From Hyphomicrobiales bacterium (GTDB lineage: Bacteria > Pseudomonadota > Alphaproteobacteria > Rhizobiales > Devosiaceae), in assembly GCA_900470445.1 (NCBI GenBank), contig UCAU01000026.1, positions 1 through 64,000 on the forward strand: a stretch of 64,000 nt of DNA. Direction: 5' to 3'. The notes below the pieces were generated by a model, which saw only the letters and a program-made list of their open reading frames with translations, was not told where the DNA came from and did not search any database. The stretch's first letter is position 1; each line of letters begins with the position of its first letter. Shown piece after piece: positions 1 to 64,000 of this stretch. The translations under genes and the position numbers were made by a program.

Positions 1-28
1 GGGGGGGGGGGGGGGGGGGGGGGGGGGG
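1..28. other. Homopolymer run of 28 G at the window edge
   Basis: The window opens with 28 consecutive G, then turns abruptly into ordinary sequence. Nothing else in the window has such a run. Poly-G tails are a known artefact of two-colour sequencing and of contig ends, so this is most likely not genomic. The following 107 bases are non-coding and contain only a GC-rich hairpin. Confidence 0.8.
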
Positions 29-74
29 TCGACGAGCTTTAGCGCTGAAGCGGCAACCACCCCCAACCCCGGCC

Positions 75-94
75 CTCCCCGCAAGGGGCGGGAG
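75..94 (-). terminator. Possible hairpin terminator downstream of miaA
   Basis: An imperfect GC-rich inverted repeat (ctccc ... gggag, with ccgc/ggcg inside) lies about 40 bases past the miaA stop on the minus strand. There is no clear U tract behind it, so it may be a generic intergenic hairpin rather than an intrinsic terminator. Confidence 0.3.
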
Positions 95-135
95 AGCAGA
101 CCGACGTTGTCCGTCTCAAACCCAAATCCAAAATC

Positions 136-1008
136 TCAAACCACCCGCCGCGGCCAATCTCCCATTCGATTGCGAAACCAGGTCCGCTGCCGCTTGGCAT
201 ATTGCTGGGTCGCAATCGTGGCCAACCGGATCGCTTCGCCTTCCCCCATCGCCCCATCCAGCCACGCACTGATTTCCGGCACCCCGATCGCCTTCATCAC
301 CGGCAGGCTGGGATCGAGTTTCTGCGCCCGCAGCGCCTCGACCTCGGCCACCGCGCCACTCTCGAACATGGCGGCAAAACGCGTGGCAATCCGCCCGCGC
401 AACACATCCCGATCCGGATCGAGCACCATGCGCTCCACGGCGAAATCACCAAGCAACCCAGCCTGCGGCTCATCCTGAAAGCTCGACAATGTCCGCCCCG
501 TCGCCCGCTTCACCGCCAAAGCCCGGATCAATCGCTGCGGATCGGCCACCTTGAGGCGCGCGGCAGTGACCGGGTCTTCGCGTTGCAAGAGGGCCAGCCG
601 CTGCGCGCCATCCAGCGCTTGAATCTCTTGTTGAACTTCAAGCGCAATGTCAGCCGAAATCTCCGGCACATCCGCGAATCCGTTTTGCAAGGCATCGAAG
701 TAAAGCCCTGTTCCGCCAACGAAAAACAGCGGCCCCTCACTCGCCTCAATCACCGCCTTTGCCGCGCTCAGCCATTGCCCGGTAGAAAAACGCGAAGAAG
801 CGGGCACCGTCCCATAAAGCCGATGATCGGCCCGCGCCTCCTCCGCCTCGCTCGGCCGCGCCGTAACCACCCGCACCGTGTCGTAGACCTGCATGGCATC
901 GGTATTGACGATGACGCCGCCCTCTTGCTCCGCCATGGCGAGCGCCAGCGCCGACTTGCCGCTGGCAGTCGGACCCGCTATCAGAACGGCGCGCCTGCGG
1001 CCCGTCAC
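136..1008 (-). CDS. miaA: tRNA dimethylallyltransferase
   Basis: Transfers a dimethylallyl group to the N6 of A37 in tRNAs that read UNN codons; cytoplasmic. The 290-residue product has the P-loop GPTASGKS at residues 12-19, the substrate-binding DAMQVY at 37-42, VGGTGLY near 100 and a basic KRQRTWFRNR stretch near the C-terminus. A GTG start at 1008 is chosen because a GGGGGG Shine-Dalgarno lies six bases upstream and the P-loop then sits at the usual place; a longer reading to 1143 would overlap serB. It is divergent from serB with only 27 bases between the two starts. Family assignment is firm; the start is likely. Confidence 0.93.
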   Translation of the reverse strand: MTGRRRAVLIAGPTASGKSALALAMAEQEGGVIVNTDAMQVYDTVRVVTARPSEAEEARADHRLYGTVPASSRFSTGQWLSAAKAVIEASEGPLFFVGGTGLYFDALQNGFADVPEISADIALEVQQEIQALDGAQRLALLQREDPVTAARLKVADPQRLIRALAVKRATGRTLSSFQDEPQAGLLGDFAVERMVLDPDRDVLRGRIATRFAAMFESGAVAEVEALRAQKLDPSLPVMKAIGVPEISAWLDGAMGEGEAIRLATIATQQYAKRQRTWFRNRMGDWPRRVV

Positions 1009-1035
1009 GCTGCCCCCCAGAAAGTGTTGCCTACC

Positions 1036-1908
1036 ATGCCGGTCCTTTGCCTCATCGCCAATCCCACCGATTCCGAACTCGACCCGGCTCTGGCCGCGGC
1101 CGTCGTCAAACAGACCGGCGGCGAGCTCAATTGGCTCAATCACGCCATTGCCTGCGAGATCATCGAGCCGAAGTCAACCGATGCGCTGGCCATTGCCCGC
1201 GAAGTCATCGGCGCCCGCAAGGTCGATGCCGCTTTGGTGGACACCGAAGGCCGCCGCAAGCCGATCCTCGTCGCCGACATGGATTCCACCATGATCGAGC
1301 AGGAATGCATTGACGAACTGGCCGCGGCCCTGGGCATCAAGCAGCAGGTGGCCGAAATCACCGACCGCGCCATGCGCGGCGAACTCGATTTCGCTCAGGC
1401 ACTGGATACCCGCGTCGCCCTGCTCAAGGGCCTGGAACGCAAGGTCATAGAGGAAGTGCGCCGCGAACAGATCACGCTGGCTCCCGGCGGCCGCGCCCTG
1501 ATCCAGACCATGAAGGCCTATGGCGCCTATACCTCGCTCGTCTCGGGCGGCTTCACCTTCTTCGCCGACTATTTCGCCAAGCGCATCGGCTTCGACGAGG
1601 CCATCGCCAACGTCCTGCTCTTCGACGGCGACGCGCTGACCGGCACGGTGCAAAAGCCCATCGTCGACAAATCAACCAAGCGCGAGCGCCTGACCGCCCT
1701 CGCCGCCGAGCGCAACCTGCCGCTCAGCGCCACCATCGCCGTGGGTGACGGCGCCAACGACCTCGACATGATCCGCGTCGCCGGCTTCGGCGTCGCCCTT
1801 CACGCCAAGCCCGCCGTCGCCGCCGAAGCCGGCATCCGCATCGACCACGGCGACCTCACCGCCCTGCTCTATCTGCAAGGCTATGGCGAAGAAGATATCG
1901 TGCGATGA
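1036..1908 (+). CDS. serB: Phosphoserine phosphatase
   Basis: Last step of serine biosynthesis: hydrolysis of O-phosphoserine, HAD superfamily. The 290-residue product has an N-terminal ACT-like region (1-75), the nucleophile motif DMDSTMIEQE at 81-90, the SGG motif at 170-172 and GDGANDLDM at about 238-246, giving a complete HAD catalytic set. The start at 1036 is the first ATG that gives the normal family length; the same frame stays open far upstream (to 202) but that part is antisense to miaA. The Shine-Dalgarno is weak. Its stop overlaps the next start by four bases, so it is coupled to the downstream GNAT gene. Confidence 0.94.
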   Translation: MPVLCLIANPTDSELDPALAAAVVKQTGGELNWLNHAIACEIIEPKSTDALAIAREVIGARKVDAALVDTEGRRKPILVADMDSTMIEQECIDELAAALGIKQQVAEITDRAMRGELDFAQALDTRVALLKGLERKVIEEVRREQITLAPGGRALIQTMKAYGAYTSLVSGGFTFFADYFAKRIGFDEAIANVLLFDGDALTGTVQKPIVDKSTKRERLTALAAERNLPLSATIAVGDGANDLDMIRVAGFGVALHAKPAVAAEAGIRIDHGDLTALLYLQGYGEEDIVR

Positions 1909-2444
1909 AACTGGAGACCCCGCGACTGCTGCTGCGCGAATGGCGCGACGCTGACCGCGAGGCCTTCGCCGCGATCGTCGCCGATCCCCACGTCATGCGG
2001 TTCTATCCCGCCACCCGCAGCCGCGCGGAGGCCGATGCCTGGATCGATAAAATGATCGCCGGCCTCGCCAATGGCACTGCCCATTTCCTGGCGGTCGAAC
2101 GCAAGTCGGATGGCGCCATGCTCGGCCTGACCGGCACAGCCGACATCAATTTCCCCATTCCCACCGAACCCAAACTCGAAATTGGCTGGGTCCTCGGCAA
2201 GGATTATTGGGGCCAGGGCTACGCCCCCGAAGCCGCCCGCGTCGCGCTCGATCACGCCTTCACGCAGCTGCGCGCCCCCGAGGTCGCAGCCTTCACGGCC
2301 CGGGTGAACCTACCCAGCCAGCGCGTGATGCAAAAACTCGGCCTCGTCCGCGACCCGAGCGCCGATTTCGAACACCCGCGGATCGCCGAGGGCCATCCCC
2401 TGCGCCCGCATGTGCTCTACCGGATTGCCAATACCAACACCTAG
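1905..2444 (+). CDS. GNAT N-acetyltransferase, RimJ/RimL type
   Basis: A 179-residue acetyl-CoA-dependent acyltransferase. The N-terminal ETPRLLLREW signature and the later LEIGWVLGKDYWGQGYAPEA stretch (beta-4 plus the acetyl-CoA pyrophosphate loop, near residue 90) are typical of the RimJ/RimL subgroup, whose members acetylate ribosomal protein N-termini or small amines. Start and serB stop overlap as ATGA, so the two genes form one transcript ended by the hairpin at 2461. The substrate cannot be read from sequence. Confidence 0.85.
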   Translation: MKLETPRLLLREWRDADREAFAAIVADPHVMRFYPATRSRAEADAWIDKMIAGLANGTAHFLAVERKSDGAMLGLTGTADINFPIPTEPKLEIGWVLGKDYWGQGYAPEAARVALDHAFTQLRAPEVAAFTARVNLPSQRVMQKLGLVRDPSADFEHPRIAEGHPLRPHVLYRIANTNT

Positions 2445-2460
2445 ACCTTGCCCCAAAAAC

Positions 2461-2493
2461 AAAACCGGCGCCCTGAGGCGCCGGTTTATTTTT
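2461..2493. terminator. Bidirectional intrinsic terminator
   Basis: Perfect 10-bp stem AACCGGCGCC with loop CTGA. It is followed on the plus strand by TTATTTTT and on the minus strand by TTTTGTTTTT. It lies between the convergent GNAT gene and hflC and should stop both transcripts. Confidence 0.9.
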
Positions 2494-3622
2494 AGGGACT
2501 TGCCGGCGGATTGGCCGGCGGCGTCGTCTGGGTCGGGGTGGTATCGACCGGAGCCGGTTCCACCTCGACGGCCGGCGGGGCTTCCGTGCCGACCGTGGGG
2601 GCCAGCTGCGAGCCGTCCTCCAGCGTCATGGTCGGCGCCACGCTATCCTCGATGCCCAGCCCGTCCAGGGCCGGCTCATCGCTGGTCGCCGGCGTTTCGG
2701 GCACCGGCGCGACCGGCAGCGGCGCCGCCAGATTGGGATTGGCCGCCGGGATTTCCCCGTTGGAGCCGAAATAGCGGAAGAACTCGCTATCGGGCGACAA
2801 CACCATGGTGGTCCCGGTGCCGGTCAGCGCGGTACGGTAGGACTGCATCGAGCGGAAGAATTCAAAGAATTCCTCGTCCTGCCCATAGGCCGCGGCAAAC
2901 AGCCGGTTCCGCTCGGCATCGCCCGTACCACGGATGATTTCCGCGTCACGGGTGGCCGCTGCCACGATTTCGACGGCCTGACGGTCCGCGATCGCGCGCA
3001 GGCTCTGCGCCTGCTCCTGGCCACGGGCTCGCAACAGCGCCGCTTCTGCCAGACGCTCGGCGCGCATGCGCTCGAATGTGGTGGCCGAAACATCCTGATC
3101 GAGATCGGTGCGCAGAATGCGAACGTCGACCACTTCAATGCCCAGTTCCGCCATATCCGGACGGATCAGGTCACGCGCTTCCCGCATCATCTGCGGGCGC
3201 TGTTCGGACAGGGCCGCATTGAATTCGCGCAGACCATAGACCTGACGCAAAGCCGAGTCGAAACGCGTCCCGATACGGTCTTCGGCCACCGAAAGCTGGC
3301 CCAAGGCACGTTCACGGAACAGCCGCGGATCGGAGATGCGATACGTCAGGAAGGCATCGACCTGGTAGAAGGCGTTACCCGAAACCTGCACCGTCATATT
3401 GGCGATGTCATAGCGCAATAGCCGGTTTTCGATGATCTGCACCGTATCCACGATATCGGTCGGGATCTTGAAGTAGAGCCCCGGTTCGGTGCGGATATCG
3501 GTGATCTGGCCAAAGCGCATGACGATGGCCTGTTCGCGCTCGTTCACGATGTAGATTGAGGAGAACACGACATAGAGGGCGGCGAGAATGGCAACGCCAA
3601 GGATAATCAGACGATTGCTCAT
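2492..3622 (-). CDS. hflC: HflC, SPFH-domain subunit of the HflKC complex
   Basis: With HflK it forms a large membrane cage around the FtsH protease and modulates membrane protein turnover. The 376-residue product has one N-terminal membrane segment (about 5-25), then a band-7/SPFH domain (about 25-190) and a helical Arg/Glu/Ala-rich region (190-240). After about residue 295 it carries an unusual tail of some 80 residues very rich in Pro, Ala, Val and Thr that E. coli HflC lacks. Three bases separate it from hflK. In many rhizobia a DUF2065 gene and degP follow hflC; here a terminator and a convergent gene follow instead. Confidence 0.93.
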   Translation of the reverse strand: MSNRLIILGVAILAALYVVFSSIYIVNEREQAIVMRFGQITDIRTEPGLYFKIPTDIVDTVQIIENRLLRYDIANMTVQVSGNAFYQVDAFLTYRISDPRLFRERALGQLSVAEDRIGTRFDSALRQVYGLREFNAALSEQRPQMMREARDLIRPDMAELGIEVVDVRILRTDLDQDVSATTFERMRAERLAEAALLRARGQEQAQSLRAIADRQAVEIVAAATRDAEIIRGTGDAERNRLFAAAYGQDEEFFEFFRSMQSYRTALTGTGTTMVLSPDSEFFRYFGSNGEIPAANPNLAAPLPVAPVPETPATSDEPALDGLGIEDSVAPTMTLEDGSQLAPTVGTEAPPAVEVEPAPVDTTPTQTTPPANPPASP

Positions 3623-3625
3623 GGC

Positions 3626-4753
3626 TTAGTTCCCCGTCCCGGTCGCCGGCGGCGTGGTCGTTCTGGCGCCTGGGCGCAGTTCAGGCAATGGCAGATAGGG
3701 CACGACGCCCTGCCCATTGGCCCCGTTCTCGATCAGCACCTTTTCGGAGCCGCTATACACTTCTTCCATGGTCTCGAGGAACAAGCGCTTGCGGGTCACT
3801 TCGGGCGCATTGACATATTCGGCATAGATCGCGTTGAAGCGCTGGGCTTCACCGGTTGCTTCCTGCACCACGCGGTTGCTGTACGCAGCCGCATCTTCGC
3901 GCAGAGCCGCCGCCCGGCCACGCGCATCACCCAGAAGGGTATTGGCGTAGGAACGAGCTTCTTCCTGCAGGCGCGTTTCGTCCTGGCGGGCACGCTGCAC
4001 TTCGTTGAAGGCGTCGATGACTTCGGCCGGCGGACCGGCATTTTCGATCAGCACCTGCCCGATGCGCACGCCCAGCTGGTAGCTGTCGAGGATCGACTGG
4101 GTGATCTGCTGGACCTCCAGCTCGATACCACGGCGGTCATCGCTATAGATGTCCTGGGCCGGACGGCGGCCTGCCACTTCGCGCATCGCGCTTTCAGCGG
4201 CATTGCGGACCATTTCTTCGGGGTCACGCACATTGAACAGATAAGCCACCGGATCGCTCACCGACCACAGCGCCGAGAACTGCACATTGACGATGTTCTG
4301 GTCGCCCGACAGCATCAGCCCGCTGCCGCCATTGGAATTGGCGCGCGAACCGGACGCGGTTGCGGCACCGATCGTGGTCTGGTTCTCGGTCACCGTGACG
4401 CGCTCGACAGTCTCGATCGGCCACAGGTGGAAATGCAGGCCCGGCATGGACAATTCGGGCTTGGGCTTACCGAAGCGCAGCTCGACGCCCACTTCCTGCG
4501 GATCGACCGTATAGATCGAATTCAGCCCCCAGAACGCCAGCACGGCGAGCACGCCGCCGATCAGCGCCCAGCGTCCGCCGGGTACACCGCCACGGAACTG
4601 GTCACGGCCGCGGTTGAGAATATCTTCGAGGTTGGGCGTATTGCCACCCCCTGGCCGGCGTGGACCACCACTGCCGCCGCCACCGGGCGCTTGCCCCCAG
4701 GGGCCGCCATTATTATTGCGGCCACCTCCGCCTCCGTTACTCTCCCACGGCAT
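3626..4753 (-). CDS. hflK: HflK, SPFH-domain subunit of the HflKC complex
   Basis: Partner of HflC in the FtsH-associated membrane complex. The 375-residue product starts with a Gly/Asn/Pro-rich cytoplasmic segment (1-50), typical of HflK, then one membrane helix (about 62-80) and the SPFH domain, ending in a helical stretch with QDETRLQEEA. The start has AAAGGA five bases upstream. A candidate promoter overlaps the end of folA. Co-transcribed with hflC. Confidence 0.94.
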   Translation of the reverse strand: MPWESNGGGGGRNNNGGPWGQAPGGGGSGGPRRPGGGNTPNLEDILNRGRDQFRGGVPGGRWALIGGVLAVLAFWGLNSIYTVDPQEVGVELRFGKPKPELSMPGLHFHLWPIETVERVTVTENQTTIGAATASGSRANSNGGSGLMLSGDQNIVNVQFSALWSVSDPVAYLFNVRDPEEMVRNAAESAMREVAGRRPAQDIYSDDRRGIELEVQQITQSILDSYQLGVRIGQVLIENAGPPAEVIDAFNEVQRARQDETRLQEEARSYANTLLGDARGRAAALREDAAAYSNRVVQEATGEAQRFNAIYAEYVNAPEVTRKRLFLETMEEVYSGSEKVLIENGANGQGVVPYLPLPELRPGARTTTPPATGTGN

Positions 4754-4792
4754 CGCAATCCTTTCAGGGATATGTTTGTTTCGTCGTGGACA

Positions 4793-4820
4793 TATATAGG
4801 CAAGCGCGCCACCCGATCAA
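4793..4820 (-). promoter_or_regulatory. Candidate sigma-70 promoter of hflKC
   Basis: On the minus strand TTGATC (4815-4820) and TATATA (4793-4798) are separated by 16 bases, placing a transcript start near 4786, about 33 bases before hflK. The -35 box overlaps the folA stop codon, so hflKC may be transcribed both from here and by read-through. Confidence 0.5.
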
Positions 4821-5341
4821 TGCGCGCCGGCCTTATGTCGCTCGTACACTTTGACGCGGTAGCTAGCCTGGTCCTTGTCCATCGGGGTCACCGCCGGCTC
4901 ATCCACAACCGCCCATTCTGCGGGGTTTATTGCCGGAAACCGGATATCGCCTTCCGGTGAAAGCGCGATATGGCTGATATAAAGCCGGTCGGCCACGCCC
5001 ATAAGCTGGGCATAAATATCGCCGCCGCCGATGATCATGATCTCGTCAACACCGTCTTTTTCCGCAATTTCTCGCGCTTTTTCCAACGCAGCATCCACGC
5101 TGGAGACCACTATCACGCCCCCGGGTTGATAACCCTCCTGCCGCGTCACCACGATATTGGTGCGGCCCGGCAAGGGCTTGCCGACGGTCTCAAATTGCTT
5201 GCGCCCCATGATCATGGGCTTGCCCATGGTCATGCGCTTGAAGAAGGCGAAGTCGGAGGGGATGCGCCAGGGAATGGTCTGCTCGCTGCCGATCACGCCA
5301 TTTTCGGCGACCCCCGCAATCATGGCAATCTTGATGCTCAT
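4817..5341 (-). CDS. folA: Dihydrofolate reductase
   Basis: Reduces dihydrofolate to tetrahydrofolate with NADPH, regenerating the cofactor oxidised by thymidylate synthase (thyA lies 2 kb upstream in the same direction). The 174-residue product has W25, the acidic catalytic residue D30 in PSDFAFFKR, MGRKQFETVG from residue 45 and IGGGDIYAQL near 120. The start at 5341 overlaps the stop of the upstream GNAT gene as ATGA. Length and motifs match the chromosomal family. Confidence 0.95.
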   Translation of the reverse strand: MSIKIAMIAGVAENGVIGSEQTIPWRIPSDFAFFKRMTMGKPMIMGRKQFETVGKPLPGRTNIVVTRQEGYQPGGVIVVSSVDAALEKAREIAEKDGVDEIMIIGGGDIYAQLMGVADRLYISHIALSPEGDIRFPAINPAEWAVVDEPAVTPMDKDQASYRVKVYERHKAGAH

Positions 5342-5817
5342 AGCGCCCCCAGCCGGGCCAGCGCGTCGCCATCGACGCGCACCTTGGTCCACTCGTCCTG
5401 CATCACCCCGCCCTGCGCTTTATAGAAATCGATGCTCGGCTCGTTCCAGTCGAGCACCCACCATTCAAAGCGTCCCAGCCCTTCGGCTACGCAGCGCTGC
5501 GCCAGGTTGACCAGCAGGGCCTTGCCGATCCCCTTGCCGCGCAAGGACGGATCGACGAACAGATCCTCGAGCCAGATGCCGTGCCGCCCCTGGAAGGTGG
5601 AATAGGTATAAAACCACAGCGCAAACCCGACCGGCTCACCCTGCCATTCGGCGATCTCGCAGAACACTTTAGGATCCGCACCGAACAGGTCGCGCACAAT
5701 ATCGGCCTCATTGGCCTGCACTTCATGCTCGAGCTTTTCATAAGCTGCCAGCGCTCGCACGAAGCCGACAATGGTTGCGGCATCAGCCGCAAGAGCCGGG
5801 CGAATGACCAGGCTCAC
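5338..5817 (-). CDS. GNAT acetyltransferase, diamine/thialysine type
   Basis: A 159-residue acetyltransferase resembling the spermidine/spermine or thialysine N-acetyltransferase subgroup: RPALAADAATIVGF at the N-terminus, WLEDLFVDPSLRGKGIGKAL (beta-4 and acetyl-CoA loop, about 84-103), then WWVLDWNEPSIDFYKAQGG, the tyrosine-bearing helix of the family. Likely substrates are small primary amines; this is a family-level inference. Tightly packed between folA (4-base overlap) and the DUF4424 gene (2-base gap), implying one operon. Confidence 0.85.
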   Translation of the reverse strand: MSLVIRPALAADAATIVGFVRALAAYEKLEHEVQANEADIVRDLFGADPKVFCEIAEWQGEPVGFALWFYTYSTFQGRHGIWLEDLFVDPSLRGKGIGKALLVNLAQRCVAEGLGRFEWWVLDWNEPSIDFYKAQGGVMQDEWTKVRVDGDALARLGAL

Positions 5818-5819
5818 CC

Positions 5820-6833
5820 TCAGAAATCCTCGTGCCGCTGCAGGATGAGGATATCGAGTTCCTTTTCCGGGTAGAAATCGGTCGCCACCATTTCAAACGT
5901 AGTCGGCCCGGTCTTCTTGATGTCGTCACCGCAGAACGAGACCAGATTGGCTTCATCGCCCTTGTCCACCACCAGCCGGAATTTGGGGATGTAGCCACCG
6001 CCCCAATTGCCGCCCGTGGTCAGGATGTAGGAAATCCAGCTCTCGTAGAACGGCGCCGCCCAGGGATCGTCCCCGCTCTTGACCGTCTTGCGCACGGCAT
6101 TGATGAAGCTCTCATCCGTGCAATAGCGCGTCCGGTATTCAGCGGCCGGGTCGAACCCTTCGTAGGGCTCACTCAGGAAGCTGACGCCCGTCGTGCCGCC
6201 CACGCTGGGCTTGTAGCGATGCTCGACCTTGACGGTCTGTCCGGCCGGGAAATTGGCCTCCCAGGTATAGGTCGCCCGGTAGGTCCACATCGGATAATAG
6301 CTTTTTTCGGCACCATCGCTCTCGTCATACATATCGGGCACAAACATGCCCAAATGCAGCATTTCGGCCTTGGTCGCGTCATCCAGCGCATTGGTTGCTT
6401 CATTGGTCGATTGCGCAAACGACACCAGCGAAATGCCCTTTTCGCGCAAATAGTCCGAGCGATCGACGCCCGCCGCGATGGCATATTCATGCAGCTCGGC
6501 CTTGACCGGCTGACCATTGAACGTGGTCTGGAAATGGAAGAGATTGTCGTTCGGTCCATCGGGAAACGCGGTCGGCGACCACCAATCCGGCTCGATATCG
6601 GGCATGGGGAATGCAACCAGCACCTTCTGGTCCGTGTCGGTATTGTTCTGGAATTCGTAGACGACGCGGATTTCCTCGCGCGAGATGAACAGCTCTTCGC
6701 TCAGCATCTTGATGTCGTCATTGATGACGAATTCCAGCCCGCCCGTGACCAATTGCGCCGCCGTATCATTCGCCTGCGCCGGCATCGCCACCGCGGCAGC
6801 GAGCATACAAACCAATCCCGAGAACACCCTCAT
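5820..6833 (-). CDS. DUF4424 family secreted protein
   Basis: A 337-residue protein with a clear Sec signal peptide (1-21, cut after MPAQA). The rest is soluble, rich in Trp, Tyr and acidic residues, with only a few Cys (CTDES and FCGDD regions could form one disulfide). The overall pattern, including a beta-rich first half with 'VLVAFPMPDIEPDWWSP' and a C-terminal 'FYPEKELDILILQR', matches DUF4424, a periplasmic family of unknown role. It is the first gene of a packed run with the GNAT gene, folA and perhaps hflKC, though nothing in it suggests a folate or membrane-protease role. Confidence 0.75.
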   Translation of the reverse strand: MRVFSGLVCMLAAAVAMPAQANDTAAQLVTGGLEFVINDDIKMLSEELFISREEIRVVYEFQNNTDTDQKVLVAFPMPDIEPDWWSPTAFPDGPNDNLFHFQTTFNGQPVKAELHEYAIAAGVDRSDYLREKGISLVSFAQSTNEATNALDDATKAEMLHLGMFVPDMYDESDGAEKSYYPMWTYRATYTWEANFPAGQTVKVEHRYKPSVGGTTGVSFLSEPYEGFDPAAEYRTRYCTDESFINAVRKTVKSGDDPWAAPFYESWISYILTTGGNWGGGYIPKFRLVVDKGDEANLVSFCGDDIKKTGPTTFEMVATDFYPEKELDILILQRHEDF

Positions 6834-6862
6834 GTCTCAAACTCCAAAACCACAAATTACGT

Positions 6863-6878
6863 AAGGGGTTAGCCCCTT
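6863..6878 (-). terminator. Hairpin after the thyA-MazG-like pair
   Basis: A 6-bp stem AAGGGG/CCCCTT with loop TTAG lies between the MazG-like stop and the DUF4424 start. No real U tract follows on the minus strand, so termination would be weak or partial. Confidence 0.35.
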
Positions 6879-6931
6879 GCTCAGATTCTCTGCCACCGGA
6901 TGAACAGCAGCGCTATACGTAGCTGACGATG

Positions 6932-7246
6932 CTAGTCAGGCAGATGACTGAACCATTTGCGCTCCAAGGCAGCATCGAGATCGATGCTATTCTGACGTGC
7001 AAACAGCAGCAGCATAGCTAGGACGTCCGCCGCCTCGTCTTCCTTGGCTTGCTGCACGATATTTTGTGTGGCGCCCTTGAGCCGCCCGCGCCCGCTGGCC
7101 TTGAGATGCTCGGCGGTGAGTTCGCCCAGCTCCTCCTGCAGCTTGAGGATGTACCAGTCCTGATCCCGGATAATTCCATTGCGCTCGGTATAGATGTCCG
7201 AAACACGCGCCGCCAATTCGCCGAGTTCGCTCAGGCTCCGGCTCAT
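6932..7246 (-). CDS. MazG-like nucleotide pyrophosphohydrolase
   Basis: A 104-residue all-helical protein of the MazG/dUTPase-like fold, which hydrolyses nucleoside triphosphates to monophosphates. The metal-binding signature is visible as [14 protein letters not shown] (about 36-49) and [16 protein letters not shown] (about 68-83), giving the E-x-x-E ... E-x-x-D pattern. Its start overlaps the thyA stop by four bases. The pairing with thymidylate synthase suggests pool cleaning or dUTP control, which is an inference. Confidence 0.8.
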
Positions 7247-8037
7247 ACCGCTATCGGCGCTTTGATATTGGGATGCGGATCGTAGCCCTCGAAGGTGAAA
7301 TCCTCGAACACGAAGTCTTCCAACCGCTTCACGTCCGGATTGATCTTGAGCTGCGGCAGCGGCCGTGGCTCCCGGCTCAGCTGCAGCCTGGCCTGCTCGA
7401 AATGGTTGGAATAAAGATGCACATCGCCAAAACTATGCACGAAATCGCCCACTTCGAGCCCCGTCACCTGCGCCATCATATGGGTGAACAAAGCATAGGA
7501 CGCGATGTTGAACGGCACGCCCAGGAAAGTGTCGGCCGACCGCTGGTAGAGCTGGCAGCTCAGCTTGCCATTGGCGACGTAGAACTGGAACAGGCAGTGG
7601 CATGGCGGCAGCGCCATCTCATCCACCTCGGCCGGGTTCCAGGCCGAAACGATATGGCGGCGCGAATCCGGCTTGGTCTTGATCGAATGGATCACATTGG
7701 CGATCTGGTCGATCTTGCGCCCATCCGGCGCCGGCCAGCTGCGCCATTGCGAACCATAGACGGGCCCGAGATCGCCGTTTTCATCGGCCCACTCATCCCA
7801 GATCTTGACGCCGCGCTCCTGCAACCAGCGCACATTGGTCTCGCCACGAATGAACCACAGCAGCTCATAAATGATCGATTTGCGATGCAGCTGCTTGGTG
7901 GTCAGCAAGGGAAAGCCCTGCGCCAGATCGAACCGCATCTGATAGCCAAATAGGCTACGCGTGCCGGTACCGGTCCGGTCGGACTTGTCCGTACCATGTT
8001 CAAGAATATCGGAGAGAAGTTTCAGATAGGGCTGCAT
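7243..8037 (-). CDS. thyA: Thymidylate synthase
   Basis: Converts dUMP and methylene-tetrahydrofolate to dTMP and dihydrofolate. The 264-residue product has the same length and catalytic cysteine number as the E. coli enzyme: PPCHC with C146. RTGTGT (21-26), WDEWA (80-84) and the [10 protein letters not shown] phosphate-binding stretch (126-135) are all present. It leads a minus-strand run toward the MazG-like gene and, further on, folA, so the dTMP cycle is clustered. Divergent from the Fic module with 56 bases between starts. Confidence 0.96.
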
Positions 8038-8059
8038 GTCCCAACTTTAGACGATTCTC

Positions 8060-8087
8060 TTGGCGAAAGTTCACTCTGTGATACACT
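8060..8087 (+). promoter_or_regulatory. Promoter of the Fic toxin-antitoxin pair
   Basis: TTGGCG (8060-8065) and TACACT (8082-8087) are spaced 16 bases apart, with TG just upstream of the -10 box. The predicted first transcribed base falls at or next to the ATG at 8094, and no Shine-Dalgarno precedes that ATG, which points to leaderless translation of the antitoxin. Confidence 0.5.
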
Positions 8088-8093
8088 CTCCAC

Positions 8094-8288
8094 ATGAGCA
8101 AAGTCATGACACGCAAGCCCCAGACCGGCCAGTTTGTTCTCGGCCGAAAAACGGCAGAAAAGATCAGTGCTGTCGAAGGTATTAGCGGTTCATCCCGAAC
8201 CACAAAATTGCTGGCGGCATCAGATGACCGCAACGAAAGCGGCGACATGCGCCGGGCTCGTATCAGGGCCGAGTTCTCCAAGAAATAA
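8094..8288 (+). CDS. Putative Fic antitoxin (small partner protein)
   Basis: A 64-residue basic protein encoded immediately before a Fic gene, with the two overlapping by one base (TAATG). Class I Fic antitoxins block ATP with an (S/T)xxxE(G/N) motif in a short helix. Here the nearest candidates are KISAVEGI, where S25 and E28 are one residue too close, and SDDRNE, where they are one too far, so the canonical spacing is not met. The C-terminal half is Arg-rich. The antitoxin role rests on position and size; the SAVEG motif is the best candidate for the inhibitory helix. Confidence 0.6.
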   Translation: MSKVMTRKPQTGQFVLGRKTAEKISAVEGISGSSRTTKLLAASDDRNESGDMRRARIRAEFSKK

Positions 8289-8863
8289 TGGTCTACACAG
8301 CAGAGTCAGATCCGTTGTGCTATCCCGGTACGACGGTCCTGATAAACTTGGCTGGCCTGACCGAGCAAGCAGAGCTCGATGAGTTCGAGTTTGCAATGTA
8401 TCTAACCCGCGCGGATGAACCTTTTCCGCGTGGCGACCTAGGATACGAGCACTATCTGAAAATCCATCATCATCTCTTCCAGGACGTATACGCCTGGGCA
8501 GGACAGCCACGAAATATCCGCATCGGGAAGGGTGGCAATTGGTTTTGCTATCCCGAATACCTGAGCCACGAAATGCATAGGGCTTTTGCCCCGGCCATTC
8601 TTGCTGCCCTCCTTGAGGCGCCCAGTGCCAATGTCTTTGCCGAACGCGCGGCTGACCTGTTGGCCGATATCAATGCTGGCCATCCCTTTCGTGAAGGAAA
8701 CGGCCGCACCCAGCTCGCCTATCTGAAGCTTCTTGCCACCACTACCGGCTATGGCTTCAACGATGATGTGCTGATCCCCGCAACCGTCATGGATGCCATG
8801 ATACGGAGTTTTTCCGGCGATCTCGGTCCATTGCGCCGCCTTATTGCGGATTTGGTCGACTGA
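8288..8863 (+). CDS. Fic-domain protein (putative toxin, AMPylator)
   Basis: A 191-residue single-domain Fic protein. The active-site loop HPFREGNGR at 132-140 carries the catalytic His132 and the phosphate-binding GNGR, so transfer of AMP (or another nucleotide part) to a target hydroxyl is expected. The residue normally Arg at the end of the motif (GNGRxxR) is Leu143 here. The flap region may be FPRGDLGYEHYLKIHHHLF (46-64), followed by DVYAWAGQPRNIRI, common in Fic toxins. Targets of related toxins include gyrase and topoisomerase IV; the target here is unknown. Its last 23 bases overlap the convergent DUF1003 gene. Confidence 0.88.
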   Translation: MVYTAESDPLCYPGTTVLINLAGLTEQAELDEFEFAMYLTRADEPFPRGDLGYEHYLKIHHHLFQDVYAWAGQPRNIRIGKGGNWFCYPEYLSHEMHRAFAPAILAALLEAPSANVFAERAADLLADINAGHPFREGNGRTQLAYLKLLATTTGYGFNDDVLIPATVMDAMIRSFSGDLGPLRRLIADLVD

Positions 8864-9431
8864 CCTGATGATTTTCACCGAAATGGCTCTCCACCAGCCG
8901 CGTCAGCAGGTCGATCTGCTCCTGCTGCTTGGCCAACAGTGCGCGCAGATCGTCATTGCGCATCTGGTCGACCTTGTCATGCAGCGCCATGATCTCGATT
9001 TCGGCTTTGAGGTTGCATTCGTAATCATGGCTGGTCACCAGCCGGTCCTTGGCTGCCTGCCGGTTCTGGCTCATCATGATCACCGGCGCCTGCACCGCCG
9101 CCAGCATCGACAGCAGCAGGTTGAGGAAAATGAACGGGTAAGGATCAGGCGCCTCCCCGCGCAGCAGCAGATTGCCCAGCACCCAGCTCAGCAGCACCAC
9201 GCCGAAAATGATCAGAAAGGTCCACGAGCCGCCGAAAGACGCCACCCCATCGGCCAGCCGTTGGCCGAAGGTCGATTTCTCGTCGAACACCGCGCTGGTA
9301 TCCTGCGACAGCGCCCGCTTGCCCAGCGCCTGTTCCAGTACCTGTCTTTCGCGTTTGGTCAGCGTCTGCTCGCCCTTGCCCAGAAACCGTTCGGCGGCAT
9401 GAATGAGTTTTTCGGTTGATGTGTCGGTCAT
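8841..9431 (-). CDS. DUF1003 membrane protein
   Basis: A 196-residue protein with a hydrophilic N-terminus, two membrane helices (about 72-91 and 98-120) and a cytoplasmic helical C-terminus with NRQAAKDRLVTSHDYECNLKAE, the hallmark of DUF1003. The last 50 residues look like a coiled coil. The function of the family is unknown. The ATG at 9431 is chosen over the more upstream alternative start because the family begins here. The gene tail overlaps the Fic gene by 23 bases. Confidence 0.82.
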   Translation of the reverse strand: MTDTSTEKLIHAAERFLGKGEQTLTKRERQVLEQALGKRALSQDTSAVFDEKSTFGQRLADGVASFGGSWTFLIIFGVVLLSWVLGNLLLRGEAPDPYPFIFLNLLLSMLAAVQAPVIMMSQNRQAAKDRLVTSHDYECNLKAEIEIMALHDKVDQMRNDDLRALLAKQQEQIDLLTRLVESHFGENHQVSRPNPQ

Positions 9432-9587
9432 GGCTGGCTCTCGTGCTGTGCTTGACCAGCCTATACCGATTTGCTGGGCTGCGCCGCACTGCATCGCGGA
9501 AGCTCGGTATTAGAATACCACATGTCCTGCTGACATCGGGTGTCAGCGCATTGCCCCAATGATAAACCGCAACGAAGGAGAGCCAAC

Positions 9588-9986
9588 ATGAGTGTGCAAC
9601 ACATTAATCCCGAAGGCATGTACAAGAGCCCGGTTTTCTCGCAGGGCATTATCCTGCCGGCGAATGCCCGGATCCTGTTGATCGGTGGCCAGAACGGCGT
9701 CGATGCCAATGGCCAGATCGTCGGCAAGGGCGATGTCGTCAAGCAGACCGCGCAGGCACTCGCCAATTTGCAAAAGGTGCTCGATGCCGCCGGCGCAGGT
9801 CTGGAAGACCTGGTCAAGGTCACCATCATCATGCAGCAGGATATCGACCTCAACGCCGCCTTCGGCCAATGGATGAAAGTCTGGGGCCAGAGGAGCAACC
9901 CGCCCACCGTCACCGGCTTCCGCGTCGCCGCCCTCGCCAACCCGGATGTCCTGATCGAGATCGAGGCTCAGGCGGTCCTCAAATGA
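9588..9986 (+). CDS. RidA family protein
   Basis: A 132-residue member of the YjgF/YER057c/UK114 family. RidA proteins hydrolyse reactive enamine/imine intermediates made by PLP enzymes; members without the catalytic Arg have other roles. Visible features are GGQNGVDANGQIVGKGD (about 38-54), the QTAQALANLQKVLDAAG helix and the C-terminal NPDVLIEIEAQAVL. The Arg expected in the C-terminal P-x-R-[ST]-x-V region is not obvious (the segment reads NPPTVTGFRVAAL), so deaminase activity is uncertain. AAGGAG precedes the ATG by seven bases. Overlaps the next gene by four bases. Confidence 0.82.
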   Translation: MSVQHINPEGMYKSPVFSQGIILPANARILLIGGQNGVDANGQIVGKGDVVKQTAQALANLQKVLDAAGAGLEDLVKVTIIMQQDIDLNAAFGQWMKVWGQRSNPPTVTGFRVAALANPDVLIEIEAQAVLK

Positions 9987-10222
9987 GCCCCCGGCTTCGC
10001 CCCCTGCGTCCGCGCGAGACCATGCCCGACTTCGTCAGCGCCGCGCTCGATGAACGTGGCCTGCGCGAAAAATACGATGCGCGCCCACCCTATCAGCGCA
10101 ACGATTACCTGCTCTGGATCAATAAGGTCAAAACTGAAAAAACCAAACAGAAGCACCTGGCGCAGATGCTCGACGAGCTGGAATCCGGCGGCCTCTATAT
10201 GGGGATGCAGTGGAACGGCTGA
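9983..10222 (+). CDS. YdeI/OmpD-associated (DUF1905-type tail) small protein
   Basis: A 79-residue protein matching the C-terminal YdeI/OmpD-associated domain: the RPPYQRNDYLLWINKVK and QKHLAQMLDELESGG stretches are typical. The domain is linked in some bacteria with peptide or bacteriocin resistance, but its biochemistry is not settled. Coupled to RidA by an ATGA overlap. Confidence 0.72.
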   Translation: MSPRLRPLRPRETMPDFVSAALDERGLREKYDARPPYQRNDYLLWINKVKTEKTKQKHLAQMLDELESGGLYMGMQWNG

Positions 10223-10242
10223 CGCGTTAGCCGATACGCCCG

Positions 10243-10262
10243 TCGATGCTAACAGTCCGCTA
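10243..10262 (-). repeat. 20-base motif shared with 22190-22209
   Basis: Read on the minus strand, these 20 bases (TAGCGGACTGTTAGCATCGA) are identical to plus-strand positions 22190-22209. Both copies lie just past the end of a gene and inside an inverted repeat; here the arms are GTTAGC (10226-10231) and GCTAAC (10248-10253). Function unknown. Confidence 0.8.
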
Positions 10263-10287
10263 ACCAATTCGCCCTGTCGGTGAACGA

Positions 10288-10316
10288 TTGCATCCCCGGC
10301 CCGGTGTGCCTATATA
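10288..10316 (+). promoter_or_regulatory. Promoter of the tmRNA gene
   Basis: TTGCAT (10288-10293) and TATATA (10311-10316) with an optimal 17-base spacer. The predicted start near 10323 coincides with a tight GCTC-GCAA-GAGC tetraloop hairpin that would cap the precursor RNA. Confidence 0.65.
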
Positions 10317-10334
10317 GGAATTGCTCGCAAGAGC

Positions 10335-10680
10335 TATGGCGATAAACTGTCATCGTAATAAACCTTTCGGACCCGGGGGCAGTACCCGGCGCCTCCACCA
10401 TCTTCCCCCTCAGCGGGGCAGCCAATGGGGGCGAAACAGGATCGACGAGGGCGTAAAGGGTGTGCTTTTGCTCGGTGAGGTACCACCGTTATCGGTCCAA
10501 AACTTATAGTTGCAAATGACAACCATAAGGCTCCAGTCGCTCTCGCTGCGTAAGCAGTGCTAGCATTGGGAAATTAAGTCCTCCGCTCCTAGCCGGGCGA
10601 CAGGCGGGGTCCGCAGGCACCTGGCAACAGAAGCCTGCACCTAACATCGCCCCAATCGCCTAAGCGTGACGCCTTTATCC
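10335..10680 (+). ncRNA. ssrA: Permuted two-piece tmRNA
   Basis: The gene is circularly permuted as in alphaproteobacteria. The acceptor piece comes first and ends at 10400 with CGCCTCC-A-CCA. A 26-base spacer holding a CCCC/GGGG hairpin follows, and the coding piece starts at 10427 with GGGGGCG. GGGGGCG and CGCCTCC pair perfectly over seven bases and include the G3-U70 wobble that marks alanine acceptance. The T-arm is CCGGG-GGCAGTA-CCCGG. The tag frame runs from GCA at 10512 to TAA at 10551-10553 and encodes ANDNHKAPVALAA. It tags stalled proteins for ClpXP. The outer ends (5' near 10335, 3' near 10680) are estimates; the core is firm. Confidence 0.93.
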
Positions 10681-10752
10681 TTGAATTCTCATGGAACGTG
10701 AGGCTGATATGGGCCGTTCGGGATTCGCTCCCCATACGCAAGAAGGGTAACC

Positions 10753-11244
10753 ATGGCCGAAGATCATATGCGATACGACATTCTCGCTCAGGAAGCCCTG
10801 CGCGGCGTCGTGCGCAAGGTTCTGGCCGAAGTTGCCAAAACCGGCTTGCCCGGGGATCATCACTTCTTCATTTCCTTCGTCACCCGCGCCCCTGGCGTAC
10901 GCCTGAGCGAGAAATTGCTCGGCCAGTACGACAAGGAAATGACCATCGTCATCCAGAACCAGTACTGGGACCTCAAGGTCAACGAGACCGGCTTTGAAGT
11001 CGGCCTGTCCTTCGATGGCATTCCCGAAACGCTGGTCATCCCGTTCTCGGCAGTCAAAGGCTTCTTCGACCCCTCCGTGCAGTTCGGCCTGCAATTCGAT
11101 CCGGCCACAGCAGCTCGGGATGATGGCCAGGAAGACAGTGCCGACGACGCCCTTGAGCATGCGGCTGGGCCAACTGCCCCCGGCGACGACGAAAAGCCCG
11201 GCGAAAAGGTTGTAAGCCTCGACGCCTTCCGCAAGAAGCCGTAA
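10753..11244 (+). CDS. sspB: SspB family ClpXP adaptor (alpha type)
   Basis: Tethers ssrA-tagged proteins to ClpX for degradation. The 163-residue product has an N-terminal dimerisation helix (about 8-30), a Sm-like beta barrel (HHFFISFVTRAPGVRLSE onward, about 36-115), an acidic flexible linker (about 118-150) and a short hydrophobic-basic end, VVSLDAFRKKP, where ClpX-binding tails sit in this family. AGAAGGG precedes the ATG. It lies directly after the tmRNA gene, so the tag and its adaptor are neighbours. Confidence 0.9.
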   Translation: MAEDHMRYDILAQEALRGVVRKVLAEVAKTGLPGDHHFFISFVTRAPGVRLSEKLLGQYDKEMTIVIQNQYWDLKVNETGFEVGLSFDGIPETLVIPFSAVKGFFDPSVQFGLQFDPATAARDDGQEDSADDALEHAAGPTAPGDDEKPGEKVVSLDAFRKKP

Positions 11245-11257
11245 CGCCGGTCAGGGC

Positions 11258-11485
11258 ATGGAAAAGCGCTCGCTCTCCATTGCCGGCCATCGCACCAGCA
11301 TCGCGCTCGAACCCGAATTCTGGGCGGCGCTAGGCGAACTCGCCGCCAGCCGCGGCCAGACCATGGCCGGTCTTATCAAATCCATCGACGAAACCCGCCA
11401 GACGACAAATTTGTCCTCGGCGGCGCGATTGGCCGTGCTCAAATGGTATCAGGACCGCGCGGCCGCTAGTTCAGCGGCAGAGTGA
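11258..11485 (+). CDS. Ribbon-helix-helix domain protein
   Basis: A 75-residue protein matching the ribbon-helix-helix family common in alphaproteobacteria: an N-terminal strand SIAGHRTSIALEPEFW, then two helices. Such proteins bind DNA as dimers, but the partner or operator is unknown. It follows sspB by 13 bases and is probably on the same transcript. Its last 20 bases overlap the convergent AsmA-family gene. Confidence 0.75.
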   Translation: MEKRSLSIAGHRTSIALEPEFWAALGELAASRGQTMAGLIKSIDETRQTTNLSSAARLAVLKWYQDRAAASSAAE

Positions 11486-14400
11486 ACGGCTGGTTGACTG
11501 GCGGCGCTGTCGGCAAGCCCAGATCAAGCGGGCCTTGCCCCTGTGGCGGGGGTGGCGCTGGTTGAGGCTGGGTTTGCTGCTGCAATTGCTCCAGTTCAAG
11601 CCGCCGCGCCTCTTCTGCCGCCTGCCGCGCGGCTTCCTCCTCAGCCCGGCGGGCCGCTTCCGCCGCGGCGCGCTGGCGCTGTTCCTCGATCAGCCTATTG
11701 CGCTCCTCGGCCGCCGCCCGCTGCCGCTCCGCATCCTCGGCACGCAGCACTTCGAGGCGCTCGACCTCAAGTTCATTGGCGCGCACCTGGATGGCCGCGA
11801 TCAGTGTATCCAGATCGAGCGTCGACACCGGCGCCAGCACAGTACCCGATAGCTGGGTGCCGATCCGCGCCGTGTCGGCAGAGATCAGGCCATTGGCATC
11901 ATCGAGCCCCAGCGGGGTCAGCGCAAACCCGCCCTCAAGGCCAAGCGTGGCAAGCTGCACGTTGATATTGCCGGCCAGCCGCCCGCCCTGCCCTTCCACG
12001 ATGAAATTGGCCAGCCGCGCCACGCCCCCGGCCATGGTGAAGGCGCCGGTTGCCTGGCCTGCGGTAAACGGCCCCTGCTGCAAGGCCACGCCGAGCACGC
12101 TAGCCATTGCCTCAGGATCCATATTGAGGGCGTCATCTAGTCCCGATGCAGCGTTGAACACACGCGGATCGAGGTGACCCACCGCCAGGTCGGTCAGTGT
12201 AAAATTGCCTTCCCCGGTCATGGCGCCAAACACCGAAGCCAGGCTCGCGCCCGTTCCTTCAAAGCGCACACCGCCCTCGATGGTCCCGCCCACCATTGCC
12301 GCCGTGGCTGGCGATGCGATGGCATTAACTGGCACACCGGCCAGAGTGAGCCGGCCGCTAACCGTCTTGTCGAGCAAAGCGCCGGCACAGCATACCGACA
12401 AATCGAGCGTCGCCTTGCCGCCGCCCAGCCCCGCTTCGAACCGGGCGAGGCGCAGGCGGGTCTCGTCCCAGCTCAATTCAAAACTGGCATCGTTCATCCG
12501 GGCCACGCCGCCCGCCGAGACCAGCGGCGCGGTAATGCTGACCGAACCCCGGGTCTGGCGCGGCGCATCTCCGGAGGCGATCGGCCCTTCCGGCCATACG
12601 CTATCGCCCGGAACGAGCGCGGCAGGGCCAAAGACCGCGGTGGACAGTCCCTCAATGGAAATCTCGTCAATGGCGAAATTGCCCGCCACCGCCGCCGCAT
12701 TATTGGTCCGGGACAGCGAGAGCTCGCCACTAAAGCCGGTTGCGCCGGACGTGCCCTGCACATTGGTCAGCCGCGCCAGCCGCTCGCCTTCGAAATGCAG
12801 GTCGGCCGTGCCCTTGGCCATGGGCAGGCTGAGATCACGGCCACCTGCGATCTCAGCCAGCCCGCCAGCATCGGCCAAATCGACATTGAGTTGGCCCGTG
12901 CCCTGCAATTCGGCATTGGCCCCGAACACCAGATTGCCAGCAAAACCGACGCTCTCGCTGCCGAGGCTAGTGGTAATACTGCCATTCAGACTGTTTGACG
13001 GCGTGCCTTCAAGGCCAATGGCCACCAGCATGGAACCCTGCCCGGCAAACAGATCGGCCTCGCCCAGGCCGATCTGGCGCGTCAGACCGGCAGTGTCGGT
13101 GGATTCCAGCGTCGCAGTAACCCGCAATGGTGCGGTGAAAGCCGCTGCCAAGCCGCCGCCGAGTTGCAGGCGCGCATCGAGATTGGCGGCGCCAAGCGTG
13201 CCATCCAGCGTAAGTGTTTGCCCGTTCTCGCCCGTCGGCGCGCCAAGATCAAAGGCAATGTCGCCGGGCAAGGACAACGCTAGGAAATTGCGCCAGTCCG
13301 TCGGCGTCTTCAGCCCATCGTAAAGCGCCAGGAGCGCCGGCGCATCGCCCGCGCCGACTTTGATATTGCCCTTGCCCACCAGTTGCGGCGCGGCCAGCGT
13401 GCCGGTAAATTGGCCGGCAGCATCGAAGCCGACGCCGCCCAGATCATCGGCAGCAAGTCGCGTAAGCTCGACCCCGCCAGCGGTCCACATACCCTCAGCC
13501 GCAAGGTCTGTGCCATCCAGCCCAAACAGCTGAGCGCTTTTGCCGCTGAGCGCGAAACTGCCTGTCGGGAAGCTGATGCCAAAGGTGGGGCTGGCGCCTA
13601 TGTCGGGCAGCAGTGCGCCGATTAGTGTGCTGCCGCTGGCGCCAAGATCATCGAAATGACCCACCACATCGAGCCGTTTTTCGTCACCAAAGCCCAGGCG
13701 CAGTTCCACCGCATGGGTATGACCATCCAGCGTCAGCCGCCCATCGGTCAAACCAAACGCGTCGCCGCCCAGCATGATGCGTCCTTCCAGCCGGCCTGGC
13801 TGGTTGAACAGCGGATTGCTCTCCAGTGGCTTGCGCCATAGCGCAGCGAGGCCATCGAGCCTGGTACTGTCGAGCGAGGCCTGGCCGCGGAATGCCGGCG
13901 AGCCGTTCTCGTCGCTCAGCGTGCCGCTGGCCCGCAATTCGGTTTCGCCCGGCAAGCCGGCGATGAATTGCTCGATCTGCCAGGTCCGCCCATTGGTGCT
14001 GGCATCGACCCGCACATTGCGCAACGCAAAGCCACGCAGGCCGATCTCAGCCAAGTCTACTCCGACCCGGCCGGGAATGGGCGGAATGATCGGCGCGGGC
14101 AGCTCAGCGAGCAGGCGGACGGCCTCATAGGGCTGGGTATTGGCGTCTTCCTTGGCATCTCGCGGCGGCAGCGTAAACACCCCGCCCGAGATCACCGCGT
14201 CAAAACTCTGCCGCGTGCCCAATTGAATGCTGGCGGCGCCGGTCAGCCTCGTGCCGGCCCGGTTCTCGTCGGGCCGCAAGGTGTAGCCGGTCAGCACGAC
14301 CCGATCGGTCGAGGCCGTGATTCGGCTTTCGAGCACCAGATCGCCATGGATTTCGTCGGCGTTTTTCGCCGCTGGCGGGCGTTGCCGATAGGTCATCGCC

Positions 14401-15098
14401 CCATCGAATTTGGGCGCCATCCCCGCCGTCAGCAAGCCCTCGACGGCAAACGAAAAGGCATCGGATTCCGGCCTGACCGCCGCCGTGACCCGGCTCGACC
14501 CGTCGCTGGCGAGGGGCGCCGAATTGAACCGCGCCGTGTAGCGCCCGCCGCCATAGCTGCCCGAACCCTGGAATTGCAGCGGCCCGGCAAGACCCGAAAG
14601 CTTGAGTTCGCCGTCCACATCGCTGGCTTCATAGGTCTTGCCCGCCCGGCGATCCATCAGCCGAACGGTGGCATCGATAATGCTGGCCTGCGCCAATCCG
14701 ACCCCGGTTCCCGTGCCATTGGGGGCAAATCCGCTGCCAAACAGGCCGCTTTCGTCGATGGTGAAATCCACCACCGGCTCGCGCAGCACCAGCCGGGTGA
14801 TGTTGTAATGATCGCGCAGAAAATCCATCAGCGAGAATTCGGCTTCCACCGCGCCGACCGTCGCGGCGGGCTCATCGGCCGAACCAACCAGCACATCGGT
14901 GAAGTTCAGCCGCGGCTGCGGCAGCAGCGAAAATTCGATATCGCCCCGGATGATGACCTTGGCGCCGAGCACCCCGCCGGCAAGCTCTTCCATCCGCTCG
15001 CGATAGTCACCCCATTGGATGAAACGCGGCGCGATGAATGCCCCGGCGAGCACGAAAATCGCGAGCAGGCCAACGATGATATAGATGCGATTCAGCAC
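11466..15098 (-). CDS. AsmA-family (AsmA/TamB-like) envelope protein
   Basis: A 1210-residue protein of the AsmA superfamily, whose members are thought to bridge or regulate lipid transport between inner and outer membranes. It has one N-terminal membrane helix (about 5-24), the AsmA N-terminal motif with GAKVIIRGDIEFSLLPQPRL near residue 50, and a long beta-rich periplasmic body. Near the C-terminus an Arg/Glu/Ala coiled-coil (about 1105-1165) is followed by a Gln/Pro-rich tail, neither typical of AsmA. The start is a GTG just before the membrane helix. It converges on the RHH gene. Function is a family inference. Confidence 0.85.
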   Translation of the reverse strand: MLNRIYIIVGLLAIFVLAGAFIAPRFIQWGDYRERMEELAGGVLGAKVIIRGDIEFSLLPQPRLNFTDVLVGSADEPAATVGAVEAEFSLMDFLRDHYNITRLVLREPVVDFTIDESGLFGSGFAPNGTGTGVGLAQASIIDATVRLMDRRAGKTYEASDVDGELKLSGLAGPLQFQGSGSYGGGRYTARFNSAPLASDGSSRVTAAVRPESDAFSFAVEGLLTAGMAPKFDGAMTYRQRPPAAKNADEIHGDLVLESRITASTDRVVLTGYTLRPDENRAGTRLTGAASIQLGTRQSFDAVISGGVFTLPPRDAKEDANTQPYEAVRLLAELPAPIIPPIPGRVGVDLAEIGLRGFALRNVRVDASTNGRTWQIEQFIAGLPGETELRASGTLSDENGSPAFRGQASLDSTRLDGLAALWRKPLESNPLFNQPGRLEGRIMLGGDAFGLTDGRLTLDGHTHAVELRLGFGDEKRLDVVGHFDDLGASGSTLIGALLPDIGASPTFGISFPTGSFALSGKSAQLFGLDGTDLAAEGMWTAGGVELTRLAADDLGGVGFDAAGQFTGTLAAPQLVGKGNIKVGAGDAPALLALYDGLKTPTDWRNFLALSLPGDIAFDLGAPTGENGQTLTLDGTLGAANLDARLQLGGGLAAAFTAPLRVTATLESTDTAGLTRQIGLGEADLFAGQGSMLVAIGLEGTPSNSLNGSITTSLGSESVGFAGNLVFGANAELQGTGQLNVDLADAGGLAEIAGGRDLSLPMAKGTADLHFEGERLARLTNVQGTSGATGFSGELSLSRTNNAAAVAGNFAIDEISIEGLSTAVFGPAALVPGDSVWPEGPIASGDAPRQTRGSVSITAPLVSAGGVARMNDASFELSWDETRLRLARFEAGLGGGKATLDLSVCCAGALLDKTVSGRLTLAGVPVNAIASPATAAMVGGTIEGGVRFEGTGASLASVFGAMTGEGNFTLTDLAVGHLDPRVFNAASGLDDALNMDPEAMASVLGVALQQGPFTAGQATGAFTMAGGVARLANFIVEGQGGRLAGNINVQLATLGLEGGFALTPLGLDDANGLISADTARIGTQLSGTVLAPVSTLDLDTLIAAIQVRANELEVERLEVLRAEDAERQRAAAEERNRLIEEQRQRAAAEAARRAEEEAARQAAEEARRLELEQLQQQTQPQPAPPPPQGQGPLDLGLPTAPPVNQPFTLPLN

Positions 15099-15235
15099 GG
15101 TTACGCGTAGATCCGGGTTTGCGCGCAGAGTTTAGGCACTTGCGCCCCCTAAGCAAGCCCGCCATTGCCTTGATTCACGCTATGAAATTGTCGGGCCAAA
15201 GGCGCCCAATATCACGGCTTTGCGAGGGACCATGC

Positions 15236-15262
15236 AAAACGGCCGGGCACAAGGCCCGGCCG
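15236..15262 (-). terminator. Intrinsic terminator of the phytase-like gene
   Basis: Perfect 9-bp stem CGGCCGGGC/GCCCGGCCG with a five-base loop, 24 bases past the stop on the minus strand, followed there by TTTT. Confidence 0.8.
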
Positions 15263-15286
15263 CTGTCGCAAAACGTTCGCTAGAGG

Positions 15287-17446
15287 CTAGAGCGCGCCGA
15301 TCGACCAGAAATAGGTCTCGCCCGAGCTGTCATCGACACCGTCATTGTCGGTGATGACATAGCCCACGCCGGCCGCATCCACGGCAAAGCTCTCCACCTT
15401 GTCGACCACATAGCCGTTGAGGCTCTTCAGATCAGGGATGAAGTCGCGGACCAATTCCTTGCTGACGACCGGCAGTTCGCCACCCAGCGCGGCGGCTTTG
15501 AGGTCAGCAACCGGCACGCGATAGAGCGCCTTGAGCTGGGCCTTGTCGCCAATCTGGTTGTCGCGCTCGACGATGTAGACATAGTCGCCATGCGCGGTGA
15601 TTTCCGACAGGCCAATCCAAGCGCCCTCTGCCGGGGTTTCGAGCCGATAGGCAACGGCGCCCCATTCCTCGGTCGAAGGCTTGTAGCTCACGAGCTTGAC
15701 CTGGCCCTTGGTATCATCCTTCCATTCGCGCTGAATGGCGATCCAGAGGGTCATATCGTCACCCTCGCCAATAGCGGTGATGCCTTCCGAACCCGAACGA
15801 ATTTCATTGGCCAGCAATTCGGCCGGGAACGGGATCTCGGCTTCGATTTCGCCTTCCGCGTTCACATGGAACAGCGCATGCGGCGAGAGCTCGGATGTAT
15901 CGCCCTCCGAAGCCAGCCAGAAGCCGCCTTCCCCGTCCAGCGTGATGCCTTCGAGATCAAGCTTCTGCGCCGGATGGCCGCCGCGGGTCACCACCGTCTT
16001 GGCAATGATGCGGGCCGGCTTGGACGTCGCGTCGATCGTGTAGATGGCCGGCTCGGCGCTCAGCGCGCTGTCGCTGACGGCATAAAGAATGCCGGGCTTT
16101 TCAGCATCGCCAACGGCGCCCGAAATGGCCGCCCAGCCGAACGGCAGACCGTTCTCGTCATTGTCCGAAACCAGCTGGGGATAGTCGGCTTCGCCCTCGG
16201 CCAGTTCATAGACCATCACATGGGAGCCAATGCCGCCATCTTCGCGCAGGTCAACTTCGTTGGCGGTCACGATCAGATTGCGGGCGGGAATGGCGGTGAT
16301 GCCCTCTGGCGAAATGCCCGACGGGATGGTCTGCACATATTCCGGCTCGGCGCCGGTATCCTTGTAGATCGCGACGAGCGAAGAACGTTCTTCGACGACG
16401 AAGATATATTGCTGGTCGCCAAAGGTTGCGACTTCCAGACCTTCGGGCTCAACGCCCTTGTTGTTGCGCGCATCGGGATAATGGCCGAGGCGAGCGGCGT
16501 CGATATCGAGCGCATTGCCCGAGTCATAGACGACACTGCCGTCGCGGTTGAAAATCGAGAAACTGCGCGATCCACCATTCCAATCGCCCTCATTGGCCAC
16601 GACCAGGCGGTCGGCATCCAGCCACTTGATGGCATCGGGTTCACGCGGCACATCGCTCGTCTTGCCAGTGAAATTAAGCGCGCCGTCCTTCTTGGTATCG
16701 ACATTCTCGACCGAAACCGCGCCTGCGGAGAAGCCGCCAGTGACCGTACCGGTCTTGCCATCAATGATGGCAATCCAGTTGTTTTCCTGCAGGGTGACAG
16801 CGATTTCGTCATTGCCGTTGAAATCGACAAATTCGGGCTCCGGATCCTCGCCGCCGACATCGGCAATGCCGGTCAGCTCAACCGTCTTGAGGGTCTTGGC
16901 GGCAACGTCGAAAATCACGACGAAGCCAGCGGGCAGCTGCGGGAGATCGCCGTCATTGACCTCTTCGTCGCGTTCATTCTCGATGGCAACGGCAATCAGC
17001 GCGCCGGCCGCATTATGCGCCACCGAATCCGGCTGACCGCCCAGATCATATTCGGCGTCGACCGCCTTGCTGGCGATATCGACAACGACCAGCTTGCCCG
17101 AGGGCTCGACAAAGCTCTCCGAAGTATTGACGCCCACATAGGCCTTGTCACCAATGATGGTGACCGAAGTCGGCTCGCCATCGAGCGACAGGAAACCGAG
17201 ATTTTTGGGAGCCTTGGCGTCGGTCAGATCGACAAAGCCGATGCCGCCTGCCGGGCTGTCCGAATAAATAAGGGTCAGACCGTCATCACTGGCGGTGATG
17301 ATTTCAGCTGAGGTCGCCTCGGCGTCGGGCGCATTGAGCGCAACGGGGAAGCTGGCAATACGACTGAACACTTGTTCGGCATGGACCGAAACCACCGTCG
17401 CCAACAAGGCGGCCGTGAGTGCGGCAAGAAATTTCGTGGAATACAT
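15287..17446 (-). CDS. Secreted phytase-like beta-propeller protein (PHO regulated)
   Basis: A 719-residue protein with a Sec signal peptide (1-23). The N-terminal half reads as repeated beta-propeller blades (DGEPTSVTIIGDKAYVGVNT, GGQPDSVAHNAAGALIAVA and similar); the C-terminal half matches the 'esterase-like activity of phytase' family, with GVEPEGLEV, SGISPEGITAIP and DLEGITLDGEGGFWLASEGD repeats and several acidic clusters suited to metal binding. Phosphomonoester or phytate hydrolysis is likely, though the catalytic residues are not certain. A perfect PHO box lies 58 bases upstream and a terminator follows, so it is a single-gene, phosphate-starvation unit. Confidence 0.82.
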   Translation of the reverse strand: MYSTKFLAALTAALLATVVSVHAEQVFSRIASFPVALNAPDAEATSAEIITASDDGLTLIYSDSPAGGIGFVDLTDAKAPKNLGFLSLDGEPTSVTIIGDKAYVGVNTSESFVEPSGKLVVVDIASKAVDAEYDLGGQPDSVAHNAAGALIAVAIENERDEEVNDGDLPQLPAGFVVIFDVAAKTLKTVELTGIADVGGEDPEPEFVDFNGNDEIAVTLQENNWIAIIDGKTGTVTGGFSAGAVSVENVDTKKDGALNFTGKTSDVPREPDAIKWLDADRLVVANEGDWNGGSRSFSIFNRDGSVVYDSGNALDIDAARLGHYPDARNNKGVEPEGLEVATFGDQQYIFVVEERSSLVAIYKDTGAEPEYVQTIPSGISPEGITAIPARNLIVTANEVDLREDGGIGSHVMVYELAEGEADYPQLVSDNDENGLPFGWAAISGAVGDAEKPGILYAVSDSALSAEPAIYTIDATSKPARIIAKTVVTRGGHPAQKLDLEGITLDGEGGFWLASEGDTSELSPHALFHVNAEGEIEAEIPFPAELLANEIRSGSEGITAIGEGDDMTLWIAIQREWKDDTKGQVKLVSYKPSTEEWGAVAYRLETPAEGAWIGLSEITAHGDYVYIVERDNQIGDKAQLKALYRVPVADLKAAALGGELPVVSKELVRDFIPDLKSLNGYVVDKVESFAVDAAGVGYVITDNDGVDDSSGETYFWSIGAL

Positions 17447-17503
17447 GGATCAAGCCCCTGTTGAAGTCCAAGGCCTGCCCTAGGCCGCACGCATAAAACT
17501 TCG

Positions 17504-17521
17504 ATGACAGGGACATGACAG
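17504..17521 (-). promoter_or_regulatory. PHO box (PhoB binding site)
   Basis: On the minus strand two exact CTGTCAT repeats lie 11 bases apart (separated by GTCC), which is the consensus PhoB arrangement. A degenerate third repeat (GCGTCAC) lies one more 11-base step upstream. A T-rich -10-like segment (TTTTATG) follows at the expected distance toward the phytase-like gene. Confidence 0.85.
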
Positions 17522-17635
17522 TGCTGTGACGCCGCGCTCTTCTATACAGCGGGGCCTGCGCCACCTATATTGGACCGTGAACAAAAGAAGATTCGTCAAT
17601 ACCCCCACGGCGCAGCCAACTCCCGGCGCGACGTG

Positions 17636-19990
17636 ATGGAAAGGCCCCGGATGCCCGGCAATACCAACAATACCGAACGCCCGCCCGCCGGGTCGATCAC
17701 CAGCCAATTCGGCCGGCGGGAAACGCCTGCCTATCTCGATGGTCTCAATGAGGAACAGCGGCTTGCGGTGGAGACCATTGATGGTCCGCTGCTGGTGCTC
17801 GCCGGCGCCGGCACCGGCAAGACGCGCGTGCTGACGACGCGCATTGCCCATATCATCAATACCAATCGTGCCTGGCCGTCCCAAATCCTGTCGGTGACCT
17901 TTACCAACAAGGCCGCCCGCGAGATGAAGGAGCGGATCGAAAAGCTGGTTCCCCGCCTCGAGGCCATGCCCTGGATGGGCACGTTCCACTCCATCGGCGC
18001 CCGCATCCTGCGCCAGCATGCGGGCTTGGTGGGCCTGACCAGCTCCTTCACCATCCTCGACACGGACGATCAGATCCGGCTCATCAAGCAATTGTTGGCC
18101 GCCGAGGACATCGACGAGAAGCGTTGGCCCGCCAAGCAGTTTGCCGGCATGATGGATGCCTGGAAGAACAAGGGCCTGCTGCCCAAGGACGTTTCGCCGG
18201 CCGAAAGCGGCGGCTATGCCAATGGCCGCGGCGCCAAGCTCTATGCCGATTACCAGGCCCGCCTGAAGGTGCTCAACGCGGCAGATTTCGGCGACCTGCT
18301 GCTCGAATGCATTCGCCTGTTCAAGGAAAACCCTGACGTGCTGGCGGAATTCCACCGCAAATTCAGATACATGCTGGTGGACGAATACCAGGACAGCAAC
18401 GTCGCCCAATATCTCTGGCTACGTCTGCTTGCCCAGGGCAAGCCGTCTAGCGAGGCCAATATCTGCGTTGTTGGCGACGACGATCAATCCATCTATGGCT
18501 GGCGCGGCGCCGAGGTCGACAATATCCTGCGCTTCGAGAAGGATTTTCCCGGCGCCAAGGTGATCAAGCTCGAGCGCAATTACCGCTCTACCTCCAATAT
18601 CCTCAAGGCCGCCTCAAATCTCATCGCCTTCAATGAAAGCCGCCTGGGCAAGACGCTGCAGACCGATGTGGGCGAAAGCGGGGAGCTGGTTTCGGTCACC
18701 CAAGTGTGGGATTCCGAGGAGGAAGCCCGCACGGTCGGCGAAGAAATCGAGCAATATCAACGCGCTGGCGAGAGCCTCAATTCCATGGCCATCCTGGTCC
18801 GCGCCTCCTTCCAGATGCGCGAATTCGAAGAGCGCTTCATCACGCTGGGGCTGAATTACCGCGTCATCGGCGGCCCGCGCTTTTACGAGCGCAAGGAAAT
18901 CCGCGACGCCATCGCCTATCTGCGCCTTGTCGCCCAGCCGGCCGACGACCTGGCGCTGGACCGCATCATCAACACCCCCAAGCGCGGCCTCGGGGACTCG
19001 ACGGTGCAGTTGCTACATAGCGCGGCCCGCGCGGCTAATGTGCCGCTGCTCTCTGCCATCCGCATGCTGGTTGATACCGAAGAGCTCAAGCCCAAGCAGC
19101 GCACAACCTTGCGGAGCCTGGTTTCCCAGTTCGAGGACTGGACGTTCCACGCCCAGACCCTGAAACCCTTCGAGCTGGTCGAACGGATCCTCGAAGAGAG
19201 CGGCTATACCGATATGCTCAGCGCCGACAAGTCGGTGGAGTCCGAGGGCCGCAAGGAAAACCTCAAGGAACTGAGCCGCTCGATGGAAGAATTCGATACC
19301 CTTGGTGGCTTCCTCGAACACATCGCCCTGGTGATGGACCGCGACAGCACCGAGGCAAGCGACGCCGTCACCATCATGACCCTGCACGGGGCCAAGGGTC
19401 TGGAGTTCAACACGGTTTTCCTGCCCGGCTGGGAGGAAGGCACCTTCCCCAGCCAGCGCTCGATGGACGAAAGCGGTCGCGCCGGGCTCGAGGAAGAGCG
19501 ACGCCTCGCCTATGTCGGCATCACCCGTGGCCGCAAGCGCGTGCGTATCTCTGCCGCCCAGAACCGCCGCATCCATGGCCTATGGCAATCCGCCATCCCC
19601 TCGCGCTTTCTCGATGAATTGCCCGCCGATGTCGTCGAGGTGACCGATACCGGCTCCTCCTATGGCGGCTACGGCTATGGCGGGGGCGCCACCAGCCGCT
19701 TCAACAAGGCCGACCCGTTCGACAGCGTCTACGAAACCCCCGGCTGGCAACGCGCCCGCGCCCAGCAGGCCAGCCGCAAGGGCAGCGGCCCGATGACTAT
19801 TGACGGGGACCTGGTCGCCCGCTCGGTCGATCTGGGCAACGACAAATCAGCCTTCAGCTTCGGTGAACGGGTCTTCCACCTCAAATTCGGCTATGGCGCC
19901 ATCGCCGGGATCGAGGGGAACAAACTGACCATCGACTTCGAACAAACCGGCCGCAAAAAGGTGCTGGATAGCTTTATCAAGAAGGGGTGA
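17636..19990 (+). CDS. uvrD: DNA helicase UvrD/PcrA
   Basis: A 784-residue superfamily 1 3'-5' helicase for nucleotide excision and mismatch repair. Motifs in order: Q-motif LNEEQRLAV (37-45), Walker A AGAGTGKT (56-63), Walker B VDEYQDSN near 250, GDDDQSIYGWRGA near 280, LERNYRS near 318, TLHGAKGLEF near 580, and EERRLAYVGITR near 622. The C-terminal FGYGAIAGIEGNKLTIDFE segment is the Tudor-like domain of the family. The ATG at 17636 is preferred; the reading can be extended to a TTG at 17570, but that part is not conserved-looking. Confidence 0.92.
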   Translation: MERPRMPGNTNNTERPPAGSITSQFGRRETPAYLDGLNEEQRLAVETIDGPLLVLAGAGTGKTRVLTTRIAHIINTNRAWPSQILSVTFTNKAAREMKERIEKLVPRLEAMPWMGTFHSIGARILRQHAGLVGLTSSFTILDTDDQIRLIKQLLAAEDIDEKRWPAKQFAGMMDAWKNKGLLPKDVSPAESGGYANGRGAKLYADYQARLKVLNAADFGDLLLECIRLFKENPDVLAEFHRKFRYMLVDEYQDSNVAQYLWLRLLAQGKPSSEANICVVGDDDQSIYGWRGAEVDNILRFEKDFPGAKVIKLERNYRSTSNILKAASNLIAFNESRLGKTLQTDVGESGELVSVTQVWDSEEEARTVGEEIEQYQRAGESLNSMAILVRASFQMREFEERFITLGLNYRVIGGPRFYERKEIRDAIAYLRLVAQPADDLALDRIINTPKRGLGDSTVQLLHSAARAANVPLLSAIRMLVDTEELKPKQRTTLRSLVSQFEDWTFHAQTLKPFELVERILEESGYTDMLSADKSVESEGRKENLKELSRSMEEFDTLGGFLEHIALVMDRDSTEASDAVTIMTLHGAKGLEFNTVFLPGWEEGTFPSQRSMDESGRAGLEEERRLAYVGITRGRKRVRISAAQNRRIHGLWQSAIPSRFLDELPADVVEVTDTGSSYGGYGYGGGATSRFNKADPFDSVYETPGWQRARAQQASRKGSGPMTIDGDLVARSVDLGNDKSAFSFGERVFHLKFGYGAIAGIEGNKLTIDFEQTGRKKVLDSFIKKG

Positions 19991-20089
19991 AGCACTCGCT
20001 CCTTTTGGCCAAGCCGTCCTCTGCCTTCTCGTCCAATTGTGCTCTGCTACAACTTCGAGCGCACTCCAGGTTAATAGGTAAACCGAGCA

Positions 20090-20407
20090 ATGATCGTCAG
20101 CACCACGCCCACTCTGGAAGGCCGCCAGATCCGCGAATATCTGGGCATCGTCACTGGCGAAGTCATTGTCGGCGCTAATATTTTCAAGGACCTGTTTGCC
20201 GGTATCCGCGATATCGTGGGCGGCCGCGCCGGTGCCTATGAAGCGACGCTGCGCGATGCCCGCCGTGAAGCGTTCGGCGAATTGGAAGCCGAGGCCAAGC
20301 GTATGGGCGCCGATGCGGTGGTGGGTGTCGATATCGATTATGAAGTCGTCGGCCAGGGCGGCTCCATGCTGATGGTGTCGGTCTCGGGCACAGCCGTCAG
20401 GTTCTAA
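20090..20407 (+). CDS. YbjQ/UPF0145 family protein
   Basis: A 105-residue protein matching the YbjQ family ('heavy-metal-binding' domain): [25 protein letters not shown] at the N-terminus (only part quoted), a central helix [25 protein letters not shown] and a C-terminal beta strand. Family members form pentameric or decameric rings; no reaction is known. Its stop overlaps the convergent monooxygenase stop by four bases. Confidence 0.85.
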
Positions 20408-20694
20408 AGCCCGATCCCGCCGAACGGTTCGGTTTCGAACCGCTCGCCAAAGCCGGCAATGAGTGGCCTCGCCTTGGCAATGGTTGCCTGCACATGCGGC
20501 AACTGGAGCGAGGCGGCGTGGCTATCCTTGCTGTCCCATACTTCGGTGATCCAGATGCCATCCTCGCTCGCCGGATCGCGGGCAATCACATAGCTGAGGC
20601 AACCGGGCATGGCAGCATTGCCCTCCAGCATGATGGCCAGCAATTCTTCGCGCTTGCCAGGCGCCGCCAGCATCTTGCCGATCAGACCGTACAT
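20404..20694 (-). CDS. Antibiotic biosynthesis monooxygenase (ABM) domain protein
   Basis: A 96-residue single ABM domain: small ferredoxin-like dimeric proteins including quinol monooxygenase Ygi[38 protein letters not shown] and [17 protein letters not shown] are typical. Family activities range from quinone oxidation to heme degradation; no specific substrate can be named. GGAGGGG lies eight bases before the ATG. Confidence 0.8.
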
Positions 20695-20709
20695 TTGCTC
20701 TTCCCCTCC

Positions 20710-21171
20710 CTAAGGCTTGATCAGGCCACCGCTGTAGCGTAGCCCATAAGCCTTTGTTCCAGCGCAATAAATTGCTTCTTCGCCGGAGAACAAATCGACC
20801 CCGCCTGTTGACTTATCCACGTATTCCCCGTGCGGACCAACCCAAGTAAAACCGCCGAGAAAGCGCCCTTCGGCATACATGGCGGACAGCGCTGCCTTGA
20901 TCGTCTCCCCTGCCCGCTGCGCATCGATCAGGTCTGCCCGCAGAATGTAGCCATGATAATTCATGGCCCAGACCGGCTCGGCATCGAGCCAGATGGTTTC
21001 CTGCCCCAAAAAATCGGTGCCACCGAAATAGCTGTCGCGATAGCGCCATGGCCCCTGCGACCAGACCAGATCATGCGAACCCTGCCGGCTCGACGTGGAT
21101 TTTTCGCCGCCGCCGACGTAACAAGCCTGTTTGGCAGCCACGACAATGGTGTTCAGTGCATTCAAATCCAT
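20710..21171 (-). CDS. DUF5680 domain protein
   Basis: A 153-residue cytoplasmic protein. WRYRDSYFGGTDFLGQETIW and VWAMNYHGYIL match DUF5680, a family of unknown function often annotated only by that domain. The ATG at 21171 is chosen because GGAGGGG precedes it; a reading from 21234 has no ribosome site. Sits 15 bases before the ABM gene and is probably co-transcribed with it. Confidence 0.7.
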   Translation of the reverse strand: MDLNALNTIVVAAKQACYVGGGEKSTSSRQGSHDLVWSQGPWRYRDSYFGGTDFLGQETIWLDAEPVWAMNYHGYILRADLIDAQRAGETIKAALSAMYAEGRFLGGFTWVGPHGEYVDKSTGGVDLFSGEEAIYCAGTKAYGLRYSGGLIKP

Positions 21172-21290
21172 CGCGCCCCTCCGAAACAAACCATGAACAT
21201 TGACCATTGAAAAGTCAAGGAAATCGTGGCGCATTGACTTGTTTCGGTCGCTGCCGCAACAAGGGGCCGATCAAATGAAAGCCTTGCCCC

Positions 21291-22160
21291 ATGTCCGTCG
21301 ACCAGCTCTCCGCCCCACTCACCAAGGAACAGGCCTACGCCCTGGTCGATGCCGTGATGGAGCGGGACGACCTGGCCCTGACTGCTTCGGCGCATGAGAA
21401 TGAAGAGACGGGCGAATGGTTCTTCGAGGCCACCTGCGATAGCCCGCCCGACCTTGAATCATTTTCTGAACTTGCCCGGCAAACCCTTGGCGGAGCAGTC
21501 GATTTTTCCGTTTCGCCAATCGACCCCGAGACCAATTGGGTGGCCAAATCGCTGGAGGGTCTGGCCCCGGTGATCGCTGGCGGCTTCTATGTTTATGGCA
21601 GCCATGAAACCGGCCCCATTCCGGGCGGGCTGACGCCAATGCGGATCGACGCGGCACAGGCTTTCGGCACTGGCCATCATGAGACGACGACGGGGTGCCT
21701 TGAGGCCATCGACAAGGTGCTCAAGCGCCGCCGGCCGCGCGTGTTGCTCGACGTTGGCACCGGCACGGGCGTGCTGGCGATTGCCTTGGCCAAGCGGCTG
21801 CGGCTGCCGGTTATTGCCAGCGATATCGACCCTATTGCGGTGACGACGACCATTGAAAATGCTCAACAAAATGGCGTCGGCAAATTCATCATCGGCATCG
21901 AGGCGACCGGGCTGACCAATCCCACCATTGCCGGCAATGCGCCCTACGACCTGATCGTCGCCAATATTCTGGCCGGGCCGCTGACGGCACTGGCGCCGGC
22001 TATGGGACGGGTGGCCGGGCGGGGTGCGACGATCATTCTGTCGGGGATTTTGCAGCATCAGGCGCGGGGCGTGATCAATGCCTATCAGCGCCAGGGCATG
22101 ATCCTGATCGAGAAGCTGCAGCGCAAGGATTGGACCACGCTGATCCTCGAAATGCGCTAG
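21291..22160 (+). CDS. prmA: Ribosomal protein L11 methyltransferase
   Basis: Trimethylates ribosomal protein L11 using S-adenosylmethionine. The 289-residue product has an N-terminal L11-binding region (1-100), the linker with AQAFGTGHHETTTGCLEA (about 124-141), SAM motif I DVGTGTGVLAIAL (about 153-165), SDIDPIAV near 177, and LIVANILAGPL near 224. Shine-Dalgarno is weak. The stop codon lies inside the first arm of an alternating hairpin array. Confidence 0.92.
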   Translation: MSVDQLSAPLTKEQAYALVDAVMERDDLALTASAHENEETGEWFFEATCDSPPDLESFSELARQTLGGAVDFSVSPIDPETNWVAKSLEGLAPVIAGGFYVYGSHETGPIPGGLTPMRIDAAQAFGTGHHETTTGCLEAIDKVLKRRRPRVLLDVGTGTGVLAIALAKRLRLPVIASDIDPIAVTTTIENAQQNGVGKFIIGIEATGLTNPTIAGNAPYDLIVANILAGPLTALAPAMGRVAGRGATIILSGILQHQARGVINAYQRQGMILIEKLQRKDWTTLILEMR

Positions 22161-22218
22161 CACAAGGTGCACATTCCTGCCGCTCGTGCTAGCGGACTGT
22201 TAGCATCGAGACTAGCAC
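22156..22218 (+). other. Alternating hairpin array after prmA containing the 20-base motif
   Basis: Three arms: GCTAGCAC (22156-22163, covering the prmA stop), GTGCTAGC (22186-22193) and CTAGCAC (22212-22218). The middle arm can pair with either outer arm but not both. The loop of the second hairpin carries 22190-22209, identical to the inverted copy at 10243-10262. No U tract follows. Function unknown. Confidence 0.6.
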
Positions 22219-22237
22219 TTGGCGGTTTCAGGCCCCA

Positions 22238-22271
22238 GAAAAGCAAAATCCCCGAACTCGCGTCCGGGGAT
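22238..22271 (-). terminator. Intrinsic terminator of the 43-residue gene
   Basis: ATCCCCG (22248-22254) pairs with CGGGGAT (22265-22271). On the minus strand the hairpin is followed by TTTTGCTTTT. It lies 33 bases past the stop of the small minus-strand gene, supporting that gene as a real transcription unit. Confidence 0.8.
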
Positions 22272-22304
22272 CAATCAGATCGTCAGCAGTAAACTGCAGC
22301 GGCC

Positions 22305-22436
22305 TTACGGGCGCTTTGTGAATGCGCCGATCAGCTGGTGCTGCATGCGATAGCTGACCTGACGGCTCGACTCGCGGCCACGGGCGTCGATAACGGCTCC
22401 CAGTGCCTTGCGGAAATCATTCTTGCTCTCGGTCAT
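22305..22436 (-). CDS. Small 43-residue basic protein, unknown
   Basis: A short open frame, MTESKNDFRKALGAVIDARG at the N-terminus and ending AFTKRP. A GGAG Shine-Dalgarno lies seven bases before the ATG and a strong intrinsic terminator follows the stop. The sequence is helical and rich in Arg and Ser (RGRESSRQVSYRMQHQ). No membrane helix, cysteine or signal peptide. I do not recognise a family. It fills an otherwise gene-free stretch between prmA and the divergent aminopeptidase gene. Confidence 0.65.
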   Translation of the reverse strand: MTESKNDFRKALGAVIDARGRESSRQVSYRMQHQLIGAFTKRP

Positions 22437-22640
22437 CTCAGTCTCCATGCATGTCGGCGATCTATTGCCGTCGACAGGAGCTTATCTAGTCCCTCCCCCC
22501 GGCTTTGGTTAGGGGGCAAACGGCAAGCCAGCCATGTCAGTTTCGCAAGCCCCGTTACCACCACGTTAATTTGCCGTTCAGACTTCGCAGCGCGCTCACC
22601 TCTGGTTAAGGTGTCGCATGAGCCGAACAGGAACGACGCC

Positions 22641-24461
22641 ATGACCGACCAGACTTTTCCGCCAGCCATCTTCCAGAGCTTTGAGGAAAAGGCTGACCCC
22701 AAAAACGTCGCGCCCCGGCTCAAGGCGCTGCGGGCGGCCATGGCCAAGGCGGGGGTCGACGGGTTCCTGGTGCCCCGCGCCGATGCCCATCGCGGCGAAT
22801 CGGTGCCGGCCAGCGAAGCACGGCTGGCCTATCTCACCGGCTTTACCGGCTCGGCCGGCATTGCCATGGTGGGGAAGAAGAAGGCGGGCCTGTTCATCGA
22901 TAGCCGCTATACATTGCAGGCGCCGGCGCAGACCGACACGGCCAAGGTGAGTGTGCACGAAGTGCTGCAAGGCGGATTGCCGGTGGAGATTGGCGACTAC
23001 GTGCCCAAGGGCGGCACCATTCGCTACGATCCCTGGCTGCATACGCCGGGCGAAATTCGCGACCTGCAGGCCAAGCTGGGCAAGCGGGCCAAGCTGATGC
23101 CCGGCCCCAATCTGATCGACGCCATCTGGAGCGATCGGCCGGGCGCGCCGGTCAGCGCCATCGAAGTGCTCGGGCACAATCGGGCCGGCAAGACTGCGCC
23201 GGACAAGATTGCCGATATTCAGGCGAGCTTGAACGAGGACGGCGCCGACGCGGCCGTGCTGACGCTGCCGGAATCGATCTGCTGGCTGTTCAATATTCGC
23301 GGGCGCGACGTGCCCAATACGCCCTTCGTGCTGGGCTTTGCCGTAGTGCCGCGCAAGGGCGAGCCCTCGCTTTATCTGGACCCGGCCAAGATCACGCCGG
23401 AGCTCAGCAAGGCGCTTGATGGCGTGGCCAAGGTGGTGAGCAGCAAGAACCTGCCCAATGCATTAGCCAAGCTGGGCAAGGACAAGAAGACGGTGCTGAT
23501 CGATCCGGCGACGGCGCCCGAGGCCATTGCCGCGACGCTCAAGAGCGCGGGCGCGGCGCTGATCGAAAAGCGCGATCCGGTGCTGCTGCCCAAATCGCGC
23601 AAGAACGAGGCCGAATTGGCCGGCATGCGCGAGGCGCACAAGCTCGATGGCGCAGCTTTGGCCAAATTCCTCGCCTGGTTCGATGACCAGGCGCCGTCGG
23701 GCACGCTGACCGAAATCGGCATCGTCACGGCGCTGGAAGCCTTCCGCCGGCAGGACGAGACTTGCGTCGATGCCAGCTTCGACACCATTTCAGGCGCGGG
23801 CGGCAATGGCGCGATCGTGCATTACCGGGTGACCGACAAGACCGACCGGGTGCTCAAGCCCGGCGAGCTGATGCTGGTGGATAGCGGCGCGCAATATCTA
23901 TCGGGCACCACCGACATTACCCGGACGATGGCGACCGGCCCGGCGTCGGACGAGCAGCGCGACCGCTTTACCCGCGTGCTCAAGGGCATGATCGCCATTT
24001 CCATGGCGCGTTTCCCCAAGGGCACGTCGGGCGCCCAGCTCGATGTGCTGGCGCGGCAATTCCTGTGGCAGGACGGCGTGACCTATAATCACGGCACCGG
24101 GCACGGGGTGGGGGCATATCTGGGCGTGCATGAAGGCCCGATCGGGATTTCCCCGCGCTATACGCTGCCGCTCGAAGTGGGCAATGTGCTGTCCAACGAG
24201 CCGGGCTATTACAAGACCGGCGAATACGGTATCCGCATCGAGAACCTGATCGTGGTGGTGCAGAGCGCCAAGCCGGGATTCCTGGAGTTCGAGACGCTGA
24301 CGCTGGCCCCGATTGATCACCGGTTGGTGGATGTTGGGATGCTGACGGCGGGTGAACGCGATTGGCTCAATGCGTATCACCAGCGGGTGTGGGCAGAGAT
24401 TGGGCCGGGAGTGACGGGCGCGGTGAAGGAGTGGCTGAAGGGGGCGACTGCGGCGGTTTGA
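22641..24461 (+). CDS. pepP: Xaa-Pro aminopeptidase (aminopeptidase P, M24B)
   Basis: Removes N-terminal residues that precede proline. The 606-residue product has two creatinase-like N-terminal domains (about 20-330) and a C-terminal pita-bread metallopeptidase domain. The five metal ligands are visible: D in LMLVDSGAQY, D in GTTDITRT, H in GTGHGVGAYLGVHEGP, E in LSNEPGYY and E in GIRIENLIVV. The long form (about 600 residues) is the type seen in eukaryotes and many alphaproteobacteria. The ATG at 22641 has AGGAA upstream; the open frame to 22338 is antisense to the 43-residue gene and is ignored. Confidence 0.9.
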   Translation: MTDQTFPPAIFQSFEEKADPKNVAPRLKALRAAMAKAGVDGFLVPRADAHRGESVPASEARLAYLTGFTGSAGIAMVGKKKAGLFIDSRYTLQAPAQTDTAKVSVHEVLQGGLPVEIGDYVPKGGTIRYDPWLHTPGEIRDLQAKLGKRAKLMPGPNLIDAIWSDRPGAPVSAIEVLGHNRAGKTAPDKIADIQASLNEDGADAAVLTLPESICWLFNIRGRDVPNTPFVLGFAVVPRKGEPSLYLDPAKITPELSKALDGVAKVVSSKNLPNALAKLGKDKKTVLIDPATAPEAIAATLKSAGAALIEKRDPVLLPKSRKNEAELAGMREAHKLDGAALAKFLAWFDDQAPSGTLTEIGIVTALEAFRRQDETCVDASFDTISGAGGNGAIVHYRVTDKTDRVLKPGELMLVDSGAQYLSGTTDITRTMATGPASDEQRDRFTRVLKGMIAISMARFPKGTSGAQLDVLARQFLWQDGVTYNHGTGHGVGAYLGVHEGPIGISPRYTLPLEVGNVLSNEPGYYKTGEYGIRIENLIVVVQSAKPGFLEFETLTLAPIDHRLVDVGMLTAGERDWLNAYHQRVWAEIGPGVTGAVKEWLKGATAAV

Positions 24462-24552
24462 GGGGGGCATTGGGGCTCTCGTCACCCCACGCTTCACTCC
24501 CCATCAAGGGGAGGGAGCGACCGGTGCCGCTGACCTCCCAATCTTCCACGGC

Positions 24553-24651
24553 GTCATTCCGGCGCAGGCCGGAATCCATGTCCGTGGCGACCCGCACACA
24601 TCCAGCGCCGGGATGGCCTTCAGCATGGATTCCGGCCTGCGCCGGAATGAC
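24553..24651. repeat. Intergenic inverted repeat with perfect 28-base arms
   Basis: Arms at 24553-24580 and 24624-24651 are exact inverted copies, and each arm is itself a near-palindrome (ATTCCGGC-GCAG-GCCGGAAT). The 43-base centre is not coding. The gene-free stretch 24462-24885 also holds a CCCTCGGG/CCCGAGGG hairpin (24739-24759) and a half element at 24834. It resembles REP/MITE-like elements that are scattered in many Proteobacteria. Confidence 0.85.
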
Positions 24652-24833
24652 ACTGTGGGTAATTTGCAAAAATCACGACATAACCAACGCTTTCCCTCGG
24701 CTCGGGACAGCTCAAGAGCATGTGGTTGCGGCGAGTGGCCCTCGGGTCGAGCCCGAGGGAGATGCGGTGGGGAGGAGGGATTGAGGACCTCCAAGCGGTG
24801 GGATTGCGCCACGGATTGCCCAACAACCGCAAT

Positions 24834-24856
24834 GTCATTCCTGCGAAAGCGGGGAT
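24834..24856 (+). repeat. Solitary half of a GTCATTC...GCGAAAGC repeat
   Basis: This stretch resembles one arm of the inverted repeat at 29653-29730 (GTCATTCCCGCGAAAGCGGG), with a few substitutions, and has no partner arm nearby. Confidence 0.6.
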
Positions 24857-24885
24857 GGCGCCGTGGGTGGTGTTAGCTTTGCGCC

Positions 24886-25386
24886 CTAAAACCCCAGCTG
24901 GTCGTAGGTCAGCGCCCAGCTCAGCAGCCAGTGGTCTTCCTTGCCGAGCGAGGCCACGTCGTCGACCAGCCAATCGCCGTTTTCGCGCACCATGGCGATG
25001 CTGAGCAGGCGGGGCTGGTCGAAATTGTGGTAGCTGACATTGACCACCGAGCGGTCGTCCAGCGTGGTGGGTTCGCCGATGGCGAGATCGAACAGCAGCG
25101 CGCTGGCATCGGGCAGAAATGGATTGAACACCGCGGCCGGGGTGAATTGCTCGCCCTTCATTGCATTGTCGTCGGTAAATACCTTGTTTTCGACGGCCTG
25201 ATCGAAAATGGCCTTGAGGCGGGGCGAGTAATAGGCGGTGGGGTCGCCCGCCGCGCGGCCCGGGCCGTAGCCCTCGAAGATCGCGGTGACCAGCGCCTTG
25301 GGATCGCTGAATGTCTCGGCCGCCTGCCCCGCCGCCATGGGCAGCAACATCGCCGCAGCCAGCACACCTGCCATCAATCGCATCAT
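24886..25386 (-). CDS. Secreted DUF3828-like protein, copy A
   Basis: A 166-residue protein with a signal peptide (1-22, ending AAGQAA or close). The mature part has TFSDPKALVTAIFEGYGPGR and ends with a block GEPTTLDDRSVVNVSYHNFDQP...ENGDWLVDDVAS, which matches copy B at 25622. The pattern fits DUF3828-like NTF2-fold secreted proteins of unknown role. ATG at 25386 has GAGG upstream. Copies A and B face the same way and are separated by an inverted repeat. Confidence 0.65.
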   Translation of the reverse strand: MMRLMAGVLAAAMLLPMAAGQAAETFSDPKALVTAIFEGYGPGRAAGDPTAYYSPRLKAIFDQAVENKVFTDDNAMKGEQFTPAAVFNPFLPDASALLFDLAIGEPTTLDDRSVVNVSYHNFDQPRLLSIAMVRENGDWLVDDVASLGKEDHWLLSWALTYDQLGF

Positions 25387-25513
25387 TTTTCCTCGCGCCT
25401 CGATTGGTCCACGGCTAGCGGTCGGTCGCGGCGCCGTCGTGATCGCGCCATGGCCGATTTGCGGCGGGGAGATTAACTTTTGGCAAGAGAGCACCTGACG
25501 AGATGCTCCCAGT

Positions 25514-25607
25514 AGACCTCATCCTGAGCTTGTCGAAGGACGAGGTCGTGGCACTCTAGTCTCCACTCGCTCGATCTCGTGGGTTCGACAAGCTCACCAT
25601 GAGGTCT
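25514..25607. repeat. Intergenic inverted repeat with 24-base arms
   Basis: Arms at 25514-25537 and 25584-25607 match at 22 of 24 positions (AGACCTCAT, two differing bases, TGAGCTTGTCGAA). The GAGCTTGTCGAA core is a common intergenic repeat in alphaproteobacteria. It sits exactly between the two related secreted-protein genes. Confidence 0.85.
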
Positions 25608-25621
25608 TCTGGGGTCGCCAG

Positions 25622-26089
25622 CTAATTGGTGGCGCTTGCCGCGTCGGCGAAAATTTCGCTGAGGCGGTATTGGTTTTCCGGATTGTTGGAAACCACGTCG
25701 TCGATCCGCCAGCCGCCGTCTTCGAAGACCAGATCATAGGTCAGCTGCTGGGGCTGGTCGAAATTGCGGAAATCGACATCGACAATGGCCGTGTCGCCAT
25801 CGATCTGCGGCTCGCCGATGGTCAGGTCGGTCAGCTCGTAATCCTGCCCGTCGATATAGGGATCAAAGCTCAGCGCGCCCATTTCGCCCGCCGGGGTGGA
25901 ATCCGCATCGGCATCGTAGAGCGCCTGCAGGGCGGCGGAGCGGAACGGGGTCTCGTCCTCGTAGAATTCGCCCGAGATATAGGGCTCGTAGAAAGCCTCG
26001 AGCAGGTCTTGCGGCGTGTCATAGGTCTGCGCGGTCGCCAGACTTGTCAGGGCAAGGAACAGGCTCGCGGCCAGGGGGACGAGGCGCAT
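25622..26089 (-). CDS. Secreted DUF3828-like protein, copy B
   Basis: A 155-residue protein with a signal peptide (about 1-20) and an acidic mature part. It shares with copy A the layout DPQDLLEAFYEPY-like opening and the C-terminal block IGEPQIDGDTAIVDVDFRNF...EDGGWRIDDVVS. The ATG at 26089 is preferred to the one at 26095 because GGAG is then seven bases upstream instead of one. Twenty bases separate it from the 424-residue gene, so these are likely co-transcribed. Confidence 0.65.
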   Translation of the reverse strand: MRLVPLAASLFLALTSLATAQTYDTPQDLLEAFYEPYISGEFYEDETPFRSAALQALYDADADSTPAGEMGALSFDPYIDGQDYELTDLTIGEPQIDGDTAIVDVDFRNFDQPQQLTYDLVFEDGGWRIDDVVSNNPENQYRLSEIFADAASATN

Positions 26090-26109
26090 CTTCATTCTCC
26101 AGATTAGGC

Positions 26110-27384
26110 TCAGTTGAACCAGAAGGCGTAATTGAGCCAATTGGTGCCAAAGACACGATTGGCCTCGGCAAAGCTGGCGGCATCGGCAATGGGCCCATCC
26201 TTGAGATAAGGCAGGGCACCGGAGCCGGTGAGCAGCATGATGATATCGGTGCGGGTGGTGGTTTCAAAATAGGCCTTGAGATCAAAGCCCTGCTTGAAGC
26301 GCCAATGGGGCACCAGCAGCTTGCCATCGAGCACTTCGTCGACCGTGTCGAGCGTTGCCATCCAGGCATCGACGGTTTCCTGGGTGACCGGCGTGTCCGG
26401 CACCAGCGAGGTCTGGCGTGGTGACGGCACCAATTCGCGGTTGTCGTCGGTCTCGGCCAGGATGGCGTCCCAGTTTTTGCGGGACAAGGCAGTGATCGAC
26501 TTGAGCCGGGTCAGCACGCCGGCGAGGCGGGCGGTGTCGAGCACGGGGAAATTCATGGTGTGGATAGCCGCCACCATGTCGGCAATGCCCGCATCGCTAT
26601 TGGCATCGAGGAACAGCACGCCGCCGCTCATGTAGTCCTGCATTGGCAGGCCGGATTTGGGGAAGACCTGATGCAGATAGGCGCTGAAAAAATCGGAAAA
26701 GTCATGCGCCAGGATCAGATCGATCGGCGCGGCGGCGACTTGGCTATAGCCGGCGAACCAGATCGAATCGGCGCGGTCAAAGCCGATGCTGGTATCCGCG
26801 GGACTGGGCGGCGTCTTGGTCTTGCCGGGCGGCGGGCCATCGGGGGCGGGAATATCGGCGAATTCACCGAGGCTGTTGAGCAGCGCCGCGAGCGTTTCGC
26901 TGTCGTCATGCTTGCCATCGCCATTGAAATCCACCCGCACCTTGAGCGGATCGATGGTGAGGACATAGTCGCCCGATTCCCCGCCTTTTTCGAAGGCGGC
27001 GCGGGCGGCGTCGAGATCGAGCAGGAAATCTTCAAGCACGGTGCGCAGGGTCAGATAGGTCAGCGGCTCGGGATTTGGATTGGCGGGGGCGAGGTCCTGC
27101 TGCGTGCCCAGGCCGAACAGCATGCCGGCGGCCGTGGTGCCGGGCACGGTGGCGCCGTAGCGGTAAAGGTCTTGCGCGAAGCCCTCATAGGCGCCGACCA
27201 GGGTCAACAGGCCCAGGGCAAAGCAGGCTTCCTGGTTGCCGCCATCGCAATCCTCACTCGTAGCGGGAATGGATTGCGCGGCATTGCCGGCATAGAGCTG
27301 GTCGCGCGCCAGGTCACCCGCTTCGCTCGCCATGGCCGGCACGGCAAGACCGGCCAGGGCGGCCAGCACCAGGAACTGCTTCAT
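26110..27384 (-). CDS. Secreted 424-residue protein of unknown function with an EF-hand-like loop
   Basis: Signal peptide at 1-19, then a mature region that is mostly helical. Residues 152-163 read DFNGDGKHDDSE, a 12-residue loop with ligands at positions 1, 3, 5, 9 and 12 and Gly at 6, as in EF hands or dockerin-type calcium loops. A Pro-rich spacer (PDGPPPGKTKTPPSP) follows. Two Cys near 46 and 54 may form a disulfide. I do not recognise a named family. ATG chosen with GGAGG four bases upstream; one base group earlier a TTG is possible. Confidence 0.6.
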   Translation of the reverse strand: MKQFLVLAALAGLAVPAMASEAGDLARDQLYAGNAAQSIPATSEDCDGGNQEACFALGLLTLVGAYEGFAQDLYRYGATVPGTTAAGMLFGLGTQQDLAPANPNPEPLTYLTLRTVLEDFLLDLDAARAAFEKGGESGDYVLTIDPLKVRVDFNGDGKHDDSETLAALLNSLGEFADIPAPDGPPPGKTKTPPSPADTSIGFDRADSIWFAGYSQVAAAPIDLILAHDFSDFFSAYLHQVFPKSGLPMQDYMSGGVLFLDANSDAGIADMVAAIHTMNFPVLDTARLAGVLTRLKSITALSRKNWDAILAETDDNRELVPSPRQTSLVPDTPVTQETVDAWMATLDTVDEVLDGKLLVPHWRFKQGFDLKAYFETTTRTDIIMLLTGSGALPYLKDGPIADAASFAEANRVFGTNWLNYAFWFN

Positions 27385-27402
27385 CAATCCTCCCTCGCGG
27401 GC

Positions 27403-29730
<2,328 letters not shown>

Positions 29731-29773
29731 TGTGGGAAACAACCTCAACAGCCCGAGAAGAAAGAGAGTAATC

Positions 29774-31444
29774 CTACCCCACTTCGCTCAATAGCTTGCT
29801 GGCGGCGGCGCGGGCTTCGTCGGTGATGCTGGCGCCCGCCAGCATGCGGGCGACTTCTTCCTTGCGGGCGGTAATGTCGAGCGGCTTGACGTGGGTGCGC
29901 ACGAAGGCGCCCTCCTCTACCGCCTGCTTTTCGATGAGCAGGTGGCGCTGGGCGCGGGCGGCGACCTGGGGGGCGTGGGTGACGGCGAGCACCTGCACCT
30001 TGCCGGCCAGGCGCGCGAGGCGCCGGCCGATGGCATCGGCGACTGCGCCACCGACGCCGGTGTCGATTTCGTCAAAGATCAGCACGGGAGCCGAGCCGCG
30101 ATCGGCCAGCACCACTTTGAGCGCCAGGAGGAACCGGCTGAGCTCGCCGCCCGAGGCCACCTTGAGCAAGGGACCGGCGGCGGTGCCGGGATTGGTCTGC
30201 ACGTGGAAAGCGATCTGGTCGAAGCCGGCGGCGGCGATGCGGTGCTTGTCGACCTGGTGATCGACGATGAACTTGGCCGAACCCAGCTTGAGATCGGGCA
30301 ATTCGGCCCCGACCGCCTTGCCGAGCGCAATGGAGGCCTTGGCGCGGCCTGTGCTGAGCGTTTCGGCCGCCTTGCGATAGCTCTCCATCGCCTTGGCTTC
30401 CGCTGATGTCAGCGCCACCAGCTTGGTCTCGCCATTCTGCAGGGTTTCGAGATCGGCGGTGTATTTGGCCAGCACCTCGATCAGCCCTTCGGGCGTGGTC
30501 TGGTGCTTGCGGGCGGCGGCGCGCAGGGAGAACAGGCGCTCTTCGACAGATTCCAGCTCGCCGGGATCATAGGCCATTTCGCGCTTGAGCTCTTCGAGCG
30601 CATCGCTGGTGCGGTCCAGAGCAATCAGGGACTGGTCGAGCGCATCGACAATGGGCTGGAACTGGGTGCCGCCGCTATCGATCTTGCGCAAGAGGCGGCG
30701 CATCAGGGCCGCCAGGGCTGGCGCGGGGGCCGATGGCCCATTGAGGATTTCATCGGTCTCGGTGACGTCGGCAGCCGATTTCTCGGCCTGCTGCAATTGC
30801 TGGCGGCGATCGGCCAATTCAGCTTCTTCGCCGGGCACCAGCTTGAGCTTGCTCAGTTCCTCGACGGTGTGGCGGGCATATTCTTCGGCGGCGAGCGCTT
30901 CGGCCACCAGAGCCTTCTGCTCGGCAACGGCTTCCTGCGCTTCGGTCAGCGCCTGCCAGGCATCGCGCACAGCAGCTACCGGCTTTTCCAGCTCGCCAAA
31001 GGCATCGAGGGCGGCGCGATGGGTGGCGACATCGACCAGTGCGCGATCATCATGCTGGCCGTGGATTTCAACGATCTGGCTGCCCACGCGCTGCAACAGC
31101 GCCGCAGAGACCGGCTGGTCATTGATGAAGGCGCGGGTGCGGCCATCGGCAAACTGCACACGGCGCAGGATAATGTCTTCATCGTCGGGAATGGCATTGT
31201 CGCGCAGGGCGGCGCGGGCGGGATGATCCTGCGCCAATTGCAGCACGGCCACCACCTGCCCGCTATCGCAGCCAGTGCGCACCAGCGACGCATCGCCCCG
31301 CCCGCCCAAAGCCAGCGTCAGCGAATCGAGCAGAATGGATTTACCGGCCCCGGTCTCGCCGGTCAGCACGGTCATGCCGCCATCCAGCGCGAGATCGAGT
31401 TGATCGATCAGGACGATGTTGCGAACCGAAAGCGCGTTCAGCAT
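29774..31444 (-). CDS. recN: DNA repair protein RecN
   Basis: SMC-like ATPase for double-strand break repair. The 556-residue product has Walker A GETGAGKS (about 29-36), a QHDD signature near 130, a central coiled-coil (about 160-370), the ABC signature SGGELSRF near 425 and Walker B LIFDEIDTGVGG near 450. The ATG at 31444 puts MLNALSVRNIVLID at the N-terminus as in the family. Sits between bamD and ligA. Confidence 0.94.
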   Translation of the reverse strand: MLNALSVRNIVLIDQLDLALDGGMTVLTGETGAGKSILLDSLTLALGGRGDASLVRTGCDSGQVVAVLQLAQDHPARAALRDNAIPDDEDIILRRVQFADGRTRAFINDQPVSAALLQRVGSQIVEIHGQHDDRALVDVATHRAALDAFGELEKPVAAVRDAWQALTEAQEAVAEQKALVAEALAAEEYARHTVEELSKLKLVPGEEAELADRRQQLQQAEKSAADVTETDEILNGPSAPAPALAALMRRLLRKIDSGGTQFQPIVDALDQSLIALDRTSDALEELKREMAYDPGELESVEERLFSLRAAARKHQTTPEGLIEVLAKYTADLETLQNGETKLVALTSAEAKAMESYRKAAETLSTGRAKASIALGKAVGAELPDLKLGSAKFIVDHQVDKHRIAAAGFDQIAFHVQTNPGTAAGPLLKVASGGELSRFLLALKVVLADRGSAPVLIFDEIDTGVGGAVADAIGRRLARLAGKVQVLAVTHAPQVAARAQRHLLIEKQAVEEGAFVRTHVKPLDITARKEEVARMLAGASITDEARAAASKLLSEVG

Positions 31445-31510
31445 GCGCGGACTAGTCCCTAAGACGCCAGAACATCGAGCGGCAACAGCTTCACCAAGTG
31501 ACCCCATGAT

Positions 31511-31532
31511 GAGTCCGTCGAACCACGGACTC
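31511..31532. repeat. Perfect 8-bp hairpin between bamD and recN
   Basis: GAGTCCGT and ACGGACTC flank a six-base loop. There is no U tract. It may be a processing or regulatory hairpin in the recN leader. Confidence 0.45.
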
Positions 31533-31610
31533 TGGTAGCACGACCGCGGCCCTCGGCAAGCTCGGGATGCGGTCTACTTCCACTTTTGCCCCGACTTCTA
31601 CAATAGACGA

Positions 31611-31636
31611 AGGCGCGCCAGCAAGCTAGCGCGCCT
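31611..31636 (-). terminator. Possible terminator after bamD
   Basis: AGGCGCGC and GCGCGCCT form an 8-bp stem 26 bases past the bamD stop on the minus strand. The following bases are TCGTCTATTGT, a poor U tract. Confidence 0.4.
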
Positions 31637-31661
31637 TAGAACAAAATAGCAACATTTATGT

Positions 31662-32507
31662 TTAGCGGCGGACAGCAGCCAGCCAGCTACCAGTATTCAT
31701 CTCGGGGGCCAGGCCCTGTTTGCCCAGCAAGGCGAAGGCTTCCTGATACCAGGTGCTGGACGGATAATTGTGGCCCAGCACGGCGGCGGCAGTCTTGGCT
31801 TCGTTGACTAGGCCCAGCAGCAGATAGCCTTCGGTCAGGCGATACAGCGCTTCCTCGATATGGGTCGAGGTCTGGTATTCCTCGACAACCGTGCGGAACC
31901 GGTTGATGCCCGCCAGATATTGGCCATTGCCGAGATAGTAACGGCCAACCGACATTTCCTTGCCCGCCAGCTGGTCATAGGCGACCAGCAGCTTTTCCTT
32001 GGCGTCCTGGGCATATTCGGACTTGGGATAGTTCGAAATGATCAGGTTGTAGGTGTCGATGGCATCACGCGACAATTGCTGGTCGCGGGTGATGTCCTTG
32101 ATCTGGCCGAAATAGGAATTGCCCTTGAGATAGAGCACATAGGCCACGTCCTTGCCGTTCGGATAGATGGCGAGGAACCGGTCGGCGGCAAGAATGGCTT
32201 CCGAGAACCGACCGATTCGGTAGTTCGCGTAGACCTGCATCAGCTTGGCTTTTTCGCTCAAGGGGGATGTGGGGTGCTGACGCTCAAGCTTTTCGAGATG
32301 CCCGATAGCCGTGACGTAGCGCTGCTGATCCATATTATCGAGCGCTTGCTGGTACAGCGCCTCGGCCGGAATGATCGGCTCTTCCTTGGCCTTGGGCGGC
32401 CCAAACAGGTTCAGGCCCGAACAGCCGGCGAGCACCAGGACCAGAAAGCCAACCGTGAAAAACCGGGCGGCCCGGCTGGTGAAACCACCAATAGCATCAA
32501 CTGTCAC
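31662..32507 (-). CDS. bamD: Outer membrane assembly lipoprotein BamD
   Basis: Part of the BAM complex that inserts beta-barrel proteins. The 281-residue product has a lipobox LVLAGC (about 24-29), then TPR helices beginning AEALYQQALDNMDQQRYVTA. The GTG at 32507 is chosen because GGGG lies six bases upstream and it gives a normal signal peptide; the reading to 32582 has no ribosome site. Located between lpxC and recN, the usual place in this order. Confidence 0.93.
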   Translation of the reverse strand: MTVDAIGGFTSRAARFFTVGFLVLVLAGCSGLNLFGPPKAKEEPIIPAEALYQQALDNMDQQRYVTAIGHLEKLERQHPTSPLSEKAKLMQVYANYRIGRFSEAILAADRFLAIYPNGKDVAYVLYLKGNSYFGQIKDITRDQQLSRDAIDTYNLIISNYPKSEYAQDAKEKLLVAYDQLAGKEMSVGRYYLGNGQYLAGINRFRTVVEEYQTSTHIEEALYRLTEGYLLLGLVNEAKTAAAVLGHNYPSSTWYQEAFALLGKQGLAPEMNTGSWLAAVRR

Positions 32508-32596
32508 GAACTGCCCCGTCTCTATCAGGAAACCGCTATGTGCGGCGTAGTTAGCAAATGGTTCAAAACTGTGGCGCTGCAACTGCCCCCTCGAGG

Positions 32597-33553
32597 TCAG
32601 CGCACGGACCGCAAGTAGTGATTGATCTCTAACCCATCAGGCTGATCGTCGAAAGCCTCGAATTCGAGCGGCAAATCTTCCGCACTGACGATTTCATAAT
32701 TGGCTTCGCTGGAAAACAGCCCCGTCAACACATGTGCGTTAAGCGCGTGGCCGCCTTTATAGGAGCGGAACCGCCCCCAGATGGGCAGGCCACCCAGCGA
32801 CAGATCGCCAATGGCGTCGAGCAGCTTGTGGCGCACGAACTCGTCTTCGTAGCGCAGACCGCCCGGATTGAGGATGCGATCTTCATGCAGGGTGATGGAG
32901 TTGTCGAGGCTGGAGCCCAGGGCATAACCGGCCTGGCGCAGGATCTTGGCATCGCGCACGAAGCCGAAGGTTCGGGCGCGCGAAATGTCTTCGTAGTAAC
33001 GGCGCGGCGTCCAATCGAAGATCATCCGCTGGCGGCCGATGACCTTGGAATCGAAATCGATCTCGAGATCGAACGAGCGGCCATTATAGGGCTCGAGCGC
33101 GGCGAAGGCGTCATTGTTGCGTACGGTGACGGCGCGCATGATCTTGAGAAACTTGCGCTGCGCCGGCTGGATTTCGAGGCCAACCTGCAGGATGGCGTCG
33201 GCGAAGGGGCGCGCGCTGCCATCCAGAATCGGGCATTCCCCGCCATCCAGCGTGATCAGCGCATTGTCGACGCCCATGCCCGAAAGGGCCGAGGTGACAT
33301 GCTCGATAGTGGCGACGCTCACGCTGTCGCCCAGATCGAGCGTGGTGCACAGGGTAGTGCGAGAAATACGCGAAAAATGCACGGGAACGGGCGGTGTGGT
33401 GCGACCTTCACCCAGCTCGCGGCAGATCAGCAGACCACTATCGGGCGCGGCCGGGCCGAGCGTGAGGGTCACGGGTTGCGCGCTATGAACACCATAGCCC
33501 GCGAACGAGATCGGCGCCGCTAGGGTACGCTGGCGCGTGGTTAGTTTTGACAT
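32597..33553 (-). CDS. lpxC: UDP-3-O-acyl-N-acetylglucosamine deacetylase
   Basis: First committed, zinc-dependent step of lipid A synthesis. The 318-residue product has EHVTSALSGMGVDNA (first zinc His) and RHKLLDAIGDLSL (second His and Asp ligands), plus HALNAHVL with the catalytic His region. The ATG at 33553 matches the family N-terminus. A strong terminator between ftsZ and this gene suggests that lpxC has its own promoter. Confidence 0.95.
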   Translation of the reverse strand: MSKLTTRQRTLAAPISFAGYGVHSAQPVTLTLGPAAPDSGLLICRELGEGRTTPPVPVHFSRISRTTLCTTLDLGDSVSVATIEHVTSALSGMGVDNALITLDGGECPILDGSARPFADAILQVGLEIQPAQRKFLKIMRAVTVRNNDAFAALEPYNGRSFDLEIDFDSKVIGRQRMIFDWTPRRYYEDISRARTFGFVRDAKILRQAGYALGSSLDNSITLHEDRILNPGGLRYEDEFVRHKLLDAIGDLSLGGLPIWGRFRSYKGGHALNAHVLTGLFSSEANYEIVSAEDLPLEFEAFDDQPDGLEINHYLRSVR

Positions 33554-33605
33554 GCTTGAAGTTACTCCGACCCAAGCCCTGGGACGATTGGCTACTCTAT
33601 TATCC

Positions 33606-33636
33606 AAAAAAAACTCGGTGCGGAAGCCGCACCGAG
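33606..33636 (-). terminator. Intrinsic terminator of ftsZ
   Basis: A perfect 10-bp stem CTCGGTGCGG/CCGCACCGAG with a three-base loop, followed on the minus strand by eight T. It lies 30 bases beyond the ftsZ stop and separates division from lipid A transcription. Confidence 0.93.
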
Positions 33637-33665
33637 CTACGTTTCATAAATCCGTCAGCAGAGTG

Positions 33666-35333
33666 TTAACCGTGCTTGCGGAGGAATGCCGGGATTTCCA
33701 GATGTTCCTTCTGCGGCGCGGGAGCCGGCTGGCGCCCATGCAGGTCTAGGCGACCCTGAGCCCCTTCGACCGGCGGGGAAACCCGCGAAGTCCTTGCCGG
33801 ACCGGCCTCAATCGCGCTGCGGGCAGCCGCATCGTCGGCGCTGGAATAGGCAGTTTCGTCGCGTTCTACCGGCTGGGACTGGCCCAGATTGAGACCGACA
33901 TTGGAGGCCAGGCGCTTGAACAGCGCACGGGCATTGCGGGGCTCGGCATCAGGACGTTCCTGCTCCTGCTGTGTCCGGCGCGCAACAACCGGCAGCTCTT
34001 CAGTGCGCGGCATGCGGCGCTGACCATCGGGACGGGCAGCGTGCGAGGGCACATAAACGCTGGGTACGGGCTCATCCTGAACCATGGAAGGTTCATCATC
34101 GTGGATCGAGTCGGCAGCCGGAATATAGGGCTCGACGAACACGCCATCGTCTTCATGAGCGTAGCTCGGCGCAGGCGCGTCGAAGGTGATGGCTTCGGCA
34201 ACGGCGGCCTCGACCTGGTGCTCGATAGCCTGGCTAGTGGTCGGCGCCGGGGTGGCGACAGCGGCGCGCTCGGCAGCAACACGGGTCGGCTCAACCGGCA
34301 CATGGCGGCGCACTTCGAGCGGGGTGCGCGAAGCATGCGGCTTGGCCGGCTCGAGCGCCTGCACCATGGTTGCATCGGTGCCGGTGGCCACGACGGCAAC
34401 GCGGATCGTGCCGGTCAGGTTCGGATCGAAAGTCGCGCCCAGGATGATGTTGCAATCCACATCGACTTCCTCGCGGACGCGGCTAGCCGCTTCGTCGACT
34501 TCATAAAGGGTCAGGTCGGGACCGCCGGTGATGGAGATCAAGAGGCCACGTGCGCCCTGCATCGACACATCATCGAGCAACGGATTGGCGATGGCGGCTT
34601 CGGCGGCGTGGCGGGCACGATCTTCGCCCGATGCCTCGCCGGTGCCCATCATCGCCTTGCCCATGCCACGCATCACGGCGCGCACGTCGGCGAAGTCGAG
34701 GTTGATCAGGCCTTCCTTCACCATCAGATCGGTGATGCAGGCAACGCCGGAGAACAGCACCTGGTCGGCCATCGAGAAGGCGTCGGCAAACGTCGTCTTT
34801 TCATTGGCGACGCGGAACAGGTTCTGGTTGGGGATGACGATCAGCGTATCGACATGGCGATGCAGCTCATCGATGCCGTCTTCGGCCAGACGAGCGCGGC
34901 GATTGCCTTCAAAATTGAACGGCTTGGTGACGACGCCAACGGTCAGGATGCCCTGCTCGCGCGCGGCGCGGGCCACGACGGGCGCTGCGCCGGTACCGGT
35001 GCCACCGCCCATGCCGGCAGTGATGAACACCATATGCGAGCCCGAGAGGTGATCATTGATCTCGTCCCAGCTTTCTTCGGCTGCCGCGCGACCCACTTCG
35101 GGGTGCGAACCGGCGCCCAGGCCCTCGGTGACGCCGACGCCGAGCTGGATGATCCGCTGCGCCTTGGAGAGCGCGAGAGCCTGCGCATCCGTATTGGCGA
35201 CGACGAAGTCCACACCATCGAGGCCGGATTCGATCATGTTGTTGACGGCGTTGCCGCCGGCGCCGCCGCAACCGAACACGGTGATGCGGGGCTTGAGTTC
35301 CTGAATATCCGGGATGGTGAGGTTGATGGTCAT
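33666..35333 (-). CDS. ftsZ: Cell division GTPase FtsZ
   Basis: Tubulin-like GTPase that forms the Z ring. The 555-residue product has [10 protein letters not shown] at 21-30, the tubulin signature GGGTGTG at 109-115 and a complete GTPase/C-terminal core to about 320. A long variable linker of over 200 residues follows, rich in Ala, Pro, Glu and Arg, as in other Hyphomicrobiales, then the conserved-looking tail [11 protein letters not shown] that would bind FtsA and other partners. The ATG at 35333 has AGG six bases upstream. Unusually, ftsA is not directly upstream: two plus-strand genes lie between. Confidence 0.97.
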
Positions 35334-35381
35334 GGATGGCCTCATAGTGGCTTGATTGGTTAAGGTTTACCCCCCAATTCG

Positions 35382-35396
35382 TTAACCGCGTCCTAA
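35382..35396 (-). promoter_or_regulatory. CtrA-like site upstream of ftsZ
   Basis: On the minus strand TTAG-GACGCGG-TTAA fits the CtrA consensus TTAA-N7-TTAA with one mismatch, about 50 bases before the ftsZ start. CtrA represses ftsZ in Caulobacter. Several more TTAAC words lie in the same 170-base region, so chance is possible. Confidence 0.4.
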
Positions 35397-35488
35397 CAAT
35401 TGTCTCACCGGTGTTAACGTGATCGCAAAATGCGACACCAACCATTCTCCCATTGCGGAGTTGTTAACCACGCCGGCCCGACGGCCGG

Positions 35489-35531
35489 TTGACACGCATA
35501 ACCGAAAAGATTTATAACAAAATGGTTATGC
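35489..35531 (+). promoter_or_regulatory. Promoter of the VOC gene with an operator-like inverted repeat
   Basis: TTGACA (35489-35494) and TATAAC (35513-35518) with an 18-base spacer form a near-consensus promoter. GCATAACC (35496-35503) and GGTTATGC (35524-35531) are exact inverted copies that bracket the -10 box, as expected for a repressor site or a 5' leader hairpin partner. Confidence 0.65.
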
Positions 35532-35547
35532 AATGAGGAGACTGCAA

Positions 35548-36009
35548 ATGACCGACATCATGCCCTGCCTGTGGTTCGATAACCGCATTGACGACGCTAT
35601 CGAATTTTACACCAGCACCTTCAAATCGGCCAAGGTGCACGAGGTAAAGCGGCAGGACCCCAAGGGCCCGGTTTTCACCGCCATCATCGAACTGGAGGGG
35701 CACAAATTCATGCTGCTCAATGGCGGCCCGACCTTCAAATTCACTGAGGCGGTGTCTTTCATGATCAATGTCGATGGGCAGGACGAGGTCGATTATTTCT
35801 GGGATCGTCTCACCGCCGATGGCGGCGAAGAAAGCCAATGCGGCTGGTGCAAGGACAAGTTCGGCCTCTCCTGGCAGGTGGTGCCCAAGCAGATTTACGA
35901 GACCGTGTTGGGCAAGGACCCGGCCGGCTCGCAGCGGGCCATGCAGGTCATGCTCAAGATGGGCAAGCTGATCGTTGCCGACCTGCAGAAGGCCTATGCG
36001 GGCGCATAG
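35548..36009 (+). CDS. VOC/PhnB-like glyoxalase-fold protein
   Basis: A 153-residue protein of the vicinal oxygen chelate superfamily, PhnB/'3-demethylubiquinone methyltransferase-like' branch: MPCLWFDNRIDDAIEFYTS, EGHKFMLLNGGP, CGWCKDKFGLSWQVVP. The usual metal-binding residues of true glyoxalases are not clear, so activity is unknown. GAGGAG lies seven bases before the ATG at 35548, preferred over the ATG at 35533. It is the first of two plus-strand genes inserted between ftsZ and ftsA. Confidence 0.82.
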   Translation: MTDIMPCLWFDNRIDDAIEFYTSTFKSAKVHEVKRQDPKGPVFTAIIELEGHKFMLLNGGPTFKFTEAVSFMINVDGQDEVDYFWDRLTADGGEESQCGWCKDKFGLSWQVVPKQIYETVLGKDPAGSQRAMQVMLKMGKLIVADLQKAYAGA

Positions 36010-36065
36010 ACCGAATTGCCTCTGCTGCCGCGATATGGTCCTTTGCCGCAAACGGGGAGAGGACA

Positions 36066-36869
36066 ATGGACCAGCACGAGCTGATCGCGGCGGTTAAACA
36101 AGCAATGACCGGCAAGGAGGCCATTCGTGGCCTCTTTCTGGCTGGCAGCTACGGAAGGGGAACGGCGGACGCCTGGAGCGATGTCGATCTGGTCGCGCTG
36201 GCCGAGCCGGAATATCATGCCGCAATTGCTGCCGATTGGCGGCAGACGCTGGATGCAATCACCCCCATCGTATTCTGGCAGGAATTGCCGCGCGGTGGCC
36301 TGCTGCTCAATGCCGTGTCCGAAGAGTGGCTGCGCTGCGACTTCAATATCGTGGCCCCTGACAATTTCGGTCGGCGGGCCAAAAACACGGTAAAGCCGCT
36401 GGTCGATCGCGACGGGCGCTATGACAGCTTGCCCGATACATTGCCGCCCAAGCAGCCGGACGTTGGCACTGTCAAATATCTCATCCACGAATTCATTCGC
36501 ATGCTGGGGCTGATGCCCGTCGGCGCCGGCCGGGGCGAATATGTCACCATGGTGCTCGGCGTCGGCATGATGCGCGACCACCTGACGGCGCTGCTGATGC
36601 AGGACGTGACCAATCCCGATCCCGGCGGCATGCTGCATCAATCGACACTGCTCTCGGCCGAGGACATGACCCTGCTCAAGTCCCTGCCCTATCCCAAGCC
36701 GGAGCGTGAGGCGGTGATCGCAGCCAATTTCGCGATAGCGCGGGAATTCATGCCGCGCGCTCGGGCCATGGCCAAGCGGCTGGATATTGCGTGGCCGGAG
36801 GCGTTCGAGGCGGCGACGCGCAAGCGGCTGGCGGCGACGCTGGGGGATGAGGCCGGGCGGGGCTGGTAA
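36066..36869 (+). CDS. Nucleotidyltransferase-fold protein (ANT/MNT type)
   Basis: A 267-residue protein. FLAGSYGRGTADAWSDVDLV (about 25-44) is the GS-x10-DxD signature of the polymerase-beta nucleotidyltransferase fold; the third acidic residue may be the Asp in LRCDFNIVAP (about 92). A C-terminal helical domain follows, as in aminoglycoside and other small-molecule nucleotidyltransferases. The substrate is unknown; resistance or toxin-antitoxin roles are possible. The ATG at 36066 follows GGAGAGGAC. It converges on ftsA with a gap of four bases. Confidence 0.78.
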   Translation: MDQHELIAAVKQAMTGKEAIRGLFLAGSYGRGTADAWSDVDLVALAEPEYHAAIAADWRQTLDAITPIVFWQELPRGGLLLNAVSEEWLRCDFNIVAPDNFGRRAKNTVKPLVDRDGRYDSLPDTLPPKQPDVGTVKYLIHEFIRMLGLMPVGAGRGEYVTMVLGVGMMRDHLTALLMQDVTNPDPGGMLHQSTLLSAEDMTLLKSLPYPKPEREAVIAANFAIAREFMPRARAMAKRLDIAWPEAFEAATRKRLAATLGDEAGRGW

Positions 36870-36873
36870 GCCC

Positions 36874-38187
36874 CTAAAAGCTCGTCCGCAGCCAATATCC
36901 CACGCGGGCGAAATAGCCATCGGTGCCGGTGAGTTTGCGGCTGCCGCGCGGCTCGGCATATTCCTGGGAGCAGACCTGGGGATAGACCAGCATGCCGGCG
37001 ACGGTGGCAAAGGCGGCGCCCTTGGCCATTTCGGGCAGGCCGGCAATGCCCATGGGGCGGCCATTGCGGACGTTGCGGGCGAGGATGCGGCGGGCAACTT
37101 CGGGCAGGCCGGTCATTTCGCTGGCGCCGCCGGTCAGCACGAAGCGGCGGCCACAGACATCCATCATGCCGGTGGCCTGCATGCGATCGCGAATGGCGGT
37201 GAGGATTTCCTCGATGCGCGGGCGCATGATGCGGGTCAGCACCGAACGGGCCACCTGCCCCGGCGCTTCGTCATGGGTGGCTCCCACCGGCTGGATCGCG
37301 ATCATGTCGCGCTCGTCGGCCTGGCCGGGCAATACGGAGCCATAGAAGGTCTTGAGGCGCTCGGCATCGGCAACGCTGACGGACAGCTGGCGGGCGATGT
37401 CGAGGGTCAGATGATGGCCGCCAATGGCGATGGCATCGGCATAGACCAGGTGGCCGTCGTTGAAGACGGAAACGGTGGTGGTCGCGCCGCCGAAATCGAC
37501 GCAGGCGACGCCAAGCTGGGCTTCGTCATCGACCAGCGTGGCCAGGCCCGAGGCGTAGGGGGTGGCGATCAGGGCTTCGATCTGCAGGTGGCAGCGATGC
37601 AGCACCAGTTCGAGATTGCGCATGGCCAAGGTTTCCGAGCTGACCACAGCGACATCGACGCCCAGCTTTTCGCCCACCATGCCCTTGGGATCGCGAATGC
37701 CCTTCTGGCCATCCAATGCGTAACCGATGGGTAACGCGTGAATGATCGAGCGCTCGGGACGGACCGAGCGTTCGTTGACGGCGCGCAGCACGCGGTGAAT
37801 GTCGGCTTTTTCGACTTCCAGACCATCCAGCGACACGGCGGCCGAGAAGGTTTCCGAGCCAAGGCGCCCGGCGGTGACGTTGACGATGACGCTTTCGAGC
37901 GTCAGACCCGCAGCGCGTTCGGCCATGCCGACCACGGAGCGAATGGCGTGTTCGGCCTTTTCGATATCGGTGACGACGCCGCTCTTGACGCCGGTGGAGG
38001 GGCCATAGCCGAAGCCGATAACCTCGACCTGATGCGAGCGGCCGCGCAGGGCCTTGCCCTCGGCACGCGGGGTGAGCCGGGCGATGACACAGCAAATCTT
38101 GGTCGAGCCGATATCGAGCACCGCGACCAGCGTGGTCTTGCCGGGTTGAACGGGCCGCAGACGGGAGGTCATGGCGTCGGTCATCAT
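36874..38187 (-). CDS. ftsA: Cell division protein FtsA
   Basis: Actin-like ATPase that anchors FtsZ to the membrane and recruits later division proteins. The 437-residue product has the phosphate-1 motif LDIGSTKICCVIA (about 24-36), GVACVDFGGATTTVSVF (phosphate 2, near 210) and FVLTGGASEMTGL (adenosine motif, near 345). The C-terminal RVGYWLRTSF is the membrane-targeting amphipathic helix. The ATG at 38187 overlaps the ftsQ stop by four bases. Downstream, instead of ftsZ, a plus-strand gene ends four bases away. Confidence 0.95.
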   Translation of the reverse strand: MMTDAMTSRLRPVQPGKTTLVAVLDIGSTKICCVIARLTPRAEGKALRGRSHQVEVIGFGYGPSTGVKSGVVTDIEKAEHAIRSVVGMAERAAGLTLESVIVNVTAGRLGSETFSAAVSLDGLEVEKADIHRVLRAVNERSVRPERSIIHALPIGYALDGQKGIRDPKGMVGEKLGVDVAVVSSETLAMRNLELVLHRCHLQIEALIATPYASGLATLVDDEAQLGVACVDFGGATTTVSVFNDGHLVYADAIAIGGHHLTLDIARQLSVSVADAERLKTFYGSVLPGQADERDMIAIQPVGATHDEAPGQVARSVLTRIMRPRIEEILTAIRDRMQATGMMDVCGRRFVLTGGASEMTGLPEVARRILARNVRNGRPMGIAGLPEMAKGAAFATVAGMLVYPQVCSQEYAEPRGSRKLTGTDGYFARVGYWLRTSF

Positions 38188-39068
38188 CGCTTTTTGGTTT
38201 CTTCTACGGCAGGTGTGGTCGGGCGGAGGGCGACGAGATTGTCGACGCGCAGGTCGATCATGGTGATGTCGCGATCGAGCAATTTGTAATCGGCTTCGTA
38301 CATGGCGAGCTTGCGCAAAGCCTGGGCGACGCCCAGTTCCGGCAGCTGCACGCGCAGGCCGGTGTCGTAAATCATGTCCCAGCGGCGATCCGCGATGCGG
38401 GAGAGGGCCAAGAGGCCAGTCTTGAGGCCGGGGAATTGATCGAGCGCGCGGATCATCACCAAGGCGTCGTCGGCAGCGCCATCGCCGATGACCAGCGGCA
38501 GGTCGCCATAGGCGCCCTTGTCCTCGCCGATCTGCTCGCCCTGCCCATCGACCACAAAGGTCACGCCATCGACGCGCCAACGGGCAATGGGGGTCTTTTC
38601 GGTGATGGTGACCAGCACATCGCCGGGATAATTCTTGCGCACATTGACGGTCTCGACCGAGGGGAGTTCGGCAATGCGCTGGCGGGCGGCTTCAACGTCG
38701 AAGCTAACCGTGGAGGTTTTGGGCTGCACGCCCAGGGCATCGAAAATGTCCTGTTCGCTGGTCAGTGACTGGCCGGTGATGGAAATCTCGCCAATGGCAA
38801 AACCGGCATCGGCGAATTCGCCCTGCGCAATGCCGCCCAGCGCGGAGACGCCCATGCCCAGCGGTTCACGGATCTGATAGATGACGCCGATGACGGCTAG
38901 CAGCGCAATGGCCGAGCAGGTGCGCACGATGGCCTTGCGGTGCAGCACCCAGGCGCGGCCGAAATTGTTGATGAGCTTGCGCCGCGGAGAGCGGACAGGA
39001 ACAGGCAATGCACGGGGATTAACGATCCGCGCGCCAGCGAGAAAAGCCTCGCTTTTTACCTGTTGCAA
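38184..39068 (-). CDS. ftsQ: Cell division protein FtsQ
   Basis: Bitopic divisome scaffold linking FtsA side to FtsB/L/W/I. The 294-residue product has a cytoplasmic N-terminus (1-45), one membrane helix (about 48-66), a POTRA domain (about 92-160, [16 protein letters not shown]) and the C-terminal beta domain ([16 protein letters not shown]). The start is TTG with GGAGG seven bases upstream, which fixes it. It overlaps the ddl 3' end by 13 bases. Confidence 0.93.
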
Positions 39069-39976
39069 CTCGCGTCCTCCACCATCCAGGAGACCAGATC
39101 TTCAAACGAATGCCCGGCATATTTGGCCTGCTCGGGCACCAGGGATGTCTCGGTCATGCCCGGCTGGGTATTGATTTCGAGACAGACCAGTTCGCCATCT
39201 TCGCCCACCGCGTCATTGTAGCGGAAGTCCGTCCGCGTCACGCCCCGGCAGCCAAAGGCCGCATGTGCGGCAAGGCTCAGTTTTTGCACTTTGTCGTAAA
39301 TTTTCGGTTTCAGCTGCGCGGGAATAATGTGAACCGAGCCGCCTTTGGCGTATTTGGCTTCGTAATTGTAGAAGCTCAGCTCGGTGACGATCTCGGTGAC
39401 ACCCAAAGCCACATCGCCCATCACCGCACAGGTCAGCTCGCGCCCGGGAATATAGCGTTCGACCATGACCTCTTCGCCCGAATTCCAGCTCTCACCCAGG
39501 ATTTCCTGCGGCGGCTGATTGGCACCCTGCTTGACGATGTGGACGCCGAAGCTCGAGCCATCGGCAATCGGCTTGATGACATAGGGCGTTGCCATGGCGT
39601 GGCTGCGCGCCGCTTCCGCCCGGGGCACTATGACATGGTCGGTGACCGGCAGGCCCGCGGCCTTGAGCACGATCTTGGCCTGGTGCTTGTCCATGGCCAA
39701 AGCCGAGGCCAGCACGCCCGAATGGGTATAGGGCAGTTGGATCAGTTCGAGAAAACCCTGGATCATCCCGCTTTCGCCGAACGGGCCATGCAGCGCGTTG
39801 AAGGCCACGTCGGGCTTCAGATCAGCCAGCACATTGGCAATGTCGCGGCCGACATCGACTTCGGTAACGCGATAGCCGGCGCGACGGAGCGCCGCGGCGC
39901 ATTCGGTGCCCGAGCTCAGCGATACCTGGCGTTCATTGGACCATCCGCCCATCAGGACGGCGACGTGTTTGGTCAT
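39056..39976 (-). CDS. ddl: D-alanine--D-alanine ligase
   Basis: Makes the D-Ala-D-Ala dipeptide for MurF. The 306-residue ATP-grasp enzyme has [15 protein letters not shown] (9-23), [16 protein letters not shown] (57-73), the ATP-grasp [13 protein letters not shown] (near 135) and [14 protein letters not shown] (near 277). All substrate and Mg ligands look intact. Sits between murB and ftsQ in the standard order. Confidence 0.96.
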
Positions 39977-40012
39977 GGGGAAGTCCGATCGGGATTGGTC
40001 AGGGTGAAACGC

Positions 40013-40990
40013 CTAAACGGCGCCAGTGAAAACATCGCCATCGAGGAACTCGCGCACCTCGCGGCCGGGCTCGAAATGGCCCATGCGGCGGATTTCCCAT
40101 TTGAGCTCGATGCCCGAATGCGCCCGTACCTTGTTGCGCACGGTCTCGCCCAGGGTTTCGATGTCATGGGCACTGGCATTGTCGATATTGAGCAAGAAAT
40201 TGGCGTGTAATTCGCTCATCTGCGCGCCGCCTATGGTCAGGCCCCTGCCCCCGGCCGCGTCGATCAGCTTCCAGCTCGAATGCCCTTCGGGATTCTTGAA
40301 GGTGGAGCCGCCCGTCTTGGCCTTGGTGGGCTGGCTGGATTCGCGCTTCTCGGTGATTTCGCGCATGCGCGAAAGGATATCTTCGCGCTCGCCGGCAAAG
40401 CCCTGATAGACGGCGGAGGTGAACACCGCGCCGCGCGGGCCGTTCGACTTGCGGTAGAGATAGCCCATATCGGCATTGGTGAGAGTGATGATCTCGCCCT
40501 GCCGGGTCACGGCACGCAGCTCGACCATGCGGTCGCGCGTTTCGGTGCCGTAGCAGCCCGCATTCATATAAAGCGCGCCGCCAATCCCGCCGGGAATGCC
40601 GCGATAAAAACTCAGCCCATCAATGCCGGCTTCGGCAGCGGCCGTGGCCACCTTGACGTCGGGCAACGAGGTGCCGACGCGGATCTTGTGGTCATCGAGG
40701 ATTTCGACCTGGCCGAAGGCCTTGCCGGAGAGCTTGATGACCACGCCATCAATGCCGCCATCACGGATCAACAGGTTCGAGCCCAGCCCGATCACGGTCA
40801 TGCGGATATCGGCGGGCAGGTGCTTGAGGAAATAGGCGAGGTCTTCCTCGTCGGCCGGGGTGAAGAACAGCTGGGCCGGGCCGCCGACGCGGAACCAGGT
40901 GACTTCGCTCAACAGCTGGTTGGGAACCAGCCGGCCGCGAACCCCGGCGATCCAGGGCTGGAACTGGGGGATGAGGTCGGGATAGCTCAC
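40013..40990 (-). CDS. murB: UDP-N-acetylenolpyruvoylglucosamine reductase
   Basis: FAD enzyme that reduces the enolpyruvyl group to lactyl, giving UDP-MurNAc. The 325-residue product has [14 protein letters not shown] (FAD contacts, near 64), [16 protein letters not shown] (near 116) and the catalytic Ser in [12 protein letters not shown] (near 226). The GTG start at 40990 is favoured because AAGGA lies six bases upstream and it overlaps the murC stop as GTGA. A start at 41071 would lie deep in murC. Confidence 0.95.
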
Positions 40991-42405
40991 TGCACGTCCT
41001 TTCCCAAAAGCGTGGCCAATTCGCCCGGCAAGGCGGTGGCCCATTGGGTGATATTGCCGGCGCCCAGGCACACGACATAATCGCCATCTGCCGCCCGGCC
41101 GGCTATCAGCTCAGCCAGGTCTTCAGAGCGGTCGAGCACGCGGGCGTCGCGGTGGCCGCGGGCGCGGATGCGGTTGACCAACTCGTCATTGGTCACGCCG
41201 GGAATGGGCTGCTCGCCAGCGGCATAGACCGGGGCGACGATGACGGTATCGGCATCGTTGAAGCAGGCGGCGAAATCGTCGAACAGGTCATGCAACCGGC
41301 TATAGCGATGCGGCTGCACCACGGCGACCACGTCGCGCTTGGTGGATTGGCGGGCGGCGCGCAAGACGGCGGCGATTTCCACCGGGTGGTGGCCATAATC
41401 GTCGATGACGGTAATGCCGCCGACCATACCGGTCTTGGTGAAGCGGCGCTTGACCCCGGTAAAGCCCTTAAGGCCCTTGCGAATAGCTTCGGCGGGCACA
41501 TGCAGCTGATCGGCTACGGCAATGGCAGCGGTGGCATTGAGCGCGTTGTGAACGCCCGGCATGGGCAATTGCAGCCCATCGATGCGCAGCTGGGTGAGGC
41601 GGATACGGTCGCGGATTTCGACGGCGAAATGGCTGACGCCATCGATGGTTTCAAGATCAACCAGCCGCACATCGGCCTGCGGATTGCGGCCATAGGTGAT
41701 GACGCGGCGATCCTTGATCTGGCCGACCAGCGCCTGCACTTCGGGGTGGTCGAGGCACATCACGGCAAAGCCGTAGAAGGGCACGTTCTCGACAAAATTG
41801 TGGAAGGCCTGCTTGACGCCCTCGAAGTCATGATAGTGATCAAGGTGCTCGGGATCGATATTGGTGACCACGACCACATCGGCCGGCAGCTTGACGAACG
41901 TGCCGTCGCTTTCGTCGGCCTCCACCACCATCCACTCGCCCTCGCCCAGGCGCGCATTGGTGCCATAGGCATTGATGATGCCGCCATTGATGACGGTGGG
42001 ATCAAGATCGCCGGCATCGAGCAGGGTCGCGACCAGCGTGGTCGTCGTGGTCTTGCCATGCGTGCCGCCAATGGCGATGGCGTTTTTGAAACGCATGATT
42101 TCGGCCAGCATTTCGGCGCGGCGCACCACGGGCAGCGCGCGGGCGCGGGCAGCGACCAGCTCGGGATTGTCTTTCTTGATGGCCGAGGACACGACGACAA
42201 CGGCCGCTTCACCGAGATTTTCGGCCTTTTGGCCGATCTCGATGCGGATGCCCATGTCGCGCAAGCGCTGCACATTGGGATTGGCAGCGGCGTCGGAGCC
42301 CTGCACCACATAGCCCTGATTGTGCAGGATTTCGGCAATGCCGCTCATGCCGATGCCGCCGATCCCCACAAAGTGGACCGGGCCGATATTGCGGGGCATT
42401 TTCAT
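40987..42405 (-). CDS. murC: UDP-N-acetylmuramate--L-alanine ligase
   Basis: Adds the first stem-peptide residue to UDP-MurNAc. The 472-residue product has the N-terminal Rossmann motif [14 protein letters not shown] (about 11-24), ATP loop [11 protein letters not shown] (near 112) and DDYGHHP (near 340). The ATG at 42405 overlaps the murG stop by four bases and is followed by ATG at codon 3; the longer frame reads into murG and is not coding. Confidence 0.96.
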
Positions 42406-43517
42406 GAGACTTGTTCCATTTCCGTAGTGCCCTTCCCGGCGAGAGTCTCGGCGATATCCGCCAGCTTCTCGACGGCGCGGGGCTGGCCCAGCGCACGGGC
42501 GGCGGCGGCGGCCTTGGTGAGCGTCGCCGGGTCGGTGATGAGATTGGTGAGGCGAGTGCCTAGCGATTGCGGCGACAGCGTGGCCTGCTCGGCAATCCAG
42601 CCGGCGCCGGCATTGTCGACAACCAGGGCATTGTTTTTCTGGTCGGCATCCAGCGCACCGGGCAGCGGCACCAGGATCGACGGGCGTCCGATGACGCAAA
42701 GCTCGGTAATGGTCGAAGCGCCCGAGCGGCCGATGACCAGATGGCTCTTGGCGATCCGCTCCGGCAGGTCGCCGAAGAATGGCGCCAGTTCGACATTGAC
42801 CTTGGCCTGTCGATAAACTTCGGCAACGCGATCGAGGTCCTCGGCGCGGCATTGCTGCACGATGCGCAGGCGCTGGCGGATCGGCTCGGGAATAAGCGCG
42901 ATAGCGGCCGGCACGATGTCGGACAATGCCTTGGCGCCCTGGCTGCCACCGAAGACCACCAGATGAATGGGCCCGTTTTCGTCAAGCGCCGGATAGGGCA
43001 TGCCGGCCAGCACGCGCACACGATCGCGCACCGGGTTACCGGTGACGCGCCTTTCGATTTTCAGCGTGTCGGCGAACTTGGTTTCGGCAAAGCTCAGCGC
43101 CAGCACATCGGCAAAGCGGCCCAGCGCCCGATTGGCCCGCCCCATCACCGCGTTCTGTTCATGCAGAATACCCGGAACACCCAGGAGGCTCGCCGCAACG
43201 AAAGGCGGGAAGGTGGGATAGCCGCCAAAGCCGATCACCGCATCGGGTCGGCTTTTGCGCAGCTTGCCCATGGCGACGGCGATGCCGCCCAGGATTTTGA
43301 ACCCGCCGGCGACGAATTTGATCGGGTTGCTGAGCGAGGGCGTGGCCGAGGGCACGATATGGACCTGCGTGGCCGGAAAATCCGCGCCATAGCTTTCCAC
43401 GCGATGATCGGTCATCAGCTCGACCAGATGCCCGCGCCGCGTCAATTCCTGGGCCAGCGCCATGGCCGGGAAGAGATGCCCACCCGTGCCACCCGCCATG
43501 AGGATGAACTTCTTCAT
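42402..43517 (-). CDS. murG: Lipid II synthase MurG
   Basis: Membrane-associated glycosyltransferase that adds GlcNAc to lipid I. The 371-residue GT-B protein has [11 protein letters not shown] (8-18), [10 protein letters not shown] near 95, [12 protein letters not shown] near 118, [11 protein letters not shown] near 190 and the donor-site [12 protein letters not shown] near 260. Overlaps ftsW and murC by four bases each, so the run is translationally coupled. Confidence 0.96.
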
Positions 43518-44677
43518 TCAGCTGGTGCCAATGCGCTCTTGTAGACGGGCAGACCTGTGACCATTCGCTCCTCGGGCTTGGTGCGCGTGAGGGCCAGCAT
43601 CAGCCCCATGCCGAAGGCAATCGCGATCATCGACGTACCGCCATAGCTCACGAATGGCAATGTCATGCCCTTGGGGGGAATAAGGTTGAGATTCACCGCC
43701 AGATTGATGCCCGACTGCATGGCGAACTGGATGGCCAGGGTCGAGGACGCCAGGCGCGCAAAGAGGCTGGTCTGGCGTTGCGCACCCATCATGGCGCGGA
43801 TGACGATGAAGGCGATGAGCGTCACCAGCACCATGCAGAAGATGATGCCGAATTCGCCGGCGGCGGCCGAGAAGACATAGTCGGCATGCGCGTCGGGGAT
43901 GAGCTTTTTAGCGATGGATTCACCCGGGCCACGGCCGAACCAGCCGCCTTCGAGCAGCGACTGTAGCGCGCGGTCGATCTGGTAGGTATTGCCGCCGCCC
44001 TCGGGGTTGAGGAAGGTATCGATGCGCCGCGACACGTGCGGGAACAGCAGATAGGCCCCACCCAGCAGGCCACCGGCGCCCGCCGCCAGGCCGAAGATGA
44101 TCCACCACGAAATGCCGGAAATGAACAGCAGCGTCGCCCAGGTCGCCAGCACCAGCGCCGTTTGCCCGATATCGGGCTGCAGCAGAAGCGCGGCGACGAT
44201 GGAGAACATGACCATGGTGGCGAGGATTTTGCCGGGCACATTCTTGTGCACCATGGATTCCGAGAACAGCCACGCGCCCAGCACGGCAAAGGCCGGTTTG
44301 ACGAATTCGGATGGCTGCACCGATTGGCCGGCGAACGATATCCAACGCCGCGCGCCCTTGACCTCGGTGCCGAAGCGCAAAGTGGCCCAGAGCAGGACGA
44401 GGCTGACGACCAGCGTAACCAGCGCAGCGACACGCGCCTGGCGGTGGTTCATCAGGGACGTGCCGATCAGCACCGGCAGGGCCAGCAGGCAGAACATGGC
44501 GTGGCGGATGATGAAGAACCAGGGCGATAGCCCGATGCGCTCGGCCACCGGGGGACTGGCGGCGAAGCTGAGCACCATGCCGCAGGTCATCAGCAGGATC
44601 AGCGCGCCGAGCAGTTCGCGGTCGATCGACCACCACCATTCGGCCAAAGGGGTCTTTTCTGCGCGGGAAAACATCAT
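43514..44677 (-). CDS. ftsW: Lipid II polymerase/flippase FtsW
   Basis: SEDS-family septal glycosyltransferase. The 387-residue product has about ten membrane helices, the WISFAGQSVQPSEFVKPAF segment (near 125) with SEFVKPA motif, the large periplasmic loop with GRGPGESIAKKLIPDAHADYVFSA (only partly quoted in motifs) and C-terminal PFVSYGGTSMIAI. In most relatives murD would precede it; here the next upstream minus-strand gene encodes a DUF4394 protein after a terminator, so ftsW must use a promoter in the 148-base gap. Confidence 0.95.
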   Translation of the reverse strand: MMFSRAEKTPLAEWWWSIDRELLGALILLMTCGMVLSFAASPPVAERIGLSPWFFIIRHAMFCLLALPVLIGTSLMNHRQARVAALVTLVVSLVLLWATLRFGTEVKGARRWISFAGQSVQPSEFVKPAFAVLGAWLFSESMVHKNVPGKILATMVMFSIVAALLLQPDIGQTALVLATWATLLFISGISWWIIFGLAAGAGGLLGGAYLLFPHVSRRIDTFLNPEGGGNTYQIDRALQSLLEGGWFGRGPGESIAKKLIPDAHADYVFSAAAGEFGIIFCMVLVTLIAFIVIRAMMGAQRQTSLFARLASSTLAIQFAMQSGINLAVNLNLIPPKGMTLPFVSYGGTSMIAIAFGMGLMLALTRTKPEERMVTGLPVYKSALAPAE

Positions 44678-44779
44678 GGGCGAGCCGGTTCAGCCGGCCT
44701 CCTGACAGATAAAATTCGTTTCGAATTGTATCTCGCCGATGGTTACCGATTTCCCACCGCTTTTGCGTTTTGCGAATCG

Positions 44780-44817
44780 AAAAGCAAAGGGCCGGAGGCT
44801 TACGCTCCCGGCCCTTT
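44780..44817 (-). terminator. Intrinsic terminator of the DUF4394 gene
   Basis: AAAGGGCCGG (44786-44795) pairs with CCGGCCCTTT (44808-44817), followed on the minus strand by GCTTTTCG. It isolates the inserted module from ftsW. Confidence 0.85.
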
Positions 44818-44824
44818 GACGGTG

Positions 44825-45616
44825 CTATTGCAGGATAGCGATGTCGGTCAGCGAGCCTTCGATGCCCTCGATGGCGCCAACGGAGGTGGCAGCGCCGGTT
44901 TCGAGGTCGACAGTGTGGAGCGCGTTGTCCACGACGAGGTAGGCGGTGTTGACCAGGTCGGCCGTCGCGGCAATGTCGAAGGCATAGCTGGTGCCGCCCT
45001 CGATACCGAGCTTGCCGATGGCGGCCAGGGTGCCATCATTGGGCTTGGTCTGCTGGATCAGCGCAACACTGGTCGCGTCGATATCGAACATCTTGGTGGC
45101 TTCGGGCTTGCCGACCGAGTTGGTATAGGCCGCCGCAACGATTGCCGGGGCCTCGCCGGCATGCATGTCGGCGTCTTCATAGGCGAGTTTGCCATCGACC
45201 GTGACCATGCCGTCATCTGGATTGACGCGGAAATTGGTACCATCGGCGCCCATCAGGCGCAGGCGGTCGGCCATGGGATTGAAATCGACGATGGCGCCTT
45301 CAAAGCTTGGCAGCTTTTCCGATAGGGGGAAGGTGACGGTGGCAGCCCCCGATGCCGTATCGATGGTGACGATCTCGCCGGCGGTCGACACACCATAGAG
45401 CTTCTTGTCGGCGGGACGAACATCGATGCCGGCCAGGCCGTCGACGCCGGTAACCGCCACCGTGCCACTGACGGCCCGGGTTTCGGTATCGAACATCACC
45501 AGCGTCTTGCCACCGGCCAGGCCGACGGCGGGCGCCGCGCTTACGGCAGCAGCAGATGCGGTGAGGATGGTGGCGGCAAGCAGACTATGCAGGGAAATCC
45601 GGGACAGTGCGATCAT
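44825..45616 (-). CDS. Secreted DUF4394 protein
   Basis: A 263-residue protein with a signal peptide (1-27). The rest reads as beta-propeller-like repeats: VDGLAGIDVRPADKKLYGVS, GAIVDFNPMADRLRLMGADG, FRVNPDDGMVTVDGKLAY, AAAYTNSVGKPEATKMFDID. These match DUF4394, an envelope or extracellular family of unknown role. It is divergent from the ECF sigma gene and has its own terminator, so it is probably the regulon target of that sigma factor; that link is inferred from position. Confidence 0.82.
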   Translation of the reverse strand: MIALSRISLHSLLAATILTASAAAVSAAPAVGLAGGKTLVMFDTETRAVSGTVAVTGVDGLAGIDVRPADKKLYGVSTAGEIVTIDTASGAATVTFPLSEKLPSFEGAIVDFNPMADRLRLMGADGTNFRVNPDDGMVTVDGKLAYEDADMHAGEAPAIVAAAYTNSVGKPEATKMFDIDATSVALIQQTKPNDGTLAAIGKLGIEGGTSYAFDIAATADLVNTAYLVVDNALHTVDLETGAATSVGAIEGIEGSLTDIAILQ

Positions 45617-45769
45617 GGGAACGTCTCCTCGTTTCTGGGCGCCTTGATGCGCCGGTTACGGAGGGACTACCCGCCGCAGCATGCGTCTGGATGCAGCGGC
45701 GCGAAATTTTCTTGTGCCGCATCCAAAAGGGCTGGCCGCGTGTAATCGACATGGAAGGGGAATTCCCCC

Positions 45770-46543
45770 ATGTTGCTGCTCATGCCCGATGCGACCAATG
45801 CCGATGACCTGATGCGCCGCATCGCCAAGGGCGACAAAGCGGCGCTGGCCGACCTGTTCTCCGCCGAAGCCGGCCGGCTGATCGGCATTGCCCTGCGCAT
45901 CCTGCGGCGGCGGGACCTGGCCGAGGAAGCCGTGCAGGAAACCTTTATCGTGGCATGGCGGCGGGCTGACCAGTTCGACCCGGCACGGGGCTCGGCGCAA
46001 GGCTGGCTCACCACGATCACCCGCAATCGGGCACTCAACATGCTGCGCGATGGCGCGCGCATGGAATATCACGACGGGGACGTATTGGCGGATATGGGCG
46101 ACCGCAGCGCCGAAGCGATGGCGGCATTCGAGGCATTGGCGGACCGCGACGCGCTCAAGCATTGCCTGGGCCAATTGGACGAGCCCAAACGCCGGGCGAT
46201 CCTGTTGTGCTACGTCACCGGCCTCAACCATGGTGAGGCGGCCGCGACTATGAATGCCCCGCTGGGTACGCTCAAAGCCTGGATACGGCGGGGCACCATT
46301 GCCCTGCAGGAGTGCCTGTCATGTATCAGGACCAGATGGCACGGGCCGGACGCTATGTGCTGGGACTGCTCGAAGGAGCAGAGCTTGCGGCATTCGAGGC
46401 GGAGTTGGCGCGAGACGCGAAACTGCGGGCTGCGGTGGATCGGCTGCAGAACAGTTTCAGTGCGCTTGACGATACGGCGAGGCCGGAGACGGCTAGTGCC
46501 GAACTCTGGTCAGCTATCGAAAGGCGATTGGATGAACCGGTGA
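45770..46543 (+). CDS. ECF sigma factor with run-on C-terminal tail
   Basis: Residues 1-184 are a complete ECF sigma factor: region 2 (DLFSAEAGRLIGIALRILRR, EEAVQETFIVAW, WLTTITRNRALNMLRD) and region 4 (LDEPKRRAILLCYVTGLNHG, ending [19 protein letters not shown]). At codon 185, where relatives end, the frame reads TGT (Cys) and continues for 73 more residues, Arg- and Cys-rich and unlike any domain, across 223 bases of the anti-sigma gene. The anti-sigma ATG at 46321 overlaps that codon as ATGT, so an ancestral ATGA stop/start overlap seems to have been lost by one base change. AAGGGG precedes the start. Confidence 0.85.
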   Translation: MLLLMPDATNADDLMRRIAKGDKAALADLFSAEAGRLIGIALRILRRRDLAEEAVQETFIVAWRRADQFDPARGSAQGWLTTITRNRALNMLRDGARMEYHDGDVLADMGDRSAEAMAAFEALADRDALKHCLGQLDEPKRRAILLCYVTGLNHGEAAATMNAPLGTLKAWIRRGTIALQECLSCIRTRWHGPDAMCWDCSKEQSLRHSRRSWRETRNCGLRWIGCRTVSVRLTIRRGRRRLVPNSGQLSKGDWMNR

Positions 46544-47016
46544 GCGGGAATGTGACGCCCCTGCCCTTGCCTCCGCGGCGGACGCCCATCTCGCAATGGA
46601 TGAGCATGGCGGCCGGTGTCATGGTGGCGCTGGGAGTGGGGTATTTCGCGGGCAATCTGGGATCGCGCCAGCCGCAGCCTTTGGTCGTGGCCGTGCTGGT
46701 CAACCAGACCGATGCGGCGCCCGGGGCCATCGTCGAAGCCTTTGCCGATGACAGCGTACGGCTGGTGCCGCTCGAAGACTTCGTCGTGGCCGACGACCAG
46801 GTGCTGCAGGTCTGGACCTTGCCCGATCCGGCGACCGGGCCGGTCTCGCTGGGCACTTTCACTGACCCGCACACCATCTGGTTGACCGGGCCGCAATTGC
46901 CCACGCCCAAGGCCGGGCAGCTCTACGAGATCACGTTGGAGCCGGCGCCAGGCTCGCCCACCGGCAAGCCGACCGGGCCGATCCTGGTCAAGGGTTTTGC
47001 CAAGACGCCGGTTTAG
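46321..47016 (+). CDS. Anti-sigma factor, RskA-like
   Basis: A 231-residue membrane protein that should hold the ECF sigma factor inactive. N-terminal zinc-less anti-sigma helices ([21 protein letters not shown]), one membrane helix (about 93-113), then the periplasmic RskA C-terminal domain: [21 protein letters not shown] and [20 protein letters not shown]. Such domains are released by regulated proteolysis in other systems. AGGAG eight bases before the ATG. Its stop overlaps the convergent mraY stop by four bases. Confidence 0.85.
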
Positions 47017-48098
47017 CGCAGCTTGAGCGAGCTGAGGCCGATCAAAGCCAGGACGAAGGAGATGATCCAGAAGCGGATCACCACCTGACTTTCGGTCCAG
47101 CCCATATGTTCGAAATGGTGGTGGATCGGCGCCATGCGGAACACGCGCTTGCCGGTGAGTTTGAACGAAGTGACCTGCACGATCACCGACACGGTTTCGA
47201 GCACGAACAGCCCGCCGATGATGGCGAGGACGATTTCGTGCTTGGTGGCGACGGCGATGGCGCCCAAGGCGCCGCCCAAAGCCAGCGAGCCGGTATCGCC
47301 CATGAAGATCTGGGCCGGTGGGGCGTTGAACCAGAGGAAGCCGAGCCCCGCCCCGATCAGCGCGCCACAGACGACTGAGAGTTCACCGGTGCCGGGCACA
47401 TAATTGAGCAGCAGGTAATCGGAGAAGTTCACGCTACCGACCAGATAGGCGATCAGCGCGAAACAGGCGGCGGCGACCATGACGGGGACGATGGCCAGGC
47501 CATCGAGGCCATCGGTGAGGTTGACCGAATTGCCCGCCGCCATAATGACGAAGCCGCCGAACAGAATGAAGAAATAGCCCAGGTCGATGGCAAGGCCCTT
47601 CACGAACGGAAAGAGCAGCGAGGTGGCATAGGGCTCTGGGCCCAATTGGGAAATGGCGTAGCAGGCAATGGCGCCGATCAGGGCTTCAAGGGCCAGGCGC
47701 TGCCGACCGCCAAAGCCCTTGTGGCTCATGCGCTTGACCTTGAGATAGTCATCGTAAAAGCCGATGGCGCCGAAGCCAACGGTGACCAGCAGGACCACCC
47801 AGACATAGCCATTGGTGAGATTGGACCACAGCAGGGTCGAAAACACCGCGCCGGAGAGGATCATCAACCCGCCCATGGTGGGCGTGCCCTTCTTGGTCAG
47901 CAGGTGCCCCTGAGGACCGTCTTCGCGGATCGGCTGGCCCTTGCCCTGGCGCAGGCGCAGGCCGTTGATCATGGCCGGGCCGAACAGGAAAACGAAGAAC
48001 AAAGCCGTGATCACCGCGCCCGCTGTACGGAAGGTGATGTAGCGGAACACGTTGAAGGCCGAGACCGCATCGCCCAGCTGACCGAGAAAATAGAGCAT
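47013..48098 (-). CDS. mraY: Phospho-N-acetylmuramoyl-pentapeptide transferase
   Basis: Transfers phospho-MurNAc-pentapeptide to undecaprenyl phosphate, forming lipid I. The 361-residue product has about ten membrane helices with the catalytic Asp pair in [19 protein letters not shown] near 190, and HHHFEHMGW (only central part matters) near 325 in the cytoplasmic loop. murD should follow on the minus strand but does not; the anti-sigma gene converges instead. Confidence 0.96.
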
Positions 48099-48125
48099 GA
48101 AGGAAGCGTCCTCGCTGGCTGGGGT

Positions 48126-49520
48126 TTATGGTCCGGAGAACTTGCTGCGGATTTTTTCGACGATGCCCGACAGCCCCACGCCGTTGGACCCTTTGATCAT
48201 AACTGCGTCGCCATAGGCAAGATCGCCGAGCACGATGTCCGCGATATCCGCAGTGGTATTTGCGTGAGCGGTGACGCGCCCTGCCCCCAAGGCTTCGGCC
48301 AGCGCGGCCATGCCGGCGCCCACCAGATAAATGCGCTCGGCGCCCGAGCCAATCACTGCATTCTTGAGACTGGCATGGAGCGCCGGTCCCTGCTCGCCCA
48401 ATTCGAGCATATCGCCCAGGATCAGCACCTTGCGGCCGCCGGGAGCTTTTTGCTCGGTGAAGACATCGAGGGCCGCGCCCATCGAGGCGGTATTGGCGTT
48501 GTAGCTTTCGTCGGTCAGCACCAGCGGCTTGTCGGCTGGCCCGAACACCAGCCGCTGGCCACGGCCGGGCTGGGCGCCGAAACCAGCCAGCGCGCGCAAG
48601 GCCACATCGGGTTCGACGCCGGCGATATAACCGACCGCCATGGCGGCAACGGCATTGGCCAGCATGTGGCGGCCGGGCACGGCGAGGGCCAAGGCGTGGC
48701 GGTCCTCGCCATGCAGCACCGTGGCAAAGCTGTGGTCGGCGGCCGATTGCACATCCACGATCTGCCAGTCGCAGCCGCGGCCGAAGCCATAGGTGATGAC
48801 ATTGGCGACGCCCGCCGCTGCGGCCGCATCGAGCAGCACCTGCAACTGGGGATGATCGGCATTGAGCACGGCGGTACCACCCGGCTCCAGCCCCTCGAAG
48901 ATCTCGGCCTTGGCGGCGGCAATGCCCTCGAGCGAGCCGAAGGCTTCGAGATGGGCGGCGGCGACATTGGTGATGACAGCGATATGCGGGCGCACCAATT
49001 GGCTGAGCGGACGGATTTCGTCGGGGGCATTCATGCCCATTTCGAATACGCCGAACTGGGTGGCCTCGGGCATGCGGGCCAGCATGAGCGGCACGCCCCA
49101 GTGGTTGTTGAAGCTCTTGATCGAGGCATGGGTCTGGCCTGCGGCCTCGAAGACCATGCGGATGGCTTCCTTGGTCGTGGTCTTGCCGACGCTGCCGGTG
49201 ACTCCGACTATCACCGCGCGACTGCGCTCGCGGCTGGCGACGGCGATGTCGCGCAGGCCCTGCAGCGCGTCGGGAACCACGATGCGGCCTGGGCCCTCGC
49301 TGCGGCCGTCGGAGACGAGAGCGGCGACCGCGCCGTTCTTGAGCGCAGTCTCGACAAAGTCATGACCGTCGAAACGGTCGCCCTTGATGGCGACGAAGAG
49401 TGCGTCGGGGCCGAGTTCACGCGAGTCGATGGAAATCGAGCCAATGGCGTCCCCGGTCACCGCTTCGGCGCGACCGCCCGTGGCGGCCAGCAGGGCTTGG
49501 ACCGTAAACAGATGTGCCAT
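48126..49520 (-). CDS. murF: UDP-MurNAc-tripeptide--D-Ala-D-Ala ligase
   Basis: Adds D-Ala-D-Ala (from Ddl) to the MurE product. The 464-residue Mur ligase has ATP loop GVTGSVGKTTTKEAI (near 106), FEMGMNAPDEIR (near 158) and DESYNANTASMGAAL (near 325). Its start overlaps the murE stop by one base (TGATG). Followed after 27 bases by mraY. Confidence 0.95.
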   Translation of the reverse strand: MAHLFTVQALLAATGGRAEAVTGDAIGSISIDSRELGPDALFVAIKGDRFDGHDFVETALKNGAVAALVSDGRSEGPGRIVVPDALQGLRDIAVASRERSRAVIVGVTGSVGKTTTKEAIRMVFEAAGQTHASIKSFNNHWGVPLMLARMPEATQFGVFEMGMNAPDEIRPLSQLVRPHIAVITNVAAAHLEAFGSLEGIAAAKAEIFEGLEPGGTAVLNADHPQLQVLLDAAAAAGVANVITYGFGRGCDWQIVDVQSAADHSFATVLHGEDRHALALAVPGRHMLANAVAAMAVGYIAGVEPDVALRALAGFGAQPGRGQRLVFGPADKPLVLTDESYNANTASMGAALDVFTEQKAPGGRKVLILGDMLELGEQGPALHASLKNAVIGSGAERIYLVGAGMAALAEALGAGRVTAHANTTADIADIVLGDLAYGDAVMIKGSNGVGLSGIVEKIRSKFSGP

Positions 49521-50965
49521 CAGAGCCCCTTGATTGCCTCCGCCACCACTTCATGGTCGGAGAAATGATGCTTGGTCGTGCCGACGATCTGGTAGTCCTC
49601 GTGGCCCTTGCCGGCCACCAGCAGGACATCGCCGGGTTGCAACGCTTTGACGGCCGCGATGATGGCTTCCCTGCGGTCGCCGATTTCCTTGGCGCCTTTG
49701 GCCGCCGCAAGAATTTCCGCGCGGATGGTCGCGGGGTCTTCGGTGCGCGGATTGTCGTCGGTGACAATGAGGTCGTCGGCCATGCGCTGGGCAACTTCAC
49801 CCATCATGGGCCGCTTGCCCTTGTCCCGATCGCCACCGGCGCCGAACACCACGCGCAACTTTCCCTTGGCATATGGCCGAAGCGAGGCAAGCGCGGATTC
49901 CAACGCCACCGGCTTGTGGGAATAATCGACAAATACCGCCGCGCCATTGTGCTCGGCCACCAGCTCCAGCCGTCCCTTGGCGCCGACCAGTTCGGATAGC
50001 GCGGGGAAAGCATCGGACTTATCGACGCCGGTCGACATGGCGAGCGCCGCGGCGATCAGCGCATTGGACACCTGGAATTCGCCGGTCAGCGGCAGATGGA
50101 AACTGAGCTTTTCCCCGACATGGCGCACTTCGACGCGCTGGCCATAACCTTCGGGCTTGATGGAGAGAATTTCGATATAGGCCCCTTCGCGGCCCACCGT
50201 CAGCAGCGTGGCGCTGGCGCTGAGCGCGGCGAACATGAAGGGTTCGTATTCTGGATCGTCGACATTGACCACGGCCGGGCCGCTATCGACCAGGAGGTCC
50301 GTGAACAGCCGCAGCTTGGCGTTGCGGTATTCGTCCATGTCGGCGTGATAATCGAGATGATCACGGCTGAGGTTCGTGAAGGCCACCGCCTCGAAATGGA
50401 TGCCATCGAGCCGGCGCTGGTCCAGACCATGGCTGGAGGCTTCGAGCGCCACATGATTGATCCCCTGCGCCTTGAGCGCGCGCATCGATTGATGCAGCGT
50501 ACGGGAATCCGGGGTGGTCAGACTGCCCTCGATCAGACGGTTGGCGGTTTCGACGCCGATCGTGCCGATGCTGGCGCCGGGGATGCCGGCATAGGTCCAG
50601 ATCTGGCGGACGAAAGAGGCCACCGAGGTTTTGCCGTTGGTGCCGGTGACGGCGACAGTGATTTCCGGCTGCGGCTCAAAAATACGCGAGGCGGCACGGG
50701 CATAGGCGGCGCGCACATCCCTGACCACAATCACCGGCACGCCCGGATCGCCAACCGGGGCAATGTCACTGATGATGGCGAGCGCGCCGCGCCGGACCGC
50801 CTCATCGACATGCTCATTGCCATGCGAGTGCGTGCCCGGCAGGGCAAAGAAAATATCGCCCGGCTCGATCCGGCGGCTGTCCGAATTGAGGCCAAAGACT
50901 GCGCCCAGGCCCTTTTTGGGGCGGGCGCCGGAGCCTTCGAGCAGCTGCGTTACGCTAAGTGACAC
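49520..50965 (-). CDS. murE: UDP-MurNAc-dipeptide--meso-diaminopimelate ligase
   Basis: Adds the third stem residue. The 481-residue product has ATP loop VTGTNGKTSVASFV (near 106), the DNPRTEDP motif (near 403) that selects meso-diaminopimelate, and EASSHGLDQRR (near 176) with the carbamoylated-lysine region downstream. The organism is therefore expected to have DAP-type peptidoglycan. Confidence 0.96.
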   Translation of the reverse strand: MSLSVTQLLEGSGARPKKGLGAVFGLNSDSRRIEPGDIFFALPGTHSHGNEHVDEAVRRGALAIISDIAPVGDPGVPVIVVRDVRAAYARAASRIFEPQPEITVAVTGTNGKTSVASFVRQIWTYAGIPGASIGTIGVETANRLIEGSLTTPDSRTLHQSMRALKAQGINHVALEASSHGLDQRRLDGIHFEAVAFTNLSRDHLDYHADMDEYRNAKLRLFTDLLVDSGPAVVNVDDPEYEPFMFAALSASATLLTVGREGAYIEILSIKPEGYGQRVEVRHVGEKLSFHLPLTGEFQVSNALIAAALAMSTGVDKSDAFPALSELVGAKGRLELVAEHNGAAVFVDYSHKPVALESALASLRPYAKGKLRVVFGAGGDRDKGKRPMMGEVAQRMADDLIVTDDNPRTEDPATIRAEILAAAKGAKEIGDRREAIIAAVKALQPGDVLLVAGKGHEDYQIVGTTKHHFSDHEVVAEAIKGL

Positions 50966-50986
50966 GGGGATGAATCCTTCTGGATT

Positions 50987-52699
50987 TCAACGATAAGCGG
51001 AAGGGACGAAGTCGTCGATGATCGGGGAGAAATCGGGCGCAATTCCGAGCATGGGCGCAACACGCTGCACAATGCGGCCGGTGACGGTGCCGGCATTCCA
51101 GCCCGCTGTGGTGCCCGATTGCGGATTTTCGGCCTGGGGCTCGTCCACCATGATCACCATGGCATATTGTGGATTTTCCATCGGAAAGGCCGAACCGAAG
51201 AAGTTGGTGACCTTGTTGGACGAATAGCGCCCATCGACCACCTTTTCGGCCGTGCCGGTCTTGCCGCCAACGCGATAGCCCAGGGCTTCCTTGTTCATCT
51301 GCGACCCCGAACCGCCTGCCCCGATGGCATTGAGACGCATCAGGGCGCGGATATTGGCGCTGGTTTGGGGCTGGATCACCCGGCGGTACAGCGCTTCGGC
51401 CTCGGCCTCGGTGCGCTTGTAAAGCGTGGGCGCGATGTAATTGCCGCCGTTGACGAAGGCCGCATAGGCCGTGACCATATGCAGCGGCGACACCGACAGG
51501 CCGTGGCCGAACGAGGCCGTCGCCGCGCCCACTTCGGACAGGGTCTTGGGCACGGAGGGCAGGCGCATCTCGGGCAGCTCGAACGGCACGCGCTGATCGA
51601 ACCCCATGGTGGAGAGGAAGGCGCGGAAATTATCCTTGCCCATGGCCTGCATGACGCGGATCGTGCCGATATTGGAGGAGAATTTGTAGACTTCCGGCAA
51701 AGCCAGAATGCGGTGCTTGCCGTGGAAATCGTCAATGGTGAAGCGGCCGAAGCGCACGCCGAAACGGGCGTCGAACTGGTCGGTCATGCTGACCGCGCCG
51801 CTATCCATCGCCCCGGCCATGGTGACCGTCTTGAAGATCGAGCCCGGCTCGAAAATGCCCGCAGTGATGCGGTTGAAGCTGTCCTTGACCAGCGCCGTCT
51901 TGGGGTCGTTCGGATTAAAATCGGGCAGCGAGGCCAGCGCGATGACTTCCCCGGTATGGATGTCGAGCATGACGCCAGCCGCAGCGATGGCCTTGTAGCG
52001 GCTCATGGCGTCGACCAATTGCTCGTGCATGACATGCTGCACGCGCATATCGACCGACAGTTCCACCGGCGCCAGCGCATTGCCACGCGCCAGGCCCAGT
52101 TCCTGCAACAGCGCGACATTGTCGTCGTCCATGTGCTTTTCGATGCCGGCAATGCCCTGGTTATCGATATTGGTCGAGCCCAGGATGTGGGAGGCCTCAG
52201 TCATGCCGGGATAGAAGCGCTTGGATTCAGTAAGGAACTCGATGCCGGGAATGCCCAGCCGCATGATGCGTTCCTGGATGGCCGGCGACAATTCGCGTTG
52301 CACCCAGACAAAGCCCTTGTCGCCGGTGAGCCGATTGCGCAGCCAGGTCTCGTCGAGATCGGGCAGAACGGTGCGGAGCTTGGTGACGGCCTCTTCCACA
52401 TCGATGATGCGGCGCGGCTCGGCATAGAGCGAGGGCACGCGAATATCGACGGCCATTTCGAGACCATTGCGGTCGAGGATCGGTGGCCGCGTCGCGGTGA
52501 TGATGTCGCGCGCCTGCCCCTCGATGGTAGTATCGGGCACGACCATGCCCAATTGCACCAGCCGCCCCCCCACCGCGCCAAAGCCCAGCACCAGCGCCAG
52601 CACCATCCAGCGGATGCGGGCCTGGGTGAGATTGCCGCGAATTTTGCGGCCGCCATCCAGCGCGATTGTGGGCGACAGATCTTCGGCGGTCACGGCCAT
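50987..52699 (-). CDS. ftsI: Septal transpeptidase FtsI (PBP3)
   Basis: Class B penicillin-binding protein that cross-links septal peptidoglycan. The 570-residue product has a membrane helix (about 32-50), a pedestal domain, and the three active-site motifs: SxxK in EPGSIFKTV (near 281), SxN in KFSSNIGTI (near 335) and KTG in VGGKTGTAEKV (near 475). Start and ftsL stop overlap by one base (TAATG). Confidence 0.95.
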   Translation of the reverse strand: MAVTAEDLSPTIALDGGRKIRGNLTQARIRWMVLALVLGFGAVGGRLVQLGMVVPDTTIEGQARDIITATRPPILDRNGLEMAVDIRVPSLYAEPRRIIDVEEAVTKLRTVLPDLDETWLRNRLTGDKGFVWVQRELSPAIQERIMRLGIPGIEFLTESKRFYPGMTEASHILGSTNIDNQGIAGIEKHMDDDNVALLQELGLARGNALAPVELSVDMRVQHVMHEQLVDAMSRYKAIAAAGVMLDIHTGEVIALASLPDFNPNDPKTALVKDSFNRITAGIFEPGSIFKTVTMAGAMDSGAVSMTDQFDARFGVRFGRFTIDDFHGKHRILALPEVYKFSSNIGTIRVMQAMGKDNFRAFLSTMGFDQRVPFELPEMRLPSVPKTLSEVGAATASFGHGLSVSPLHMVTAYAAFVNGGNYIAPTLYKRTEAEAEALYRRVIQPQTSANIRALMRLNAIGAGGSGSQMNKEALGYRVGGKTGTAEKVVDGRYSSNKVTNFFGSAFPMENPQYAMVIMVDEPQAENPQSGTTAGWNAGTVTGRIVQRVAPMLGIAPDFSPIIDDFVPSAYR

Positions 52700-53082
52700 T
52701 ACTCGATCCCCTCGAGTTCAAGGATGGCATCGATGGGATCGATACCGGCCTCAAGCGATTGGAACAGGGCATCCATCTCGGAATTATTGGGTTTGACCGG
52801 TCGCATGGGAATATCCTGGAAGGCGCCGAACTGTTTCTGCTGCACCGGCCCGATCGCCAGCGCCACCTGATGCCGCTTGACGATAGGGTCGATATGGCCG
52901 GGCTGATTCAGCACCGCCCAATCGGCCTTGAGCAGGGAAAGATCGCCTTCCTGGCTTTCGATTTGCGCTGCCAGCGCGGTCCTCTCGCTGGCCGTGTGCT
53001 CGATGGAGAATTTGAGCGTGTAAACGCCGGCCAGCATGATTACGCTGGTAAAAATCAGGATGATATTGAGACTGCGGATCAT
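52699..53082 (-). CDS. ftsL: Cell division protein FtsL
   Basis: Small bitopic divisome protein. The 127-residue product has one membrane helix at 6-24, then a short leucine-zipper-like helix (IEHTASERTALAAQIESQEG). Low conservation is normal for FtsL; the position between rsmH and ftsI, with 4-base and 1-base overlaps, makes the assignment secure. Confidence 0.9.
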   Translation of the reverse strand: MIRSLNIILIFTSVIMLAGVYTLKFSIEHTASERTALAAQIESQEGDLSLLKADWAVLNQPGHIDPIVKRHQVALAIGPVQQKQFGAFQDIPMRPVKPNNSEMDALFQSLEAGIDPIDAILELEGIE

Positions 53083-54089
53083 GCCGTGCCCCTCACGACC
53101 GGCACCCCGAGCCCGGCGAATTTGACCGCGCGCGCCGGCGCATCCGAACGGGTTCCGGCCCGCAGGATGGACGAACGCGCCCGCGGATTGCGGCTCAACT
53201 CGGCCTCGCCCGGCTTGCGCGCCTTGGCGACGTCGATCCAGCGCAGGGCTTCGCCCTGGGTCTGCGGCAGGTGACGCGACTGGGCGGGACCACCTTTTTC
53301 GGGGTCGAAGAAGCGCTTGACGATGCGGTCTTCCAGCGAATGGAAGGTGATAACGACCAGCTTGCCGCCTTCGCTCAGCAGGCGCTCGGCCGCGAACAGC
53401 CCTTCGACCAATTGGTCGAACTCGCCATTGACCGCGATGCGCAGCGCCTGGAACGAGCGGGTTGCCGGATGGGCATCACCCGGCTTGCGGCCGATGGATT
53501 TTTCGATGATGCGGGCCAGCTCCAGCGTCGTCTTTATCGGGGCAGTTTCACGCGCGGCGACAATGAACTGGGCAATGCGGCGCGATTTGCGTTCCTCGCC
53601 AAAGGCATAGAGCAGATTGGCCAGCGCTTCGACTTCCAGCCCATTGACCAGATCGGCGGCACTCTCGCCCTCCCCGCTCATCCGCATATCGAGCGGACCA
53701 TCGCGCATGAAGGAGAAGCCGCGTTCGGCCTCGTCCAGTTGCATGGAGGAGACGCCAATATCGAGCACGACGCCATCAATGGGGCCATGCTCGGCGGCGA
53801 GGGTATCGAGTTCGGAAAAGGTGCCGGGCACGAAGGTCATCTGGCCGGTAAATTCGGCCATGAGCGCATCGGCAAAAGGGCGCACGCTGGGATCGCGATC
53901 GATGGCCACCACATGGGCGCCGGCCTGCAACAGCGCGCGCGAATAGCCGCCGGCGCCAAACGTGCCGTCGACGATGCGCTTGCCTTTCAGCGGCGCCAAG
54001 GCCGCCAGCACCTCGTCCAGGAGGACGGGGATATGCGGGCCAGCATTTTGGCTGGTTTCGGGCACAGAACGCTTGCCCATAAAGGCCAT
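53079..54089 (-). CDS. rsmH: 16S rRNA (cytosine-1402-N4) methyltransferase
   Basis: Methylates C1402 in the ribosomal decoding centre. The 336-residue product has the family-typical HIPVLLDEVL (about 19-28), SAM motif DGTFGAGGYSRALL near 41, and the GVLDIGVSSMQLDEAERGFSF block near 108 (partly quoted). It leads the dcw cluster; mraZ, its usual upstream neighbour, is missing. The start could also be ATG three codons later (54080). Confidence 0.94.
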   Translation of the reverse strand: MAFMGKRSVPETSQNAGPHIPVLLDEVLAALAPLKGKRIVDGTFGAGGYSRALLQAGAHVVAIDRDPSVRPFADALMAEFTGQMTFVPGTFSELDTLAAEHGPIDGVVLDIGVSSMQLDEAERGFSFMRDGPLDMRMSGEGESAADLVNGLEVEALANLLYAFGEERKSRRIAQFIVAARETAPIKTTLELARIIEKSIGRKPGDAHPATRSFQALRIAVNGEFDQLVEGLFAAERLLSEGGKLVVITFHSLEDRIVKRFFDPEKGGPAQSRHLPQTQGEALRWIDVAKARKPGEAELSRNPRARSSILRAGTRSDAPARAVKFAGLGVPVVRGTA

Positions 54090-54158
54090 TACTCCACTGC
54101 CGGCCGGAACCGGTTCGTAAACTTCCCGCCACTTTGACCAAGGACGTTTAAGATTCTG

Positions 54159-54183
54159 TTTCCCATTTTGCGGTGCTGGGAAA
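54159..54183. promoter_or_regulatory. Inverted repeat at the head of the dcw cluster
   Basis: TTTCCCA (54159-54165) and TGGGAAA (54177-54183) are exact inverted copies with an 11-base centre, about 70-95 bases before rsmH. The spacing suits a dimeric regulator. It is not the direct-repeat pattern of MraZ boxes. Confidence 0.4.
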
Positions 54184-54242
54184 TTTAGGGGTGTTTTGAC
54201 ACAGCCCTACCCCGGGCGGAGGACAGCATCGAGAAAAGGAAA

Positions 54243-54630
<388 letters not shown>

Positions 54631-54659
54631 CGCGTTTGTGGTGCAGAGACGCGATGGCG

Positions 54660-55406
54660 TCAAGCCAGCAACGGTGCGGGCCGCGGTTTGGTGATGGCCT
54701 GATAGGCCAGATTGATCGCGGTCATCCGCGCCGTGGCCACATCGATCAGCTCTTCGGGAACGCCCTTGGCGATCAGCCGGTCGGGGTGGTGCTCGGACAC
54801 CAGCAGGCGATAGACGCGACGCACTTCCTCGGGCGGAGCATTGGGCGCCAGGCCCAGCACCACATAGGGATCGACCCCATCGGCCAGCACGACATGCTGG
54901 CTGGCCATCTGCTCGAACCGCACATCGTCGAAACCAAAAATGTCGCTCACCGACTTCAGATAATCGAGCTCCGCCTCGTGCACCATGCCATCGGCCGTGG
55001 CGATGAAGAACAGGCTATCGAGCACATGTTCCAGCGTTTCGGGGCTGGTGGCAAAGAAGCGCGCGATCTTGCGGGCATAGCTTTCGTAGCCGGCCACATC
55101 CTGCTTGGCGAGATTGAACAGCCGCTCCACCTGCGGCTCCTGGCCCTGGGTGATTTCGACCGTGGCGTTGAAGGCGCGCACTTCGGACGCGGTCACAATG
55201 CCGTCAGCCACCGCCATCTTGGCGGCCAGCGCGATCAGGGCGAGCGTAAACGCCGCGTCCCGTCCGCCGGGCAGCCAGGTATCGGGATCAAGCATATTGG
55301 CGATGGAGCCGGCAACACCGGTTCGTTGGCTGAACGACCCCAGGAACTGGGACAGTTTTTGCCAAACATCCCGGTTTTCTTCGGCTTTGCGCACGCAGCA
55401 CAGCAT
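54660..55406 (-). CDS. TerB-J-domain protein (DjlA-like)
   Basis: A 248-residue protein with an acidic TerB-like helical domain (about 45-150, AAKMAVADGIVTASEVRAFN and ATADGMVHEAELDYLK are two similar acidic motifs that may bind metal) and a C-terminal J domain (DPYVVLGLAPNAPPEEV, with HPD in SEHHPDRL). J domains recruit DnaK. Unlike DjlA of E. coli there is no N-terminal membrane helix. The ATG at 55406 is the best start but has a weak Shine-Dalgarno; a GTG at 55421 is possible. Confidence 0.82.
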   Translation of the reverse strand: MLCCVRKAEENRDVWQKLSQFLGSFSQRTGVAGSIANMLDPDTWLPGGRDAAFTLALIALAAKMAVADGIVTASEVRAFNATVEITQGQEPQVERLFNLAKQDVAGYESYARKIARFFATSPETLEHVLDSLFFIATADGMVHEAELDYLKSVSDIFGFDDVRFEQMASQHVVLADGVDPYVVLGLAPNAPPEEVRRVYRLLVSEHHPDRLIAKGVPEELIDVATARMTAINLAYQAITKPRPAPLLA

Positions 55407-55520
55407 GGTGACGTCTTTCACGAAGCGACCACGCAACGGGGAATCCGAGCGTGATATGCTGGACCAGCATATCCTTCGCAACGCGTCCGGTCCATTGCCG
55501 GGCGTGCATGGCAGCTTACA

Positions 55521-56321
55521 TCAATTGACGAAGGGCAGGAAAATCGGCGGATCGACCGGCCCGACATAGCGGTCATAAACCTCAGGGGGCGGCGCTTCAT
55601 CGAGATAGAACCCGCCGGGGCGGTAATCACTCGGGGCTTCGGCTTGCTGCTGGCGATTGGCGAGGAATTCGGACAGCGGACCGCTTTCCCAATCCTGCAG
55701 GTCATCGGCTGTGACGGCCACCGGCGGCGCATTGCGGCTGACCGATGGGGGAATGAAGACCTGTTCGGAGGGCGACGGCGCCCGTACGGCCACCGAGGCG
55801 GGTCGCATGGACAGCGGCATGGGCACCGGCGCGACCTTTTGGGGTGGCAGCGAGGCCACCTGCACCGGATCGGTTGCGACAGCCGCTGGAGCGGCCGGCG
55901 GCGCGATCGGCGGACGAGCGGGTTCTGCCGTGGCCGTGGCGGGTGCTGGCACTACCGGAGCAGTCGTCGGCGCGACCGCGGCGGGTGTCGCCGGAGCGGT
56001 TTCTTCAGCCCCACCCGTGATATAGCTGGGCAGTTTCTTGCCCGATTGCAGATAGGAATTGAGCGGATCGGCCGGATTGGCGGCTGCGGCAGGTGCCGGG
56101 GTCGCTGGCTTAGCCGGGGCTACCTCAGCCACTTTGACCGGTTCGGCCGGGCGCTGCGAAGCAGGCGCCGGCACGGGCGCAACCGGCTCGATGACGGCAA
56201 CCTGCGCCGTGGGGCCATTGCCCAGGAGTTGCGCGGACAGCAAGTCGGCGGCTGGAATACCGACGACGAGTAGGGCACCGGCCCAGGCCAGGCCATTGGT
56301 AATGCGGCGATCGATCTGCAT
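55521..56321 (-). CDS. Pro/Ala-rich membrane-anchored protein, unknown
   Basis: A 266-residue protein with a short basic start, one hydrophobic segment (about 8-26, a signal anchor) and a long Pro/Ala/Val-rich region (40-190) that should be extended and disordered in the periplasm. The C-terminal part is more acidic and aromatic, ending PVDPPIFLPFVN. This layout recalls envelope-spanning linkers, but no family is recognised. Good codon usage and no frameshift; probably a real gene. Confidence 0.6.
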   Translation of the reverse strand: MQIDRRITNGLAWAGALLVVGIPAADLLSAQLLGNGPTAQVAVIEPVAPVPAPASQRPAEPVKVAEVAPAKPATPAPAAAANPADPLNSYLQSGKKLPSYITGGAEETAPATPAAVAPTTAPVVPAPATATAEPARPPIAPPAAPAAVATDPVQVASLPPQKVAPVPMPLSMRPASVAVRAPSPSEQVFIPPSVSRNAPPVAVTADDLQDWESGPLSEFLANRQQQAEAPSDYRPGGFYLDEAPPPEVYDRYVGPVDPPIFLPFVN

Positions 56322-56509
56322 GGTCTTTCACGTCCCGATTTGCTTCCCCCTCCGTGGAGGGAAAGAGCCGGAATTGATGGCGGTTTTATGGAACCGCCCT
56401 GCTCCGTCTCAATGCTGCCCATAAGCTGAATGGGACCTGAATGACGCTTTTTCAGGCCACCGACCCACGGGCGGCGACCTGATGGCACCAGAACATGGTA
56501 AATGCAAGG

Positions 56510-57418
56510 TTAATCCGGCCGACGCCCAAGAATGCGCGCCAGCGCCAAAGCCAGGTTCGAGCGGTTCATCGTATAGATGTGAAACTCGGTAACGCCCTCA
56601 TCCAATAGCTCGATCACCTGCTCTGCGGCGACCGCCGAAGCGACCAGAGCGTGCGTCTCGGGGTCTTCATCGAGCCCGGCGAAACGCTCGGCCAGCCAGG
56701 CCGGAATCGAGGCGCCGCAACGGGATGCGAAATTGGAAATCTGCTTGAAGCTGTGGATCGGCTGAATGCCGGGCACGATCGGCGCGGTGACGCCGGCGGC
56801 GCGGGCGCGGTCGACGTAGCGCAGGTAATCGGCATTGGAGAAGAACATCTGCGTGATGGCGCGGGTCGCCCCGGCATCGAGCTTGCGCTTCAAATTATCG
56901 ATATCGGCCTGCCAATCGGCACTTTGCGGGTGCTTTTCCGGGTAAGCGGCAACGGAAATATCGAAATCGCCGATCTCGCGGATACCCGAAACGAGGTCGG
57001 CGGCATTCTGATAGCCCTGCGGATGCGGCGTAAACGGCTGGCCGACACCCTCCGGCGGATCGCCGCGCAGGGCAACGATGCGGTTGATGCCCGCTTCCTG
57101 ATAGCCGCGCACGACGGCGTCGACTTCGTCACGGGTAGAACCGACGCAGGTGAGGTGTGCTGCGGCGTCCACGCCGGTATCGGTTTTGACCGAAGACACC
57201 ATGCGCAAGGTGCGCTCGCGCGTAGAGCCGCCGGCGCCATAGGTAACCGAGACGAAGCGCGGCTGCAGCGGGGCAAGCTTGTGGATGGAGTCCCAGAAGC
57301 GCTCTTCCATCGCATCGGTCTTGGGCGGGAAGAACTCGAAGGAAAGCTGCAGGTCGGGGCGCTGCTCGGCGATCTTCCGGCTGGCACGCGCATTGTCATC
57401 GATCATCTTGGTATCCAT
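56510..57418 (-). CDS. metF: 5,10-methylenetetrahydrofolate reductase
   Basis: Makes 5-methyl-THF for methionine synthase. The 302-residue TIM-barrel flavoprotein has LSFEFFPPKT (25-34, catalytic Glu), VTYGAGGSTRE (58-68), LRGDPP (117-122, FAD), and AYPEKHPQ near 157. The start abuts the stop of the ArsR-methyltransferase gene with no gap (TGAATG), so translation is coupled and metF is under the same promoter. Confidence 0.95.
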   Translation of the reverse strand: MDTKMIDDNARASRKIAEQRPDLQLSFEFFPPKTDAMEERFWDSIHKLAPLQPRFVSVTYGAGGSTRERTLRMVSSVKTDTGVDAAAHLTCVGSTRDEVDAVVRGYQEAGINRIVALRGDPPEGVGQPFTPHPQGYQNAADLVSGIREIGDFDISVAAYPEKHPQSADWQADIDNLKRKLDAGATRAITQMFFSNADYLRYVDRARAAGVTAPIVPGIQPIHSFKQISNFASRCGASIPAWLAERFAGLDEDPETHALVASAVAAEQVIELLDEGVTEFHIYTMNRSNLALALARILGRRPD

Positions 57419-58369
57419 TCACGTCTTGTCGCTGAGGCGCCAGAGGCAGACCGTCAGGCCATTGTCACCATTCTCGCCCGGAAACTCGCGCACCGCTTCG
57501 ACCGAGAGATCGGCGGCAGCAGCCCAGAGGCTCATTTGCGCCTGCGACAGGCCAAGCCGGCGATGGGCATGCTCGGCGCGCAGGAATTCGAAATCATGGG
57601 GGGCGAAATCCACGATCAGCATCTCGCCACCGGCTTTGAGCAGGCGTCTCGCCTGCGCCAGCATGCGGCCCGGGTCATCGAAATAATGCAGCACCTGATG
57701 GATCACGATCACATCGGCCGAGCCGGTTGCGGTGTCGAGATCGGCAATATCGCCAAGACGGACCTGGGCATGGGCAAGACCTGCCGCAGCCAGGCGCGAC
57801 CGGGCCACGGCCAGCATTTCGCGGCTCGAATCGATGCCGATGCCGCGTTTATAGAAATTGGCGAGGAGCTCGAGCATGCGGCCAGTGCCAGTGCCCAGAT
57901 CAACCAGCAGGCCAACCGAGCGGCCACCCAGCGCCTCGACGATGCCGGCTTCCACCGCCTCTTCGGGCACATGCAGTTTTTTGAGCAGATCCCAGCTGCC
58001 GGCGACCTTGGCGAAATATTCGGCCGCCTGCGCCTGCTGGGCGGCACGCACCGCCACCTGCCGCTCGATATCGCGGCGGCGCTCTGGATCGCCAGCATCG
58101 AGCCGGTCAATCGCCCATTGCGCCAGCGCCGCGCCATCGCCGGCCTGCGCCAGACCGTAATAGGCCCACGCCCCCTCGGCATTGCGCTCGATCAGCCCGG
58201 CATCGGCAAGCAGCTTGAGATGGCGCGACACGCGGGGCTGGCTCTGGCGGAGAATTTCCGTCAGGTCCTTGACCGAATGATCGCCATCGGCCAGCAATGC
58301 CAACAGGCGCAACCGGGTCCCCTCACCCGCCGCCTTCAGCACCCCCACTAATGTCGCCAGCTCAGCCAT
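57419..58369 (-). CDS. ArsR-type regulator fused to a SAM-dependent methyltransferase
   Basis: A 316-residue two-domain protein. Residues 1-80 form an ArsR winged helix (LVGVLKAAGEGTRLRLLALL, QSQPRVSRHLKLLADAGLIE). Residues 140-300 carry a class I methyltransferase fold with LVDLGTGTGRMLELLA (motif I, near 154) and ADVIVIHQVLHYFDDPG. No metal-binding cysteine pair of metal-sensing ArsR proteins is seen. The fused SAM/SAH pocket and coupling to metF suggest sensing of S-adenosylhomocysteine, like SahR-type regulators; this is inference. A palindromic site lies just upstream. Confidence 0.85.
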   Translation of the reverse strand: MAELATLVGVLKAAGEGTRLRLLALLADGDHSVKDLTEILRQSQPRVSRHLKLLADAGLIERNAEGAWAYYGLAQAGDGAALAQWAIDRLDAGDPERRRDIERQVAVRAAQQAQAAEYFAKVAGSWDLLKKLHVPEEAVEAGIVEALGGRSVGLLVDLGTGTGRMLELLANFYKRGIGIDSSREMLAVARSRLAAAGLAHAQVRLGDIADLDTATGSADVIVIHQVLHYFDDPGRMLAQARRLLKAGGEMLIVDFAPHDFEFLRAEHAHRRLGLSQAQMSLWAAAADLSVEAVREFPGENGDNGLTVCLWRLSDKT

Positions 58370-58380
58370 CGCCCCTCACG

Positions 58381-58404
58381 AGATATAAAGATGTCTTTAT
58401 ATCT
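58381..58404. promoter_or_regulatory. Palindromic operator of the ArsR-metF operon
   Basis: AGATATAAAGA and TCTTTATATCT are perfect inverted arms around a TG centre, 11 bases before the ArsR-type start codon. The AT-rich palindrome stands out in a GC-rich region and fits an ArsR-family (SahR-like) binding site that would repress its own operon. Confidence 0.8.
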
Positions 58405-58456
58405 GTTTTGAAGCGGAGGTCTAGGGGGAAGTGGGTTGCGGGTCGGCTTGATGATG

Positions 58457-58472
58457 TAGATCAACCGATCTA
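58457..58472. promoter_or_regulatory. Operator-like inverted repeat upstream of vapB
   Basis: TAGATC-AACC-GATCTA, followed by TATATATT, lies about 40 bases before the antitoxin start. It is a likely autorepression site for the VapBC complex. Confidence 0.5.
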
Positions 58473-58508
58473 TATATATTGGCCACACAATCTACATTGG
58501 TGAATGCC

Positions 58509-58763
58509 ATGGCCCTCAACGTCAACAACAAGCAGGCGGATGAGCTGACCCGCAAATTTGCGCAGCTTGAAGGCGTGGGACTAAGCGAAGCAATAGTCAT
58601 TGCCATGCGTGAGGCTATTGCCCGTCGCAGGGCAAGCGAAACACCTCGCCAAACCGTGGAGCGGGTGTTGAGCAAGCACGGCATTTCGAACAGCGCCAAG
58701 GCACGCCAGCCGTTGCCTAGATCCGCCTATGATGAAATGTGGGGCGACGAGCACGGGCAATGA
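58509..58763 (+). CDS. vapB: VapB-type antitoxin
   Basis: An 84-residue protein with an N-terminal DNA-binding segment (ALNVNNKQADELTRKFAQLE) of the PSK/Rv0623-like antitoxin family and a flexible Arg/Pro-rich C-terminus that would wrap the toxin. Overlaps vapC by four bases (ATGA). Start at 58509 preferred; GTG at 58500 is an alternative. Confidence 0.82.
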   Translation: MALNVNNKQADELTRKFAQLEGVGLSEAIVIAMREAIARRRASETPRQTVERVLSKHGISNSAKARQPLPRSAYDEMWGDEHGQ

Positions 58764-59170
58764 CCCTGTTCGTCGACGCCTCCGCGCTCGTTGCACTGCT
58801 CTCGGCAGAACCGGAGGCCGAGCGCGTCAGCAACGCCATTGCCGCAGCCGAGAGACCATTCACCTCGGCACTGGCCATTCTGGAAACCGCGCTCGCCCTG
58901 GCGCGGCCCGACAAATGGAATCTGCCCATCGAACAGGTGCAAACGGTGGTACTGGAGGTGCTGCAGGAACGCGACATCGTTCTCAAGGACCTGCCCGAAC
59001 CCCTCACCGCCGTGCAGCTCTCGATTGACGCGGCGGCCCGATTTCGTCGGGGCCGCCACGGTTTGAACCTGGCGGATTGCCTGCATTATGCCTGCGCCAA
59101 GCATTATAGCGTTCCGGTGTTGGCAACGGATGACGAGTTTCGCCAGACCGATCTGGCGGTTGTTCCTTAA
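58760..59170 (+). CDS. vapC: VapC-type PIN ribonuclease toxin
   Basis: A 136-residue PIN domain with the acidic active site: D6 in LFVDASALVALL, E43 or nearby in ILETALAL, D in NLADCLHYACAK (near 104) and DD in LATDDEFRQ (near 122). Such toxins cleave tRNA or rRNA. Forms a two-gene module with vapB between metF's regulator and the DUF2336 gene. Confidence 0.86.
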   Translation: MTLFVDASALVALLSAEPEAERVSNAIAAAERPFTSALAILETALALARPDKWNLPIEQVQTVVLEVLQERDIVLKDLPEPLTAVQLSIDAAARFRRGRHGLNLADCLHYACAKHYSVPVLATDDEFRQTDLAVVP

Positions 59171-59183
59171 GGGGTGAGTGCCC

Positions 59184-60308
59184 CTACGCCACGCTCGCCC
59201 GCTCGTCACTGGCGGCGCGTTTGCGGAAGGCGTGGGCGCGCCAGAGTTCGAAAATGCCGGTGGCTTCCTCGCGGTCGAGGGCTTCGAAGCGGGACTTGAC
59301 CATGGTCTTGTCGGCCTGGGATGGCAGGTCGCGCCACGGCAGCGTGGCGACAATGGCTTCGAACAGTTCGGGCGTCAGGCCCGCGGCACGCAAGGCGACG
59401 GTGATGGCCACGTAATCCTGGCTGGCGAGCCACTTGACGAAGACTTCGGGGCTGACGCGCAGCACGACAGTCAGGGCAGCGGCGGCGTGGTGGCCATAGC
59501 CGAAGCGAGCGAAACGAGCCAGCGCGCGATCGTCAAGCTGCTTGCGATCGCTGAGCGCCTTGACCTGATTATAGGCGACTTTCCACTCATTGGCGGAAAA
59601 GCCGGCGCGGTTGCGCATGCGGTTGTAGACCACGGCATTGACCTTACCGGCGGCGACCGGATCGAGCGACTTGTCTTCGTCCAGCGTCTCAAGAACCTTG
59701 CTGGCGACAGTGTCGATCTCCCCGCGCAGCGAGCCCCAATCAAGTTCGGGCCGGCCGCGCAGATCGGCGGCGATTTCGGCATCGGCAGCGGCGCGGGCGA
59801 CCAGCTTTTCCAGCGTCGCCTTGTCGAATTCAGCATTGGTATTGCGCACGAGGCGGGCGATCGAAGAGGTCTGGCCATGCTCGACAATGGCTTCCCCGAC
59901 CCGTTCGGGCACATTGGTACGGCCGGCAATGGCGATGCGATGCTCTTCGCTCTGCTTGCCGATAATGTCGATCAGATCGTCGTCGGACAGCACATTGGAG
60001 AATTCGAGCAGCGGCTTGGCCACCTCGATATCGTCATTGGCCAGCTTGACCACCACCGTGCCGGGAGCACGTTCCAGAGGAGCCAGCAGCTTGGCGACGT
60101 GAATGCGGGCTTCGACCTCGACCAGTTCGGCGAGCTGGCACAGCACCTCGTCATATTGGGCGACCTGCTCGTCGTCGCAGCGATCCGACACATAGCTGAA
60201 CAGCTGCGCCATATTGCGGAAGAGTTGCTCGCGTTCGGCGTGATCGTTCTCGCCGTTGAGCACTCGAAAGCTCGAAAACGCCCGCTGGCCCTGGTCAAGT
60301 TCGGTCAT
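59184..60308 (-). CDS. DUF2336 protein
   Basis: A 374-residue, all-helical cytoplasmic protein rich in Ala, Leu, Asp and Glu. Alternating helices such as LAELVEVEARIHVAKLLA and VVKLANDDIEVAKPLLEFSN match DUF2336, a HEAT-like family found almost only in alphaproteobacteria. No catalytic motif is visible; role unknown. ATG at 60308 has GGGGA upstream. It converges on vapC, 13 bases apart. Confidence 0.8.
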   Translation of the reverse strand: MTELDQGQRAFSSFRVLNGENDHAEREQLFRNMAQLFSYVSDRCDDEQVAQYDEVLCQLAELVEVEARIHVAKLLAPLERAPGTVVVKLANDDIEVAKPLLEFSNVLSDDDLIDIIGKQSEEHRIAIAGRTNVPERVGEAIVEHGQTSSIARLVRNTNAEFDKATLEKLVARAAADAEIAADLRGRPELDWGSLRGEIDTVASKVLETLDEDKSLDPVAAGKVNAVVYNRMRNRAGFSANEWKVAYNQVKALSDRKQLDDRALARFARFGYGHHAAAALTVVLRVSPEVFVKWLASQDYVAITVALRAAGLTPELFEAIVATLPWRDLPSQADKTMVKSRFEALDREEATGIFELWRAHAFRKRAASDERASVA

Positions 60309-60472
60309 AACGTTCCCCGGCTCCTGCCGCATAAGTTCAACAGCGGCACCCTGGACCGGCAGGTTCTTGCGCCGGCTGAAAGCAACAGCGCGGATTTGAT
60401 TCAAATTTTAGGCGATCACTTGCCCGTTACCGGCCACCATGATTGGATCACGCGGTTTGAGGAGGATTTTTC

Positions 60473-60826
60473 ATGCGTATCATTGCACTGACGACAATCT
60501 TCGCCGCGCTCAGCATTGCCTCGGTTCTGGCGGATGACGTGCCGGCCAATCTGAACGGTCATTGGGCCATCGACGGCGCCTGCGACAATGCCGACAACTC
60601 CGTCCATATCGAAGGCAACATGCTGGCCCTCGGCACCGGCGAACCGCTTGCTGTCGTGTTTTATCCTGATGACAGCCCCTCGGGCAACGGCGCCATCCAC
60701 TGGGAAGAAGAAGGCTCGGTCGACAATTTCGAATATGTGCCCGACAGCGACGAGCTGATCTACAATGCCGAAGGCTACGGCATGGGCGACGCCAAGCCCT
60801 CACTCTACAAGCGCTGCAAGAGCTGA
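60473..60826 (+). CDS. Small secreted protein, unknown
   Basis: A 117-residue protein with a signal peptide (1-20, cut after SVLA). The mature part is acidic, with a Cys near each end (ACDNAD and KRCKS) that could close one disulfide. The GHWAIDGACDNADN opening is seen in many small lipocalin-like or DUF-type secreted proteins but no firm family is claimed. GAGGAGG precedes the ATG and a perfect terminator follows, so it is a single-gene unit. Confidence 0.65.
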   Translation: MRIIALTTIFAALSIASVLADDVPANLNGHWAIDGACDNADNSVHIEGNMLALGTGEPLAVVFYPDDSPSGNGAIHWEEEGSVDNFEYVPDSDELIYNAEGYGMGDAKPSLYKRCKS

Positions 60827-60831
60827 TGTGA

Positions 60832-60866
60832 CAAGGCCGGCCCCACGGGACCGGCCTTGTTTTTTT
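60832..60866 (+). terminator. Intrinsic terminator of the small secreted protein gene
   Basis: CAAGGCCGG/CCGGCCTTG stem (9 bp) with a ten-base loop, followed by seven T. Confidence 0.93.
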
Positions 60867-60871
60867 CGGAC

Positions 60872-62371
60872 CTATTCTGCCGCGGCGCTTTCCTGATCGG
60901 AAATGGCGTCCTTGGGCCTGGATGCCAGCGCTGCGCGGGCAGCACGGATGCCCTGGGCATAGGCCGGGTCGATCAGGTGGAAATGGGCCAATTGGCGCTC
61001 GATGATCTCGTCGGGCACGCCATCCATGGCGGCGGCGAGATTGTCGAAGAGGCGAGCCTTCTGGGCGTCGTCGAACAGATTGAACAGCGCGCGCGGCTGG
61101 CCGTAATCGTCATTGCCGTCGCGGTGATTGTACCGGTCGGCATCGCCCACGATACGCAGCGGCGGCTCCTTGACCGACTTGTCCTCTACCGGGCCGCCAA
61201 ATGAATTGGGTTCATAATAGGCATCGGGGTGGCCGGTCTTGATGCCGCCATAGACATTCATCTGCCCATCGCGGTGATAGTGATGCACTGGCGACTTGGG
61301 CTGATTGACCGGGATGCTCTCGTAATGCGTGCCCAGGCGATAGCGGTGGGCGTCGGCATAGGAGAAGACGCGGGCCTGCAGCATCTTGTCGGGCGAATAG
61401 CCGATGCCGGGGACCTTGTTGGAGGGCGAGAAGGCGGCCTGTTCGATCTGGGCGAAGTAATTGTCGGCGTTGCGGTTCAGCTCGACAATGCCGACCTCGA
61501 TCGGCGGATAATCGGCATGCGGCCAGACCTTGGTCAGATCGAAGGGATTATACGGGGTCTTGTCCGCATCGGCTTCGGGCATGATCTGCACTTCCATGCG
61601 CCAGCGCGGGAACTCGCCACGCTCGATGCCGCCGAACAGCTCTTCCTGATAGGTTTCGCGGCTCTGCCCGATGATCTTTTCGGCTTCGGCATTGGTATAG
61701 TGCTTGTGGCCCTGCAGGGTCTTGAAATGGAACTTCACCCAGAAGCGCTCGCCTTCGGCGTTCCAGAACGAATAGGTGTGGCTGCCATAGCCGTTCATAT
61801 ACATCGGCGCGACCGGCAGGCCGCGATCGGAGAACAGGGTCGTAATCTGGTGCAGTGATTCCGGGCTCTGGCTCCAGAAATCCCACATCGCGGTCTTGGA
61901 GCGCAAATTGGTCTTGGGGTGGCGCTTCTGGGTGTGGATGAAATCGGGGAATTTCAGCGGATCGCGCACGAAGAACACGGGGGTATTATTGCCCACCAGG
62001 TCCCAATTGCCTTCTTCGGTATAGAATTTGAAGGAGAAGCCGCGCACGTCGCGCTCGGCATCGGCCGCGCCCATTTCGCCGGCCACGGTAGAAAAGCGGA
62101 TCAAGAGGTCCGTCTTCTTGCCGACTTCGCCGAACACCTTGGCGATGGTGTATTTGGAAATGTCATTGGTGATGGTCAGCGTGCCGAAGGCACCCCAGCC
62201 CTTGGCATGCACGACGCGCTCGGGAATGCGCTCGCGATTCTGGTGCGCCAGCTTTTCGAGCAGCTGATAATCCTGCAGCAGCACGGGGCCGCGGGCGCCG
62301 GCAGTCTCGACATTCTGATTGTCGGGAACGGGCGCGCCGGCACTGGTGGTGAGGCGGGGTTTGTCAATCAT
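60872..62371 (-). CDS. katA: Monofunctional heme catalase
   Basis: Decomposes hydrogen peroxide. The 499-residue small-subunit (clade 3 type) catalase has catalytic H55 in [13 protein letters not shown]128 in VGNNTPVFF, and the proximal heme ligand Tyr in [14 protein letters not shown]. Length and all heme contacts are normal. ATG at 62371 with AAGGAG eight bases upstream. Divergent from oxyR with 103 bases between, so OxyR control is expected. Confidence 0.96.
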
Positions 62372-62457
62372 GCTGCAATCTCCTTGGAATAATTCCAAAC
62401 TGCGGTGGTTTTGCCCTTTCGCCAACGATTAGGCAAATTGATTGATCCTTTTGTTGT

Positions 62458-62474
62458 GATAAGTTGCGCCTATC
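62458..62474. promoter_or_regulatory. OxyR-type LysR site between katA and oxyR
   Basis: GATAAGTTGCGCCTATC is a partial palindrome (GATA ... TATC, T-N11-A form) directly before the oxyR start. Position suggests autoregulation of oxyR and, with upstream half-sites, activation of katA. Confidence 0.5.
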
Positions 62475-63386
62475 ATGAGCTTCACCATCAAACAGCTGCG
62501 CTATGCCATCGCCGTAGCGGAAACCAACCATTTCGGCCGTGCCGCCACGGCCTGCAATATCAGCCAGCCGGCCCTGAGCCAGCAGATCCAGGCCATCGAG
62601 GAATTCTGCGGCACTCCGCTGTTCGATCGCCTCAACCGCGCGGTGCGGCCTACCCCATTTGGGCGGGAGTTTATCGAGCGAGCACGACGCGTTGTTGACG
62701 GCGCCGACGCACTGGCCGCCTTTGCCATTGGGCAGGCCGGAACACCCGAGCGGCCCATTCGCTTTGGGCTGATTCCGACGGTGGCGCCCTATCTGCTGCC
62801 CGAGATTTTTCCGGCGCTGACGTCAGGCCTGCCGGGGCTGGATTTCGCGGTGAGCGAGAACCGCACCGAGGCACTGATTGCCGGGCTGGTCGATGGGAGT
62901 CTCGATATCGCACTGATCGGCACGGATGCGCCGGACCACGGGCCCAAGCTGACCAGCGCCGCGCTGTTCGACGATCCCTTCGTGCTGGCAACCAGCCGGG
63001 ATGAGGAAACCGCCGCGCCCGTAGCGCTGTCGACATTGTCGCCGGACCGCATTCTGCTACTCGACGAGGGCCATTGTTTCCGCGACCAGACCATCGCCGC
63101 CTGCCGGCTGGACAGCGATCCATCGGCCCGCACCTTTGCCGCGACCTCGTTATCGACCATCGTGGAATTCGTGGCCAATGGTCAGGGGGTGACGCTGCTG
63201 CCCCAGATTGCGCTGCGCAAGGAAGCGACCGATCCGCGCATCGCCATCCACCAATTGGTATCGCCCGGCGCCGGACGGCGGCTATCACTGGTGTGGCGCG
63301 AAGCGACGCCCTTTGCCGACACCTTCGCTGAGATTGCCGCGATCATCCGCGAAACGCGTGCGGGCAAGGCGGCACGCGCGGCCTAG
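62475..63386 (+). CDS. oxyR: Peroxide-sensing LysR regulator OxyR
   Basis: Redox-switched activator of antioxidant genes. The 303-residue product has an N-terminal LysR helix-turn-helix (TNHFGRAATACNISQPALSQ, 17-36) and the two redox cysteines C201 and C210 in GHCFRDQTIAAC, spaced exactly as C199/C208 in E. coli. Adjacent katA is the expected target. Confidence 0.95.
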   Translation: MSFTIKQLRYAIAVAETNHFGRAATACNISQPALSQQIQAIEEFCGTPLFDRLNRAVRPTPFGREFIERARRVVDGADALAAFAIGQAGTPERPIRFGLIPTVAPYLLPEIFPALTSGLPGLDFAVSENRTEALIAGLVDGSLDIALIGTDAPDHGPKLTSAALFDDPFVLATSRDEETAAPVALSTLSPDRILLLDEGHCFRDQTIAACRLDSDPSARTFAATSLSTIVEFVANGQGVTLLPQIALRKEATDPRIAIHQLVSPGAGRRLSLVWREATPFADTFAEIAAIIRETRAGKAARAA

Positions 63387-63422
63387 ACGGTCACCCGGGG
63401 GTGCCTACCGGAGCAATGGGTT

Positions 63423-63501
63423 CCTCCTTGTAGCCATTCGTGGCGCCGCATACCTTGCCGAGCCTGGTCCCGCCCATCCCGGAAGGGGCCTCACAAGGAG
63501 G
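63423..63501 (+). promoter_or_regulatory. Structured 5' leader that can hide a ribosome binding site
   Basis: CCTCCTTGT (63423-63431) is exactly complementary to ACAAGGAGG (63493-63501), the Shine-Dalgarno of the next gene. Inside the closed loop are a GCCA-TTCG-TGGC tetraloop hairpin (63433-63444) and a GGTCCC/GGGGCC stem (63466-63490), giving a three-way-junction shape. A competing local hairpin, GCCTC-ACAAG-GAGGC (63488-63502), also covers the site. Confidence 0.5.
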
Positions 63502-63506
63502 CGATG

Positions 63507-64000
63507 ATGCGGAGCAAACTTGGTGGAGCCCTCGTGGCTGTGGTGATCGCCTTGAGCGCACCCATGACATTCGTGGCGCAGGCTCAGGAGGCCGTCGTTG
63601 AGGCGTCCAACAAGGAAGCGTTGTTCACCAGCCCCGATCCACTGCTGAACGCCAACAAGCAGGTGGTCTATCACATCATGCGCGACCTGCTGGAAGCCAA
63701 CAATTGGGACAAGGCGGACCAGTTCCTGACCGAACGCTACATCCAGCACAATCCCAACGTGGCATCAGGCCGCGACACGGTGGTCAAATTCTTCACCGAG
63801 GTACTGAAAATCCCACCCACGCCAATCCCCGAAACGTTGAAAACCCCGGTGGTGTTTGTGAGCGCCGAAGGCGACCTCGTGACCGTGGCGACAGTGCGCA
63901 CCGAAAAAGACCCCAAGGACGCCACCAAGACCTATACCACGACCTGGTATGACACCTGGCGCATCCTGGATGGCAAGGCCGACGAACACTGGGATTCTGC
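63507..64000 (+). CDS. Secreted NTF2/SnoaL-like protein, truncated by the window end
   Basis: At least 164 residues, continuing past the end. Signal peptide at 1-26 (cut near AQAQE). The mature part, with YHIMRDLLEANNWDKADQFL and YIQHNPNVASGRDTVVKFF, matches the SnoaL-like/NTF2 fold used by small enzymes and binding proteins. AAGGAGG lies six bases before the ATG at 63507; the ATG at 63504 is less well placed. Its ribosome site can be sequestered by the leader. Confidence 0.78.
   Translation, partial: MRSKLGGALVAVVIALSAPMTFVAQAQEAVVEASNKEALFTSPDPLLNANKQVVYHIMRDLLEANNWDKADQFLTERYIQHNPNVASGRDTVVKFFTEVLKIPPTPIPETLKTPVVFVSAEGDLVTVATVRTEKDPKDATKTYTTTWYDTWRILDGKADEHWDS

Follow-up and report, generated by a model that had tools for sequence, protein, structure and literature searches.

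A secreted tandem-propeller protein in a Devosia-type genome, probably a phosphoesterase of the Pho regulon

Described relatives and the locus

Psip1 and PhoX, both propeller proteins, belong to the phosphate-starvation response and have metal ligands in their active sites (PMC11098088). An atypical alkaline phosphatase of Nodularia (nsp7010), which carries the NCBI name 'esterase-like activity of phytase family protein', is described as strongly induced by phosphate limitation (PMC9846622; PMC3610870). For S. meliloti, SMc01907 is reported as PhoB-dependent and called a 'putative alkaline phosphatase' (PMC3596328), while SMc00620 is described as likely to be a phosphodiesterase of the phytase type that has many connections within the phosphate network (PMC8829014).

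The gene analysed here lies in a window of 64,000 nucleotides (the whole stretch of DNA under study) from a Devosia-type genome assembly (4.80 Mb, 108 contigs). Its reading frame, correctly placed in a preliminary description of this DNA (Table 1), lies between an AsmA-family gene, which follows it, and a UvrD-family helicase gene, which precedes it in divergent orientation. The closest named relative of its 719-aa product is found in Devosia sp. A8/3-2 (93 % identity), and a second genome of the same species holds a 97 % identical copy. We propose that the gene forms a single-gene unit of the Pho regulon and that its product is a secreted phosphoesterase, probably dependent on a metal, and put the probability of this reading at about 0.75.

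Table 1. Positions of the features of the locus within the window
Feature	Positions	Strand	Remarks
Gene of the secreted tandem-propeller protein (719 aa; Phytase-like, PF13449)	15287..17446	-	ORF and full-length relatives across many genomes
Putative signal peptide of the Sec type (residues 1-23, cleaved behind SVHA)	17378..17446	-	By eye
Predicted seven-bladed propeller of the N-terminal half (residues 25-417), distant choice-of-anchor I	16196..17374	-	Profile and model; blades hand-counted
Predicted C-terminal five-bladed Phytase-like propeller, residues 420-719	15290..16189	-	Profile and model; blades hand-counted
Perfect PHO box CTGTCAT-GTCC-CTGTCAT	17504..17521	-	57 nt 5' of ATG; conserved before most orthologs
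Upstream degenerate half-site GCGTCAC, 11-bp phase	17526..17532	-	Not conserved over orthologs
Downstream degenerate half-site GTTTTAT, 11-bp phase	17493..17499	-	Weak repeat in this register across 56 ortholog promoters after redundancy filtering
Intrinsic terminator: 9-bp GC stem, 5-nt loop, TTTT	15236..15262	-	Sequence and RNA fold

In S. meliloti Ak57, the ortholog (LZK74_22940; 64.6 % identity over 97 % of the query) is positioned after clpP-clpX-lon-hupB, and a PHO-like box that has 2 mismatches lies 81 nt ahead of its start. As SMc01905 is the LA (Lon) protease (PMC8175422), gene order and consecutive numbering indicate that SMc01907 is most likely the S. meliloti ortholog. SMc00620 was also considered as the ortholog and set aside, the S. 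meliloti ortholog following lon-hupB and thereby pointing to SMc01907. Pho regulation of this gene is hence not new, since it is already in print for the apparent ortholog SMc01907. The surroundings differ, in that LZK74_22940 lies 3' of hupB whereas the Devosia gene stands opposite uvrD. Record CP090106.1, titled S. meliloti Ak57 pSymB, is 3.7 Mb long, contains clpP-clpX-lon-hupB and looks like a mistitled chromosome.

The likeness of our protein to Psip1 and PhoX lies in the propeller fold and the phosphate-starvation response, and that to the Nodularia enzyme in the NCBI name and induction by phosphate limitation. Psip1 is six-bladed by its description (PMC11098088), and the PhoX profile has no match in the 719-aa protein, though the genome encodes a separate PhoX. 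It had been stated that the substrate is undescribed for this architecture. This holds insofar as no report of a substrate or a measured activity of the protein or an ortholog was found in the literature searched, in which few subscription papers were covered; however, the apparent ortholog already passes as a putative alkaline phosphatase and the Nodularia enzyme shares the NCBI name.

The gene was also said to have its own terminator, and a GC hairpin (15240-15262) followed by TTTT on the minus strand was indeed present behind it in both the MFE and the centroid fold. The 96-nt stretch is modestly more stable than its shuffles (z -1.6; equalled by 15/200). A consensus terminator scan missed this hairpin, and a consensus sigma-70 scan of the gene's strand returned no promoter before the 719-aa gene.

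The PHO box and its conservation

Upstream of the gene, CTGTCATGTCCCTGTCAT at 17504-17521 on the minus strand matches CTGTCAT-N4-CTGTCAT at 14/14 bases. Both this perfect box on the coding strand and a third degenerate repeat in phase had been described earlier; we recovered both and found one degenerate repeat on either side of the box. Two more register matches overlap the perfect box at 11-bp steps (17515-17532 and 17493-17510, 3 mismatches each). The 14/14 match occurs as a single copy in the whole 4.8-Mb assembly, where at most 2 mismatches are found at 22 sites, several of them within reading frames, and at 3 sites with the reversed pattern.

Boxes with at most 2 mismatches lie 45-58 nt before the likely starts of four other genes of the same genome (loci L003, L005, L014 and L016), for a solute-binding protein, a PIG-L deacetylase, a calcineurin-type phosphoesterase and a phosphorylase-like protein. 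Going by these upstream sequences, the four genes are likely to be further members of the Pho regulon. Boxes with 3 mismatches precede phoX (82 nt 5' of the likely start), a PstS-like gene (123 nt; 137 bits, under the NCBI cut-off of 206.6) and one of the two shorter PF13449 paralogs that the genome holds, a single-domain protein in a 433-aa frame (box 67 nt before the likely start, at 1170-1187 of locus L120). Taken singly, these three boxes are only suggestive, because about 0.5 % of the control windows, each 250 nt long, also contain one such match. At up to 4 mismatches, the second of the shorter PF13449 paralogs lacks a box. The PstS-like gene (G000:C31:128018-128959, locus L128) was the sole TIGR02136 find and is located on the window's contig, about 110 kb away.

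We then compared the promoters of orthologs, taking for each the best match within 250 nt upstream and scoring it by mismatches to CTGTCAT-N4-CTGTCAT. Of 66 loci, L077 was excluded from every promoter count as its 5' end is missing. Among the 65 named ortholog loci, 54 had at most 3 mismatches and 43 at most 2, compared with 0/65 for same-length stretches inside the gene; the reversed pattern, the letters of which are partly common with the true one, reached at most 3 mismatches in 17/65. When further loci of the same order were added and the starts better located, at most 3 mismatches were present in 73 of 91 promoters and at most 2 in 54, against 27 and 1, respectively, of 5070 random control windows. 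The box in the 73 positives ends 38-80 nt (median 55) before the start. Three loci (L030, L080 and L108) are outside this count, the motif used to locate the gene being unmatched; L030 and L080, with 3 and 2 mismatches, were kept in the 65-locus count and in the uvrD count below.

In a later draw over the phylum, there was a box in 14/23 promoters (controls, 23/2438) and none in the other 9. Twenty-three of the 27 new loci were used, L156-L158 (two-piece matches) and L159 (partial) being left out. Within the window's family, 24/29 promoters had a box and 5/29 had none; these 29 are the best of the 79 matches, besides the own genome, and all 29 were used. The ortholog sets share species (L085 and L090, for instance, have contigs of equal length) and do not amount to independent samples.

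Not every promoter has the box: 18 of the 91 show 4-6 mismatches. Named misses include both Bauldia, Vannielia (5 mismatches each), Pseudovibrio, Veronia (4 each), an Atribacteria-labelled MAG and Paroceanicella (6 each) and P. denitrificans (4), and there are misses inside Devosia as well (D. elaeis, 5; D. marina and D. indica, 4 each). The boxes of L136/L137 and of L152/L153 are near-identical, and a redundancy filter keeps 56 of the 73 promoters. In these 56, the 14 box positions are prominent and a weak third repeat is visible downstream (+22 to +29), while the upstream repeat shows no conservation. A conserved promoter box of 7-bp direct repeats in 11-bp phase, the hallmark used for the Pho regulon, is thus present. 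The preliminary description would have been overturned had the site not been conserved in orthologous promoters; it is kept in most, although not in all (73/91 versus 27/5070 controls). With the reported PhoB dependence of SMc01907 (PMC3596328), this conservation strongly supports control of the 719-aa gene by phosphate starvation.

An actinobacterial ortholog on a plasmid of Streptomyces sp. SGAir0924 (L129; 40.5 % identical) has the same arrangement with a different half-site. Its promoter lacks a CTGTCAT-type box and carries instead a Streptomyces-type PHO repeat, GTTCGCC-CCCC-GTTCACC (2800-2817, CDS at 2887), which is 69 nt 5' of the start and has 1 mismatch to the S. coelicolor PHO motif GTTCACC (PMC4415409). 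This is a single case. The site also falls within the control windows taken from Streptomyces, and by our reckoning the 34/2000 windows with 1 mismatch represent that very site.

Because the intergenic stretch is shared, the box could belong to the divergent UvrD-type helicase gene and stand before the 719-aa gene by accident; indeed, both genes are divergent across this stretch at all 29 loci from the window's family. However, a box precedes the ortholog of the 719-aa gene in 47 of the 55 named loci in which the fetched DNA has no uvrD match, and its orientation follows the coding strand of the 719-aa gene. We therefore reject ownership by uvrD as scarcely credible. Elsewhere the box lies 3' of hupB (S. 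meliloti, 2 mismatches), metB (Aminobacter, 2) or dctP (P. liaowanqingii, 3), and other annotated upstream neighbours are speB (box with 4 mismatches) and an OsmC-family gene (6).

Domains, predicted fold and the conserved polar face

The preliminary description combined propeller blades with a phytase-esterase-like half, and the profile searches agree with it. Residues 438-702 belong to PF13449 (185.1 bits; Pfam gathering cut-off, 27.6). The N-terminal half is, by its sequence, a distant relative of choice-of-anchor I (NF038117) and falls outside this family by the cut-off rule (104.5 bits; NCBI cut-off, 300; best stretch, residues 292-397). All 30 aligned relatives match PF13449, all 30 match NF038117 (E value up to 0.001) and 24 match PF22494. 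The alignment contains 30 chosen sequences, with many close relatives left unused and L061 and L081 excluded for stop codons; L071 was left out of the C-domain alignment. The only Pfam matches at E values up to 1 were PF13449, Gmad1 and LVIVD, with neither PhoX (PF05787) nor the classical beta-propeller phytase profile among them. In a Synechococcus elongatus control genome, NF038117 matches and PF13449 does not; an atypical alkaline phosphatase of Synechococcus was reportedly described by Ray et al. in 1991.

This domain composition bears on the reading that the protein is a true phytase with inositol hexakisphosphate as its main substrate. The name of the Pfam family, the many relatives in soil and plant-associated genera and the suggestion that S. 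meliloti SMc00620, a gene discussed for its part in the phosphate response, may encode a phytase (PMC8829014) would all suit such an enzyme. However, PF13449 is not accompanied by any other phytase profile at E values up to 1, and the published label of the apparent ortholog is putative alkaline phosphatase (PMC3596328); we regard a dedicated phytase as decidedly unlikely.

The predicted structure has a pLDDT of 90.0 for the whole protein and 91.5 for the C-domain alone. For the N-domain, WD40 and YncE propellers are the nearest folds (Z about 34-35). Foldseek and VIA-align runs on the full model returned mainly WD40/YncE-like propellers, which led us to model the C-domain separately. Its best fold match is the C-domain of E. 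coli YjiK (Z 21.5, 221 residues, rmsd 2.7), followed by glutaminyl cyclases (Z 19-20), neither of which are phosphatases. Behind them comes a broad tie at Z of about 14-16, with calcium-activated nucleotidase (14.8) and paraoxonase (14.7) among its members; the first Foldseek match is an uncharacterised putative hydrolase. PhoX is absent among the best 50 C-domain fold matches listed, which is uninformative either way. Searched with the protein sequence alone, solved structures gave no match at E values up to 1. The alignment profile reached hydrazine synthase beta (E value 0.0002, residues 45-149), with others at 0.06 or worse, and the C-domain profile reached YjiK at best (0.059). No phosphatase was among the solved structures reached by the single sequence, the alignment profile or the C-domain profile.

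In the alignment, the conserved polar residues lie mainly on one side of the propellers. Counting residues conserved in at least 95 % of the alignment as near-invariant, and with position classes that we assigned ourselves, near-invariant polar residues occupy 54 of 144 top-face positions compared with 6 of 198 on the opposite face over all twelve blades; for acidic residues, the numbers are 30 and 3. The conserved polar positions cluster near where strand A begins and where strand B ends. In the N-domain, P-[E/D/T] opens strand A in 6/7 blades, and the blades of the C-domain start with S442, E499, E554, S614 and E685, each conserved in at least 90 %. Every blade of both propellers contributes at least one near-invariant acidic residue to this face, which also holds basic and amide residues.

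The blade starts of the C-domain raise the possibility that the five-bladed domain works like calcium-activated nucleotidase (SCAN, apyrase). We take SCAN to be five-bladed with central S-E-E-S-E calcium ligands, an order that S442, E499, E554, S614 and E685 reproduce, and SCAN aligns to the C-domain with Z 14.8 over 217 residues (rmsd 3.6). Against this, Z values near 14-15 are common to many unrelated propellers in the same list, and a nucleotidase-like mechanism appears unlikely to us. An apyrase profile search (PF06079) matched 0/289 genomes, but also 0/14 controls.

The conserved polar face would also fit binding without catalysis. The protein could then be Pho-regulated without being an enzyme: a secreted propeller whose task is to bind a metal or a phosphorylated ligand, or one that acts at the cell surface. 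The name 'choice-of-anchor I' points to a surface role of the N-domain, the closest folds are WD40/YncE propellers and YjiK, and no solved phosphatase is among the sequence relatives. On the other hand, no anchor domain was matched anywhere in the 719 aa with Pfam or NCBIfam, and phytase-like proteins are described as induced by phosphate limitation in Nodularia (PMC9846622) and a diatom (PMC7283521). A stretch reminiscent of the C-domain of the Streptomyces ortholog (35-41 % identity, about 100-125 residues) further occurs in Deinococcus plasmid proteins, 16 of whose 18 records (H76-H93) are annotated as glycerophosphodiester phosphodiesterases, which also speaks for an enzyme; by annotation these proteins are different overall, and the match covers part of the phytase-like domain. 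Taken together, we find a non-enzymatic role quite unlikely.

Proposed function, distribution and significance

Family, regulation and conserved residues suggest phosphatase activity, in line with the secreted phosphoesterase that we favour, in which the metal, the catalysis and the substrate class are putative. Under phosphate scarcity, phosphorylated PhoB would bind the 11-bp direct repeats within 17493-17532 and activate transcription of the single-gene unit, by analogy with the PhoB-dependent induction published for the apparent ortholog. The 719-aa protein looks Sec-exported from its N-terminal sequence and, once outside, is predicted to fold as a seven-bladed plus a five-bladed propeller. 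Residues of the top face may bind a divalent metal, with calcium as the likeliest candidate, together with the phosphate group of an organic phosphoester; this ester would be hydrolysed outside the cytoplasm, releasing phosphate for uptake. The protein would be one phosphate-scavenging tool of several, because the genome also has PhoX and the two shorter PF13449 paralogs.

A bolder proposal, which we consider possible though doubtful, is that the twelve-blade protein represents a new class of secreted metal-dependent phosphatase with metal-binding acid rings in both propellers. If so, 'choice-of-anchor I', now named as part of surface proteins, would be an ancient enzymatic domain, and the PF13449 proteins, the cyanobacterial atypical alkaline phosphatases and the present Pho-regulon gene would form one family of propeller phosphatases that extends from the proteobacteria to the actinobacteria and has copies controlled by whichever PHO sequence is local.

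The gene was matched in 79/121 genomes of the window's family and in 41/150 genomes of its order (own genome and partial matches included in both counts), and it seems to be often gained or lost, even between close relatives. The 42/121 family genomes without a match include some that are incomplete. Three relatives were recovered in two pieces, which lie in different frames in L156 (frameshift-like), are separated by about 190 missing residues in L157 and fall inside one open frame in L158.

In soil and sea, growth is limited by how fast organically bound phosphate is set free, and phosphatase surveys usually count PhoA, PhoD and PhoX genes. If the protein is indeed a phosphatase, these surveys would miss a widespread gene, for which the clear Pho regulation should make a knockout and an assay straightforward.
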